A DNA stretch of 64,000 nt from Platycnemis pennipes (taxonomy: Eukaryota; Arthropoda; Insecta; Odonata; Platycnemididae), in the NCBI GenBank assembly GCA_933228895.1, contig OW121854.1, positions 57,206,609 through 57,270,608 of the forward strand. Reading direction: 5' to 3'. The notes under the pieces were generated by a model. That model worked only from the letters and a program-made list of their open reading frames with translations. It was not told where the DNA came from and did not search any database. This document shows positions 1-64,000 of the stretch, in pieces; the stretch's first letter is position 1; every line of letters begins with the position of its first letter. The position numbers were made by a program, and so were the translations under genes.

Positions 1-2700
1 TTTATTATTCCATCTTGAATGTTAAATTTAAAGAGAAAATAATTTTTATCGATTTAGAAAATAGAATTTTGATATGAAATTTAAGATTACGCGTGTTTTT
101 TTCGAGAAAAAAGTGCTTGCGACGCAAGAGATGGGTAAGGAGTTCTGCGAATGGGTCTCCAGATGTTGTTTCCGTTGCGTTATGCATTCTCTCCTATTCG
201 GCTATAAAACCTGAAAGCATTCGAATCTTACTTCTGCCTTCTGTTTTCTTGCCTATTTCTCACTTAGCACTGCAACATATTATAGCCAAAAATAACATTT
301 TCGGGTGATTGCCCGAGAACATACCTTGGTAGAAAGGGCTGAGAAGCCAGTTTTGGCTCGTAAGAGGGAAATTGGAGTGGGGAACGCTGATTCTGCTAAT
401 GTAGGACTTGAAACAACGCATTAGGGTAGTGCTTGAGTAATACAAATAGTAAAATGAAAATGAAAGCCTAATTTATGAGTCAACGGTATTGTAAACTTGG
501 CTCGAGAATAAAGGGTTATCTTACGACGCTGGCATAAATATAAATTCATTACAAAGGAGTCGCGGACTCTGGAAAGGCAAGTTGTATATTGCGCATGAAA
601 GCTACTTTTGCCATGCCGAGTAAAGGTTTTGGACAGATAATGAATGCCCTAACAAAATTTAGTAATGTGGTTTAACAACTTTCGATCTTGCTGTTGAGGT
701 TGCTGTACCTTTTCTATTTCTTCATTGTTTCTATTCCTTTAACATTATATCTTTTCGGAAAATGCCTTCTAAATTTTATAGCGTTGAAGTTTAAACGAGA
801 AGCACTTCCATTCCTAACATTTTAAGCTTTTTATTTCGTATGGTAACCTTCACTCCTTCAATTTTGAGTTCAGCGTTTACCTCATCTGAAACTGGGGTTC
901 CCGATCTGGGGTAGCTACCCAGAAAATCAAGGAAGCTTGTCTCGACGGTCCGGTGAATGACTGATAATTCTTTGAATCCGCTTGCTGAACTTAAAATATT
1001 TTTTATGATATTTTAGGTAGAGGGTAACAGTTTAATTGCTAAAAGAATAGGACTAACGGGGTTGGAAATTTATGGGTACCGCTGATCTAGAATTCGCTGA
1101 TTTTCTTTCGATAATCCACGACAAACATTCTGTACATGCATCAAAACTGCCTACATATACATTCCCTGTGAACCACCTTAAAAGTGTGTGGCATGTGGTG
1201 AACCTTCATCAGGCATGCATTTTAAATCGAATAAGAATAAAATTTGCACTAAATATCAAGCAGAAATGGAAAAGTGCAAGTCAAAAATACTAACAACATC
1301 CAACTGAGACACATAATGATGATAATAACATCTATGCAGTATTCATAAATGCTTAGAATAATGGGTGTTTGCCACACTGAAGCTCTGAAATCGATTATCA
1401 GTAACCCATTTCGTTGTATATCGATTTCATGTGTTCCTTGGTATTGTCTAATATTCATGAGTCCTACCCCGACGTATCAGCACAGCGACCTTGTATATCG
1501 CTTCGACTGCTTAACGAGCGTTGGGTCTTGATCTCTTACTGCTTTTCCCAATGCCTCTTCCATTTCTGGAACCGATTCTCTCTCTCTCTCCGCCCTGTCG
1601 CTCACCCTTTGTGTGCGTGTGTGTTTTTGCTCGCGTGCCCTTGCGTGTAATCGCAAGTCTGCTCTCGTAAAGCGTACGCCGCTAATTATTCATTTATTTT
1701 TAGGCCCCCTCCAATGTCATTCCGCACCACGGTGGATTAAATCCTTTTGCCTCTACCGCCGAAAAAGCGCGTCTCCGTCACCGCTCACTCGTTTAGTCAC
1801 GGGGATGTTGGCTCGGAGAAAGAAGGTGGAGTGAAATGGGGGTGCATACGGTGGAAAGAAAGGCTATGAAGGAGCCGTGGGGAGTGAAAGGGATAGGGGG
1901 GTTGGACTTGTTGGGGGGAGAGGAATAGGATCGGGGAAACGCGTGAGGTTTCTTGGACGGACAGGGAAATCGAGGGTTTGCAGAGGGGGAGGGGGATGTT
2001 TGTGCTCTTTTCAAGCGCGGAGGGGGAGGAGAGGAGAAAATAAAAAGGGTCATGGCGGTGTTCCATTGAGGTTCCGGGGCGTGCCTGGTTTCAGGGGCGA
2101 TTTTTTCTTTTTTCATGGTGCTTCCCACGTATTTGCGACCGACGACCGTGTCCACTTCATAATCCTTTCCCGCCTTGATGCCGTGCGTTAAAAATAGACG
2201 TCACCACCCTCATCCTGATTTTCCTCCTTCCACCTCAACCTTTGAGGACGTGTGCTACCCCCACTAATCCAACCCTACTCTCCCGATGCCTCAATTGGTG
2301 CACTTCTTGGCTTGATTTCCCCTCATTATTTCTCGTGGTGAGTAAAGGAAAAGTGACTGAGCGTAAAGGACGGACAGATGAGCGTTGCGTTGTGCGGAGC
2401 ATTTACTCAGAAGAGGTAGCTAATCAGGGAGATTCTTGCGCAAAGTCGTAGTGAAATTTTAATTAAAACTATTACGGAATGATATCTTGAGGGCAAAGGC
2501 GATAAGGCGAAGCTGAAAAGAAACTTGAAGTGTATCTGTTTTAACAGGTGGAGGTTTTTTTTCCTTGGAAGCATATTTAATGCAGACGAAGAAATATTCA
2601 AAGAAGGATTGCTTTAGTACAGCATGCATTTATGCATAGAATACAGGTTCTGATTGCAAAAGTGTTCAGTAACAAGTAAAAGAGGCTTATAAAAAGCTTA
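1..2700. other. non-coding stretch, no gene seen
   Basis: No reading frame here looks like a protein family. Most of it is AT-rich single-copy-looking DNA. Between about 1560 and 2150 the base composition changes to pyrimidine-rich and then G-rich runs (for example around 1880-2050), which keeps several frames open by chance. Nothing else is supported. Confidence 0.6.
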
Positions 2701-2705
2701 ATACT

Positions 2706-2850
2706 GGCTGTGGTAGCCAGATCGATAACGCGCTGGCCTGTTGACCCAAGGGTCATGGTTTCGAATCCACCCCCAGTTAATCCTAGGATTCAGATATTAG
2801 GCAAGACGGTGCGATATAATCTTAGCCAATGAAGCACTATGACTACTACT
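2706..2850 (+). repeat. tRNA-derived SINE-like repeat
   Basis: A tRNA-like head is visible: a box-A-like stretch around 2711-2730 (TGGTAGCCAGATCGATAACG) and a box-B-like GGTTTCGAATCC at 2757-2768, spaced as in a tRNA gene. The intervening arm does not fold as a clean tRNA, and non-tRNA sequence follows, as in SINEs. No target-site duplication could be fixed, so the ends are approximate. Confidence 0.5.
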
Positions 2851-2859
2851 ATGAAGAGG

Positions 2860-5290
2860 TTAAAAAGGGGAGTGGTATCGTAGAGTGTCTGTCTGAGGAA
2901 TAAGATTAGTATGAAGATCGCTTAAACGTGCCTTAGTATATCTTTAGCAGTTGGATCACCTAAAAATCTATGCGTACTACATTAGGATCATTAATACCAC
3001 TTCAGCATACCAGTTAAAACGAAACGTAGTCAGTTGTAGAAGGCAGAGAGAGTGAGTCAGACCAATAATTTGGAGCAATAGACTGCAGAAAGTCGTTAAT
3101 TAAAGGTAAAATATCAGATACGCGAGGCAGAGGGGTGAAGGCAAAGTGCATTTTGGGTAGTGTGCAGAAACGTAGAAAATTAGCTATGAATTAGATGCTC
3201 GAAAAGCGTAAGGCATAGTGGGAATTTTTCCACAAAGTGTAACTGAAATGACATGAAAGCTATAATTATAATTGAAGGACCTAGGAAGATGGATTGCCTT
3301 GCCAATGTGTAAGTATTTACGTAGAGAATGAGAATTTATTTAAATTCAGGTTAATTTGAAGGTGGATATTTCTATTTTTAGATATAGAATTTTGATTGTT
3401 TTTTTATATAGGAGTTCCTATCAGCGAGGAAATACGTCAGAAGTTCGTTGCAAATGTATTACCTTTCAGTTGTTATCGCGTTGCACATTAATTATTATTT
3501 AAATATCAAAAATAGGAAGCAATGGAATCCATTTTCTTAAGAGACCCAGAGGTCATTACATTTAATTAAATGGTACTTATAATACCTACCGTTTTATATA
3601 GTATACCCTGCGATTGGAAAAATTCCTTATGAATCTTACTCTAAACTTAGAGTAATCATTTATTGCCGCGGAGTTATTAACTTTGATGTTATTGTCGTAC
3701 TGTGTGAAAGTGACCTGGCATTCTGGTATTCATTTCTATATATCAAGGCCAAATTAATAGGAAAAAACTGTAGGGAAAAATCATATGCAACGTTTAAAGT
3801 TTTTAAGGGCAAGAAATAACAAGATGTACCTACTGTCAATATTTCTTCACACACAACGTTAGAAGCACCCTGTTATCATTGCAGGGAAATGGTGTCGTGA
3901 AAGGATAAAGGATATCTTCACGCCTTACGTGAAGTCTCTTGTTTAGCCAAAAGAAGCCCATCGTTTTCATCATAAGTGCGATGTGAAATGTACAAAGAAA
4001 AACATTTCATCCTTCCTGTGGCGTGAACGGTTACTCGGCGTAGGCCACAACAAATAAATAAATCAAGCAATTAGCTCGTTCGTTTTATTTCTTAATAATT
4101 TAGAATCTAGCAAAACCAACGTATTGCACCACCCTCGAACATTGTAGTATTTGAACCTTGTGTTGCAAAAAAAAAATTTCTGCGATGCAGCGACGTTAAT
4201 TTTTACGCTCCTCGAAAAATAGATATTTTTCGTCAAATAATGTTCGGAGAAAAACGTAGGGGTCGGAGCAGGAATTAGGAAAAAATGTTGAAATAGGGAT
4301 AATAACGATAAAAATTGCTTTGCGTCATTTGTATCGGACATTACCCAATTTTATTTTATTTACTCTTCCAAAATCCCCCTTTCTGCGATTCATACTCACA
4401 GCAATCCCTCTCGCTCTCACCCCCCTCCCTATTCTTCACGTTTACACCACCCACCCTAGTCACCCACCTCTCCCATTTACCCCGTTCTTTCTCCCCCCAG
4501 TAATGCCCCTTGCGTTTTATTTTCGACAATCCATTCCTTCCCCACCGCCTCCTCCATCCATTCCGAAATTTAAGGACGCGGGGCGTGTCTGACCCGAGGG
4601 GTGCGGGTTACGAAGCAACCAACGGGAGGAGGAGACTGTGGTATCCGAGAAAAGGAAGAAAATATAAAGGGAAAGAAAGAAAGTGAATGCGCCCAACATT
4701 TTTTTCTCCTACCCATACGTCTGAAACGTTCCGCGATATATTTACTTTTCCTGTACCTCCGTATTTTCTAGGGAGTAGGGTAATGAGACGGCGGGGCTTG
4801 TGATGTGAAATTGGGGTTGCGTGTTGTACCGACGGTGAATTTTCTTTCAACTCGCTGAAATCTTTCTCATATTCTACGAAGTAAATAGGTACTAGTGATA
4901 AGAATTGTTTGATAGTGTCCGCGTACCTATCTTATTGCATTTATTAAACTTTTAACTGTAGGTAATGGGGATGATATTTTGGGGCTACGGGGCTCTTTTT
5001 TTCATCAAGAATCTGGATTTTATGGATACATTTGAATTTATGAATTTACATTCGACCTCTTTGATTTATTCACATACGAGATTCGTTTGAACAATTCATG
5101 TGAATGTTTTACTCCTCGTTCAGTAGAATTGAACATGGAAAATTGCTTTCAACTTTTGGAATTAGAATTGACATGTTTTGATTTTGCTAATTACTCTTTC
5201 ATGAGCATTAATTACCAGTCCCTCGAAATAATTCTCCGCAAACTTTAGCGGCAGCGAGCTCAAATCTGCGTGGGGAAAGTGTATCTGGTA
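2860..5290. other. non-coding stretch, no gene seen
   Basis: AT-rich DNA without a recognisable gene. A short AAATAAATAAAT run near 4052 resembles a retroposon tail, but its body is not recognisable. Pyrimidine-rich DNA at 4370-4560 gives open frames of low-complexity composition only. Confidence 0.55.
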
Positions 5291-5294
5291 GTTA

Positions 5295-5350
5295 GACTTA
5301 TAGTAAATCGAGCTACCGCGAGGGTGTGTGATAGGAGGTGAAAGATGTCC
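5295..5350 (-). repeat. CR1/Jockey-like retrotransposon 3' end, fragment
   Basis: Read on the minus strand this contains the CACCTCCTATCACACACCCT block followed by a GGTAGCTC-like segment. It matches the conserved 3' terminal block seen near 12.33, 20.38 and 54.13 kb on the plus strand and near 10.56 and 44.17 kb on the minus strand. It is a short 5'-truncated copy with no coding capacity. Confidence 0.45.
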
Positions 5351-5359
5351 ATAGAGTAG

Positions 5360-8230
5360 TTACATGTGTACTAATTAAGCTGTGGATAGCATAAATATTA
5401 ACGATAGAAATAACACAAAATATATGGATGAGCGCATTATACAACGAGCACAATTCACCCTAGAAATGTGTCAATGTATGTACAAACGCGTAGTGTACGC
5501 ATTTTCTACTGCTATTCGGCCAGAAGTAAACAATTAATTATTTATATAACACATTTAGTTATGCAAATACTTTACGAGATTATATAACATAATAATTAGG
5601 ATACCAATAAAGTGCTAAATATAAATGTAAAATTTAGTGCTCCGTAGCAGTCTCCCTACTCCTTAAATTGCACAACCAATGCCAATGAACTCTCTCATTG
5701 TAGAGATTGATAAAAAAATGCTCACAAATACTTTATCAATTTCTCGATGCATATTATAATTGATAAACCAAGCATTATTTGCTTAATCATTAATTACTGA
5801 AAACTGATCAACCAATATATTGAAATGAATATTTCTCCCAGCGTAACGGGAATGACTTACTGGGTAATTTTTTTATACGGGGTTACCCAGGCGTTGGCGA
5901 TCGACCCCATCTGCTGGCGCCACTACCTCCAGTTGCAGGTATAAGTGGAAGGTTGACTGCGTTCTCGCGTCGCAACCCAACCCCTTGCAGGAAGCTGGAG
6001 AATGAAAGAAAATAAAAAGAGCAACCGTGGAGCAGTTAGTCGTGGGCGGGGTCTCGATTAGCCTTCTTGTTCCCCAAGGAATGTTAACGGTAACCCAACT
6101 CCGTCTTCTTCCTCGTCCAACCCCTTCCTTTGTTCCCCCTGCCCCTACCTTAATCTCTTCCCCTCCTCTATTCCCACTCGCCGGACCGCGCCAGGTCCAA
6201 AAGCTCACTCCCATAACTTTTCCATCGACCGCATTCCCCGCTTTCAATCCCTTGACAAAACCAACCCTCGTTCGGTATTCTCACCTCAGCTCAAGAGGAG
6301 GGGAGGAGGGTTGCCGGCCTTTCCACCCAGGGGAGAGGAAGCGAGGGAGTGTGGGCAAAGAAAACCCTTTTTTGGGAGCCACCTACGGAGGCGATATGAT
6401 AGGGGTTGACCTTGGCCGCCACTCACGGAGCTTTTAAATCCCACCTTGATCTCCAGAAGCCACCCGCCGACCTTATAGAACACCATCCTCCTCCTGAACA
6501 CCAAACGTTCCCGTCTCCTTTTCCCCTACCTCCACTCATGGTGGAAGAGAACCACTCCCCCTCTATCCTCTCTTTAAGCACCCTCCTTTATCTCTCTCTT
6601 CTTCTCCTTTCCTCCCCCCATCTGGTTTGAGTCCATGGATGGAAGTCGATATCGATTGTTCGATTCCTGAGTGCGGGATGATATCGGAAAATGTTTATCG
6701 ATGTATATGGTATGCCGTCTTCCCTCGGCTTTCCCGTAAATTTGCTAGCTCGTATCCGTGTCCCTTCCTGCGTGGTAAGAATATTGGAGGTTGAAGGAGG
6801 AATTCAGTGTTTCATTATTTGCGTAAAGTTTTGGTGGTTAATTGACAATTCAGGGGTATCATTATTAATATAATATTTTTTTCTACCAAAAAAGGCAGGC
6901 ATTCAACTCTTTCCACGATATTTACATTTCACGTGATGTCCTTTTTTAGACCCTTATACTTTTACCTCCCATCATTCTATCAAAACTACCCGCTCTTCTC
7001 CTCTCTCTACCCCACCTAATACCTTCAAAGATGCCTACATTACGGATGCCACGTAATTGTCTCGTCTTTCGATATTTCAGAATTCGCTGTTACTAGCACT
7101 CACATGCCTGAAAGATAATCTAAATATGTGTTTTAATTTCTACCCCACTGCCCATTCGTATCGCGCCTCGTTTGTTTGTTAAATTCCGTAATTGTATCAG
7201 GCATACTCATTTTCTGTTAAGTTCCCTTATAGTATTTCTCTTGAAAAGGAAAACACAATGCGTTTATTACAATGCTTAAAATTTTGGATCAATCACAGTA
7301 GTTATTACTTTACCACCTCTTCTACTCCTGTACCTCAGGAAGTCACTAACGCCTGTTTCTCTAAAAAATCTAATACGAGAAAAATATAATTTGTATCATG
7401 TTTGCATCGAGTATTGGGGGAATTCTAAGACTCACAGGTGGACCCTATTATTTACTGGCCTTACTTTGTCCGACTTGCTATCTCAGTTTACGGAAAGCAT
7501 ATTAAACTCCGATCTGATAAGAATATAGTGTAGTCTATTCGTTATCATACTGATTATCTCATGAAAAATTAGCTTATTCATTTGTCCTCACACAAGGGAT
7601 TATCTTTATCGCTTCCTTTAGTAAAATTTTCCTATCAGCTCCCACCCTTCAACTCTTATTCCACTTCGATTATTTTATTGTGTAAGTTCCGTTTCGAAAA
7701 TACGTTACTGGTATTTTCTCCTTTAAGTTCTCTAATCGATTTTTTTGTCTTTATCAGATTCTCAAACTGCTTCGATATTTGAAATCCGCTAAAGCTTGGA
7801 AAACAATCTTGATCCTTCCACTAAAAATATGAGCTGTTGACTTTATCTTTAAAAAACATATGGTCATTTATTTTTTTGCCTTTCCTTGTTGGACCTTGAT
7901 TTTATTTTTTTATACTGTGGGTCCATTTTGGCTTATGATCTTTAGTCTTTCCTTATAGTCAGCGGCTCGCGATAAGTGGTGAGAGCAAGAGAATCATTGC
8001 TTACTCTACGATTAGGTACTATTCAGATGGTTACGTGAAGAGATCCTAAATCAGTCGTTAGCGGATGAGTGACTGCTTACCAGGGAATGCGGAGATAAGG
8101 CAGCGATTGTTGATGGTGGATATCCGTGAATCGAGCCCAACCCAGTTATTTTTTTCTACCGAGGTCAAAATTTGCAAATGTAAACACCATGTGTATGCAA
8201 TTAGAAGCAGGGCCAAGGAATGTTATCCTC
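5360..8230. other. non-coding stretch, no gene seen
   Basis: AT-rich sequence with a GC-richer part at about 5870-6630 in which several overlapping frames on both strands stay open. The predicted residues are proline, serine and leucine rich without any family motif, so I treat them as composition artefacts. Confidence 0.55.
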
Positions 8231-8269
8231 TTATTATCTGAATATGATATGTTTGTTTTAAAATTTAGC

Positions 8270-8370
8270 CTTGTACCTGAAGATGACTCATTGAATTGAA
8301 ACACTTGGTAACATTTAAAATAGTGTGGAAATGCTGTTTAATTTAATAAGATTTCCCTTCTCTACTTCTA
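8270..8370 (+). repeat. possible retroelement 3' tail
   Basis: A CCTGAAGATGACTCATTGAA segment followed by GAAACACTTGGTAACATTT resembles the 'ends in Pro-Glu-Asp, then GAAAC' 3' region common in Penelope-like and some non-LTR elements. There is no coding sequence beside it. This is a similarity of style rather than a proven copy. Confidence 0.25.
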
Positions 8371-8399
8371 GCCTGAGTTTTTTTAAAATATTCTATATA

Positions 8400-10500
8400 A
8401 TTTTGCTACCTGTAATCTGAGTAATAATCCGTCTTCCCAGCCTTTAAATTACTGGCTTCAATCTTCAGTCTGGCCTCTCTTTGGATACCCATTTCGGTTT
8501 CGCTTCCCCGTGCGCCTTCTTCCCCTACGTGTCCGTGCACGCATCAACCCAAAATCCCTTCCTTCCCCTCCGTCTCCCCCTGGTACCCCATTCCTTCAAC
8601 CCTAGATGGTGCCAACCAATCCCATTCCTTCTTACCCCATCGTCCCATTTTGATTCAACCACCATTCTCCAACTCAATCTCCTGTCCTTCCAGCCTCCTC
8701 CATTATACGATCATGCATCTATATGTTTGTATTAGGTGCGCATGTAGTATTCATGAGATAAGTGAGGCCAAAATGCGTGTGAAAATGTAAAATACAGCAT
8801 TGCCCCTACCCTGATTTCTAATGTATAATCAAATAGCCCTGTAATAATTTCCTGGAACATGCCAAAATGCATGGTTAAAATTGAAATTCCATTTGAAAAA
8901 AATTTCCTAAGAAAAGGAAATATTTTTGCTAGAACTTTTACTTTTAAAAATAAAGGACCTCGGTCCGTTATTTTCCTTGAATAAACAATACGTTAGGGAA
9001 AACCCTCAGACTTATGGACAACATTTTCAAGGGGTAATGTGCTATTTTGAATTATCCAAAGATTCTTTTGTCTTCATCATTATTCTGTAGCATGAAGTTT
9101 CGAGTGATTCCAGACTTGACTTGCCCGCTGCTTTTATCATCCATGCTTCCATTCCATAATCAGTATTTTTGTCTTCCTTACATTAGTCTCCTCTTTTGAT
9201 CAGCGTACACAATCGTGCCACCTTGCTTATACTTTTCCAATATTGCCCGCTATTTCCAGCCTTCCAGCTTCTATCGCGACTTTCAGTAAAATATGGCTTT
9301 TATAATCAGTTCCGCCATCTTTTTGATGCTTCCCCCTCCCAGTGTTCCTACGACTTTCTTTTTCTTCCTCCTCTGCCACGCATTGCGCTTCTTCGTTTGT
9401 ATTCCTTCCTCCCAAACGCATCGCACTTCCCCCGTTCTACTCTTCGCCCAGAACATGTGATGCGCGCACCTATAAATATGCACCCTGCGCCTGAAACCCT
9501 TTCCTGTTCATTTGTCAGCTGCCTGTTCAACCATCCCCACCCTCCTCTCCGTTCCCTCTCCTCGCCGGGCGCGTATAACTGGCGTTGGATGAAGGAGAAG
9601 GGTGTTTTGGCGTCGGACAAAGGGGAGAAAGGTATGGGTGAGCCTCTTGAAGCGCTGAAAACGAAGGGAGAATAATGGGGGAGGGGAGGACATGAGGAGA
9701 GAGCAAGGGTAGAGAGAGAAAGCCCTTACTCTCCAAGCTGTGTTGCAATTCTCCACCCCGCTATCGATCCTCCTTCCTTCCCCACACCAACCTTCCTCCC
9801 CAACTCTTCCCCAAGGCTCTGTTTATGTCCCATTCTTTCCCTTCCCTCATAACTCTCCTTCCTACCCTCCCTCTTCTCCTCCACCCACTTATCTCCCATG
9901 TTTCGCCCATCCGAAGCCTTCCACTGTTTCAGTCAACCCACTCCACTTCTCCTCACCATTGCCTCCTCTGCTCGGCCATGCTGCATCCTCTTCCCCTCGC
10001 CTTCCTCTCTCTCTCTCTCTCCCTTTCCTTCTCTGTCACTCCTGTCGTCTCGTGCTTGACCTCTTTTTCATTGCCATCTCTCGCTGATGAAGGGCGGTCT
10101 TGAATCTCATCGGGGAGGGTGGTCTAGTTTTTGAGCCCTCACCTTCTCCATGTCCCTGGAGGATCGGGATCTTCTCATAAAGCGACGATGGTGGGGGAAT
10201 GTACCAGACTCGTGCACGTGGAGAGAATTTTGAAAAGGCCAGTGATCTATAAACCTTCTTGGCGACCGATGTGATAGCTTGAGTAGGACACTCGTTGCTA
10301 ACATGAGACATTCCCCGTTGACCTTTTTATTGACTTTTAATTGAGTGTTAGGGCGACTCCTATGGGACGTTTTCTTACTGTCGTAAGTGTTCCTCCTTGG
10401 TTCAGTCCTGCTCTGTTTAAGTTATAAGTTTTTCACCAGACATTATGAAAAATTCACTGCTATCCTGTTTCCCCCAGTGTCTTATGATACTTGCCTCCTC
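8400..10500. other. non-coding stretch with pyrimidine-rich tract
   Basis: No gene recognised. From about 9700 to 10080 the plus strand is strongly pyrimidine-rich and includes a CT dinucleotide run at 10005-10021. Frames that stay open here encode low-complexity Pro/Ser/Leu peptides and are not credible genes. Confidence 0.55.
10005..10021 (+). repeat. (CT)n microsatellite
   Basis: Perfect CT alternation of about 17 bases inside a longer pyrimidine-rich tract. Confidence 0.85.
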
Positions 10501-10514
10501 TGGGTATGGTAGGG

Positions 10515-10620
10515 AATGTTACATCTATCTACCTACATCAAAGTAATACCCTACGTGCCACCAGGAGGGTGTGTGGCAGGGGGTGAAAATTACCAAACAT
10601 GCACCACTTAAATGCAACTA
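10515..10620 (-). repeat. CR1/Jockey-like retrotransposon 3' end, fragment
   Basis: On the minus strand this reads TTTTCACCCCCTGCCACACA, then CCTCCTGGTGGCACGTAGGG, then a TGATGTAGGTAGATAGATGT tail. It is the same 3' block and GTAGAT-type tail that ends the coding copy at 11.8-12.4 kb. The copy is 5'-truncated to about 100 bp, as is usual for target-primed insertion. Confidence 0.65.
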
Positions 10621-10624
10621 AGAG

Positions 10625-11815
10625 CTTGAAAGACCTACTTGCATGCAACTACCATACATCCATGCCTCGCTAACGGTACAGATAGGGCTATATAGAGAAA
10701 GACTTTAACGGAAAACGACAGATGAAACGGGATAGTATTTTTTGGGACGCATTATGTTCTAAAGAATTATTCATTATGCTATGTTTTTAAACCTACGCTT
10801 GGCGTGTACTTGGCTGTTCCTTTGATTTCTTGGTCGAGGCACCAAATTTCACCTTGTTTTTACCATAAAACCTTTCTTAAAGTATTATCTTCATAGTACT
10901 TTCTAATATCTTGAGATAATGCATATGCATAATTAATGGGGCTAAATGGATTCTAAGCACAGTACAGACAATTCACAACTGCAGCTCACACCTCAATTTT
11001 CAACGAATCGTTTAATTATTATTGATTGATTGATCTTATTATGAATTCTCATTTTAACCACAAGAGAATATCTTAATACATTTCATTGCTTGAAGGAGAC
11101 ACGAAAGAATCTTTTAGTTCATTGTGTATATTAGGCTTTGCTTTTACTTGCGATTATTTTGCTGAATGTTTAATGATTGCTGGTTTCACTTATTTCCCAC
11201 GCATTTGCAGTCTCCAAGACATTTACTTTCGCTCACTCTTTGTTCCTTATTTCTGGTCCTAACTTATGATCCCTAGAGTACCCCTTCGTGTGAAATTTGA
11301 GCATTCGAATCTCCCCCTCTTCAATTCTCCATCATTTCGCCCTCCTCGACGATGTCACTGTCATTTTCTCCCCTCCCGTTTCCTGTTTATTCCTCCCCTC
11401 ACCATCGCCCGCCTTCGTGCTCGTATCGTTTCACTTTCTCCTTAAACTCCTACATATTTCCTCTTCCCACGCTCGTTCTCTTTATCGCTGGTTCTTCATC
11501 CTTCGTTCTTTCTCGCTCCTGTCATGCCTTTCTCCTCCACCTTTATCCACATCCGGAGGAAGGGGCTTCTCTCCCGAACCTCGCGACACGTTTGGAAGGT
11601 TTGAGCCTCGCAGATTTTCAGGAATGCAGTCGCGTTATAATTATAATTCATATCGCATCTCGGATCCGGCGATGGGGTTCCTAGAATAGTCCTCAACCCT
11701 CTCGCTTCCTCCCTCGCCTCCGTCGAACATGCCGTTATGGAAATAAATGTGTCGTTGCGATGGCTCGGATATTCGTACCTCGCGGGAACACATCTCTCGT
11801 CAACACAACGAACTA
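10625..11815. other. non-coding stretch, no gene seen
   Basis: AT-rich sequence, then a GC-richer part at 11280-11700 with long open frames (up to about 130 codons) of low-complexity Ser/Pro/Leu/Phe composition. No domain is recognisable. Confidence 0.5.
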
Positions 11816-11819
11816 AATA

Positions 11820-12385
11820 ACGAACTCGAACGGTCTAAATAACGAAGTCGAACGTGTGCAGCGAAGATCGGCAAGATTTGTTAAGGGCCGGTATGATAAC
11901 CTTATTAGCGTAACCAGTCTATTAAATGAATTAAATTGGGAATCATTGTCAGATCGCAGGTTGAAATTTAGACTTAATCTCTTAAAGAAATTCCAAGACC
12001 ATATTTTCAGTGATGATGTTAAAAATATTTTGCGGACCCCAACTTACTATGGTAGATTGGACCATAATCACAAAATTAGAGAAATAGATTGCCGAACTGA
12101 CAGATTCAAAATGTCCTTTTTTCCTCGTACTATTAGGGATATGAATAACGGTACATGTATCCAGTACGAGAGTAGCAATGGATAACATTGGTAGTTGCAT
12201 GATGGTATAAGGACTTAGAGCTAACCCAACTAACAGCATGTTTTTGCATGTATGCTTTACTATTTTAATTTTTAATTACAAATTTTTATGCATGATATGT
12301 AGTGCATGTTTGGTGAGAGTTCACCCCCTGCCACACACCTTTATGGTGGCTTGAAGGGTATTATGTAGATGTAGATGTATATGAA
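11820..12385 (+). pseudogene. CR1/Jockey-like non-LTR retrotransposon, 5'-truncated copy (RT C-terminus plus 3' UTR)
   Basis: The frame ending at the stop codon at 12183-12185 encodes about 120 residues with the motif order typical of the region after the reverse-transcriptase fingers and palm in arthropod non-LTR elements: ERVQRRSARFVKGRYD, then SVTSLLNELNWESLSDRR, then R-x(n)-RFKMSFFPRTIRDMN. That last block corresponds to the 'FFPRTI..WN.LP' C-terminal signature. No catalytic YADD motif is present because the copy is truncated upstream. After the stop lies about 200 bp of 3' UTR with the conserved block CACCCCCTGCCACACACC (about 12324-12341) and a terminal GTAGATGTAGATGTA repeat near 12367-12381. 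The start is not a real initiation codon; the frame simply enters from the truncated end. The element encodes only a tail and cannot move by itself. Confidence 0.8.
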
Positions 12386-12389
12386 CATT

Positions 12390-14180
12390 TATCACTCGAT
12401 TCGGGGCCATAGCATTATCGATTAGTGAGTGTAAGCGGTTCGTCGTGAGGCTATTTTGGGGCTATGCGTTGATTGGACCCTCTGAATTGAATATTTGAAG
12501 CTCATTCATTTGTGTGATTGGGAAATGTAGATTGCGTCGGAAAGTTTTAACGCAAGCATCAGTATGACTTTTACGATACTCTGACCCATTTGTACGAAAT
12601 CTGGTCAATGTTAATTATCAGGACGTTATAATTATGTGATGATTGCCGATTCTTTTGGTTAATATGGCTACGTAAGATGGATTGTTGGCATGAATGTAAT
12701 CACTTTTATTGTTAGGCTATACAAATTTTCAAAGCGAAACTCAGAAACATGTTCCAAGAGTGTTTTTCGACAAGAGTTATTTTTGGAGATCTATGATACT
12801 GTGAACTCTACCAGATAGTACAGTTTCCCCAGTAAGTTCGCTTTCCTTCGGTTGTTACAAACTCACCCTCTCTTCATTACAACGAGAAGCTCTTTCTTTT
12901 GACCTTCCTCCAGATCAGCGTTTCATAAATGTTTTTTCCAACGGAATATTTAAAAAATTCTGAAATTTTAACGAAACACAGTTAATTTAATAGGTTAGGT
13001 AGCTATTAATAATAAAGAAATTAAACATATAACTACTAGGAATACGGGATTATATAAAATTTCATAATTTTTCTTGGAACAGTTGAGCTTAGTTTGAAAT
13101 ACGCTGCTCTTAATATACATACATACACACAAATGCATATTAAAACCTCCCTCCCTTTACTGTGATACCCACAGTGAATTCTAACACCAAATATTACATT
13201 TTACCTTCAGTATAGTTTTGTATAACTCTTCCTGTGCATACTATACATCCTCTGATGCTGATTAAAAATCTGTTCTTTACTATATCTAAAAAATCTATTC
13301 TCTATTTTTTACTTCCTCCTCTCCTCTTCTTAAACATTCTGTCCTTTCAGCTTTCAGTGTGCCTCTGTAGAAATGCAAGTTAGATATTTTCCTTAGCTAG
13401 TACAATGGAATGAATATTGCGAATAATTTTCATTTTGTTTTTTGAATGCAACAAGGAGCCTAATTTCTTCTCACCTCCCACCATTTTTTTGGAGTCATTC
13501 ACTGATTTCCTTCATTTTGGAATATTCCCGTAAAAATTAATGACATATTCACCCATACTAAATTTGCATTCCTATACTGGGCCCGCCAGATCAATGTTGC
13601 ATTCGATTTTCCCCTTCCCTCGAATAATCTCTACTTTCCAGGAATTTCTCTGGGGACTGTTTTTCCTCCGTCTCTCGGAAGAGATCAAATGCACTGAGTT
13701 ATGACCTCTCATTTCCTTAAGAGTTCTTGGAAAGTGCTGATGACCCATGCTAAATGTTACCGACAGTAACATTACCTTGTCCAACGCGTTTCATGTGAAA
13801 ATATTTCTGAGATTCATCCTTTGTATACAGCCGGCGGCATCAGCACGCTTTTCATATATTGATAAAATTGAATGACGATTTACATTTAGAGATAAATGTT
13901 GAATTACGAGCCACCACAATGGCGTGTGGAAGGAGATGGTACGTCAATGACAAAAAAGGAGGAAAAAACTTGAAGAAAAAATAACGAAGTGTGATTTATA
14001 AAATTTTTGAAGGACCTTATTTGAGTTTTTGTCTTGTGTTTTGTGTGAGGAGAACGAATTCCTGTTTCTCTAGGTCCAGCAGTAAGTTTCTCTTTTACTC
14101 TCTTATTTTGCCTGTCCTCCTGGTAAAATGTAGGGATAGAAATACGTATGCAGTGTTACCTTTATAGTAACTCGTGTTAA
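12390..14180. other. non-coding stretch, no gene seen
   Basis: AT-rich DNA with no recognisable coding, RNA or repeat element. A 70-codon minus frame near 13572-13784 has no family motif and is not called. Confidence 0.55.
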
Positions 14181-14183
14181 ACG

Positions 14184-14295
14184 TTGATGGAGGCTTCCGC
14201 GGAGTGGTGCAGCATGCGTAGCAAGGTTTTCGGGTTGACCTCCGCGTCGATTCATCTTCATGACGACAGTTTCGCCGGCGTTGCAGCTGGCGTCT
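14184..14295 (-). repeat. 3' region of the Penelope-like element
   Basis: On the minus strand, directly after the endonuclease frame, the sequence reads CCTGAAGACGCCAGCTGCAA then CGCCGGCGAAAC, which resembles the short 3' region of Penelope-like elements (Pro-Glu-Asp codons followed by a small hairpin-capable block and GAAAC). It ends near 14184, where sequence resemblance to the family fades. The exact 3' end and any duplication could not be set. Confidence 0.5.
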
Positions 14296-15012
14296 TCAGG
14301 TTCGAAGTGTTTGATGCAGGTTTTTGCCCGTCTTGTATAGGCCTTGGTTTTGGCTAGGTGCGTTCTGATTGGTCCGTTTGGGTAAGAGTCTCTTCCAGGC
14401 GTAAGAGAGCGAATAGCTGTCCTCCCTGATGAATGTGGATGTTTTCGCTATTTCGATAGCCTCTCGTATGAGACCGGGAAAGTAATGCTTCTCTCTAGCG
14501 ATGATTTTAGCATTTTCGTATATTGTGTGTTGGTCCTTCCCATACGTGCTCGGCGATGGCGGATGACCGAAACTGCCTATTTTTGGTGGCTCTTGCATTC
14601 TGCATTTCATGGCTCTTGATGTTTGGCCAATGTATGAGTCTCCGCAAGAGCACTTAACTTCGTATATTCCGCTTTGGATATTCATGGGCACGCGGTCCTT
14701 GGCCTTGCATAGGAGGTTGGATGTCTTCGTGACACAGTTAAAACGTGTCACTATATGTTTCCCAAGAATTCTTGCAATTTTTTCCGATGTCCCGGCTACA
14801 TAGGGAATTAAGGCATAATTGGGGCAATAACTCGTGTTATTTGATTTAATTTTTAAATTGACTTGAATTTCGCAAAAAATATGTTTTAGGTTTGCCAAAT
14901 AAGCCATTCCCATTTCCGAGCAACAATCACTATTTGTCCATAAGAATTTGCTTCCGTAGGCCCTGTCGTTTTTCTTAGAGCCCACTCTACATCCTCCTCC
15001 GTGCCTACACAT
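14296..15012 (-). pseudogene. Penelope-like element, GIY-YIG endonuclease domain relic
   Basis: This frame ends in a C-terminal GIY-YIG endonuclease domain of the Penelope-like retroelement type. Visible in order: a linker IPYVAGTSEKIARILGKH, where RT joins endonuclease; GIYEVKCSCGDSYIGQTSRA, with GIY at about 14662-14670, YIG at about 14626-14634 and the Cys-x-Cys pair typical of these elements; then HTIYENAKIIAREKHYFPGL-IREAIEIAK, the family's C-terminal helix region. Between about 14590 and 14535 the displayed frame is wrong: a neighbouring frame there encodes SSAIAEHVWEG, the expected family motif. One single-base loss and one compensating gain therefore flank that block. No reverse-transcriptase core (YADD-type) is seen upstream, so the copy is 5'-truncated and non-functional. 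In intact elements this domain nicks DNA to prime reverse transcription. Confidence 0.8.
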
Positions 15013-15489
15013 CTCAACTTAAGTCTTTTCATTTTCTTTCCTTAAAGCCCATATTTCTTACGGTGCCACGCTCAGCATTAGAGATTTTACCGATCTCTTC
15101 TCTACGTCCCTGCTCACGGACCATGTCATTAGTTTTCTTCCACGAGTAAATGCATCCGTCACCAACGTGATTTTCCTTCGAGCTTCTATGACTCTAATCC
15201 CCTTTTCCTCCAAAATACTGACTAATTAGCTAAATTGTAACACAAACTGGATCTTGTGACCTACTAACTTTAAATTTAATGTGACCATTGAAAATCTGAT
15301 GACATTTACTAGAGGAAACAAATTCCGGCAAGATATGTGAAAAATACTTACTCCCTTTCATGCATGTTATCTTCAATTTTTCGTACTGAATTTGTGATGC
15401 ACCTAGAAATTCTGTTCTTTTGGTTGAATAGCTAACTAAAGCTTTGTCAGCCTTATCGACATACTTTTTTCCTGACCTGTTCTCCATGA

Positions 15490-16020
15490 GGGGCGATCGT
15501 TCGAAACGGGTCGCGATCGTATTTTGTTTGCATCCTACCTAGCATCCTACTCGCCACTCGACCGGACTTCGCGATCTCGCGTTCATTTGTTTGGCTTATC
15601 TTTATTTTTTAAAATTCTCTCCCCTTATTTCTCCTTGCTTCATCCTTCGATCCCGTCATTGTCATTTTTTTTCGTGCGACCTGCATTTTCGGTGTCACGG
15701 CGCCTGCGCAGTGCGGTGGCATACTCGACCGTCTCTCGGAGAATTCTCAAATTCACCCTCCCGGTCTTTCTCCAAGTCTCCCCCACCACCACCAGCTCCT
15801 TTATTTTTCCCTCATTTCCTTCTCGTATGGCCGAGAGCCCCACCGCCCGTCGCGTCCGACCGTGAGGGGGTTGGCTCTGTCCTTCGCGTGGTTAGCCACA
15901 GTAAATTGCGCCGGACACGCTATTTTTCTTGTTTATTTCGACGGCAGGGGAACGTGGAGGCCGCGTCACTATTTTTAGATGGGTTTATTCGTCGCCCAGA
16001 AGTGGGGAGGGGAGTATATC
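15490..16020. promoter_or_regulatory. CpG-rich patch, candidate regulatory region
   Basis: CG dinucleotides are frequent (for example GGTCGCGATCG near 15508 and CGCGATCTCGCG near 15570), in contrast to flanking AT-rich DNA. Overlapping frames stay open on both strands without family motifs, as expected from composition. It could be a host promoter or enhancer, or an old exon not recognised here. No TATA box or initiator was convincingly seen. Confidence 0.25.
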
Positions 16021-16336
16021 GGGGTGGGTGAGATTAAAGAGATTTCCTCTCTTCCCAGGTCCCATGAAGAAAATAATAAACACTCCGCGGTGATCAGAAA
16101 TTAAAATTCATTTTTCTCCGCGTCGACCTCTCCCTCCTTCTTCAACCCCGTGAGCGGACTCAGTCCGTTCGAAAAGTAATCGTGACCCACATGAGTCATA
16201 TATTTTTTCCGTTGGTCATTAGGCAGAAATCTTGAGAAATCACTTTTTGCATGATGTACGTGCTGCTGGGGAAAATTAATGACGAGGACAGAATGGAACG
16301 GTCAGTCCACTCGATGCATGCATACGTGTGATGTTT

Positions 16337-16349
16337 CCCCCCCCCCCCC
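16337..16349 (+). repeat. poly-C run
   Basis: Thirteen consecutive C residues. A second run of eleven C occurs at 24118-24128. Such runs are prone to length errors in sequencing. Confidence 0.85.
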
Positions 16350-19239
16350 TTCAAATTTTGGCTATTTAATGATTGATTGACCACCACCGTGTTTTTTCCA
16401 TCATAGAAAGAACACCAAATGCCTATAGGTAAAGAGGTCGGTGGTGGAATACATCACCCCCCATGACGTTCTCATACTTCTCTGGAAATAGTGCATGGAA
16501 TCGATCAAGTCTATATTTTTTTGAATTTCATCCTCATACCTTACTGCTGGGACAACGGTTTTTTCTACTGTAAATTATAATGTACCATGATAGTCTTATT
16601 TCTTATAATTGTTGCTATTTTCTTACACCCAGCATTGCCTACGGATTAAGTACTAAGTACTCATATTAGCATATATTCTCAATTATAAGTCAATCATCAC
16701 TAATCAATTGCCGTAGCTCGTAAGGTATGATTCATCTTTTCATTGAAATTGTTTTATGACTCAGTTTATGAACAGGGAGTTTAAAATGACAACATTGTAA
16801 TTTTAACGTCATCAATTTACGTTTATCTTGGCTTTCGCGATCACCCTTAACAAACTACAGCGGCAGTTTTATTGCTTGTTTAATTGATCGTAACTTGTAT
16901 GCATAACGACTCAAAACAGAAAAAGAATTATGGGAAACTTGTAGCAACTTCCGTAGATTCGGGTTTTTGTTTTCTTAAAGTGCAGAGACGCTGACGGTGA
17001 ATGTAATGATCAAAGACATCTCGGATTCTTATTTATTGGTCAATTTTATCAAATTCCTTTATGGCAAAATCAGGTGTGATTCTTCTTATGTCTTATTTTG
17101 AAGAGTTGAAGTGGTGACTCACGCAAAGGAGGTATTCTTCAAAGTTATCACGCACGGATTCTGCTTTTCACCTTTATTACGGTTTCATAAATCGAGCTGT
17201 TTGAAATTTATCCTTCCCTTGCTTACCCTCTCTTTAAATTATGTTTGCAATTTTTAACTAAAATCCTGATGAGAAATGATGAACTTTGTAGCCCATTCCT
17301 CGTTCTCCACTTTGTGAAAAAATTTGTAATGGTATATAATTTATTGATGAGTGTAACTTTCTAGTTTATTTCTTCTATCCCCTTATTATGTTCTTCTGTT
17401 CTACACAAACATTTATTTTCAGTAATTGTTCTCCGTTAAATTTCTCGTTAGGAATCAAATTCTCTGAATAATTATGGTAGGTATATTGATTTTTTGAATA
17501 CGGTAGGTACCCTTGTCCCTCCTCTTCTCTTGCATGGGTCTCGCCTAACGACTCCTTCTCTGTGCTAATTCTTTCATCAGATCTTCGTATGTCTTATCAT
17601 TCCTTATATTTTTTTCGAAATATCTTTTCTTTGCGCCGCGCATGCGTTACGAAAATACAGAAGATTTTATAGCTCTCTATTTTCATGACTTATACTTTCG
17701 ATTGCTTTCGCGAAATAATGCCCACAATTTCCTTCGAGCTCTCGATCATTTATGGAATTTATTTTTCGTTACGATAGGTCACTTGACCTTAACGAAAGAC
17801 TTCGATAATTTGTGAATCATATCTTCAAGATTTTTTCAAGTAATTTCGTCCCCCTCCTCATATATTGATGGATCTCGAAAAAGGACTGTAACCCACGCAA
17901 GATGGATTCAGGACTGTTGAGCTTTATTATTTCTTTCGTTTGTTTAACAAAGAAATGGGCTTATACTGCTTGAGGACACTTTATCGGGGAAATAATCGAT
18001 CCGAGGATAGATTTGTGGAAAAATGTACGCGCATTCCCCGGCACTGCGTGGATGGAACTTAAAACAGGAGAGTCCTTGGATGTGAATTTCAGGCTCGCTG
18101 CCGATGGATAACGCGTGTCGTAAATCTCATTTCTTCTCCCTTCGATATTCATCCCTCGTTTGAAGGCCCACGACCGAGCTTTGGCCAATGCACAGCTTCC
18201 TCAGCGAGCGGCTGTCGACAAAGCGAAAAAGCAGTTCCAGTCATTTTTCACGTGCCATCGCCGGAGATATGTCTCACACACTTGCTTGCTTGCTCTCGCT
18301 CGTTTGCTACTCCCATATGCCTTCAGCCCTTCCCATATGTGTCTGAATCCATGCGTCAGTTCGGTGGATAAATATGGTGTCCAAGATCCTGAAGGTTCTT
18401 ACAGAGGAAATCTATATGTGCGCGAGGAAAGTTCTAGCCAACTCCTCGATAGTTCATTAACATAGCCTTTCTTTTGAGTGGTAAAGGAGTGGATTCTGGG
18501 TAACTGTGGAAAAGTAAGGGAAATTTACTGTGATTTTTGAAGGTATGAGACAGGATGAATATTGTGAGCTACAAAAGAGAGACGGAACAGAAAGTAAGGG
18601 ATTGTGTTTGTATCTATTAGCTTTAGTGAAAGATTGTGTTGATACCTTCGCAGGGTGAATTAAATCAAACCAAGCATTTTGTATGTTCAGCACATTCGAA
18701 AAATATGGTACAGCCGGCACGGGTCAAACCATTTTTCTTCGAAGTTTTGCGTCAACTTTTTGTGATCAACACAATGGTTTCATACGAGCGGAGTAAATAG
18801 CGCATGGGTGCTGAAGATCATGATCATTGAGTTAAAAAATAGGTTATAAACAGGGAGTTGAATTTATCGCTTGAGGTGAACGTATTGCCGTCTCACTGCA
18901 TACTATCTGAAGTAATATACATTTATATATACTTTCCCTTTCTCGCTATTCGAGCATTCTAACTTTGAAAACGGCCACTTAATCACATTATCATGTGAAG
19001 AGTATCTCTTATAAGTCTTATTTTTTCATAACAGCCTATCATTCAACCTCTCTCTGCATTTTGGGAAACCTCTCTTGCATTTTGGAAAATACCTTGTTCT
19101 GGGGCGGACGACTTGATGAAGATAACGCATTTCCTAAATGTGAGTGCGAGCTTTATTTTGGGTAGATCGGCATTTTAGGTCGCTTTTAAGTAATATTATA
19201 TGCAGTGTGGCTTTCTACGAGACTGATTAAGAGACATTT

Positions 19240-19640
19240 ACTGAAGAGAAGGGCGACGAAAGAAAAGAGGAAGGTTTAGAAATGTTGGTGTTGTAGGGAT
19301 ATGGGAAAAAGTACAATAAACGGAAAGGAGGACGAATGAATAACAAAGCAAAGAAGTATTGAATATGGTTTTTAAGAAAAGAATGATGAAGATGAGGAGG
19401 GAACATATAATTTGTACATAATAAAAGAGTAGGGAATGCCTAATTGAGGATCGTTATCGAAATAGGAATGCAAGGTAGGTAAGGACGAGGAAGAAAAGGT
19501 TACTATTGATTTTATAAAGAGAGCTAGAAATCGCGCTGATCTGAACAGAGAAATAGCCTAGGGAAGGAGTCGATAGAAGAATAAAGTGCGTAGAAGAGTG
19601 GGGATACTCCATTATATCTAACCTGACCGGTACAAGACTA
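19240..19640 (+). repeat. RTE/Jockey-like retrotransposon 3' relic
   Basis: Decayed plus-strand coding still reads in pieces: a segment giving EKVQ-TERRTNE matches the 'W-R-R-M-E-K-V-x-W-T-E-R-x-T-N-E-E-V-L' block that follows the RT domain in the arthropod element family also present at 20.7, 30.6 and 59.2 kb. Many stops and indels are present. Boundaries are approximate. Confidence 0.45.
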
Positions 19641-19879
19641 ATAATCGATTACGTAGAAAACATCGTATGTAATAATCTCTTTTATCTTAATCTACCATTT
19701 AACCTCTACACTCGTATTTCGGAAAATACTTCCGGGTAGGATGTATATAATAAAGAGTGAGGAATGCCCAAAAATATCTCGGCAAGGTTTTTTTCAGTGA
19801 ATCGATATCATGGGTTTCTCCTAATGGTAGGTTTCATTCGCATAATCCCATCGCCACAGGCATAGTCGGTGATGCAAGC

Positions 19880-20180
19880 TTCCCTCCCACCCGCTGGGGA
19901 GAGTTTGTCGCTTCGATCGCTACATATCGTCGCATTTCAATTTCCATCCACGCACCGGCCATTTTCCTTTCCCGCGCCATTGCGTCCGCTTTTGTTTCCC
20001 GCCGTCGAGTGATCGATTATCCTTAACGCGGGACTCAACAGCGCGCTCGAGTGCAGTGGAATGCGCGAATCACTATAACACGCGCGCCAGCGCATCCTCC
20101 TGCGATGCCCTTGTGCGAAGTCGTCCTCTCACCGTGTTACAAATGCTAACCGTGCTGGTATCAAAGCGACGACGCGTCGG
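19880..20180. promoter_or_regulatory. CpG-rich patch, candidate regulatory region
   Basis: Dense CG dinucleotides, including ACGCGCGCCAGCGC near 20080 and GCGCGCTCGAGTG near 20041, inside AT-rich DNA. It lies between two retroelement relics and has no recognisable repeat of its own, so it may be retained host regulatory sequence. Function is not shown. Confidence 0.25.
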
Positions 20181-20334
20181 AATCGATGCTTTATTTCCTG
20201 GAAGGTGTTAACATTGATGGTGAAAATCCTGCTTGTCATGGTTCGTGCATGGCATATATCACCTTATTACCATAGCCTTTCTGTAGTTTTTTTTAGCTCA
20301 GTCATGCCGATAAACGTTGGACTATTCGGTAGGG

Positions 20335-20430
20335 AACTGATAATAATATTGATAATGTATGCTTGGTGGTGGTTCACCCCCTGCCACACACCATTGCGGT
20401 GGCTTTCAGGATATTATGTAGATGTAGAAC
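20335..20430 (+). repeat. CR1/Jockey-like retrotransposon 3' end, fragment
   Basis: Contains TTCACCCCCTGCCACACACC (about 20373-20392), GCGGTGGCTTTCAGGATATT and ATGTAGATGTAGA, the same three-part 3' end as the copy at 12.3 kb, so the two belong to one family. 5'-truncated to about 95 bp, with no coding. Confidence 0.7.
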
Positions 20431-20689
20431 AGAGAAGAGTGACGTTCTTTGGAGTTTGAAGGCTATTTGATAGGAATTCGGCATGGAGGATAGGTATTCT
20501 ATCCTATCCGCTAGTTTCCTTCATTCTTATAACTGAGTGAATCGTTCTGGCTAAGCAAGGGTTTCACAACCGAAGAAATCTTCGGATGTGGAACTTGATA
20601 GGTATGTTTAGAAACAGCTAGTGAGGAGCTTAATGTGTTGCGTGGCTCAATATGTGACCTAGACTGTTGGAATTAAAATAGGGATCTCT

Positions 20690-21000
20690 AGAAATCAGGG
20701 TGTGGAGAAGAACTGAAAAAGTACTATGAACGGTAAGGAGGACTAATGAAGAGGTTGTGAGCGTGGTTGAGGCGGGGATGAGGTTTTTGCCTGATTTTAG
20801 GAGGAGAGGGAGATGGTGAATTAATCAGGCAATTAGATACATGCTATGAACAGACCCAGGCTTGGGGTGCAAATTGCCGTAATCGAAGGTGGAATGATAA
20901 AAGTAAGGAAGAAGGAGAAAAAGAAAGCGTATTATGGATAGCCAAAAGAGAATGAAGAGGTACGCTGAAGAGAACTAATGTAGGGTCAAATGTAGATGAA
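20690..21000 (+). repeat. RTE/Jockey-like retrotransposon 3' relic
   Basis: A broken plus-strand frame reads WRRTEKVLWTVRRTNEEVV near 20704-20760 and then RRRGRWLIRQL-like residues, the post-RT C-terminal block of the same family as at 19.3 kb. The shared 'TERRTNE' and 'RRTNEEV' wording suggests a subfamily distinct from the 30.6/59.2-kb copies, which read 'RVxNDEVLRR'. Non-coding now. Confidence 0.5.
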
Positions 21001-21004
21001 TATT

Positions 21005-23120
21005 ACGAAGTGAAACATAGATTACCTATTTGTACTTAATATCAGCAAAAAACAAACACGCCAACTCCTAATGTAATCAGCAACCTAATAAGTTCTGATT
21101 CAATCAAATTTAAATAAATATAAGTATTCGTCGAAAACAAGATACGTGAACTTAAGTAATTGGTTCTGTTTCGTTGTAGACACCTATGTGTTTTAGTGAC
21201 CATATAATCTCATTTTTTGTACAAATAATTTACCCTTTTCAGGATATTAGAAATGTCATACTGCTTTATCTTTGCTTTAGCAATATCATAAACATTTATT
21301 TCAGTGCTTGTAATCGCCTTACTGCGTGTCCCCGACATTTTAGATGTTATGCAAAATTTTGGATAGGCTGGAAAACGTCGGGTTACAAATTTACTTTAGC
21401 CAAAATATATAAAATTAGTGTTATATGAAAATAAATTGACTGTTTTGAGGATTAATTTTTTTCACGTGCCATCGTTTCCAAGGAAATTCATTTATTAACG
21501 CGCGATGTTTGTTTCTCGCATGCAAAATGTCGGACCCTCAATACATTTAGGAGGTGATGAGATATGATCTGCTAATGAGGCGGTGATGTGATATCTCCTC
21601 GTTGCGTAACAGAATTGGAAGAGAGGTGATAGGTGATGTCTCACCACCAGTGGCGGCTCATCACCGGTGATACGAGTTGTAGACTACGGACCCTGAAATA
21701 CTGCTTGAAAGTTAGCGTTGCGCTTCTTACGTTAGGTCTTAAAACATCTGATTTCCCTGAAGCCCATAAAAATATTCCGTTTTTGGGCCCTTTAATTTTT
21801 CAACGTAGTCCCATCTCTGTTAGTTTGAGAGTTCCTGCTGTGTCATCCTCCTAACTTGCTCCAGATATCCTACGGTAATACTTCCTTTTCCCCTCTGACA
21901 AGCCTAAAATTATCATTTTGTGTTCTATTCTGTACGGGTACTTCTTCAGGCCCAATGTAATAATATACCCAGTCTATGATCATCCTTTCTCACCAAGACC
22001 GCTGACTCAGCTTTACGCATTTGCTACCTGATAAATAACATTGCAAGGTAGACTTAATCGTCATAAAAATGTTTTACATAAATTTGCTGAAGGGTCCCGG
22101 TCATATATGCGGTGCTGCAGGTAAATACCTATTAGGATCACTTCTAAAGATAGGAATCAGATCTAAAGATAGGAATTCCTGGTTTTTGAAACGTGTCCCA
22201 GCTTTAAGGGAGGGCTCTTCATGCAAAGGATCAGTAAACATTGAAAGTTGCGGCACGGTACCGATGAAATGACTGTTTTCATCACCTGGTGCCTCATAGG
22301 TTATATACAATTGATAGTCAATTGCTCCGTTAAAAGATAGCACGGCGCCAGTAACATTAAAAAAATAAATAAAATTAAAAATGGTGGGTTGAATACATTT
22401 AAAAAGGGTATCTTTTGTGTGCGTTATGTGGATAAGAACATATAATATAGGAGGCGTTTGAAAAAAATACGATAAAATTACATCATTGAGTTCTGCCGTT
22501 CATTATATTTCAGATCCACATGAATTCGCGTTCGCTACATACTCATTGAAATGAAGTGCAGAGGAGATTTTCCTCTCACTTCGCTCGTTTTTCCTCCTCT
22601 TGTTCACCGACACACATAATAGGCGCTATTTTTTTAGAGCTGCCAGATGGTTTTGGGGGTTAATGCATTTCTTTCCATGAGTTAGTTAACGAGATATTCA
22701 CGCTTTACATATTCGAGGAACGTAGGTTTTATCGGAACACTCATCCAGCCATTCCTTTCCCCGTGACTCATATGCACTCTTCTCATAGTCTCCCACTTCG
22801 TGAAATTAACGATGCGTGGCTCGGGAAGGGTTTTGAGAAGGTGCGATCGTCAAGAGGAAGCGGTTAACGCCCGCTCGTCCCGGCACCGCAGTGTATCCGG
22901 TCTTTGTCATATAGCCCTCTCAAAACCATAAAATTGGACTGCGCATCCAAAACCACGGTATATTTCTCAGTCATATTTATACGCGGTTGTGTACATAATG
23001 AATTCCCATACCAGGACCTTAGTAATACTGTTTTTCCCGATTCAAATAAGTAGCGTTAGTATATTTTAAGATGTGAAAAGTGAATGCCTATTTATGGAAA
23101 TAAATGTAATATACGTAAAT
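21005..23120. other. non-coding stretch, no gene seen
   Basis: AT-rich. One 80-codon minus frame at 22101-22343 reads with varied, protein-like composition, but no family was recognised and no splice or start context supports it. Nothing else stands out. Confidence 0.45.
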
Positions 23121-23122
23121 GG

Positions 23123-23267
23123 TGGAGCTCTTCAACTCACCTTCAACTGGAGCTTAAACTTTTTCTACTTCATATAAAAAGTTCTTTCCCGGGCCGATGG
23201 CTTCCCTGTGATGCTGATTCCCGCTTTGGAATCAGCGTCGTTAATAGTTTTCTAATCACTCTTGGCA
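23123..23267 (+). repeat. 145-bp direct repeat, copy 1
   Basis: This block recurs at 23821-23965 in the same orientation and at the same length, with roughly a dozen scattered differences. Shared landmarks: GAGCTCTTCAACTCA, CTTTTTCTACTTCATAT, TTCTTTCCCGGGCCGATG, GATTCCCGCTTTGG and ATCAGCGTCGTTAATA. It has no coding signature. It is either a local duplication or two insertions of an unrecognised short repeat. Confidence 0.85.
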
Positions 23268-23362
23268 AAATAATGTGCTTTTAAAACTTTATACCGTGTG
23301 TTTTGTTGCATGTATCATAAATAATTTTGACGTCTTTTGCTGTGTCAAATATAAAACAAGGG

Positions 23363-23600
23363 GATTGAGTTGGTGTGGTAGTGTGCTGGAATCCCATATC
23401 AAGGACCCGGATTCTAATCCGAGTAGTGGCAGAGAATTTTCGTTATTATACCGGTATTATTATTATGCTGGTGCTAAGTCGAGAGAACTTCAACACTCCG
23501 TCCATTGGCTTGGACGTTAAGCCGTGGACCTCTTGGGGCCTTTCGTTAAGAGCTGGGGCTAAAGCCGACGTCGGGTTTCTCTTCACGTCATCCGTTACCT
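23363..23600 (+). repeat. tRNA-derived SINE (same family as 49.2 and 54.5 kb)
   Basis: The head has a box-A-like TTGGTGTGGTAGTGTGCTGG and a box-B-like GGATTCTAATCC (about 23409-23420). Downstream lies the family's central block GGACGTTAAGCCGTGGACCT then CTTGGGGCCTTTCGTTAAGA. The 49.2-kb minus-strand copy has GGACGTTAAGCCGTGGCCCC then CTTGGCGCCTTTCGTAAAGA at the corresponding place. This copy is diverged and has lost a clear tail. Confidence 0.7.
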
Positions 23601-23820
23601 GAAAAATTCCGATCCATGTCCATTACTAAACTATCCTAAATAGCAAAAATACCATAGCATTTTACCCTCTCTCCCGAATAACAACTAACAGCAACATAAA
23701 TGAACAAGATTAAAGCCCTCTAAGTATATAAAATCTGATTGGTTAGGTTTCAAAGGAATCCCCATGCAACAATATGTATGTATGTACCTTTCAATCAATC
23801 CGGAAGGGGTGAAAGGAAAG

Positions 23821-23965
23821 TAGAGCTCTTCAACTCAACTTCAACTGGAGGTTAAACTTTTTCTACTTCATATGAAAAGTTCTTTCCCGGGCCGATGACT
23901 TCCTTATGATGCCGATTCCCGCTTTGGCATCAGCGTCGTTAATAATTTTCTAATCACTCTTGGCA
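23821..23965 (+). repeat. 145-bp direct repeat, copy 2
   Basis: Second copy of the block at 23123-23267, starting 698 bp downstream in direct orientation. It ends at the same base (CTCTTGGCA) as copy 1, after which the two flanks differ completely, so the boundaries are sharp. Confidence 0.85.
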
Positions 23966-23969
23966 TCCT

Positions 23970-25590
23970 GTTGGGAGAAGAGGCTGCTCGTTCCCGCCCT
24001 AAGTGTGTGACATCTTCGATTGAACTCGTGTTCAAGTACTCGAGGTGTATTTTTCCTGGCGTGCGTTTTAGATCCTTCAAAATGATTAGTAGCTTGTAAG
24101 ATGCGATCCTTGTCCCTCCCCCCCCCCCTCCTCCAGCGATTGGCAGGTAACGGGATTTTTGCTCATGGGAAGCCAGTTCGAAAAGGTTATATGCACGCAT
24201 GGATAAATAATTAATAATAAAAGCGCAGTGGCACCTGAATAATTCATAGCCCTTCGTGAGCGGCGGGGTGGGAATTGGCTTCGTTCCAAATGGCGTGATC
24301 GAGGCAAAAGGCTGTTTTTGTGATGCACATCTCAGCGTTCGACATTGATGCAGCAACGGTCGAGAATTGAAATAGAGATGGTCACTCCAATCGACGGCCG
24401 TCTGGGAAATATATCGACTGGCACGACGTGAGTTTGCTCTTCATCGGATGCACTAGCGTTGCTGCTGACGTTGACACATCCTTCCCGGCTTACATTATCG
24501 CGGATCGAGTGCGATCGCCCACTCCACGTTTTGTGTTGACGGGAAGGAATATCGCGTGAATCAAAGTTTATTCTTCCTAATTAAGGGTTTGGCGAGATGC
24601 GGAGGAAGGGTGATTCAAGTTAAATAGCTCGGGTAACGACTCAACAGTTGAGGCAACTGGGATGCTTCGAAGTAAATGAGAACCTTCACCGCGACTGAAA
24701 CATTTAATGATCTCCTTTTGATGCAGTAAAAGCAAGAAAGGTCAAAGCACTTTCGATTGCGTCCAGTCTTTGGATGTCTATTACTCTGACGTCTTAAAAT
24801 GCGCATGATTTGCTATTTGAGCGTTGGTTGATAAGTGGACTTAAATATATGCTCTACTGGTCAGGTAGTGTTTTAACTCCATTTCGACATCTCTAACGTT
24901 TCTCTTCCTACACCCCCTTTTCCCCTCTGTCCCCTCTCTGGTTTAGCATTTTCTTGAAGTCCCAGATGTGATTCAACAAGTCTATCCTTTTTTCATATTT
25001 TCAAATACATTATGTCGTCTTCAATAAACCATCGTCCTTCATTATTTATGTCTTCCACCTTCTCTGCCTCTACCTAAATTTTTTTCTTACCCTTTTCTCT
25101 TCTCCGGCTCTTCCGTGCACATCTTCTTTTCCCTTCCTTTTTGTCCTTCGTGCATTCTTCATTGCTTAAAAAATGTTTGTTCTCAGCATTCATAAGAGCA
25201 TAACAATTTGCGATAAGAGGAGCCATGCTAAGGTACCGTTAGGTCTTCTGCGTAGTCACGTACGTAGTAATACGTAGTAATCTGATGCAGGCCTCCTTAT
25301 GCATACTTCACTTGGCGGGTCGTAGATCTCCCTCTGACAATTACCATGAAGAATGTTTCCTCTAAAGGGTTATTGCAGTGATAAAAGTTTTATTAATCAG
25401 GTTTTCATACAAGAGTGAGTATTTTTACCGAAATATTCAAGCCATAATGACCTTCTGGCAATTATCATCACTTTGACACGAAAGAAATTAGACTTATATA
25501 GGTTGCATCAACTTTTTAATACATGTTAAATTCCCCTGCGTTTTTATGAATATAAAACGAGCATTATTTCTTAAACCTGTGAGAAACTAA
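23970..25590. other. non-coding stretch, one CpG-rich patch
   Basis: No gene recognised. 24370-24560 is CpG-rich (for example GCGGATCGAGTGCGATCGCC near 24499) against an AT-rich background and is a weak candidate for host regulatory sequence. A run of 11 C lies at 24118-24128. Confidence 0.45.
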
Positions 25591-25594
25591 AAAA

Positions 25595-25690
25595 AATTCC
25601 ATTTTCGAGTTGGGATTCAGACCCACGACTCTTGGGTTGCCTAGCCGGCACGTTACCGACTGTAACTGCCGTGAAAGCAACCGTTGTCGG
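25595..25690 (-). repeat. tRNA-like SINE head, minus strand
   Basis: On the minus strand a box-A-like stretch (ACAGTCGGTAACGTGCCGG) is followed by a box-B-like GTGGGTCTGAATCCCAAC near 25607-25624. The spacing suits a tRNA-derived promoter. No clear body or duplication was found. Confidence 0.45.
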
Positions 25691-26724
25691 CTCCAATACG
25701 TGACAGTTGGTGACCTTTTAGTTCTTTTTCTTCCAGGCACATATTTGTTTACTCAAAAATGAATTTTTAACTGTGAGAAGCTATAGAGAGCACAGTACAT
25801 CGTTGAATTTATGACCGTAGAAAGGTTTTTGGTAGGTACATTAATTCACCTTTTCAGTTTATTCTATCTTATAGTGAACAGAATAAGGGATCATAAGTAT
25901 CAAATGAAACTGAGCAAAAAGTGTTTTTTTTTTCAAGTGATTGGAAGACTTTCTCCTTGCAAAAGGCCAAATCATTGAGGGTAGACCATAATTTACGATT
26001 TTAATTTAACCCGGTTGGTGGGAGGAATACCTTCTCGTGAATTTGTAACAGTAATGTGTCTTTCCCGTCCACGGTGCTCAACCTGACCATCGTTTCATTC
26101 AAAAGGGACTCCCGACTGTTTAAGTCACGCGATTCCCCCCAGTGCTTTTTCTGGGTCTGCTTTCTTCCAGGAACGAACAACTAATAGGCTCTATCCTCCT
26201 TGAAACCGGAGGGCGGATTGGAAACTCAAAATTTATCGTTGCAGACAAAGCTAAATCTTTCTGGCCTACTATGGGGGCTGGTCCAACGATTCGGCCATAG
26301 ACTAGATTTGTTGTCCATTAGTACCAAACCTTGACGGGGAATGCATTTTTTCCGTGATGGTGGAAAAATGAGGTTCCGCCTATAACCATTGAAATATGCT
26401 TGTCATTCTTGTGTTTTCTATCCAGCCCGTGTTCTGGGCTTATTTTCTGCTTTAATTTAATTAATATAATATACAGCCTCAATATTTCACTTTGGACGAT
26501 ACTAAGTAAAGTTAAGAAAATTACATTGCTCCGAACATTGAAGCTATACAGTAAAATACAACAGATTACTTACTCGAGAACAGTACAAGTGAGATACGCA
26601 CCGGCGATCGTTGGGTGGGCTAGTCGAAAGTCTACCAGCTAGACTGTCTCGGCCGTTTGACTAAAGTGGAAAATAATTAATCGGGTGACTGAGTTACATC
26701 GGTCCTCCTCTGGTAAACTGGTCG

Positions 26725-26830
26725 ATATGACACCGGCCTGGCAGTCCTACGCTCATAGGTTCGAAATCAATGCTCACTTCAGTATGGATCTTGTGCTTCA
26801 GAATGAAGCGTGAGAATGAAGATGAGTTAT
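26725..26830 (+). repeat. possible tRNA-like SINE head
   Basis: A box-B-like TAGGTTCGAAATC lies near 26757-26769, preceded at suitable distance by GGTCGATATGACACCGGCCTGG. Decayed; no tail or duplication seen. Confidence 0.35.
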
Positions 26831-26839
26831 TTATGCTAA

Positions 26840-29800
26840 GCAGTGCGATAAGACTTTAGAAATTGGAAAACCGTACGCAAATTTTTACTACAAATAGGCT
26901 CTTTCCTCAGATTAAGCTTGATTTTTCATTGGTGTCAAAAGAGAAATACCAAATTGCCAATTTTAATTTAGATACAAAGATGAGCAACAAGTGTAACTAA
27001 AGCAGCATAGAATCTTAGAGACAGAAAGACTACAAACTTTCATGGAATGGTACTGTGTAACATCTTAAGTTATGCCCGTTTGTCACTTTTGGTTCTTTTC
27101 CGAGCGTTGCTAAGGCCTTTTCCATTGTCGTCTCCGAAATCGTTGATGCTTATAAAGTTTATCGTATGCCGTGAATTGAATTGCGCTTTTCACGAGGATA
27201 ATGGAAGATGTAAAGGAAGTCTTTGCTGCTGACTCGTGAGGCGTGGTCGGCCGTTTCTTCCGGCACATACATGCGTGCTGACTGCTAGCCCTTCTCACGG
27301 ATTTAGTAGGTTTGTCTCGGTAAAATAATGATTATTTAAATATTTTTTTAAATTTCTTTAGAGGTTTGTGCATTTGCACCGACCTAAGACATGAAGGGCA
27401 AATATAGAACTCTTTTGAAAACGTCGTCAATTGAGGTTATTTGAGATTTGAGATCCAGGGAAATATATTTGCATTTTTGCAAATATTTTTCTCTGGAAAT
27501 ATACTACCAAAGAAACTGGACACGAATGCCAAATTATATCGATAGGTGACCTCCGATTGAATCATTAACATCGAAATAGACTCTTGTAGGATTTTTTTCA
27601 AAATTGACTTTTTCCATATTTTTTCTTGTACACATAAAGACCTGTTTTCACGAAGGAACCATTTTGGTAAGATATAATGCGGCGTAAAATAAAATGGAGT
27701 TTTAGAAAACAATTATGCTCTTGCTTCAAATGTTTCGAAAGAAATTCCGGTTTTTTAAGCCTCCTGAAAAATTTCTAAAATCCGAGATGATCCATTTTCT
27801 AATTTCAGGAATCGATTGATGAGATTACTATTTTTGATCAAGGTACTTAGATCTAAATTCACTGGTGTAACACTAATAATAATAATTCCCCTCTGCAACA
27901 TTGTGCATTGAAACTTGGAGCGAGTGGAAAAGTCGTCCTTTCAACGACTGAGGACAAGAATGAATGGAGCATTACCATCCACTTCCCCGACATACCCTGC
28001 CGCATCGTGCAGGACTAACTGCCTTGAAGTTTTCCTGCACTTACCTTTAGTTCCCCCCTCCGCGTCCAAGCTATCGCCCCAATGTTCTATCTCCTCTCTT
28101 CCCATTACAAGGGACTCTTGTCCCGTAGCAAAACCTTTTCTCGTGGCCCACAGGCTCGTTTACCCATGTTCGTCGTCGGGATGAGTCTACATTCAACGCC
28201 TAGGTCAGTCGTCTACCTCGCCATTATCGCGCCTTCTAGACAATGGGGAGGGACAACGCTGAGTCTTGAGTTCTCCCAATAGGTCTCACTAAAGAAAGTG
28301 CTGATGGCTCACACGATTTTATCGCCTCATTCCGAATTCAATTATTGTAGTGTGTTTCCCTCGAAAGAGTCTGGACCGTGCGACGGAATTAGGGATCAAA
28401 TTTAGTTCGTCGGCGTCTGCAATTCCCTTCTCCCGTGCCTGTGTACCATTTTGGAATTAACTCGCTCAAGGAACAACGCTCACTGCTCGCGGGCCTACAT
28501 TACTCGGCATACATTGCTCCCGAGGGACCCATCAGATACAAAATGGACATTGTTCTTCGAAATGCCCGCGGGTGTATGGACATTGCCCTCCACCATCCCA
28601 AGCGATTTCTTTAAATTAGCAATGAAAAGATTTTGGGTGCTCAATTAAAGTGCATTTTCCGCGTGGTGGAGATATTTGTAATATGTATCTACATAATTAC
28701 GTAGGTATATTGCGATTACCTTTGCATTTTTCATCTCAGTTTTGGAATGAATATTTTTCTTAGCAGTGTTTATCTGCAGAAATCCACAGTTGATGCTAAA
28801 ATTGTTATCGTGGTAGAGAGGTGAGAGTTGGGAACAATATTGCTCTAATGTTGCTCAAATTATGAATGAATAATTTGATTTCATTTTGTCCACAATAATG
28901 GAATACGATGCTTATGTCGACACAATGAATGCGTTTAATTCGTCGTAAAATTGTATATATTCATAATTTCACGGAACGGTAGAGGAAAATGTGTTTTGCA
29001 AGCCTTAGCGCCAAATTGCAGGTGCTTGTTTTGTATTTAACATCGTTAAAGTTCACCAAAGTTATTGTTTGAAGGCGTTTTCTGAACTTTTATTTTACTT
29101 CAGTTTAAAAGAAATGGAAAATCGTCCCACGAAAATACCCTTCAAAGATATCGTGTTAGTGGACTTGAGGAGGCACCTAGTTTTCTTTCCGTGGCAATGG
29201 GCTTCAATTTCAATTATGGAAAAGACTATTTTCTTTGTAATTCCGTCGTCAATAAAAGTGCTACGAGGAGGGAAGTTCCAGTTCAGCACGAACCATGAGT
29301 TGGATGAATGGGATCGTCGTGGAAGTGTTGGCGCTTTTCGATTTAAGTTGACAAATTCCAACGCCAGGTTTCTCTCAATCCTCTCTTAGCTCCATAAACA
29401 GCCAATGCTCTACATCCTTCCTATCTTCAATTTTTTATTACCTTCTCCAAATTACCTTCCATATGTACGGCAAGGTCGGGTTTAATTGATGGAATTGAAA
29501 TACTATGGTAAAAAAATACTAGATAAGATACCAAAGAAAAGTTTACTTAGCCAAATTAGCACATATACCAACTTGAAAATCCTTGTCCGTTAGCGTGTTT
29601 TGCGCTTTTGTCTGAATTGTGGTATCATGTCAAGCTAGTGCAAAGCTTATTTGATATTGTTTGACCTAATTGCAGTGCCTTTATATGTTCCTATTCGGTG
29701 GCAGACACGATTGTGATTTTGCCGTGTTTCGTTCTCTTTTGAAAGCGAGTGGTTTAGAGAGCGGAATTCTCTCCGACCGACGAAGAGTAATGAGGCACTC

Positions 29801-30600
29801 GGAGACTCCAATATGACGGGCGGTTCCCCCATCACTCATGCACGTACTTGTGAGAGGCCTTTTCATGATTGAAGGGGGTGGCTGGCATAAAAACATTTGA
29901 GTGGCATTTTAAACTTAGATTAAAGCAGAGGCTCTTCGACCTTTGAACGGGAGTTTTATCTGGGACCTTCCCTCTCTCCGTTTCGCGCGGAAAGCATCAA
30001 TAGAGGAGAAAGGGGAATGGGTTGGCGGGGTTGCATTTCGGGGCATCTGGCAGTCCTCTTCTTGCAAGGACACAACAGTCCATTCCTACGGAACCCAACT
30101 CGGCCGCCGCGCTGTCTGTCTCTGGGAGGTAGGGGGCGGCAGATTTCAGGCCGTCGACCTCACCCCCCTGCATTTCTCTCATCCCCGCTTACATCAATCC
30201 TTCCCATTCCACTCTCGAAACAACCCCGTCCGCGGAAAGGGTGACGTCAGGCGTGATGGGAATATTCTGATTGGCAGCACGCGATTTCTCTCCTCGATCG
30301 ATTTGCCCCTCCCCACTCACCCATTTAGTTTTTGTCCAACTTTATATGCCACTTGGGTCTGTTCCTCCTTTTTATTTCCGTTTTTTACTGCAAGCCCCTG
30401 GGAGCTGAGGGTAGAGTTAGAGTTTTAGAGCAGCGCTTGCCTTAATTTAACCGATCGCCTTCCCCCTTTTGTTCTCCGTTTGGCACGCGAACTCCAAATT
30501 CGAGTAGTGAGTGAGAAAAAATATGAGGCGTGGTATTGTACGTTGCCGATACGTGGATTTTGAGAAAATAAAATGAAAAAAGACTCATTTTCTTGTGATA
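26840..30600. other. non-coding stretch, no gene seen
   Basis: Mixed composition without recognisable genes. Open frames around 27915-28184, 29069-29389 and 29943-30428 (89 to 161 codons) were read; none shows a family motif, signal peptide or credible start context, and the 29943-30428 frame lies in a locally GC-rich patch. Confidence 0.45.
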
Positions 30601-30609
30601 TGGGCATAA

Positions 30610-31085
30610 AGACGTTCATCATTATCATTACTCGTCAATCTTCAGATTGGTTTGATGCACCTCTCCTCTCAGTTGTTTTATTGGTTATTCTCTTCATACT
30701 TACGTATTTCTTCTCTTCATCCTTCTCTACATCCTTTCTCACTTGTTCCATACTTCTCATACGAGGCCTTTGCCGTTCTTCCCGTCTACTTGTAGTTCAA
30801 CGATTGTCTTCATCTTATCTTGTCTTAATATATGGCCGATTAAGTTGTACCGTCTTCTTCTTAGTTTTCAGCAGACTTGTCTTTTCTCCCGCTCTTCTTA
30901 GGACTTCATCATTACTTACCCGGTCGATCCATTTTATTTTCATAATTCTTCTGTGGCACCACATTTCGAATGCTTCCACTGTTGTCATTGCCCATGCCTC
31001 ACTGCCATAAAGAAACATGCTCCAGGCGTACGTGCTGATGAATTTTTTCCTTACTTCTACGCTTGTATTTCCAGCTGTAAGATGA
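30610..31085 (-). pseudogene. RTE/Jockey-like retrotransposon, 5'-truncated copy
   Basis: The minus strand encodes FLYGSEAWAMTTVEAFEMWC-HRRIMKIKWIDRVSNDEVLRRAGEK (67-codon frame at 30815-31018), which is the region just downstream of the reverse-transcriptase core in a widespread arthropod endonuclease/RT element. The second copy at 59.2 kb has an extra AAEKKR between WTMT and VEAF, so this copy lost about four codons in frame. The 3' part continues to about 30610, ending with CAAACCAATCTGAAGATTGA and an ATGATAATGATGA tail, matching the 59.2-kb copy. No RT catalytic motif is present because of 5' truncation near 31085. Confidence 0.75.
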
Positions 31086-31129
31086 TTCCTCTATATAATG
31101 GAGAAGTTAGGGATTTTTTTAAAGTGAAC

Positions 31130-31625
31130 TGAGTGCTGGAGATGCCTAAGAGGGAAATTAAATTAATAGAGGTAATTATGGGAATGCAGAAGATTTGGTA
31201 TGAGCATCTAATAAGGGGTAGATAATAGGGTAGGTAAGGTAGGGGTAGGTAATAGTTAAGGACGTGATTGAGGGAAGAATGTTGAGTGAGCGAGGTAGAG
31301 TGTGGAGGAGAACTGCTAGTTTGGGTAGAATAATGGGAAGTAGTTAGTATGTATTTATTTATTTTCCATTACCGCCGAAAACAGCACATGTGGCCTGTAC
31401 ATCGGGGTATTTAACATGTAACAACGGACGAGCACACACCACCATGTCCTGAGTGGACTGAAAACCCACTCAGGCGGGACTCGAACCCGCGACCCTCGGG
31501 TTAGCAGGCGAGGACTTAACCACGCCGCCACCTGGGCCGAATAGTATGAGGAACTAAAGGAAGGCATCATATAACAAAATAGGGGTCGTGCGAGGAATTG
31601 TGCCTAACTTAACCGGTGCATAAAA
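31130..31625 (+). repeat. RTE/Jockey-like retrotransposon 3' relic, split by a SINE
   Basis: The plus strand reads a broken KDVIEGRMLSERGRVWRR followed, across the inserted SINE at 31352-31541, by YEELKEGII. This resembles the C-terminal end of non-LTR elements of the family seen at 19.3 and 20.7 kb. Removing the SINE and one copy of its duplication joins the two halves in a sensible order. A purine-rich GGTAGGTAAGGTAGGGGTAG stretch at about 31228-31247 precedes it. Confidence 0.45.
31352..31541 (-). repeat. tRNA-derived SINE with 7-bp target-site duplication
   Basis: On the minus strand the element starts GGCCCAGGTGGCGGCGTGGT, giving a box A (GGCGTGGTTAAGTCC). A strong box B GGTTCGAGTCCCGC follows, then a body of about 110 bp and an AATAAATAAATAC tail. 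TAGTATG flanks both sides (31345-31351 and 31542-31548). The intact promoter boxes, tail and duplication support a fairly young copy. It is inserted inside an older retrotransposon relic. Confidence 0.85.
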
Positions 31626-31629
31626 TAAT

Positions 31630-34120
31630 AATGCTTTTATAATGCCACGTTACTCTTAACCATCAATTCTAATAGGCATATAGTTCATTTTCCAAATGTC
31701 AAAACTGATTACAAAACTGACATCAGGCACAACTTCTGTTGTTTTTTAGCGTCGAAAATATTTAACCTGGCTTTTTGAAACCGAGTCTAAAGTTTATTTA
31801 CGAAGGACCCCTCGTAGGATTGAACTAAGAGTACAATGGGAAGGACTTTTAAAAGCAGCCCTCGTCCTAATTTTACCGCTCGTATTCCTCCTTTTGTTTT
31901 CTCTTTCGCGTGCGAGCCCGTTATGCGATTCGGACTTGGATCGGTGACTGGCGAAGCGTGGGAAATCAGGAATAAACCGGGATATTCGTCAGAGAGATTT
32001 TCCTATGTTCCATCTATTGTGATTTGCTTACGTGATTATTTCCCCTCTCCGCCCTCGTAACCCCTCCGCGTCCGGAAAAACTGAAGATTGGCCCGGAAAT
32101 TGAACTGTTCCACTCGGTGTGGGAGGGTGACGCTTGTTTTGCTCCACGTAGGCTTTTGAGCGATGTGGAAGATCCTTTTTTTTCAATCCAGCGGGAAGGG
32201 ATTTCTTTTATGATTTGTTGTTTTTGTCCGCGAGGAAACTGGGGGAGTTTTATTGATTCCTCCCGGCCGATTGTGGCACTTTCGTTCATCGTGCCTTTTC
32301 AGAGGAGAATTCCGGAATAGCGGTTTTAATGGAAGCAATGCGGAAATAATGGGTAGGTCTTTAGGGCTCTTTAATTCAAGTCAAGGACGCACTTTAAATG
32401 CCATTTGGCATTTCAAAAAGACATTAGTGGTGCGTTTATATGTTTTTACAATGCGCACCTGATAAGGAAATTCTGTTCAAAATTGAGCCTCTTGGCCGAA
32501 TAAACGTTTAAAAACATATTTTACTGTGTTTGTAATCAGGTTTTATTCGCCAGACAATATGTAATATTGGAATTACAAATTGACCAGATAAATGGGAACG
32601 GCTACAATGAATAAAATAAAATACGAAAAATAAAACTTTAAATCTAATTGTTTTGAAACTTACACGACGCTGTAAAATTATTGCAGTGAACGTGGTACTT
32701 ATTTAATCAAAGAGATATGTAACAGACAATGGATGCATAACCTCGTCTACAAAAAGTCACCATATTTGGCTGCAGGCAGATTGGCTCAGAGCGGGATAGG
32801 AAGTAGATGTGGCTTTAGGGCAACTACAGGACAAGTCTGTTTTCGAAAAATTCCTTAATTAATGTATTGATTTTTTAATTTTATATGAGAGGTATAACGG
32901 GTTATAATGAAGCTGGAAGACGATAAAATGTAGTTTTTTTATGAATTTTCAATCATATGGCACGGTGACTGGAATGGGAACAGGATTTAAAGCTTACAGA
33001 GTGAATATTTTTAGCTTTATTCCTCTTTTAGCGTAACGTGTTTTTAGTCACGAATTTGCTCAATTAATTACTGTATCAAGAATTTTGGGTAGGGTAAACC
33101 GTATTTAGTAATTTTTTTTTGTGGAATGTGCATTGTTGAGAACCGAAAGAATTTTCATAATGGATATTTTAAGACCTGGAGCGATCGGGTTATTTGTCTG
33201 TGATCACAACTGAGGGCGCTTTGTTTTGGAAAGTACATTTTTTTCTTGGCGTTCCTTTCACGGAATATGAGCTCATTAATTGCATTTAGTAAAGCATTTG
33301 CCGAAGGGTGTGATGCTGTAATATTCTCACCGGAAGCTCGAGTGACCTTGATTTATTTTTTTGTAATAAGTTGTTTGCTATTAATTAGAATCTATGCTTC
33401 CTTAGAGTACAGTGGACTAATTTTCATTCCGATAGTTTTCCTTAAAAGTCTGTTCCTATTTATTTTCATTTGATAATAATTTTATTAGGCTGAGGGAGGT
33501 TCAATTACCTGACCGATGAAGTCGGTGAAGGCAATGGAAATATAGCTAGCTGTTCATTAGACGGTGACTGCGAGGAAAGCTACAACGAAGGAAGTAGATA
33601 ATGTTATCTTCTTTTGCGGAATAAAAATGTTTGAAATTTATGCTCATTTGTAAATAAAAATAACTTATTAAATAGGGAATACAAGGATGGCGTTTTAAAA
33701 TAAGCAGTAACGGAAACTTTACTTAAAATCGGTTAAAAAACGGAAGTTTCCAATAATATTAAAATGACTCCAATTGGTATTATTCCTACCTTCCCTAGGG
33801 GTATCCTTCCGAGTTGTTTCTCCCATGTTTGTTTGTGCAACATGTGAGCCCTTGTACTAACGAGAGGCGTCAATCTAATCGATTCTTATCAATCTTCATA
33901 AATGGCCATTTGTTTCTCGAATCGGCCGTAAAACCATCGATTGCGTCGTAAAACACGGAACACGCCCAATGAGTGCGTTAAATGGCTACGCGACCGAACT
34001 TAACCCCTTCTCGATGGATTTCATTTTTTTTTTGCTTCCTCCCTTGGGTGCCCCAAATGGATTTCCCTTCGCATATTGATGCGCCATTTATTGCTCCCCT
34101 GGGAGCCTAGCTTTTATTTT
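31630..34120. other. non-coding stretch, no gene seen
   Basis: AT-rich DNA; no gene, RNA or repeat recognised. Confidence 0.5.
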
Positions 34121-34129
34121 CGTGCCCAT

Positions 34130-34500
34130 CCCACTCCCTCGTTCCCACGCATCGTTTTCCACGGTATCGTTTGGAATCCACCGCACCGTTGCGATCGCGG
34201 TGAGGGAAGGCGTAAAATCGGTCATTTTGCGCCATTTTGCCGTTTCACCGCGGCGGCAGGAAACTTCGGTGCACGATCGGAATCGACGACGCTTCGGAGC
34301 TCTTTCTTTGTTCCTATAGCGCGCGGTGTTTCCTTGCGTCTCTGGAAACGAGAGCTACGTCCGTCTCCACGTATATCCCGAGAATTTTATGCGTCAAAGG
34401 ATCGAGATTATGGCTTCGCCGTATCGCGGTTTCGGCGCGTCATCTCAGCGATAAAAGTTTCGAGCCACAACGGTAGGATTCCGCGATCCTAAGGCGAGCC
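34130..34500. promoter_or_regulatory. CpG-rich patch, candidate promoter or enhancer
   Basis: This is one of the most CG-dense parts of the window (for example GTTGCGATCGCGGTGAGGG near 34190 and TTTCACCGCGGCGGCAGG near 34243). Frames up to 138 codons stay open on the plus strand, but their Arg/Ser/Pro-rich translations carry no family motif. No repeat signature is present, so host-derived regulatory or 5' UTR sequence is possible. Confidence 0.3.
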
Positions 34501-34504
34501 CTCA

Positions 34505-35180
34505 TTCCACTCAGTGTTCGGTATCTCAAGTATTCGTCATTGGGGCGTGAAATACATATAAATGCGAGCCATTTTTGGCTAATTGTTTATCGGTCATACG
34601 CATTGTTGTAGCCTTAAAAAAGCGAAGACAATAACCGTGGCAAAACAACCCGACGACCACTAATAAGATTAATTTTTTTCAATAGTTTCGTTGTAATTGA
34701 TCAATTTTGGTGAATCTGGATCTTAAGTAAGATGATTTACAAACCGTGACTAGTTGTGAATTAGAAACTCAATCTCAAATATACCTGCCAATCTGAACTT
34801 AAACGATACTCACATGGGTATAGTTCCATATTGTTACAATGGTCATTAGAATGAATTGTTTATAGAGATTCCCTTTAATTTTTATGGTAATTTCAGTGCT
34901 GTCTACCTACGCCCTGAATCTAAACTAAGAAACTATTAAGATTTCTGAACTGAGTTAATAAACCGATTGACGGATAGAGACGCATTTATCTACAGGCTAT
35001 AGGTACCACATAAAGGGTGTACACTTTTGAAAAACAGGCGGAAGGAGGTGAAACTTGCCAACTGAATCGTCACTTTAACGATAACATGCGTATCTGCGCA
35101 TTTTTTACTCTAAAAGAAAGGTTCATATAATTAGCGGTCTACGTAGATCGTTTGAAGATAAATGGGACTAAAAGATTTAA
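34505..35180. other. non-coding stretch, no gene seen
   Basis: AT-rich; nothing recognised. Confidence 0.5.
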
Positions 35181-35183
35181 AAA

Positions 35184-35490
35184 GATGCAAATTATGAGAA
35201 TCATTATTGATTGTCGCCATGCTTCTAAATTGTTCTTTATGGTAAATGGGTCTCATTTTCCTGTCATTTTCACTTTTTTTAAATCACCATTGCATCATAG
35301 TCGGTCAACTATATTAAGAGCGGTTCGAGGCAGCCCTCCACTCGATCTTTCTATCGGCCAACCCCTTCATATTGACGTAATGTTTTTCAATCACATCCTT
35401 CACAACTTGTTCCGTGTATCTCATGCGAAACCTAGGATTTCATTCTTCCCGTTCACTTTTCCCTCTACGATTACCTAGAAACAAAAGAAA
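35184..35490 (-). repeat. RTE/Jockey-like 3' relic, left arm of an imperfect inverted repeat
   Basis: Read on the minus strand, 35490 to about 35320 gives decayed codons resembling V-V-K-D-V-I-E-K-H-Y-V-N-M-K-x-L-A-D-R-K-I-E-W-R-A-A, the last residues of this element family. About 120 bp of non-coding sequence follows down to 35184. Both parts recur in inverted orientation at 35640-36043. The shared non-coding block shows that this subfamily has a 3' UTR running beyond the coding end. Confidence 0.6.
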
Positions 35491-35639
35491 GATTAATAAG
35501 ATAATTAGGCTTTCACATACCAGTAGCCGCGGAGGAAAGAGTTAAAGGTATTTGGTGCCATAAAAGAAGTTTTTGCGGGGAAAACTTAGATTAAAATAAA
35601 AAAAACACTTGGTTACATGTATATGGATTAAAGAAAACG

Positions 35640-36043
35640 ATAAATAAATGGTAGAAATGTCCTAGAGGAGTGAGAGTAAAGAGAAGCCCTCTAAAAACTT
35701 TGAAAAGAAAACGGTAGAACTTATCGGGCCTCTCTTGTGACATGATGGCCTGATCAAGACGTTGAGGAAAAAGTGAATAGATAGAATGGAAATGAAAGTT
35801 ATTCTATTAGTTCTATGGAGTATTGAAGGATGTGGAAGAGAATAAAAAAATAAAATTAAAGAGGTTAACTGATATAAGAATAATGTAGAGAGCTGCGCAG
35901 AACCAAATTTAGGGTTCTTTGCCGATGATGATGAAATGATAATTTAAAAAAGTGAAAATCGGAGGAAAATAAGATCTATATACCGTAAAAAATACTCTAG
36001 AAGTCTGGCGACAATCGGAAATGCTTCTCGTAATTTGCAACTC
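35640..36043 (+). repeat. RTE/Jockey-like 3' relic, right arm of an imperfect inverted repeat
   Basis: The plus strand carries the same decayed C-terminal coding (GAGAGCTGCGCAGAACCAAA near 35889) and GATGATGATGAAATGATAAT, then the non-coding block that matches 35184-35306 in reverse complement. Shared landmarks include AGTGAAAAT, GGCGACAATC and AATTTGCA. Divergence between the two arms is substantial, so they look like two old insertions in opposite orientation. Confidence 0.6.
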
Positions 36044-36104
36044 CTTTGAAAATGTTTTTAGGGGAACTCTTATGAGGGATAACGTAGGGATAATTGCTCG
36101 CAAA

Positions 36105-36195
36105 GGAAGGGCTACTTTGTAGGATATAATTGTTAGAGTCGTGACCTCTCAACTCTAGAGCCCCTGTTCGAAATTGGAGGTGGAAAATCTTTATG
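36105..36195 (+). repeat. possible tRNA-like SINE head
   Basis: A box-B-like CCTGTTCGAAATTGG near 36163-36177 is preceded by TTGTTAGAGTCGTGACCTCTC as a box-A-like segment. Weak; no tail or duplication. Confidence 0.3.
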
Positions 36196-37244
36196 GAAAT
36201 AGCGGTTCCTACTTCAAAGCTGACGATAGAGAACCGTAGAATTCCGTCCGTCACGCGGAACGCAATTCTCTGAATTCCTGGCTTCTGACTTTAAAAATTC
36301 ACTTCAAAGTTGTCTATCCTTCCACCCTTCCTTCTTCCAATCCCACCCTTCTGTTGTGAAGGGTCTTCAAGTGCGAGGCAACTTCAAAATGAGCAATAAA
36401 TGAGCAAAAATCAGTGATGTATTCGACTGACAAGTCTGGGCTTTAATGATTCTTATTCAGTTCTCTCGCATCGAGAGCCAAGTTGAGTACGTGGCAGCTC
36501 GTAGCTGAGTGTGAAATGAATTTTTAGCGATTTACTCATCAAATTATATGTAGATTTCACCTTAAACAAAATGAAGAATGTGTTCATATTTGATTTCCGC
36601 TATTCTTTTTCAAAGAAGGAGGTGGCTTTGTTGTTTGTGACCGATTAATGACGCATCATTTTCCTCGCATTTCGTGGAGGCAATGATAAATCTACTATAT
36701 AATGCATGTCAATGAATACGTTACACGAAGCATGTAAAGCCTGTCCTCGACTTATAATTGACATACTTTGGATGCCAAAGGTGCATGTTTGAAGCGGACA
36801 ATCCGTATAGTTATAGCATGGTTACAATTCTGTCCCATAGACTATTTCTTGAGGGATAGATCTATGCCATTCCTAGGTACTGTGGTGTTCTCCGGTTCTC
36901 ACCTTCCGAGGTCATGTCGCAACGTATAATCTAAGCTCAGTCCTAAGCAAAAACTATCCGTGCTTGAGAGAGAGCAAGACGACTTGGCTCATCAACGAGT
37001 TTCGTTTTCTTCTAGCGGCCGTAAAGACGTATGCTTTTCTTTTATTCCTCGTTAAGAATTGTGGCTTGCATTTGATTTTTTTACTGACAGGTGGAAATGG
37101 TCTGCACAATGCATATAGGCATTTTAATGTTTAATCTGGCTTCCTACATTTAAATGCTTGAACGTGACCGCGTTTGAGGGGTTTTTGGAATGAGCTGGCC
37201 GTTTATATACATTTCTAATGTATCATGTCACATATTATCGAGTT

Positions 37245-37335
37245 GAACGTGGTGACCACTCAGAGGGTGTTTTACTGGCTAAGCACATCAAAGATTGCGG
37301 GTTTGAATCTCTTTGGGGGCATGGATATTGTGTAT
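37245..37335 (+). repeat. tRNA-like SINE head
   Basis: A box-A-like GGTGTTTTACTGGCTAAGCA and box-B-like GCGGGTTTGAATCTC (about 37298-37312) are at tRNA-like spacing. No body or flanking duplication was established. Confidence 0.4.
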
Positions 37336-37477
37336 CTGTAAACTTTTTAAGCATACGACATATGTTGCAATGTAATCTACGCACTTGCAACTGAAGCAAC
37401 TGAAAACATTCATCTGCTAACTATATAGTTTTTGTGTAGATACTTATTATATTCGTGACATTTTATGCTTTGATTCC

Positions 37478-37572
37478 ATTACATTTCTTTTTATTCTCTC
37501 TTTGCAGGTAAGTTACCTGACCATTAGCTTTATTATGCCGTCGTTCAATTCACTGCTCATTGTCTGGTAAGT
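37478..37572 (+). promoter_or_regulatory. candidate recursive splice site with downstream second donor
   Basis: A pyrimidine-rich tract (about 37482-37503) ends in TTTGCAG at 37501-37507 and is followed with no gap by GTAAGTTA at 37508. A 3' splice site abutting a consensus 5' splice site is the zero-length exon, or ratchet point, known from very long introns in Drosophila and vertebrates. A second good donor, TCTG|GTAAGTTA, begins at 37567. That would define a 59-nt exon (37508-37566), like the short RS-exons that compete at such sites. The alternative is an ordinary cassette exon or chance. If real, the host gene is on the plus strand and the surroundings are intron. Confidence 0.45.
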
Positions 37573-37574
37573 TA

Positions 37575-38075
37575 TTTCTTGGCCTTTTTTATTTTTAAGT
37601 ACTCAAGGGTGGGTTTTAATCTACAGAAGATCAGATGAAAAACATTAGAAATTCTGAGGGACCAGATAGAACTGGAAGAAAATCAAGTACAAACTAAAAA
37701 ATAATTTTTCGTTTATCATCTTTGTCGGTTATCATGATGACAAGGAAATATTCTACCAAAAATGCTATCTCTTGGGGGCATTTATGCATGAAATACTACT
37801 TACTATCTCCTATCTATTCTCGTCACACTATAGTTATGCTGCCCCTTTTTAAACGCGTAACACTCTCCAAAAGAGTTGAGTGAAGGGACCTAAGATTCTT
37901 ACCTCTCTTGAGATTAATAATTTTTGGTTAAGGCCCATGAAGTTCATAAGCCTTTGCGTTTGTGCTTACCCCTAATTCACCGCACTCTACGTTATGGAGT
38001 GGTCCAGCGTCAAGGCCACTCATTCTTCGTTTATTTATTTTTTTTTTGGAGGCCGGCTGGATAAATTGCTTCCAA
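37575..38075. other. non-coding stretch, no gene seen
   Basis: AT-rich DNA immediately downstream of the candidate recursive splice site; nothing recognised. Confidence 0.5.
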
Positions 38076-38079
38076 GCGT

Positions 38080-38750
38080 CTGTCTCGAAGGGCGCGCCCT
38101 CAAGCACCAACCCTTTCGGCGGTTGTTACGAGGTGAGATACCGAGAGGAAGCGCCTACTGATGTGCGGCCCTTCGGCCGTTTCATGCTTATAAAAAAAAC
38201 ACCCTTCATTTGCTGGCTTTAATAATATTAAGCCCCGCGGAACCCGACACCTCTCGAACGCTTTTAAGCCGCATAAAATTGCCGGGCATTCCATCCTCCG
38301 TCCGGACTCTTGCGTACTCTCGTTCATTCCTCGCCGTCCCATTTCGAGAGCGGACGTTTTTAAGCGGGATATCCTCTTCCCTCTCCCCTCCTCTTTCGGT
38401 TCGCCACCTATGCGTGGAAAAAACGTCGCTCGGCCGTCGAGGCAGGCCGAGGGACCCGTCAAACGAAGGTTTGCAGCGCGTAGGTGCTCCGTGGGACGGT
38501 CGCCGCCTCTGGTGACCGATGTAGGCACCCGCGGCGGGGTCGAAACGTCGCATATGCGGCGGTCGCGACCTCTCTTTCGCCCCTCCCGCCACTCCTCCCT
38601 CCCTCCCCGCCTCCCATTAGTCTCCTCTTTACATTCCTCTCTCCCTTGACGTCCCGCCTCTCTCTCTCTCCCTTCTCCCTCCCTCCCCCTCGCTCCTTTC
38701 AATTGCCCCCGCCCCGCGCTGTCTCGCATTCGCCAAACGTTTATTCCAGC
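38080..38750. promoter_or_regulatory. CpG-rich patch followed by pyrimidine-rich tract
   Basis: CG dinucleotides are frequent from about 38085 to 38580 (for example GTCGCTCGGCCGTCGAGG near 38424), followed by a C/T-rich run to 38750. A 209-codon minus frame crosses the whole patch, but its C-terminal two thirds is ordinary-looking and its N-terminal part is a low-complexity Arg/Glu/Gly run read through the pyrimidine tract. Overlapping frames are open on the other strand as well. I therefore read this as composition, with host promoter or first-exon sequence as the alternative. Confidence 0.3.
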
Positions 38751-38754
38751 CTTC

Positions 38755-41700
38755 TTTCCCCTCTCGTTTTTCCTTCACCTTCATCCTTCACCTGTTGGGA
38801 TTCCTTTTTCTTCGGAGGTACCTCTCCACTTGCCGCCTGGTTGTGCCATATAAAATTTTATTTAATTCGTTTTGTTTGAAAACGATGCTAGATCTGCTTG
38901 TTTAAGTATATACTCCTGTCTCTCTGACCTCTAACAGTCAAAAATATTTTAATTAGTAACATTTGGTATGCCTTTCAATCCCTAGAACAAAATAAACGCT
39001 GCTAATTGTAAGATCAATTAGTGTCGGTTTCTTGCGTGCTTTGCTCTACCTTTTACCGCGGTGCGAAGTTTTTTTTTAAATGAGTGATACATTTATTCTT
39101 TCATAAAATTCGTGTGACTTCCTTAAATGATAGCTTGGTCATTTAAATATAGTTAGTGGGTACCTTGTTCTCATCTTAATTTTCTGTATGGGTTCTCTTT
39201 TCCTTCCCCCCGTAATTTTTTTTTCTAATTCTCAAATTCAGCAGATGTCAGTTGCCAGTGAATATTAAGCATCTGTGCAATATTGTCGGTACATATCCAA
39301 ATCCACTTATTTTTCAATATTTGTTATAGATTCTTACATCCGATCGTCTCCTTCAAGCTGGATATTGCCTATCCTTTAGCGTCGCTCTGTCCCTCCTTTC
39401 CATTCTCATCGGCCGTCTAACCTTTTGCAATTGTGTTCCGCCTGCAAAGTTGAACGGCTGCTAATGCCGCATGGGCTGGGAGTTCGAATTCCGTTGCGGT
39501 CAAAGTCGCCTCAAAGATCGTCGAGGGTACGTAGGACTTGCGCTCTGTTCGATGCGAGGCTTCGGTTTTACGACTCGTTGGGTAATGAATTTCCGTCGAA
39601 TTGTAGGGAAGGGCTTTCTGATAGGTTTCCGCGTAGTTTCCTTGTAATAAAAGAATCACTGGAGTCTGTGAAACTAACTTCACTTGCATTCCTAAATTTA
39701 TTGCATGAGGGTTTACGTTTGCGGTTATAAAGACGCTGTGGATGCCATAACCTTCGAGAGGTTCCTATGAAGCTTTGATTTATTTTTTGCTCTGGCAAAC
39801 TTTTGCTTTTGCTATAATTTCATTTTGTGGCATCTCACTTATTTGCTTCCTTATTTGATCTTATCTTATATTTATTCCTTGACCCCATCGCAAGGCCGAG
39901 AAACACTTAAGGGTGTTCTAATGAATTAATGTTGTATTGTCTTAAAACTTGGAAGAAATGTAGCCATTGCGTTTAAATGGGGAACATAGAAATCGGGTTC
40001 ACACCTATTTGAAAGTGAAGATTTTTATCTACATTATAGATTGCATGCCGACGTAATTTTATGGATGCCCAGGTTTGCTTTTACTTCATGTCAGCCAACC
40101 TTGGAAAGTGATATAATATATCCTGTGATTTGGGAATGTATAAAGTTTTCCTTTCCAAATGGTCAAAGGGCATCCCGGTAATAGCTTCTGAATGCCACAT
40201 GTAAGTTTCTTGAACCAACCAGCCAACCAAGTTTTTTTGCAATTCGGAAAGGAAGAAAATATCCAGTTATTCAAGCACGCGGGGGTTGGGTTTGTTAAGG
40301 TGATTCATATTGTTCCCATCCCAAGGGCTCGAGTTCAACTTCCAACTGCTCTTTTCAATTTCACCTCACTTGCAACATGTTAGTTTTGTGCAAGGAAAAT
40401 GAGCTATCTTATGGGACTAATTTAAAGACGCATTAAATTCTCTTAGACGTATTTTTGGGGGAAGTCGAGTGAGGTAGTAAACGTTGGCAAATGAGTGAAA
40501 AGGTAATTTCCGGAGAACGTTGATTTGTTCGTCTTATAGATTTATGGAAACAAGGTACGTTTATTTTACGGTGTATCGGCTCGATTATTTCACAGAAGTG
40601 GCGCTCTTTTAATTTTTTGTCCATCACTCACGGAGTGAATCCGCTTTTCAATCCAATAAAAAAAAGACCGACCGGTTGTCTCGATTTAGGGACCGAAGTT
40701 CACGTGGAACAGATTAAGTCATTCTACGTCGACCGAATCTTGACGCAGTTTATGATATTTAAAGATGCATCGATTAAATCATCATCTTAATGAATCTGTT
40801 TCTATGTAACAGATGAAAGATCGTATTAGCTGAAGAAAGGCTACCTATTCAGATCCTTCGAATTGTAGTGAAGTTCAAAAGTCGACGTTTCACGATCAAA
40901 TTTGGATACAATTTTCGAATACAAATCAACAGAGGTGGACCGTGTGATTAAAATAGCCTTAGGTTCAAAATTACTCATACAATTCTTTTGGACCAAAAGG
41001 ATTGAAGTTGCCCTAAAATCTGATCCAATAGTATGAAACCAACGATTCAGAGACTTCAACGACTCAGAGAAGAAGTTAGGATAGCTATCCTCATCGTGAG
41101 AATACTTTCGTTGGAGCTCTTTGGATTATAGTCTTGCGGTAACAGCACAGATGTAAAGGATTAAAATATGTAGCCCTGTGGTAGACATTGTAGGGTATTG
41201 TAATGAATTTATGAACGATAACAAGAGCGTGATTTACATGATGGTAAAATTGCGGTTTGCACTGCTTGTACAGATGCGGTTGTGGCAGCATTTTCCATTG
41301 CTCGCAATTTTATCGTATTTTATTAGCCGTCTGTTTTGGAACAATAAATAGAGCCCTTGGAAACATCATTCTTTTCATCCAAATTTGTAAAAAAAAAAAT
41401 GCGTTATGATGAACATTTTTGACCGAAATTAGTATCAAAATTTGACCGTGGGACATCGGATTTATAGTAGGTACCTTACCCCTTACGAGAGCCAGATCTT
41501 CGATGCCTTCTTAGTTCCTTCCAGGTAGCCGGTCCGCGTGGCGATGACAGCTAGACTTTCCAACCCCGTTTCCATGTGTCCTTCTGAGAGTCTTGAGTCT
41601 TTCCTTCCCTTCCTTGCACCTCGCATACCTGCCGTCTCACATGACGGCGCATTGTGTTTAATTCCTTGGCGGCCTGTTCCTGCGCCCGACGTATTCTCGT

Positions 41701-42390
41701 TCCTCCTGTCTCTCGTCCTCCCGAGGCGAGTCATCTTTCCGTCGCCCCTCTACGTGTTATGCTCAGCATGCTTGGTGCACGTCAACCCTACATCCCTCTC
41801 TCTCTCTCTCTCTCTCTCTCCACTCTCGTCATTCCCATTCTTCCATTGTTACTGACGTGGTCTTCTTGCTTCGCCAGCATCCTTCCACTCCCTTTGACCT
41901 CTTCGTTCACGCCCGAAGACTTATCCATTCCAGGCGGTCCTTTTTTTATTTACACATTTTCTTCCTTGTGGTTCCGAACCATTTCAGATCGTTTCCATCG
42001 CCTCTTTCGATTTCATCCATCAATTCCGTATGCTCCGGGTTAGTTTCGTTCCGTTTGTGCGTATTTTTTGCCACATGTTTGCCTTGAAGCGATGGTAGGG
42101 ATGGAGAAGTAAAGGAGTAGGTAAATATGGGAAGACAGGTCGTGAGAAACACGCTAAGGTCTTAAAAAAATATATTTTCTGTTTAATTTATTTCAATCTC
42201 CACCTCGTCCAAAACTTCTTCCAACTATAACCCATCCGTCACCTAAATATAATAATCCATCTATTATTTGCCTCTTAAATTCTTCTTATCCTCTACTATC
42301 CCATATGCTGCTGCAATTTCGTTGAGGTGTTAAAACGTTTGATCTGGGCAGGAAAAGGTCTCCCTCGTAAACTTGTGGTATACATATCTT
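38755..42390. other. non-coding stretch with microsatellite
   Basis: No gene recognised. A possible tRNA-like head lies near 39449-39510 (box-B-like GGGAGTTCGAATTCCG at 39479). A long CT repeat occurs at 41796-41821 within pyrimidine-rich DNA. A 72-codon minus frame at 40841-41059 has varied composition but no known motif. Confidence 0.45.
41796..41821 (+). repeat. (CT)n microsatellite
   Basis: Thirteen perfect CT units, the longest dinucleotide repeat I see in the window. Shorter CT runs lie at 58286-58300 and 61546-61560. Confidence 0.9.
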
Positions 42391-42394
42391 TTCT

Positions 42395-42655
42395 CTCACT
42401 CTCCTTAGGACTTCTTTGTTTGTCACTCGGTCGATCCATTTTATCTTCATCATACATCAGTAGCACCACGTTTCGAGCACTGCTAGCCAAGACTTTTCTG
42501 CACTGCTATCGTCCATGCCTCAATGCCATAAAGAAGTCTAGTTGCATGTTCTAAAGTAGAATATACATTAAACACTTCATTATAACTTCTAGTGAAGTGT
42601 TTCCTTACTTCCATGCTTGTATTTCCTGCTGTAAGCAGATTCATCTTTTGATAGA
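42395..42655 (-). repeat. RTE/Jockey-like retrotransposon 3' relic
   Basis: The minus strand retains the order of the 30.6-kb copy: CAGGAAATACAAGCATGGAA then GTAAGGAAAC near 42600-42635, a TTCTTTATGGCATTGAGGCA segment near 42517-42536, then GATGAAGATAAAATGGATCG and GAGTGACAAACAAAGAAGTC near 42410-42452. The last two encode the M-K-I-K-W-I-D-R-V-T-N-K-E-V block. A roughly 55-bp interruption (about 42540-42595) and stops show decay. Confidence 0.65.
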
Positions 42656-42659
42656 ATGT

Positions 42660-43970
42660 TCTTTTCGTCTAGGCATTTCCACTATTTCCTTCTTACATTG
42701 GGCATCGTTGACCTCTAGGATTCCTAAATTACATTACCCTTTCACCCCCTCGACCTTTCGTTTTCCTTTTCAAGTGTTAGGGTGTGGTAAAGAGACTTTT
42801 TCAATACCGAAGAAGTTATTACTTTACAAGTCGGAGATTAATGGTGGGTAAATTGTGGGTCATTGAAGAGTATTAATTGGATGTTCCGGTAATACACTGA
42901 TATGAGATGTGCATAATTCGTTGATTTAGGTCTCGTTTGATCCTGCGAAAAAATGTGGTAGTCTTAAAGAAAAAAGGACTTGGTGAGAGGCAGTACGAGG
43001 GAGAGTGGGTAAGTGGAAGACAGGTTTCCCCAGCCCAAAGAGAGGTGTAATTTTTAGGAAGATAATATTAATATTTTCAGTAACCAGTTTTTACTCTATA
43101 CCTCGAAAGGCAGGTTCTGAGGGAAATGCGATTTTTGAGTATATCCTTCAGTGTAAATAAATCTTTGCAAACATATGTTACCCACATAGGTACCTCCTAC
43201 GCTTGTTATTACACAGTTGCCTTATTCGCCTCCCCCCTTTTATAGCATGCCATTATTCAGTATATTTAACTATCAACACTTGCTTGGAAAAGTCTTTGGT
43301 AAGCCGTTTATTCCAGAAGTTATTAATTAACCGGTCCATCCCAAACGGTTGACTGAAATTTTTTTTTACTTAACCTGCTCCTTACTTGCTTACGACATGT
43401 ATTTGTAACTTGTCTCTTGTTGGCTGACGTGCGTACTTCAACACGCGATGAAGAAGCATTAATGATAGTTTCTTGATTTCCTCCTCTTTAAATTTGTCTT
43501 ACCTACGTTTTCCGGACTTGTAAACAATAAATTTATGCATATATAATTTAATATGTAAATTATATTTAAGGACATTCGTCCTTCGAAATCCCTACTTCCT
43601 TTTTACGAGGCAATGAGTATGAGGAGTGATGACATGTAACTTTAATGCAACTCTAGTTGAGGTTCATTTGAAGTAGTAATTACCGAGTTGCTTCGTTTGC
43701 ACTTTCTTTTTTTTTTAGATTCAGTGTGGTTTAATGTGAAAATTGTAAACTGATTTCCTATTTTCGTGCAGCAAAATTTTAGCCTGCTTCGCAGCCAATC
43801 ATTTCTATTAAAACCATCGCGTGGTGAAATAAAACAAATGCGTTTACTGTCATTTAAGTTTATCGTAGTAACGGTGACGCAGAGTACACAATAATGGCTA
43901 ATTCGTGATATAGTTTATTGGGGAGTCGGTGTAGCATGTTGCTCCTTTAAAACCTCAAGAAATTTAATGG
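42660..43970. other. non-coding stretch, no gene seen
   Basis: AT-rich; nothing recognised. Confidence 0.5.
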
Positions 43971-43977
43971 GAATTAG

Positions 43978-44050
43978 GATGCTTATGTAGCTCACGTGAC
44001 CGTAAATCATCGGGTCCCGGGTTCGATTCCCGGCCAAGGTAATTGTTTTT
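43978..44050 (+). repeat. tRNA-like sequence or SINE head
   Basis: A strong box B, GGGTTCGATTCCCGG (44019-44033), is preceded by ATGTAGCTCACGTGACCG as a box-A-like stretch. The sequence does not close a standard acceptor stem, and a T-rich segment follows at once, so a SINE head or tRNA pseudogene is more likely than a functional tRNA gene. Confidence 0.5.
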
Positions 44051-44129
44051 TTCTCTGTGGAAACTCCGCTATTGTAAATGAAATATTTTTTTAATTGCTG
44101 CATTAGTCGTGAACTTCCGTGATTTCCCT

Positions 44130-44192
44130 ACCGTATGCCTCTACATTTACGGATCATCCTGTAAGCCACCTCGAGGGTGGGTGACAATGTTT
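44130..44192 (-). repeat. CR1/Jockey-like retrotransposon 3' end, fragment
   Basis: On the minus strand the sequence reads TTGTCACCCACCCTCGAGGT then GGCTTACAGGATGATCCGTA and AATGTAGAGG, a diverged version of the conserved 3' end found at 12.3 and 20.4 kb. Confidence 0.5.
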
Positions 44193-44720
44193 TAATAATC
44201 ACATTCATGCAACTAAGGGATGCTATACTACTTATACTTTATAGAAAGGTTGTAGATATGAATTTGCGAGGGACGGGTAATTTAATTGTTATTAATATCC
44301 GTTGTATTTTAATAATTATAAATTGGTTATGCATTTACCTAATATATTTTTTTATGACTCCAATGACAAGAAAGGGTGCATTTAACATGAAAATTAGTTA
44401 TATTTTCATGTTCAATTTCAGATGCGTTGCTGACACATGCTTACATTTCACCTACTTCTCCGTTTGCTATGCTGTCTCTAAATTATATTTTTATTCGTGG
44501 TAAAAATGAAACTCTAAAATTTAAATTATCCGTACGGCAGTCTATCTCTGTAATCTTGTTTTTATTATCAAAAACAACGTAACACGTGGGTGTTCTTAAC
44601 AAATTTCATAACGTCATCATTTAACGGATCGGCCTCAAGTTTATTTAAAAGAGCATAGTTGTGATTTTCATCGTGTGAGATGACTTTCTTCGCGTGAGGA
44701 CGTTATCTCAGTATTCCCCA

Positions 44721-44725
44721 CGTCG
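44721..44725 (+). repeat. 5-bp target-site duplication, left copy
   Basis: CGTCG directly precedes the CACAGTG end. The same CGTCG follows the other end at 48715-48719. Five-base, GC-rich duplications are characteristic of Transib transposons. Confidence 0.9.
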
Positions 44726-44763
44726 CACAGTGGTCGGAAATCGAAAATACCTGGCCAAAATTC
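44726..44763 (+). promoter_or_regulatory. RSS-like terminus: heptamer and weak nonamer
   Basis: The first seven bases, CACAGTG (44726-44732), equal the consensus V(D)J recombination signal heptamer. After 22 bases the sequence CCAAAATTC (44755-44763) matches six of nine positions of the ACAAAAACC nonamer, close to the 23-spacer arrangement. In Transib the ends are the transposase binding and cleavage sites. The heptamer match is exact; the nonamer match may be chance. The same arrangement occurs at the other end. Confidence 0.7.
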
Positions 44764-45672
44764 AAAAAGTGATTTTTTCAAGCCAGGAAGCTGAAACTTT
44801 GCATTAATATTCTCAAAAGACCTGTGCATGCGATGACGCAAAGCATTTTCCGTAGTACACAGCACTTAACAATTAGCATGAGGTCAAAGTTGCACAAATT
44901 TCGCAAAAATTGTCTACACTCAATTTTCTCACGAAATCTTCAAAATCAAGCCCATACTAAAGCATTATGTGTAAATAACTGGAATAAAAAGTCATTTCAT
45001 TAGATGAAACAGTTTTTTGTCTTTGTTCTCATGTAGTCTGCTTACATTTTTGTAATTATTTACCAAAGATATTAAACAAAATGGCAGACCCTCATTTTTG
45101 GTCATTTTTTTAATATATGTAGAGAAAAAGTAAATTGCATCGCCGAGCATCACGGAGTAACTTATATGGGGAAACTATACAAAGCTTCCACAGTGCGAAT
45201 CCGATGAGTGATGCTGCGACCGTTTGCGACGCCGAATTTCACATCAGTTTTTCGGTCGCGCGGTCGAGTCTGGTTGAACCCGCCTGCAGCGGGGAGTAAC
45301 GTGGCGCGGCAAGTGTGTGGACTGGATTGTAGTCGCATCCACTCCGCTTTGGAGATTTTCGAGATACAAACATTGACAAGATCCTCCATGCATTATATTT
45401 TGCAGAAATCGCGGAAAAAATTACGCATTTTATCACGTGGGGTAAAGGTTTAGGAGGTACTGAAAGACTTCTTTCTTCGGGTTCACTGCACCGCGGGAGT
45501 TTCTCTTCTTACCAACTTGACACCGCCTAGCGACGAATACGTACACTTTTAACGGAGACAGCATGCATACCACACAGGATTATTGTCCATTCGAGGCCAC
45601 CCACCCACAGCTGGTGTCGCACGGCTGCAATTCCCCCGCCCCCTGCACTGCGGTTGGGCTTTCGGCGAAGGG
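44726..45672 (+). repeat. left long terminal inverted repeat of the Transib element
   Basis: 947 bp. Compared base by base with the reverse complement of 47769-48714, it differs at two places only: base 44839 (C here, T in the other arm) and one extra T in the T-run at 45013-45018. Identity ends abruptly after AAGGG at 45672. The arm contains a GC-rich middle (about 45180-45340) that keeps frames open on both strands, but no family motif was seen in it. The inner end cuts into the transposase gene. Confidence 0.95.
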
Positions 45673-47267
45673 CGAAGGGAAAAATCTTATATGACGATGC
45701 AGTGTAGATATGCCAAAATTGTAAGTGTCCATATTAATTGATCTTTGGGCCAATTCATTACGTTTATTCATACTTGAAATTTTTGCCCCACAAATATAGC
45801 ATTTCATGCTACCACTCTCCGTCAATGCGTTGCATACCTAATTTGGAAGTTTTCGTTTAGTTAACACATTAAAATAAAATTATGACTTTTTTTTGACAAT
45901 TTTAGACGTTGTACCTTTCCGTTCATCGTGGTGAGAAGCAGAGGAAAATTAATGGAGTAGTTTTTCCATTTGAATGTATTTAAAGTATCACATTGCCTCT
46001 TTATATACATCTCCTCTGCCTTCGCCACTTCTTTCGTCTCTTTGATCCATTGAAGGCGAATGGGGCGGCAGAATCTTGTTGACGATGGCCTAGGGTTCAT
46101 CCAAATAATTGCACCTAAAGTATAAGGAAATGTCTTTAAACATCAGAAAATATTATGAGTAATAATTAAATGTTTTTACAAGAGATTACGGAAAACATCT
46201 ATTATTCTTTGTCATTGTTACCTGTCTCGTCGTTCACTAAACGCAGTGGCACTAGGGAGCTGATCAACAAGAATTCATCCGACATCGATTCTTGATGCCA
46301 TCTTTGCTTATACCTAGAATGACTTGAGCTTCCGTCAAAACCATATTTACAAATTAATGTACAATTTATATTACGCGCGGTTGTTGAATCTCTGGAAATG
46401 CATTCCAAGATACGCAATTCTGTATGATGTAGTAGACTTTGAAGTTTAACTTCACATGAGTCCTCTAAAATAATAACTTCACTTGGATAAGTAGCACTTT
46501 TAGCCATCAGTATTCTTTCGTAACTGGGATATAATTTATGGCCATGACTTTCTGCTACTTTTCGAAGACCTATATACTGGCTCTTCGTGAGTTGCATGGA
46601 AATAATTAGAGATAGAGCCTCTTCCTCTGACATAGTTGTTGGCATCAGGTCAGTTTTCTTCCACTTCGACAGTACTCTTCTAGACCTAGTTGGTGTGGTC
46701 GTGGTAATTTCTTTGATGAGCTTGGAGGCTGCTTCATCTCCCTCTTCTCTCAATAGAGGCCGCGAATGAAAGAGCTGCCGCAGAATGAGACGATCTCAGA
46801 CATTCTGTTTTCCTTCTCTTTGATCTTTCGCTGAAAGTGCGAAAACATTTCGGCGGACGCCAAGACGTGCCTAATAAGGGTTGAAATGCAAGAACAAATT
46901 TAATTTTTTTTCAATTATTAAAGGCACAGCGTCATTTCTTAATAATCATTAATCGTTCAGATATACTTACTGGACGACGTTGAAGAACCTGGCAAATTTT
47001 GCAGTAAATGTTCGGGAAAAACCGCATTTATCTTTAGCCATTCGCCATAACGCATCAAAAATCTCTCGTTATTCCGTGAGCTTCGTTCCCATCGTTGCAA
47101 AAATTCATTAAGACAGAACACCTTAACGTCACTTAAATCCCTTAAAACGTCATTATTCACTTCTAAATGCAACCTTTCGGCGATACATTTTAACAAATGT
47201 TTTCTTTTCATGCGAAATGACGCATTTTTCACTCCCATTAATATTTTATACATTTGCAAACGTGAGA
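45673..47267 (-). pseudogene. Transib transposase (RAG1-like DDE recombinase), multi-exon, broken and C-terminally truncated
   Basis: In intact form this is a DDE recombinase that cuts at the CACAGTG ends. Exon A runs from about 47267 to 46971 and includes FLQRWERSSRNNERFLMRYG. Intron A, 46871-46970, has donor GTAAGTAT. Exon B, 46870-46222, reads HVLASAEMFSHF and IVSFCGSSFIRG, then a frameshift near 46755, then EEALSLIISMQL, CKYGFDGSSSHSRYKQRW and DEFLLISSLVPLRLV. The Asp in FDGSS (codon 46334-46336) fits the first catalytic Asp. Intron B is 46115-46221. Exon C, 46114-45915, reads IIWMNPRPSSTRFCRPIRLQ and TMNGKV, where the family has Asp; here it is Asn (45921-45923). Intron C is 45838-45914. 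Exon D reads VCNALTES, the zinc-binding CYIC (45790-45801) and FGISTLHRHIRFF, then runs into the arm. The exon A/B junction is also one base out of frame. The part with the catalytic Glu is absent. Confidence 0.85.
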
Positions 47268-47269
47268 TT

Positions 47270-47768
47270 ACAAATCTAACAATATTTATTATTCACTAAC
47301 ACCAACAAACCCTAAAAGAGAACCGAAAGTATAAGCATAAAGAGGAAATAAGCAAGTACAACTTTATGCACATCCCAAAAGAAAAGAATATATGGAAAAG
47401 GGAATTGGCATGGTATTATGTATTCTGCAATAATACTGACGATTTGATATCAGAAGCCATTGCAGATAAAAAAAAACGAAACAGACATTAGCTTGTACTA
47501 ATAGAGTACGCATACCTTGAAAAAGTGAGTAATCTTGAAGTGGTTAGCAACGTATCCTTACCATTAGGAGTTGTAGAGGGAATTTCGGGAGATCCAATAT
47601 TGACACCAACACGAGTGAAATCCGAGCTGAAGTTTCAAAATCTACTGCTTCGAACCACTGCCAAAATGAAACTGAACGCTCTAGTGCATTTTGTTGGAGA
47701 CTAGGAAACGTTTTCCCAAAAATATCCGCAACTAAAAGCGTAAAGGGATCCGCGGTGTCCTAAACGGA
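47270..47768 (-). other. upstream part of transposase gene, possible 5' exon
   Basis: This lies between the recognised transposase exons and the right arm. On the minus strand a short frame reads TRVGVNIGSPEIPSTTPN and is followed by AATG|GTAAGGAT, a good 5' splice site with its GT at 47561-47560. It could be an N-terminal exon, but I could not match its phase to a 3' splice site before the next exon, and a stop lies upstream of TRVG in this frame. Otherwise nothing is recognised. Confidence 0.35.
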
Positions 47769-48714
47769 CCCTTCGCCGAAAGCCCAACCGCAGTGCAGGG
47801 GGCGGGGGAATTGCAGCCGTGCGACACCAGCTGTGGGTGGGTGGCCTCGAATGGACAATAATCCTGTGTGGTATGCATGCTGTCTCCGTTAAAAGTGTAC
47901 GTATTCGTCGCTAGGCGGTGTCAAGTTGGTAAGAAGAGAAACTCCCGCGGTGCAGTGAACCCGAAGAAAGAAGTCTTTCAGTACCTCCTAAACCTTTACC
48001 CCACGTGATAAAATGCGTAATTTTTTCCGCGATTTCTGCAAAATATAATGCATGGAGGATCTTGTCAATGTTTGTATCTCGAAAATCTCCAAAGCGGAGT
48101 GGATGCGACTACAATCCAGTCCACACACTTGCCGCGCCACGTTACTCCCCGCTGCAGGCGGGTTCAACCAGACTCGACCGCGCGACCGAAAAACTGATGT
48201 GAAATTCGGCGTCGCAAACGGTCGCAGCATCACTCATCGGATTCGCACTGTGGAAGCTTTGTATAGTTTCCCCATATAAGTTACTCCGTGATGCTCGGCG
48301 ATGCAATTTACTTTTTCTCTACATATATTAAAAAAATGACCAAAAATGAGGGTCTGCCATTTTGTTTAATATCTTTGGTAAATAATTACAAAAATGTAAG
48401 CAGACTACATGAGAACAAAGACAAAAACTGTTTCATCTAATGAAATGACTTTTTATTCCAGTTATTTACACATAATGCTTTAGTATGGGCTTGATTTTGA
48501 AGATTTCGTGAGAAAATTGAGTGTAGACAATTTTTGCGAAATTTGTGCAACTTTGACCTCATGCTAATTGTTAAGTGCTGTGTACTACGGAAAATGCTTT
48601 ACGTCATCGCATGCACAGGTCTTTTGAGAATATTAATGCAAAGTTTCAGCTTCCTGGCTTGAAAAAATCACTTTTTGAATTTTGGCCAGGTATTTTCGAT
48701 TTCCGACCACTGTG
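47769..48714 (-). repeat. right long terminal inverted repeat of the Transib element
   Basis: 946 bp, the inverted partner of 44726-45672. It lies upstream of the transposase start, so it is the likely original arm: the 5' region of the element. The left arm would then be a copy that replaced the 3' part of the gene. It ends CACTGTG (48708-48714), the heptamer in reverse complement. Confidence 0.95.
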
Positions 48715-48719
48715 CGTCG
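48715..48719 (+). repeat. 5-bp target-site duplication, right copy
   Basis: CGTCG, identical to 44721-44725, immediately outside the right end. Confidence 0.9.
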
Positions 48720-49241
48720 TTTACATTTTTTTTTCAACAAGCTGATCTGAGGGGAAAATCTCGTGGGTGCATGAGTTCCTCCTTTTTTTTGTCCCGAAGG
48801 TAGATTTCATTTTCCGCTTTGGCGGTGGAGAGGACTCGGCTTCTGTGGATGAATGAGCCACGTGGCCCGAATAGGGACCAAAAATAAGTTCCTCCTACTA
48901 TCTTTCCTAATATCCTCCCCCTTTCTGCACCTCCCCTCCCACACTCTTGCATTTCTGCTCTCCGCAGCCGTCTCAAGGTTGTCTATTGCAACTGATGCAA
49001 CACTCACGGAACGAAAGTCGGTTGAAGGTCACTCGCCACCTTGGACCCTCCCTCCCTACGCTCTTCTCCTCTCTCCCTTTCTCCTCCCATTTCTCTCCTC
49101 ACCTTGCTGCTTACCTCATGTCTCTTCATTGATTTTTTTTCTCCCAGTCCATTGACGCCGTGGAAATTTCTACCTTGCTCTGCACACCAGCGCCCCTTGC
49201 GACACTTAATAGTCCCCACCTCTCGAACATACAGAGAGCCC
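48720..49241. other. non-coding stretch, no gene seen
   Basis: Flank between the Transib element and a SINE. Pyrimidine-rich DNA at 48895-49140 keeps frames open. Nothing recognised. Confidence 0.5.
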
Positions 49242-49248
49242 TCTTCGC

Positions 49249-49589
49249 ATTGGTTGGTTGGTTGGTTATTCAGGGGAGGTGACCGACAGCTGAGGTCATT
49301 GCGCCATCTAGGATTGGTGGGTAATGGTAGGAGTTTTCAGGGAGCGGAGTTGAGGGAAGGGTGGGGAGAAACCCGGGGTCGGCATAAGCCTACTCTTTAC
49401 GAAAGGCGCCAAGGGGGCCACGGCTTAACGTCCCATCCGACGGACGGAGTACTGAACTTGAAATGCCCTCCACTAGGCTCTCAAGTGGGGACCGGTTTTC
49501 TGCAGAAAAATTCGCCACTGCCGGGAATCCAACCCGGGCCCATGGGATGGGAGGCCAGTACTCTAGCCACCACACCAATCTGATCCCGA
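49249..49589 (-). repeat. full-length tRNA-derived SINE with 7-bp target-site duplication
   Basis: 341 bp on the minus strand. It begins TCGGGATCAG, with a box A-like TTGGTGTGGTGGCTAGAGTA and a box B GGGTTGGATTCCCGG. The central block is GGACGTTAAGCCGTGGCCCC then CTTGGCGCCTTTCG, and the 3' part ends in an AACCAACCAACCAACCAA tail. TCTTCGC flanks it at 49242-49248 and 49590-49596. This is the best-preserved member of a family also seen at 23.4 and 54.5 kb and can serve as its reference. Confidence 0.85.
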
Positions 49590-49764
49590 TCTTCGCCGTG
49601 AAGCGTCCTGTTGAACCGTCTATAGCGAAGCGCTTATTTGTTCTTGACTCACTTAGTTTTTGTCGGCCCTACACGTCTGTTCACAATCCGCCATAGACAG
49701 AGTGTAAAGGTCAGGTGTTAACTAATGTCAGGGGCATTGAATAGGAAGGTGAAGTGAAAACTGT

Positions 49765-49965
49765 TTATAAGTTTAATATGTAGCGTGGCAGTGTATGGCG
49801 TGGAAACATGAGCTTTAAGGAAAGAAGCTGGTAATAGACTTACTCCTTTGAGATATAGGTTATAAAAGGATTGAGATAGTAAGGCGGGTCGAAAGAACAA
49901 GCGATGATGTACTAGAGTTGATTGGAAAGGAAAGAAATTCGATTAGGAGAAGGCATCTTCCCTCG
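49765..49965 (+). repeat. RTE/Jockey-like retrotransposon 3' relic
   Basis: The plus strand reads SVAVYGVET-ALRKEAGNRLTP, an altered form of the 'S-x-x-L-Y-G-S-E-A-W-T-x-x-K-x-x-E-x-R' segment, and later fragments resembling 'R-x-x-x-D-D-V-L-E-L-I-G-K-E-R-N-S-I-R'. Stops and indels are common. Confidence 0.5.
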
Positions 49966-49969
49966 ATTT

Positions 49970-52900
49970 CGAAGGTAGATGCACTGACTACTGATGCACT
50001 TCTGATATTTTGATTGAAATTGTCCTGCAGTCAAATGTTAACTTGACAAAATAGTACATCATCGGTGCAATAAAAATGTTGGCTATCAACGCATTGCCAG
50101 TTTTTTTATCTTGCAGAATGCCTACATCGCTATTTGTTGGTTTATCTTCTAAACAACGAAAATATATCAGCACACAACTATTCACTTCGTTGTTTCTGTT
50201 GGTAAAAATAAATTTTCAAAGACGCAAATTCAGTTTTCGTCCATCCGGTCCCTTTGTTTACATTAGTTATTGTTTTAATTTGGAGTGTATTTTGCGGATC
50301 AACGCCCAGTCAATTTTAAAATCCGCCTCCAAATTAAGCCCCTGCTACACGAAAATAGAGCCTTCTTGTTTCCGACCGTGTCAAAATGAACTCGTATGTG
50401 CATTAAAGGTTTGCAGTGGACCACTAGACTATTCAGCGGTGGCTGTAAACTACACACACTCACAACACAAACACAGCTATTAGTGCGTTACTTACTGGTG
50501 CTGAGTTAGCAAGCGTGGCGAGCAATGTGGTGAACAAAGCAATCCTACCATGTGGATCTCCAGCGAACTAGGATTACCGCGTGATAGCTTAAATGAGCCC
50601 TTTCGTTAATTAACCTAATTCGTACGGCGCATCTCCCGTAGACTACAGCTTATGCGATGTGTGTTTTCCGTAGCTGGCAAAGTGTTGTCAGGAAGCATGT
50701 TTATGGGTGCGAAGTGATTATGTAAATCTCAGAGAAAAATCATTTGCTCCTTGAATGGTTTATACCGCGGTATCCCGTAATCATTGGGCTACATGCTGGA
50801 GACTTTGGGCAAACATCCCCGAGGAGAGGCCATCTTGGATTACTACAGATAAACTTAATCGTTAGATTTTCCAGTTACCAGTATTTTCGTCATCACGCAT
50901 GTTTTACCGGCTCTTTTGCTGTAGTACTTCCTCCCTCTTCCGTTTTCCAATCATTCAATACTCTTTTTCCTTCTTTGTGGATATCATTGACATTATTTCC
51001 CATCGGATCACCTCAAGAAGATAAAGAACAATTTATAAGCATTGGATCATCTTTCAAATAGTCATCTTCCTGTCGTATTTCTGGTACTAAGAGACGTTCG
51101 TGCTTTTCACCGAATAGAGTTATTATTTCATCTAAGGTAAAATTATTATCTATAAACCTTGAACATTTTATAAATCTAAAAATTATATAAAACTAAACAT
51201 TCATGAGCTCTCTGTCTTCATGATTCCCTCATAATAAGCAAGTATGAAGCCATTTCGTGGTTTTTGTCGCTCTACTGACGGCTAGCAACTCATAAGCGAG
51301 AAATTCCTATGACATATTCCACATTTTTCCCGGGAAAGCAGGGAAACTGCATCATTGTCATCCGCTCGGATTTTGCTGAAAACAGATGAACGTGGTGAGT
51401 GCGGTGATTGCGCTCAGTTTCTCCGTATTCATTCCAGATCACTCTTGTAGGGGGTGCTTGAAAATGTCGGGATTATCACGAATAGGTAACCAAGGAGACA
51501 TATTGTACAAACACTAATGGTTCGCGAATTGGTTTGTGTGTGTGAATCGCATATTACAATCATATTCATTGTTTTAAGTTGAGTTTTCCTCTTCCTCAAC
51601 ATGCATGGTCCCATGGAGAGATAAAACTCGCGTGGAACAGAAAAAGAATGTTGCAATGGACAATTTAAAAATTCCAAATTTGCCAACCAAATGTGTTTTT
51701 ACTTCATGACTCCTTGGTTACCTATTCGAGATAATCCTGACGCTTTCAAGAACAACTGAAAGCTATTTTATTCGCTCATGTTTGTACCCTATTGTCATCG
51801 CTCCGTTCTTCACTTTCTTACTTAGACAGGTTCACTTCCCTAGAGTATCAACAGTTTTCTAGGGCAAAATATATTTTATATTTTTTTCTGAGTACGGCAG
51901 TTCATTTAGCTGTTGATTTACAGAATAAAATAAATTTACAAAAATATGCCTTTTTATCTTAGATGTTTTTACTTTTCGGCAATTTAAGGTGATAGCACTA
52001 AAATTGTAATAGATTGGAAAAATTAATTCTGTCTTCGTCGTAATTGAAGCGGAGTTTATACCTAGTTGGCATTTCATCATAAGTGGAAACGTAAATGTTA
52101 TAATTCGATTGTTGTTGAGGGTATCGGGCATTTATCTTGCTCGTGAATGTATCATTTCTTGCACCAAGGCCTTCTAAATACTTTCTTTGTCATTATTCAG
52201 CGCGCAAGAAAAATTCTTTGGAAAGAATGCTGCTTCCCATCGGCAACGAAGGGCATTCCTTGCATACGTGCGATTAAGTATGTCCAATAGTTGATTCCAT
52301 TTTCTCTGCCTACATTCCTCAATGCCAGCTCGTATCCAGCTTAAGAATATTAAGTTTGGAGTACTGAATATTATGGGTAACATTTTTATCTTTCTTTTGA
52401 TAAACATGACGATGACTCACTATAACGTGATGAAAAAATGGACAGAGTTTTTATGCTTAAAGTTTGCTGAGTAAAATGCTCTTGGCATATAATTCAGGTA
52501 TCACTTAGTGGAAATTATCAACATTCATTATTGTAAGAAGTAGACTTATTTCACTACAGGCTTATCTGGCAGCACCACCCGTTTAACCACACTTCGGCAT
52601 AATCTGATCATGCTACTAAATAAACCTGTGGAGAATTAACAAGTCTTTCATTTCATAAATGAAGTTCTTGGAATATTATATTGATTTCTGTGATCGATGC
52701 TGAGAAAATTTTAATTAGCATGCCAGGGTTTTTTTTAACATGTGCAGCAAATGTCAGCGATCGCAAAACTCTATCTTAAAAGCAATGGCATATTTTCACG
52801 TTACTTTCCTAATTTTATGTTGTTTATTCTACAAAGACGCCTTGTGAGAAAATTTAACTGAAACTTGAAATTTTCACCGTCATGTGAGTAAACAATCAGT

Positions 52901-53185
52901 TAGTCATAAACCTTGCCGTCGAAAACAATGCATTATATGCTTCTTCTCATGGTCAATTCTATATGTAAATTAGAATTCGGTATGCATGGTTGCATTGATG
53001 AATGAGTGGAATAGTATCCTATTTCATGTACCCCATTTTGTTTCATGTATGTACCATTACTTAGGATACTTCCTATCTTAGATTATTCCCTTTTCATGAT
53101 TATCTATCTTAGATTATTTCTTTTCTACCGATAGATATTTTTTCAGTGCTTCTTCGTTCCACTATTATTTTTTCTCGCGTCATAC
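49970..53185. other. non-coding stretch, no gene seen
   Basis: AT-rich. Open frames at 50076-50483 (135 codons) and 50744-51061 (105 codons) have no recognisable motif. Nothing else supported. Confidence 0.45.
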
Positions 53186-53188
53186 AAG

Positions 53189-53300
53189 ACTACGTGGATC
53201 TAGATTGACCGTTTACTACCGCTCGTCTTGAATTCGGAGCTCGGAATGTTTACCTGTCTTCTTTAGCAAGATCAAAGCTTGCATTTGCTTAAAAAGGCGG
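53189..53300 (+). repeat. dispersed repeat module 1, copy A
   Basis: Starts CTACGTGGATCTAGATTGAC and continues with CGCTCGTC, ATTCGGAG, AGCAAGAT and TTGCTTAAAA landmarks that recur in the same order at 54819-54916, with indels. Family unknown. Confidence 0.7.
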
Positions 53301-53814
53301 TTGACAAGGAATTCTCTTCCGTATTACTTCATTGTCCTGGAACTTTACTCAAAAGTCTTCTATCCACGTAGGCCTCCGCGTTTGCTCACAATCATTCGCT
53401 CGGGCGTGCAAACTTCACTTGCTGGGATCTCATCATCCACGTGCCTGCGTTATGTCTCACTAAAGACCGCGCCCAGGGCTATTTACTCGTTCAGACATGA
53501 CTGCGTCTCGTATCCTCCTCCTCTCCACTCCCCACTTCACCTGCGATTTTACGGTCGTGCGCCATACTCTTTCATTCCTCGGTACCGGTATTCCAGACCG
53601 TCGCACTGATTAAGCCTTTTATACACTCGTATTTACTTCCCTTTTACGTATACATTGTCTCCTTCATCGTCCATCCACCACATTTCCTTTTCACTAGCTT
53701 CGTCTCCTATGGGCTATGTTTTTGTGTTCACCTTCCTTGCATAGTTTTCGGTGGATTGGCTTTTTCTCTGACGAAACTCCAGTAAAGCTGGCCAAGTGGT
53801 TCTTTTCCGTGCGA

Positions 53815-53931
53815 TTTTCCGTAGAAAATAGCGAATGAAAATATATTTTTTCAGAAAATCAACCTTATTCACTGATAGAACACTAATGAAAATGATCTGA
53901 GGCACAATGGAAGGGTAGCTAATTGCTGTGG
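53815..53931 (+). repeat. dispersed repeat module 2, copy A
   Basis: ATTTTCCGTAGAAAATAG, TGATAGAACACTAATGA and GGGTAGCTAATTGCTGTGG match, with changes, 54681-54794. In copy A this module lies about 515 bp downstream of module 1; in copy B it lies directly upstream of it. Confidence 0.65.
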
Positions 53932-54094
53932 CCTAATTATTTACGAGATATACGGCAAATGTCTGTAATGTTTGCATAGTTTTCTAATATTCGCATGTTT
54001 GTCTAATTGACTGCTTGGTTGCAACTCTCTTTTAATATTTCCTTTAATTTTTAAAATGCAATTAAAATGTTGCTACTATTCCCCTTTGAGCATG

Positions 54095-54172
54095 ATCGAT
54101 AATGCATGCCTGTTGATGGTTCACCCCTTATCACACACCTTATAATTAATTAAAGGGTATGATGTAGATGCG
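54095..54172 (+). repeat. CR1/Jockey-like retrotransposon 3' end, fragment
   Basis: GTTCACCCCTTATCACACACC, then AAAGGGTATGATGTAGATGC: the conserved 3' block and GTAGAT end of the family seen at 12.3 kb, 5'-truncated. Confidence 0.65.
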
Positions 54173-54492
54173 CATTTAAGATTCAATATGCTGAAATTGC
54201 AATGAATAATGACCGCAGTTCGAAATCTCTAAGGATAACCTTACTACTGTCAATGCTCATTAATGAAATAACGTTAATGTACAGGCGAAAAACATGAAAA
54301 GTTTTAAACTTACGCCCATTAATTGAATGCTATCTCTTAAAAAACTCAACGAACGTTGAGATTAAAAGGGTTGGGAAGACAGGTATGCATATAGTAGTTT
54401 AGTCGAGATAGTTTTTCATTAGTGACTGTTACATTAGAGAAGCATGCTGGACTAAATAAGGACGCTATGTATTGATGTAGTCAAGGAGGGGT

Positions 54493-54680
54493 CAAGTTAG
54501 TTGTAGTGGATAGAGTATTGGCTTCTCACCTGAAGGGCCCGGGTTCGAATCGCGTCGTGTAAGAGTAAGATATTTGACATTGGCCCAACTACAGTGTTTT
54601 GTTGGTAGCATTGAAGTTCAGCACTTCATCCGTCTCATGTGACGCTAAGCCGTAGTCCCCTTGGCGCCTTTCGTTTCGTT
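54493..54680 (+). repeat. tRNA-derived SINE (same family as 49.2 kb)
   Basis: Head with a box A-like TAGTTGTAGTGGATAGAGTA and a strong box B CCGGGTTCGAATCGCG. The body contains GTGACGCTAAGCCGTAGTCC then CCTTGGCGCCTTTCGT, the family's central block. It ends directly against repeat module 2 and lacks the AACC tail. Confidence 0.75.
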
Positions 54681-54916
54681 ATTTTCCATGGAAAATAGAG
54701 GACGAAAACATTCTATTTTAATAAATCCATATTTATCGGTAGAACGCTAATAATACTTATCCGAGGCCAATAGACGGGTAGCTAATAGGTGTGGAATGGT
54801 AACGGCTTTTACGTTTTTACTACGTGGATCTAGATTGACCGTTAACTAACGCTCGTCATTTATTCGGAGATCCTACGTGTGTTTTAAGCAAGATAAAATT
54901 TGCTTTAAAAGGTGGT
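54681..54916 (+). repeat. dispersed repeat modules 2 and 1, copy B
   Basis: Module 2 (54681-54794) and module 1 (54819-54916) are adjacent here, whereas in copy A their order is reversed and they are separated. Both are in direct orientation relative to copy A. Confidence 0.65.
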
Positions 54917-54919
54917 AGA

Positions 54920-57900
54920 AGTCGCCGAACTCCCTGACTCTCTTCCAGGCTAATGCCGACGGATCGCAACGCCAGGTTCCTCTCCTCTCTTCCTTCTTAC
55001 CTTTATAAGTGCGAATACATCCACAGTGCACGGAAAAAAATATTCTGCGTTTAATGAGCAGAGGACGTGAACATTCATTGGTATTATATAACATCAGATT
55101 TAACGATGGATGTATGCATGAATTATCTTTTCTCAATACCTTAAGCTGCATATTAACCAGTATTCTGTTTTTTTTCCTTTTAATGTCGGGCGTGTGGTAT
55201 TTGAGGAATCTTGTGAGTAGCGAGTTCACATGATTGTACACGAATGCCATGACTTGGAGTTTTTTTCGGAGAAATTGTTTTTTTTTCTGAAGTGGAAATG
55301 AACCCTCGAAAGCGTAGATGGAACGATACAAATTTCAACTCCGTTACTTTCATAGTCGTGCACAGATCGAAGTTTGAGAGATTCATTAACTTTTCGTATT
55401 TTCATTCAGTTACATTTACCTAATTCTTTTGTTAATTTTGCATGTATGTGGTCAGGTAATATTTCGTGCGAAGGGACATTGGGGTTTAATGGTGGATTGG
55501 ATCGTAGAATTGAAAATAAGCCTTGACGTATTCCATCGCTGCTTAAATGCTCTTTTAATTTTCGCACCTCCATCGAGATAAGTTAGTACATTCTCTTTAT
55601 TTCAAAACAGATGTAGCTGATGAATGTCACGCCATTGCTCTCTCGGCGGTTGGTTATCGTTGTTAACGTCGTCGTGCTATTTTTGGAGGCCCCAGTTTTC
55701 CCTCAAATTTAGGTCGGAGAACGCAATTAATCCAGCGACGGACGGAAGCTTGGCGTCCGACGTTGGTAATTTTCGACGTTCACGGCTATTCTCCTCCTCA
55801 GCTGATATGAATGGGTCTTGCTGCTTGCATTTCTCCCTTCTATTTTTTACCGTTCGGGTCACCTTTGCTGCGCAAATGACTTTGAGACGTCTCTCAATGC
55901 AATTACGTTTCATCCTCCTCTTTCCCATGCATTTGTAAGGTTACCTGAAGATTCATCTTCGTGTGCCCTTTTAGTCGGCATGACTGGTATCGATTTTCCC
56001 AGTCGTGCGCAAGACCTCGTGGTATTTTTATCTCACTCCTGAAACTTCACATTTTTATGAGTAATGCAATTCAAAACCGCGTCCAACGTGGCGGAAATGA
56101 TGAATCACTTATATCGAAGGGAACTTAAACTACTGTGCCTCGCGTAATAATCTGATGGCGTCAATATCCTGCTGAGGCGACTTGTGAACTGCTTGGCAGC
56201 TGTGTTGGTTGTGACGAAGTAAATACATTATTTCGAGGTTGCAATTAATTCAGAAACGAAGGGAACTAATACAATGATCATTGAACGAAATTGTGGCTGC
56301 TCTAAAATGCGCCAATTAACATGACTGGCTCATCACAAAAAAAACCGGAACTGAAGAACTGGATAAATAATAGAAAATAATAGTAATATTGAATATTCCA
56401 TTGTAGTATAGCGATTTTCGTAGCTAGTTTTTCTAGTTACCAACTTCACTGATACTTCCCAGCACATGGCTGAATATCGTGACACGTTATAATATTTTAT
56501 ATTAATAGCATCTATAATGAGGACATAAAAATGCATTACCTTGTATTGACTTCACCGTTTTTGATGAATATTTATATTCAAGCTCCATTATAATTTATCC
56601 CAATTACACTCTTCACCTATTTAGAAGTCAATCGATACTAGTGGTGTTTGTCTTTCTCACGAATGTATCGCAAACATTTTTAGATTATTTCTTTTATTTA
56701 TTTGTCTTAAATTGTTAATGGTGGCAAGGCAAATTCTCATTTATTTCATTTGTTTCAGTTCGTTTCCCATCGTCTCCATGTCGTAGGCAGTCCCAGACAG
56801 AATAAAAAATATCCCAAATTGCAATCCCAATCTGCAGTTGATTCCATCGAGCAATATCTAAGCCTTCACGGGCACTACTTTCCGTGAGGACATTAAATGG
56901 GAGCAGATTAAGTTATCGGAGACTTGGGGAGGCTGAGGAATTGAAAATTGTCAGTTTCCACGCTCAGGTAATCAATTAATACCCGGTCTCCTATAATCCA
57001 AACCTCGTTTATTTCGTCTTGGCAATGAAGTATGTACTGGCATTGTGTACTGGCATTGAGTTCTCCTTTTTTTAGCATATTTTCGTTTTTGATGGGGTAT
57101 TTGCTGAAGGAAATAAGGAAATTGCAAAGGAAAAGAAATATTGAGAGGTTTCGTAAGGTGTCCCGTGATAACCAACTCTGATTTGTTTAATAATTCTATT
57201 TCGTCTTATTATAAGGTTTACTCTTTTTTTCTTGTATGGAGTGTTTTCGCAGGAGGTTCATTCGTTCGTATTCGTTCTCCATTAACAGCTTGGCCTTGTT
57301 TTCCTTGGTATCATTTTAACCATTACTCATCACCCTCTCTTGTCAATATTTTCCGTAGTACATGGGCTGTAAAGTACTTAACTTTTTCTGAAGTAACATA
57401 CTTTAAATAAGGATCCATTATTTTCGGGATTTCTTCCGCGTGTGTCCATTCTGGGGTGACAACAGTAAGAAATCCCGAAAAGAATGGATCTTCAAACCAG
57501 ACACTCCGCGGCAGCCTTAATAAAGAATACTTTATATAAGTTTGAGAGAAGTGTGAATACTCTGTAAAAGCGATTGAAGGTGGGAGAGATAATTCTGTGA
57601 GCCATTGACTCTTTGAGTGAATTGAGTAGGCGGAGAGTATTAAGGCTGAGGAAAGTACTACTGATTTTTCTGAGCAAAAGGATAGATATGAACCTCCAAT
57701 TGGGGATATCGTGGGGGTTTTAAAATAAATTAAGGTGGTTGTGAAATAACCAGCCAATGGAAGTAAAATTCAATGATAATTTTGGTTCATATGGTGGCCT
57801 GTCGACGTTTAAAGGTTTCTCATAAATATCCTACTCTTGAGCATCATAAAATAGTGCAGTAGTGAATATAGTTCTTTTTAAAGGTGGAGAAGCATATATC

Positions 57901-57990
57901 ATTCCATAGATCAATACGCACTCATACCCACTACATTTTGGTTGCCAGGCCGGTGTGCTTCTGATGTGGCTACCGCGGCAAGCTCGTTGC
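54920..57990. other. non-coding stretch, no gene seen
   Basis: AT-rich. Two longer minus frames, 54873-55331 (152 codons) and 57323-57757 (144 codons), have varied composition but no known motif. I do not call them genes. Confidence 0.45.
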
Positions 57991-57999
57991 ATATCTATC

Positions 58000-58640
58000 G
58001 ATGAAGTACCCCGATCCACATCGTAAAAGGGGTCTGGATGACGTCCGCGCACTTGGGGGAGTGATCACCGAACGTCTCCATCCGAGCTCTCGCACTTACC
58101 CTGCTCATGGGGACGCAGCAAAAAAATAAAAAGAAAATTACAGGCTTGACAGTTTCAAGTCTGGTGGACAGGTTTGGCCGGCGATTCGTCCTCCAGGACG
58201 ATGGGCACATCGCTTCGGCCTCCCTCTTGTTTGCCTCGATCCGCATTTAACGCGCGTCACTCACCGCTCCCATTTGCTCATCATCCCTCTCTCTCTCTCT
58301 TCCACTCTCCTCCCTGCTTCAATGTTTATACATCCCTTCCACCGTTTTCGAGGCTCTCCGCTAATGACTCCCTTGGCTACCACTCCTGCCGTGTCTCTCT
58401 CAGCTGCAGGTGAGTGGTCGAACCAAAGGGGGCGGGGGAGTTTGGGGAGCGCCCTCTGGGTGATCGACTGCCAGAGCTCTTGTCGACGGGATCTCAGCGC
58501 TTCGGTGCGCTCGCGCATAAAACGGAGAAGGGAGGGAAGATAGATATGTGTGATGCCCCCTCCATCCTTCCTCCCTCTCTCCCCAAGCAGCCCTTCCGTG
58601 GCCCATCCTCGGAGCTTAATGGCTCGAGTTAAATGATTGC
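58000..58640. promoter_or_regulatory. GC/CpG-rich patch with a good 5' splice site
   Basis: GC-rich DNA with pyrimidine runs, including a CT repeat at 58286-58300. At 58407-58415 the sequence CAG|GTGAGT is a consensus plus-strand donor, so the patch could hold a host 5' exon. The preceding TCTCTCTCAGCTGCAG also looks like an acceptor. No coding motif supports either. Confidence 0.25.
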
Positions 58641-58969
58641 CGTTGCCCCATCGATACGTTCTCGCATCGCATCGCCTCCGAATGGAATTCGTTCGCCTGT
58701 CTTGCTCACCCCAAATCGGATGATCTCTCCTTCGATAGCGGTTTTAACTTTGTTCTGTTTCCTAAGCCGATTCGGTGGTAGAATTAGGCTTTAAGGTGCT
58801 AGCACAGAGGCAGAGGGGGATCTGAATAAGATTCTAATAACCATGGAAAGTACATACAATGGCCGGATAATCTGAAGATCAATAAGAAGATGACTAAGAT
58901 ATCGGTGTGAAGCAAGAGAGAAGAGGCCGAAACCAACGTTGAACTAGGAAAACAAAAACTGAAGAGGTG

Positions 58970-59565
58970 AAAGAATTATGTTATCTGGAAAGCCGAGTAA
59001 CCAACGATGGACAAAGCAAGAAAGAAGTAGTCAGTAGAATAGCTCAGGCAAAGAGAGGCAATAGAAGAATCAATAGAATATCTATCAATAGAAGAGTCTA
59101 CCTACAGCTGGAAATACAAACGTAGAAGTAAGGAAGCAATTTATCAGAACATACATTTGGAGCATGTTTCTTTACGGTAGTGAGGCATGGACGATGACAG
59201 CAGCGGAGAAGAAAAGGGTAGAAGCATTCGAAATGTGGTGCTACAGAAGAATGATGAAGATTAAATGGATCAACCGAGTAAGGAACGATGAAGTCCTAAG
59301 AAGAGTGGGAGAAAAGAGAAGGAAGCTGAAAACTCTGAATAACGGACAACTTAATCAGCCATATCTAAAGACAAGATAGCCTGATGAAGACAATCGTCGA
59401 GGGAAATAGGAACGGGAAGAATGGAAAAGGCAGGCCTCGTAGGTATGAGTTAGATGGAACGGGTCGAGAAGGTTGTGAAAGAGAGATTGTCCGATAGAAG
59501 AATAGATTGGAGGGCTGCGTCAAACTAATCCTAGGATTGCTGAAAGATAATGATGATTGCTGCCT
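58970..59565 (+). pseudogene. RTE/Jockey-like retrotransposon, 5'-truncated copy
   Basis: From about 58977 the plus strand reads YLESRVTNDGQSKKEVVSRI-AQAKRG in a broken frame, the family's 'Y-L-G-S-x-I-T-x-D-G' block after the RT core. A 71-codon frame (59164-59379) follows: FLYGSEAWTMTAAEKKRVEA-FEMWCYRRMMKIKWINRVRN-DEVLRRVGEK. Coding then decays to GGAGGGCTGCGTCAAACTAA and an ATAATGATGAT tail near 59550. Stops near 59130-59160 separate the two parts. It is the longest and best-preserved of several copies of this family in the window. It lacks the RT catalytic motif, so it is a dead 3' fragment. Confidence 0.8.
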
Positions 59566-59569
59566 AGAT

Positions 59570-62500
59570 CAGCTGCTCTCAAATGCGGTCATCAGGACCG
59601 TATGTAGCCACCGACAAATTTTTCTGCGGCCTCCGCTTCTATTTTGAGCTTTCTTTTTCTAAGGCCCGCTCCGTAAATACATTATTTAACCTGGATTTAT
59701 ATAGTCAGATCTCGAGATGAGTGTTACAACTGAACCTGTCGAATGCATAAGGATGTATACAGAATCGGTACTACAGTCTCACTTGTACTGCATGCGTCAT
59801 ACGAATTCTATTACGAGTTAAAAATGGTATCATGATTCATATTGATACGGTTGAAAACGGTGTACAAATACTTATCAGCATCACGCTGAGAAGCAAATCC
59901 ACCTCTGTTGGTAGAATCTGTACGTATTGACTGGTGGTTGAGATTTTAGGAAGCAAGGAGTAGAAGCAAGACTGTAGTTGAGATTCTGGATATGGCCCCA
60001 ACACTCAATGTTTAATACTTATTAGAAGCAAAAAACATGAAAGTACGACCACGAGTAGTTTTTTTTGCACCCACGGCCTTCGAAAAGATTTTCCTGGAAA
60101 CCTCTAGCCTAGATTTTATCTCACCCTGTTATGTAACTTAAACAAAGCTTTATGCTGTTACGAGTACTACATTCAAATCCTTATTAACTAAAATCCGCGT
60201 CATTTGCGTTGCCAAGCGACTGTTCTATCTGCCAAATTTCTGGTGCTGGCTTCTCTATTCAAGATAGACTCTGTTATTTTTATTTATTGTTTTATCAGCC
60301 AAGTTAGGCTGATGAGGTTATAAAATTCATACGGCGACCCCCATAATTCTTTTATGATGTCCTTCTGATGATGTTTATGAAGTCCCGGATACATCCTTTG
60401 TCTCATTACAACACCTAAACTAACCGCTCTTCCCCTCCTACTTCCATTACGCTACATTCTTCCCGGCCTCGTGTCGTTCAAAACATCCTCACCCCTAATT
60501 GGCCGTTATATCCTACTGCTATGTTTCCGGTTTTAGTAGGCATTCAAAATTATTGCTGGGTTTGATAATTAAGGTACCCTACATGCTCGATAGTAGAAAA
60601 TATAATAGGGACAAAGTTTGTATGGCTTCAAAATATGGTCATTAAGGAAGGCGAAGGATAAAGACTGCGTTAGGATTAGAGTAGGTGGCATTGCGGTAGT
60701 TGAGTAAAGGAAACTTTTGGAAGAATATGGTAGCAGAAATGTTGGTCAGAAGAAGTACTGAAAGGACTCTGAAAAGCCGAGATAGAGGCAAGGATGATGG
60801 GGAAGAAAGAATTGGGGATTCAAAACAGCATGCAATAATACTCTTTAGCATGCTCTTCTAGTATGCTGGTAGTTGTAGTTATTAAAGCAAAAGGTGTTCC
60901 TTGGAAATAAAGTATTAGGATGCAATGGTATGGACTAAGCATCCCTCTCGTGGTATATTTCTTCTCTCGCTAAAATTAGACATCTTCAATTGTGTGGCAT
61001 GGTCGGTACAACTTAACATTTTTAGATGCAGATGCAGGTGCCAAATTGTTTATCACAGTAGAAATTATTTTTATTTCCGCTCGCATACCCTCGGGAATTT
61101 TTTAAATTTTGGGAGATGCGGCGTCATATATTTGAATATAGAATTTGACTCTTCATGAAAATGTTTCTTTATATGCTGTGAGTATGTGTCACCAGCCGAA
61201 GGTTTTCTTGTCTTAACCATGGGAGCTAGGCATTTTGGTAATTTCAATGTCATGCTGACCGCTTTGAGCAGAAATCGTCATTCACCAGCATCACTCCTCT
61301 TCATCCTGTCTGCTTCTCCCTTTCTACCCCGCCCTCCACCTCTTCGAGGTGCGGTGGAATGAGGGGGTGTAGAAGATGGGCTCCGGGCCAAAACAAACGC
61401 ACCGCGGTGCCCGTGAGTGGCTCTCCTTGGTCACCACTTAGAAGGGGGGCTCACGCATTGAGTCGGCCGTGCCAAAAACCGCGCCTCCCTATGGAGTCAG
61501 CTGTCGCGTGGGTTCCGATGAGAATATCACGCGGTCCATGACCTCCTCTCTCTCTCTCTCAACCCCTTCCTTCCCTCCTTCTCTCTCCTCCACTAACACC
61601 TCCCTTTCTCCTCTCGCTTTTCCCACATCTGCACTTAAATTTTCTCTCCCGTGACCCTTACAGCAATAAAACAGCACGGGCCTTTTTAAAGCGCGTAAAA
61701 AATAACGCCTCTTAAGCAAATAACAGTTTCTCACATTATTTTCCGTTTTTTCCTCTTTCGTAAAAATACGAAAGTGGTTATTCCGGAGTTTTTATGGCCC
61801 TTATAACCACAGACGCCATTCTGAGATAGTTTCTTTTCAGATTTCATTTCTTCTTGAATTTAGTGAGATTAATAATCAAATTATCTCTTGCGAGAATATG
61901 GAGTTTTGGTAATGATGCTCAAAAGAAAATTTAGAGAGTTTCAGAACTTACTTCAGAAACATTCAGAACTTAATTACTGGACAACCATCGGGTTGAACAT
62001 ACCAATAAAGTTGTTGCGTTTAGACTAACCGTGCTTTATACCGCAAATGATATAATCAAGCTTATCTTTTGTTGATGGAATAATTTTAACGATTTCATTG
62101 GTTAAATTATACCTAATGACAAACATGAAGTTAATAACAGCTAGAAATTCACGGAAAAGGCTACCTTCAAGAGTTTTCGTCCGGCAAGTTAAAGGAAAGA
62201 CTTCAGATAAGTCCATAGTAGCTATTGACGAAATAAGTCACGATTTAAAAATAAACTTGAAAATGAGGCGTAATGCTGCCTGTTTTAATGTTTGAGTCCT
62301 CATAATAGCTTTTTTTGAGAAACGACGAAAAGCTTTTCGAGATAAATGTTCCGTTATATAAGGATGGTTTTAACATTTCCTTCGAAATGTGAAATGTTTG
62401 CAGGATAGAGGAAGAGGCGAATGATGAATATTAATAGCTACATGACCGGGGGATAGAGGCGAAAACTATCCATAAACCTGCCAATGTCGGTAAAGTACCT

Positions 62501-62635
62501 ATGATTACATTTTCATTTTTCAATTTCCCTCCTCCAAAGAGTCATTTTCCTCCAGCATACTGCCAAACTGACTGAGTTATTCCTCGAAACATATGAAATT
62601 AATATATAGCGGGAAGACGAAAACTTGAGCAGAGA
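59570..62635. other. non-coding stretch, no gene seen
   Basis: Mostly AT-rich. 61330-61660 is GC/pyrimidine-rich and includes a CT run at 61546-61560. No recognisable gene. Confidence 0.45.
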
Positions 62636-62639
62636 TGTC

Positions 62640-62790
62640 ATTAGAAGATAAGTGAAGATCTTGATTTGGAGTGTGCCTTTGTATGGATCTGAGGTATGGA
62701 CTCAAGAGAAGGATTAATAATAATAGTGAAATATTTATAAATGTGAATGTGGTGGAGAATGAAGAAAGTGCATTGGATGGCGATGTGGCC
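62640..62790 (+). repeat. RTE/Jockey-like retrotransposon 3' relic
   Basis: The plus strand reads KIL-IWSVPLYGSEVWTQEK near 62653-62713, the 'W-S-x-x-L-Y-G-S-E-x-W-T' segment of this element class, then loses the frame. Very decayed. Confidence 0.55.
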
Positions 62791-62799
62791 GAATGATAG

Positions 62800-63030
62800 A
62801 TAGTTACATAGATAGATGCATGTTTATTCATGCACATTGTGTTGCACAATTATACTAGGCACAATGCAACGGAAATATATTGCTTAACATCAGAAATTAA
62901 TTGGTGTCTTCTCTCTCAAATAAAAAATTAGACGTTTGAATGTTGTAATTGATGAGGCTCCACTAATATCAGGGGGCAAGTCATTCCATAAAAAGGATGC
63001 ACTAATGTGTATGCATCCTATTTATGAAAG
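62800..63030 (-). pseudogene. non-LTR retrotransposon 3' end (C-terminal RT-protein fragment)
   Basis: On the minus strand a frame near 63003-62895 reads SASFLWNDLPPDISGASSIT-TFKRLIFYL, the 'W-N-x-L-P-P-x-I-x-x-x-x-S-x-x-x-F-K' C-terminal signature of CR1/L2/Jockey-type proteins. After it come AATAAACATGCATCTATCTA and a TATC-type tail ending near 62800. It differs from the 12-kb family in both C-terminal residues and tail, so it is a separate element family. 5'-truncated. Confidence 0.7.
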
Positions 63031-63034
63031 TTAA

Positions 63035-64000
63035 AGAAAATCCGAAATGAAGTGTTGAACATTGTTGGGGAGGGGAGAAGATTGCCAGCAGAAATTGGAA
63101 GGTAGAATAGGTGAACGTAATGGGCACTAAGGCGTAATGGAATGCAGGAGATCGTTATCAAAGGTAGTTCGGATAGTGTGAATAGGGGTGAATAAAAAAA
63201 CTCTGATTTAAACCGAGAAAGAAGTTAAGGAAGGATACGGTATAAGAAAGAAATTAAATAAAGATCAGGTACACGCCATCAAAACTCATGTTAACCGGAA
63301 GAAAACTACCAATCCGTTAATATTTGAGGCCCATTCGAAATTTGGTGTCAAACATGTAGCGAGTGCTAAGTATAGCGAGTCTACCTATTTCTCAGAACCC
63401 TCGTTTCCCCTGCCTTCGTTATGGCTGCAAATAAATCTGCGAGGATTGAATGCTGGGAGGATACATTTTCGAAACGAAAGCGCGTGCCTCCCAACGCGGC
63501 CAGAAGTCCCTCAATCTCGAGACGAAATTACTCCGCGCCGTGCCTTCTCTCTCTCTCTACCCACCTATTCGCGTGCACATGGCTCACGGGATGACTCCGT
63601 CCCGAAAGTGCGAAGTGCTTTGGAAATGAGCCGCGGTGAGCCTCCTTACTCCCTTCCCCGAACTCTCCCCGACACGAAACTTCTTCCACGCGTATCTTCT
63701 CCGCCCGTCCTGCAGCCCGAGTTCTATTCGTGGCGATGTGCATGCAGGAGACTGGCTGACGCCCGGACGGACCCCGCCATGTGATTTTTATTATCGGGAT
63801 CACCGCGGGCGGCATGTTCTCTGCGTGGTGAAGAGTGGGAAGGTAGTCTCAAAGTAGTAAGCGAGTCTCTCTCTCTTCCGTCTTTTTCTTTTTGCTGTCT
63901 TGCATCCCGTCAAGGGTGGTCGCGGGTACTGAGGATACCTGTACATATATCGATCCTTCTTGTTCGGCGATCCATTTATTTCGTGTGGATGAATGGGGGT
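63035..64000. other. non-coding stretch with CpG-rich end
   Basis: No gene recognised. From about 63430 to 63830 the DNA is CG-rich (for example ATTACTCCGCGCCGTGCC near 63527) with frames open on both strands, so it is another candidate host regulatory patch cut by no repeat. Confidence 0.4.

Follow-up and report, generated by a model that had tools for sequence, protein, structure and literature searches.

Does the Transib-like DNA in this window, the whole stretch of 64,000 nucleotides analyzed here, represent a transposon that encodes its own working transposase? A sequence-only reading had described positions 44721–48719 as a complete element of Transib, the superfamily regarded as the likely source of the RAG1 core. 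We examined its ends, its gene, and its relatives elsewhere in the 1.79-Gb genome, and with high confidence we assign it to a Transib family as a non-autonomous member with long TIRs (terminal inverted repeats); the host is an insect, most likely an odonate.

Ends and boundaries of the element

The element proper occupies 44726–48714 (3,989 bp), and the interval 44721–48719 comprises the element together with its target-site duplications. As the sequence-only reading had claimed, the element opens with CACAGTGG at 44726 and, inverted, at 48714, and CGTCG lies directly outside both arms, at 44721–44725 on the left and, in identical form, at 48715–48719 on the right. The window contains exactly two occurrences of CACAGTGG, one at each element end and in opposite orientation. 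As a bare 8-mer, its count is at chance level (mean 0.89; two or more in 21 of 100 shuffles); its placement, not its count, exceeds chance, as it opens both inverted-repeat arms. Among the CACNGTG end pairs spaced 80–6000 bp apart in the window, only that of the element has identical 5-bp flanks.

The left TIR, which begins with CACAGTGGTCGGAAATCG, extends over 947 bp of the plus strand (44726–45672) and aligns with one mismatch and one gap to the right TIR of 946 bp on the minus strand (47769–48714); the two arms are approximately 2.1 kb apart. The window holds 896 inverted 20-mer pairs spaced 100–8000 bp apart, a number that provides no independent test against chance because 895 of them belong to the element's own arms and one lies elsewhere. 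At E≤0.001, the terminal repeat matched none of 124 Transib homologues, and Rfam returned nothing in the window at gathering scores. A recombination signal (RSS) nonamer sought behind the heptamer reached at best 6/9 matches, at spacers of 10, 22, and 29, which is not convincing.

Structure and homology of the transposase gene

The motifs FDGSS, NPRPSSTRFCRPIR, CYIC, and FGISTLH all lie on the minus strand, are linked by GT-AG introns, and follow each other from the N- to the C-terminus, in agreement with the sequence-only reading. In our splice model, exon 1 (46971–47253) begins at a probable ATG at 47253 and shows weak tblastn identity to homologues (22% to P0010 and 31% to P0029). It is followed by intron 1 (GT-AG, 46871–46970), exon 2 with FDGSS (46222–46870), intron 2 (GT-AG, 46115–46221), exon 3 with NPRPSSTRFCRPIR (45915–46114), intron 3 (GT-AG, 45838–45914), and exon 4 (45679–45837), which carries the CYIC zinc pair and FGISTLH. 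Although the main frame of exon 2 matches HzTransib (6pqn_A) with a phmmer E of 3e-22, the exon is broken by a frameshift stretch at 46738–46775 (minus strand), between ...LSFAAS and LREEGD..., where two overlapping frames align with homologues. Exon 4 ends after HIRFF at the left repeat, and the homologue tblastn alignments stop at 45679. At the junction between the truncated exon and the repeat (45666–45679, minus strand), CCCTTCG is present twice in tandem; it occurs once in the right arm.

Because no Pfam family exceeded its cut-off for the four element ORFs given or for the joined exons, the assignment was based on comparisons with PDB sequences and with homologues. The transposase matched that of HzTransib from Helicoverpa zea (chain 6pqn_A; HzTransib has five other PDB entries) with E 1.3e-51 over residues 6–262 of the 497-residue chain. 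The gene stops at residue 262, beside the left terminal repeat, and approximately 235 of the 497 residues are missing. A search of the whole window with the C-terminal pieces of the homologues yielded a best E of 0.04 and nothing credible. A profile built from 20 homologues recovered HzTransib at 7.8e-176 and RAG1 and RAG1L chains at 5e-10 and weaker (6b40, E 5e-10; 3jbw, E 7.4e-10), the comparison by which the sequence-only reading had proposed to check its assignment. The Transib superfamily was strongly confirmed, whereas the RAG1 relationship was significant through the profile only: the window's own sequence reached at best E 0.058 against RAG1-type chains (RAG1L 6b40). The full-length homologue P0039 touched the RAG1 family below its cut-off (16.1 bits vs 25), and several homologues carry the precomputed label PF26100, which the window's own pieces do not reach.

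At E≤1e-3, there were 131 transposase homologues, 120 of them listed. In the protein tree, the nearest named relatives were P0001, P0002, and P0006 of Ladona fulva and P0009 and P0030 of Ischnura elegans; the element was placed with Ladona (support 86/90) on a branch that was not starred. These closest homologues are the basis for taking the host to be an odonate. Compared by gene-model proteins alone, the Transib families of these two odonates share 50–60% identity with the element's transposase and are different families from its own. A scan of the IMG/VR and GTDB genomes gave no match to the 22-bp end, and none of the candidate stretches (66 and 153) was confirmed as a transposase relative, which is in keeping with an animal origin of the element.

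The catalytic triad of HzTransib is given as D126, D225, and E436 (PMC6941560), which correspond to chain residues 109, 208, and 419 (constant offset of 17). In the element, the codon for the first Asp (46334–46336, minus strand) is intact, the codon aligned by HzTransib and the homologues with Asp225 (45921–45923, minus strand) is AAC, encoding Asn, and Glu436 lies in the missing part. Among 124 homologues, site 1 was D in 117, with four gaps, and site 2 was D in 99 and N in 5, with 16 gaps and four other residues; 19 homologues extend to site 3, and 18 of them have E there. Autonomy requires a DDE triad and an uninterrupted coding sequence; the element has D, N, and no third residue, a frameshift, and no C-terminal half, and the description of it as complete therefore does not hold. 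The long repeats, the exon 2 frameshift, the Asn, and the absent C-terminal half had all been overlooked in the sequence-only reading.

HzTransib is also a close parallel in form, with heptamer-like ends (PMC8289069), a 5-bp duplication (GCTCG, compared with CGTCG here), and long TIRs within 3,518 bp (PMC1852546). However, HzTransib is described as a full-length element whose transposase, once purified, cuts DNA in vitro (PMC6941560), whereas the present element combines its truncation and its Asn with three introns and a frameshift. With RAG1 and the RAG-like transposons, the element shares a catalytic core homologous at profile level and the heptamer CACAGTG, but not a high-scoring match of its own sequence or a convincing nonamer. 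RAG-like transposons are further characterized by RAG1L and RAG2L genes paired between the TIRs and by an N-terminal non-core region of RAG1L; in this part of the present element, exon 1 gave a weak match to Transib homologues.

Copies and target sites across the genome

At least 13 near-full-length copies (95–100%), the window included, were found in the genome, a lower bound counted from listed matches that reach nearly to the last base of the query on either side. Seventeen loci were examined in detail: 14 (including the window) had both ends readable and three lacked one end. As the sequence-only reading had anticipated, the other copies end at CACAGTGG, and 13 of the 14 are flanked by identical 5-bp sequences: CGTCG in four, CGACG in five, and CGCCG, CGGCG, CGGCA, and GGTCG in one each, so that 11 of the 13 duplications fit CGNCG. 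Neither of the two outcomes that the sequence-only reading had named as refuting it, a lack of profile similarity or discordant copy boundaries, was observed. The exception, copy L031, has flanks that do not match and the most divergent arms among the 14 (11 differences). The exact 18-bp end occurs 781 times in the genome (control, 0) and is directly preceded by CGNCG in 461 cases and not in 320, compared with a background of 136 CGNCG in the 64,000 bp of the window. A random sample of 202,000 genome bases contained no piece of the element. A GC bias is stated for Transib targets (PMC8289069). With a homologous transposase, a 5-bp duplication, a CACNGTG-type TIR start, and a GC-rich target preference, the element is a new member of the known Transib superfamily.

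The eight full-length copies compared (the window and seven others) differ by 0.08–2.1%, and all eight share the Asn, the frameshift stretch, and the junction of exon 4 with the TIR; four of them have a further one-base gap in the frameshift stretch. Genome-wide, a 23-base probe for the Asp225 site found Asn in 21 of 22 matches and Asp in one, although the probe misses some copies, several full-length ones being absent from its match list. These data show that Transib ends, a 5-bp duplication, and a truncated, catalytically incomplete gene recur in the same broken form at at least 13 near-full-length sites. The family is presumably mobilized in trans. Uninterrupted Transib frames of 505–728 amino acids, more than 40 among the 91 own-genome matches listed (counted by eye), are, to judge from their sequences, candidate helpers; some of them belong to sets of matches that score identically. 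A transposase encoded elsewhere in the genome would bind the CACAGTGG ends, cleave them through a nick and a hairpin as HzTransib is reported to do, and insert the element into CGNCG-type 5-bp targets.

Origin of the element and evolution of its long arms

Other readings of the broken gene and its repeats were weighed against trans-mobilization. We give next to no credence to the autonomous element of the sequence-only reading: the perfect ends with their duplication, the gene with its three GT-AG introns, and the strong HzTransib similarity are outweighed by the loss of Glu436 with about 235 chain residues, the Asn, and the broken exon 2, and nothing credible in the rest of the window supplies the C-terminal half. 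As long as no second gene acting in trans is taken into account, the sequence already refutes this reading. The truncated protein might instead have been retained because it represses active Transib elements in trans, in the manner of KP, a trans-acting repressor for P elements. The exons for the N-terminal part do persist in the eight full-length copies read, as does the first catalytic Asp, whose site was also examined genome-wide; however, because all eight copies compared carry the frameshift stretch, half of them with the additional gap, no intact truncated frame is seen to be maintained, and the idea is scarcely credible. Very unlikely, too, is that transcripts of the two nearly identical 0.95-kb arms form a long hairpin RNA whose small RNAs silence active Transib elements, by analogy with maize Mu killer, an inverted and partly duplicated version of MuDR for which silencing via hairpin RNA has been proposed (PMC3440606). 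The arms match no Transib protein, and long arms are found in many copies of the family and not in one special silencer copy.

The repeats could also be a private fold-back, in which an inverted duplicate of one native end took the place of the other and destroyed the gene. The left arm adjoins the truncated exon, and a 7-bp sequence is doubled where the two meet. Arm length differs among copies, reaching 0.99–2.28 kb in others, so end rearrangement does happen in the family. Related 3.8-kb elements bear on this point, as they carry TIR 18-mers at both ends while their exon 4 continues past the break. On C1, the 18-mer from TIR position 465 lies at both ends in seven of eight such elements, but the exact 18-mer from position 855 is absent from all eight, without exception; on C2, the element at 675469–679259 has the position-855 18-mer at both ends even though its gene is cut differently. 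A full-length TIR in relatives is thus shown for the C2 element only. HzTransib itself is, moreover, described with long TIRs (PMC1852546). Given the 18-mers in these relatives, a private fold-back is no longer the first choice, and while the eight C1 elements without the inner 18-mer led us to weigh it somewhat higher, we consider it unlikely. For the trans-mobilized, non-autonomous family, we infer that a longer parent, already equipped with long TIRs, gave rise to the founder through an internal deletion that began in exon 4 and ended where one TIR meets the interior.

The least expected result was the joint evolution of the two arms within a copy. Across 14 copies, the arms differ per approximately 935 bp by a mean of 3.1 within a copy, compared with 14.6 between subclades, and in 9 of the 14 the arms of one copy are exact sisters in the tree, some weakly supported. 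In most copies, the two arms resemble each other more closely than TIRs of different subclades do. Arm length ranges from 0.94 to 2.3 kb. As junctions are shared between copies, the arm pair is older than the copies. Gene conversion between the arms, or repair that uses the opposite arm as a template, may keep the arms alike and may occasionally extend the TIR inward. Only tentatively do we link this to transposition itself, with one arm being rebuilt on the other after RAG-type excision or at a broken end.

Galileo, a Drosophila element of the P superfamily, has an unrelated transposase and makes 7-bp duplications, in contrast to the 5-bp CGNCG of the present element. Its TIRs, however, reach approximately 1.2 kb and vary in length between copies, the two TIRs of one copy are 98–100% identical, and it has been proposed that one TIR serves to repair its partner (PMC3573991). 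The concerted arm evolution seen here is close to that described for Galileo, and in a limited literature search we did not meet it for Transib. If the link to transposition is true, each jump would rewrite the ends, keep the arms in step, and sometimes pull the inner edge into coding DNA; such inner-edge shifts would account for arms of 0.94 to 2.3 kb and would repeatedly create new non-autonomous subfamilies.

The Transib population of this genome is large and possibly recent. As intact transposase frames and non-autonomous copies with clean, mostly CGNCG duplications are present together in one genome, it offers a natural system for studying the evolution of RAG-like ends, target choice, and TIR length.

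Boundaries and flanks of the element

The Transib element occupies 3,989 bp (44726–48714), and together with its target-site duplications it spans 44721–48719, exactly the coordinates of the sequence-only reading. That reading had not mentioned long repeats; here, the element was found to be bounded by a left arm of 947 bp (44726–45672) and an inverted right arm of 946 bp (47769–48714), which align with one mismatch and one gap. Each arm is opened by CACAGTGG, which occurs twice in the window, in inverted orientation, once per element end. The bare count is at chance level (shuffle mean 0.89; two or more in 21 of 100 shuffles), but the location of both occurrences is not chance. CGTCG lies immediately outside each arm, and among the CACNGTG end pairs 80–6000 bp apart in the window, identical 5-bp flanks were unique to the element. 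Besides the arms, the window contains one inverted 20-mer pair at 100–8000 bp. Both arms contain an extra CACAGTG heptamer, about 463 bp inward of the end (45189, plus strand; 48246, minus strand); no sign of use of these inner heptamers was found.

Elsewhere in the window, an inverted pair at 30766–31094 and 59088–59431 is about 80% identical and, with further pieces at 42387–42665, represents a dispersed repeat. A minus-strand ORF of 240 aa (14296–15018) resembles the GIY-YIG endonuclease ends of Penelope-like retroelements; 13 homologues were found, with identity reaching 53% in the best, a single short match came from Ischnura elegans, and Pfam gave no hit.

A Transib transposase gene with multiple defects

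The transposase gene lies on the minus strand and contains three GT-AG introns (exons 47253–46971, 46870–46222, 46114–45915, and 45837–45679). The joined 297-aa translation downstream of a frameshift matched the solved Helicoverpa zea transposase, HzTransib (6pqn_A, chain residues 6–262 of 497), at E 1.3e-51, and the second-ranked match, the RAG1L chain 6b40, was below significance (E 0.058). Two separate parts of this translation matched HzTransib at 3e-22 and 1.1e-23, and a profile from 20 full or partial homologues matched it at 7.8e-176, with RAG1 and RAG1L chains at 5e-10 and weaker. Because the translation, its parts and the profile all match HzTransib, the motifs stand in Transib order, and the proposed assignment to this superfamily is borne out. 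All 124 homologues match the middle of the element; none of them matched the terminal inverted repeat (TIR) sequence at E ≤ 0.001. The closest named proteins are from Ladona fulva, followed by Ischnura elegans, both odonates, and grouping of the transposase with the Ladona fulva proteins received moderate support (86/90). As transposable elements can also pass from one species to another, an odonate host is probable.

The catalytic triad of HzTransib is given in a passage of PMC6941560 as D126, D225, and E436, corresponding to aligned-chain residues 109, 208, and 419 at a constant offset of 17. In the window element, the first of these positions is D and the second is N (codon 45921–45923). 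The third is missing because homology ends past HIRFF at 45679, 7 bp from the inner boundary of the left repeat. Across the 124 homologues used, which comprise every one among the matches listed, 117 have D at the first site and 4 have a gap. At the second site, 99 have D, 5 have N, 16 have a gap and 4 have another residue. Nineteen extend as far as the third site, and 18 of these have E there. The frame is also shifted in exon 2, between LSFAAS and LREEGD. Homologue C-terminal pieces found nothing credible for the missing half across the rest of the window (best E 0.04). The transposon, previously called complete, thus lacks its C-terminal half and third catalytic residue and carries N at the second site and a frameshift in exon 2. 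It is a real, cleanly bounded, defective Transib.

Multiplication of a broken founder

The assembly (1,793,331,434 bp, 88 contigs) contains at least 13 copies, including that of the window, that align with the element at 95–100% to within a few bases of its two termini; this is a lower bound, as 40 of 2007 candidates were scored, and rearranged relatives were also among the matches. Seventeen loci were examined (L002–L009 and L030–L038, L002 being the window's own copy). Both ends were present in 14 and one end was missing in three. Identical 5-bp flanks were found in 13 of the 14 two-ended copies (CGTCG in four, CGACG in five, and CGCCG, CGGCG, CGGCA, and GGTCG, on the fetched strand), in agreement with the claimed ends and target site; L031 is the sole exception. 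Across the genome, 781 exact matches to the 18-bp end were counted (391 + 390; control 0), directly preceded by CGNCG in 461 cases (231 + 230; control 0), against 136 occurrences of CGNCG in the 64,000 bp of the window.

The eight full-length copies compared, the window's and seven others, diverge by 0.08–2.1%. All eight have Asn in place of the second catalytic residue, the stretch with the frameshift, and an identical exon 4/TIR junction with a CCCTTCG doublet. A 23-base exon 3/intron 3 probe, which fails to pick up some full-length copies, gave 22 matches at up to two mismatches, 21 with Asn and one with Asp. Therefore, a broken founder was multiplied, presumably by an enzyme encoded elsewhere. 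A ~260 bp insert is common to L031 (2246–2505) and L032 (2249–2509) at the same site on different contigs, so the element probably transposed again after gaining it.

Candidate helpers are numerous. With 84 of 4687 candidates scored, one Transib protein had at least 91 matches in the same genome. Of the 91 listed, more than 40, counted by eye, have stop-free frames of 505–728 aa, and one group of ten is identical or almost identical in score. A second query gave at least 164 matches (109 of 4412 scored), including families broken near the positions of the element's introns 2 and 3. The matches listed include C5:109843377–109844852 and about 90 other places, and an arbitrarily picked 10-kb stretch (L013) holds two degenerate C-terminal fragments (128–598, plus; 9270–9527, minus). 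This very large population with many uninterrupted frames possibly represents an active Transib radiation.

Origin and apparent concerted evolution of the long arms

A probe for exon 4 continuing beyond the break matched 131 genomic sites at up to two mismatches (control 26). Nine of the listed sites are on contig C1, eight of them inside facing exact-end pairs 3,752–4,075 bp apart. In five of these eight elements, the first catalytic site lies 630–653 bp from the run-on site, versus 654 in the window element; therefore, the gene is collinear there. An 18-mer from TIR position 465 was present at both ends of seven of the eight, so TIRs of at least ~480 bp are common to differently cut relatives. 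The exact 18-mer from position 855 was at neither end of any of the eight, and it was at both ends of a C2 element with run-on exon 4 (675469–679259), which shares TIRs of at least ~865 bp. HzTransib itself is described with long TIRs in a passage of PMC1852546. The simplest inference from these comparisons is that a parent already carrying long TIRs would have lost its C-terminal half by internal deletion; the less likely source of the repeats is a private duplication of one end in inverted orientation.

Over ~935 bp, the two arms of a copy differ by 1, 2, 1, 5, 4, 1, 5, and 6 in the full-length copies (mean 3.1) and by 0, 11, 2, 0, 4, and 4 in six others, the 11 belonging to L031, which may be a recombinant. 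Arms from different subclades differ by a mean of 14.6, same side or opposite alike. In the arm tree, the two arms of one copy were exactly paired in 9 of 14 copies, some weakly supported. On both arms simultaneously, two subclades are fixed for different states at thirteen columns: seven substitutions, four columns belonging to a short gap, and two where the alignment ends. Columns 937–939 differ on one arm only; these three and the two end columns probably stem from trimming of the arms to 935 bp. Since the junctions that the copies share place the origin of the arm pair before the copies themselves, homogenisation of the arms appears to have taken place. The TIRs of Galileo, of a different superfamily, behave similarly, and it has been proposed there that one TIR is repaired from the other (PMC3573991).

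Arm length is 941–947 in the full-length class and 987, 1074, and 1280 in the rearranged copies L033, L030, and L035. L034 (306–5549), flanked by a CGACG duplication, is a near-full head-to-head palindrome with arms of 2,284 bp, 99.8% alike, and one copy class carries inverted left 1–1185, exon 4 included, in place of the right end. By eye, retroelement-like DNA replaces or interrupts the middle of L030 (2324–3384) and L035 (1583–3032), where no Transib protein matches were found.

A narrow search of the open literature (Transib in Ladona fulva, dragonfly, long terminal inverted repeats) found no published description of this family. What stands out for specialists is the concerted behaviour of the long arms, along with the rich Transib population around the element.
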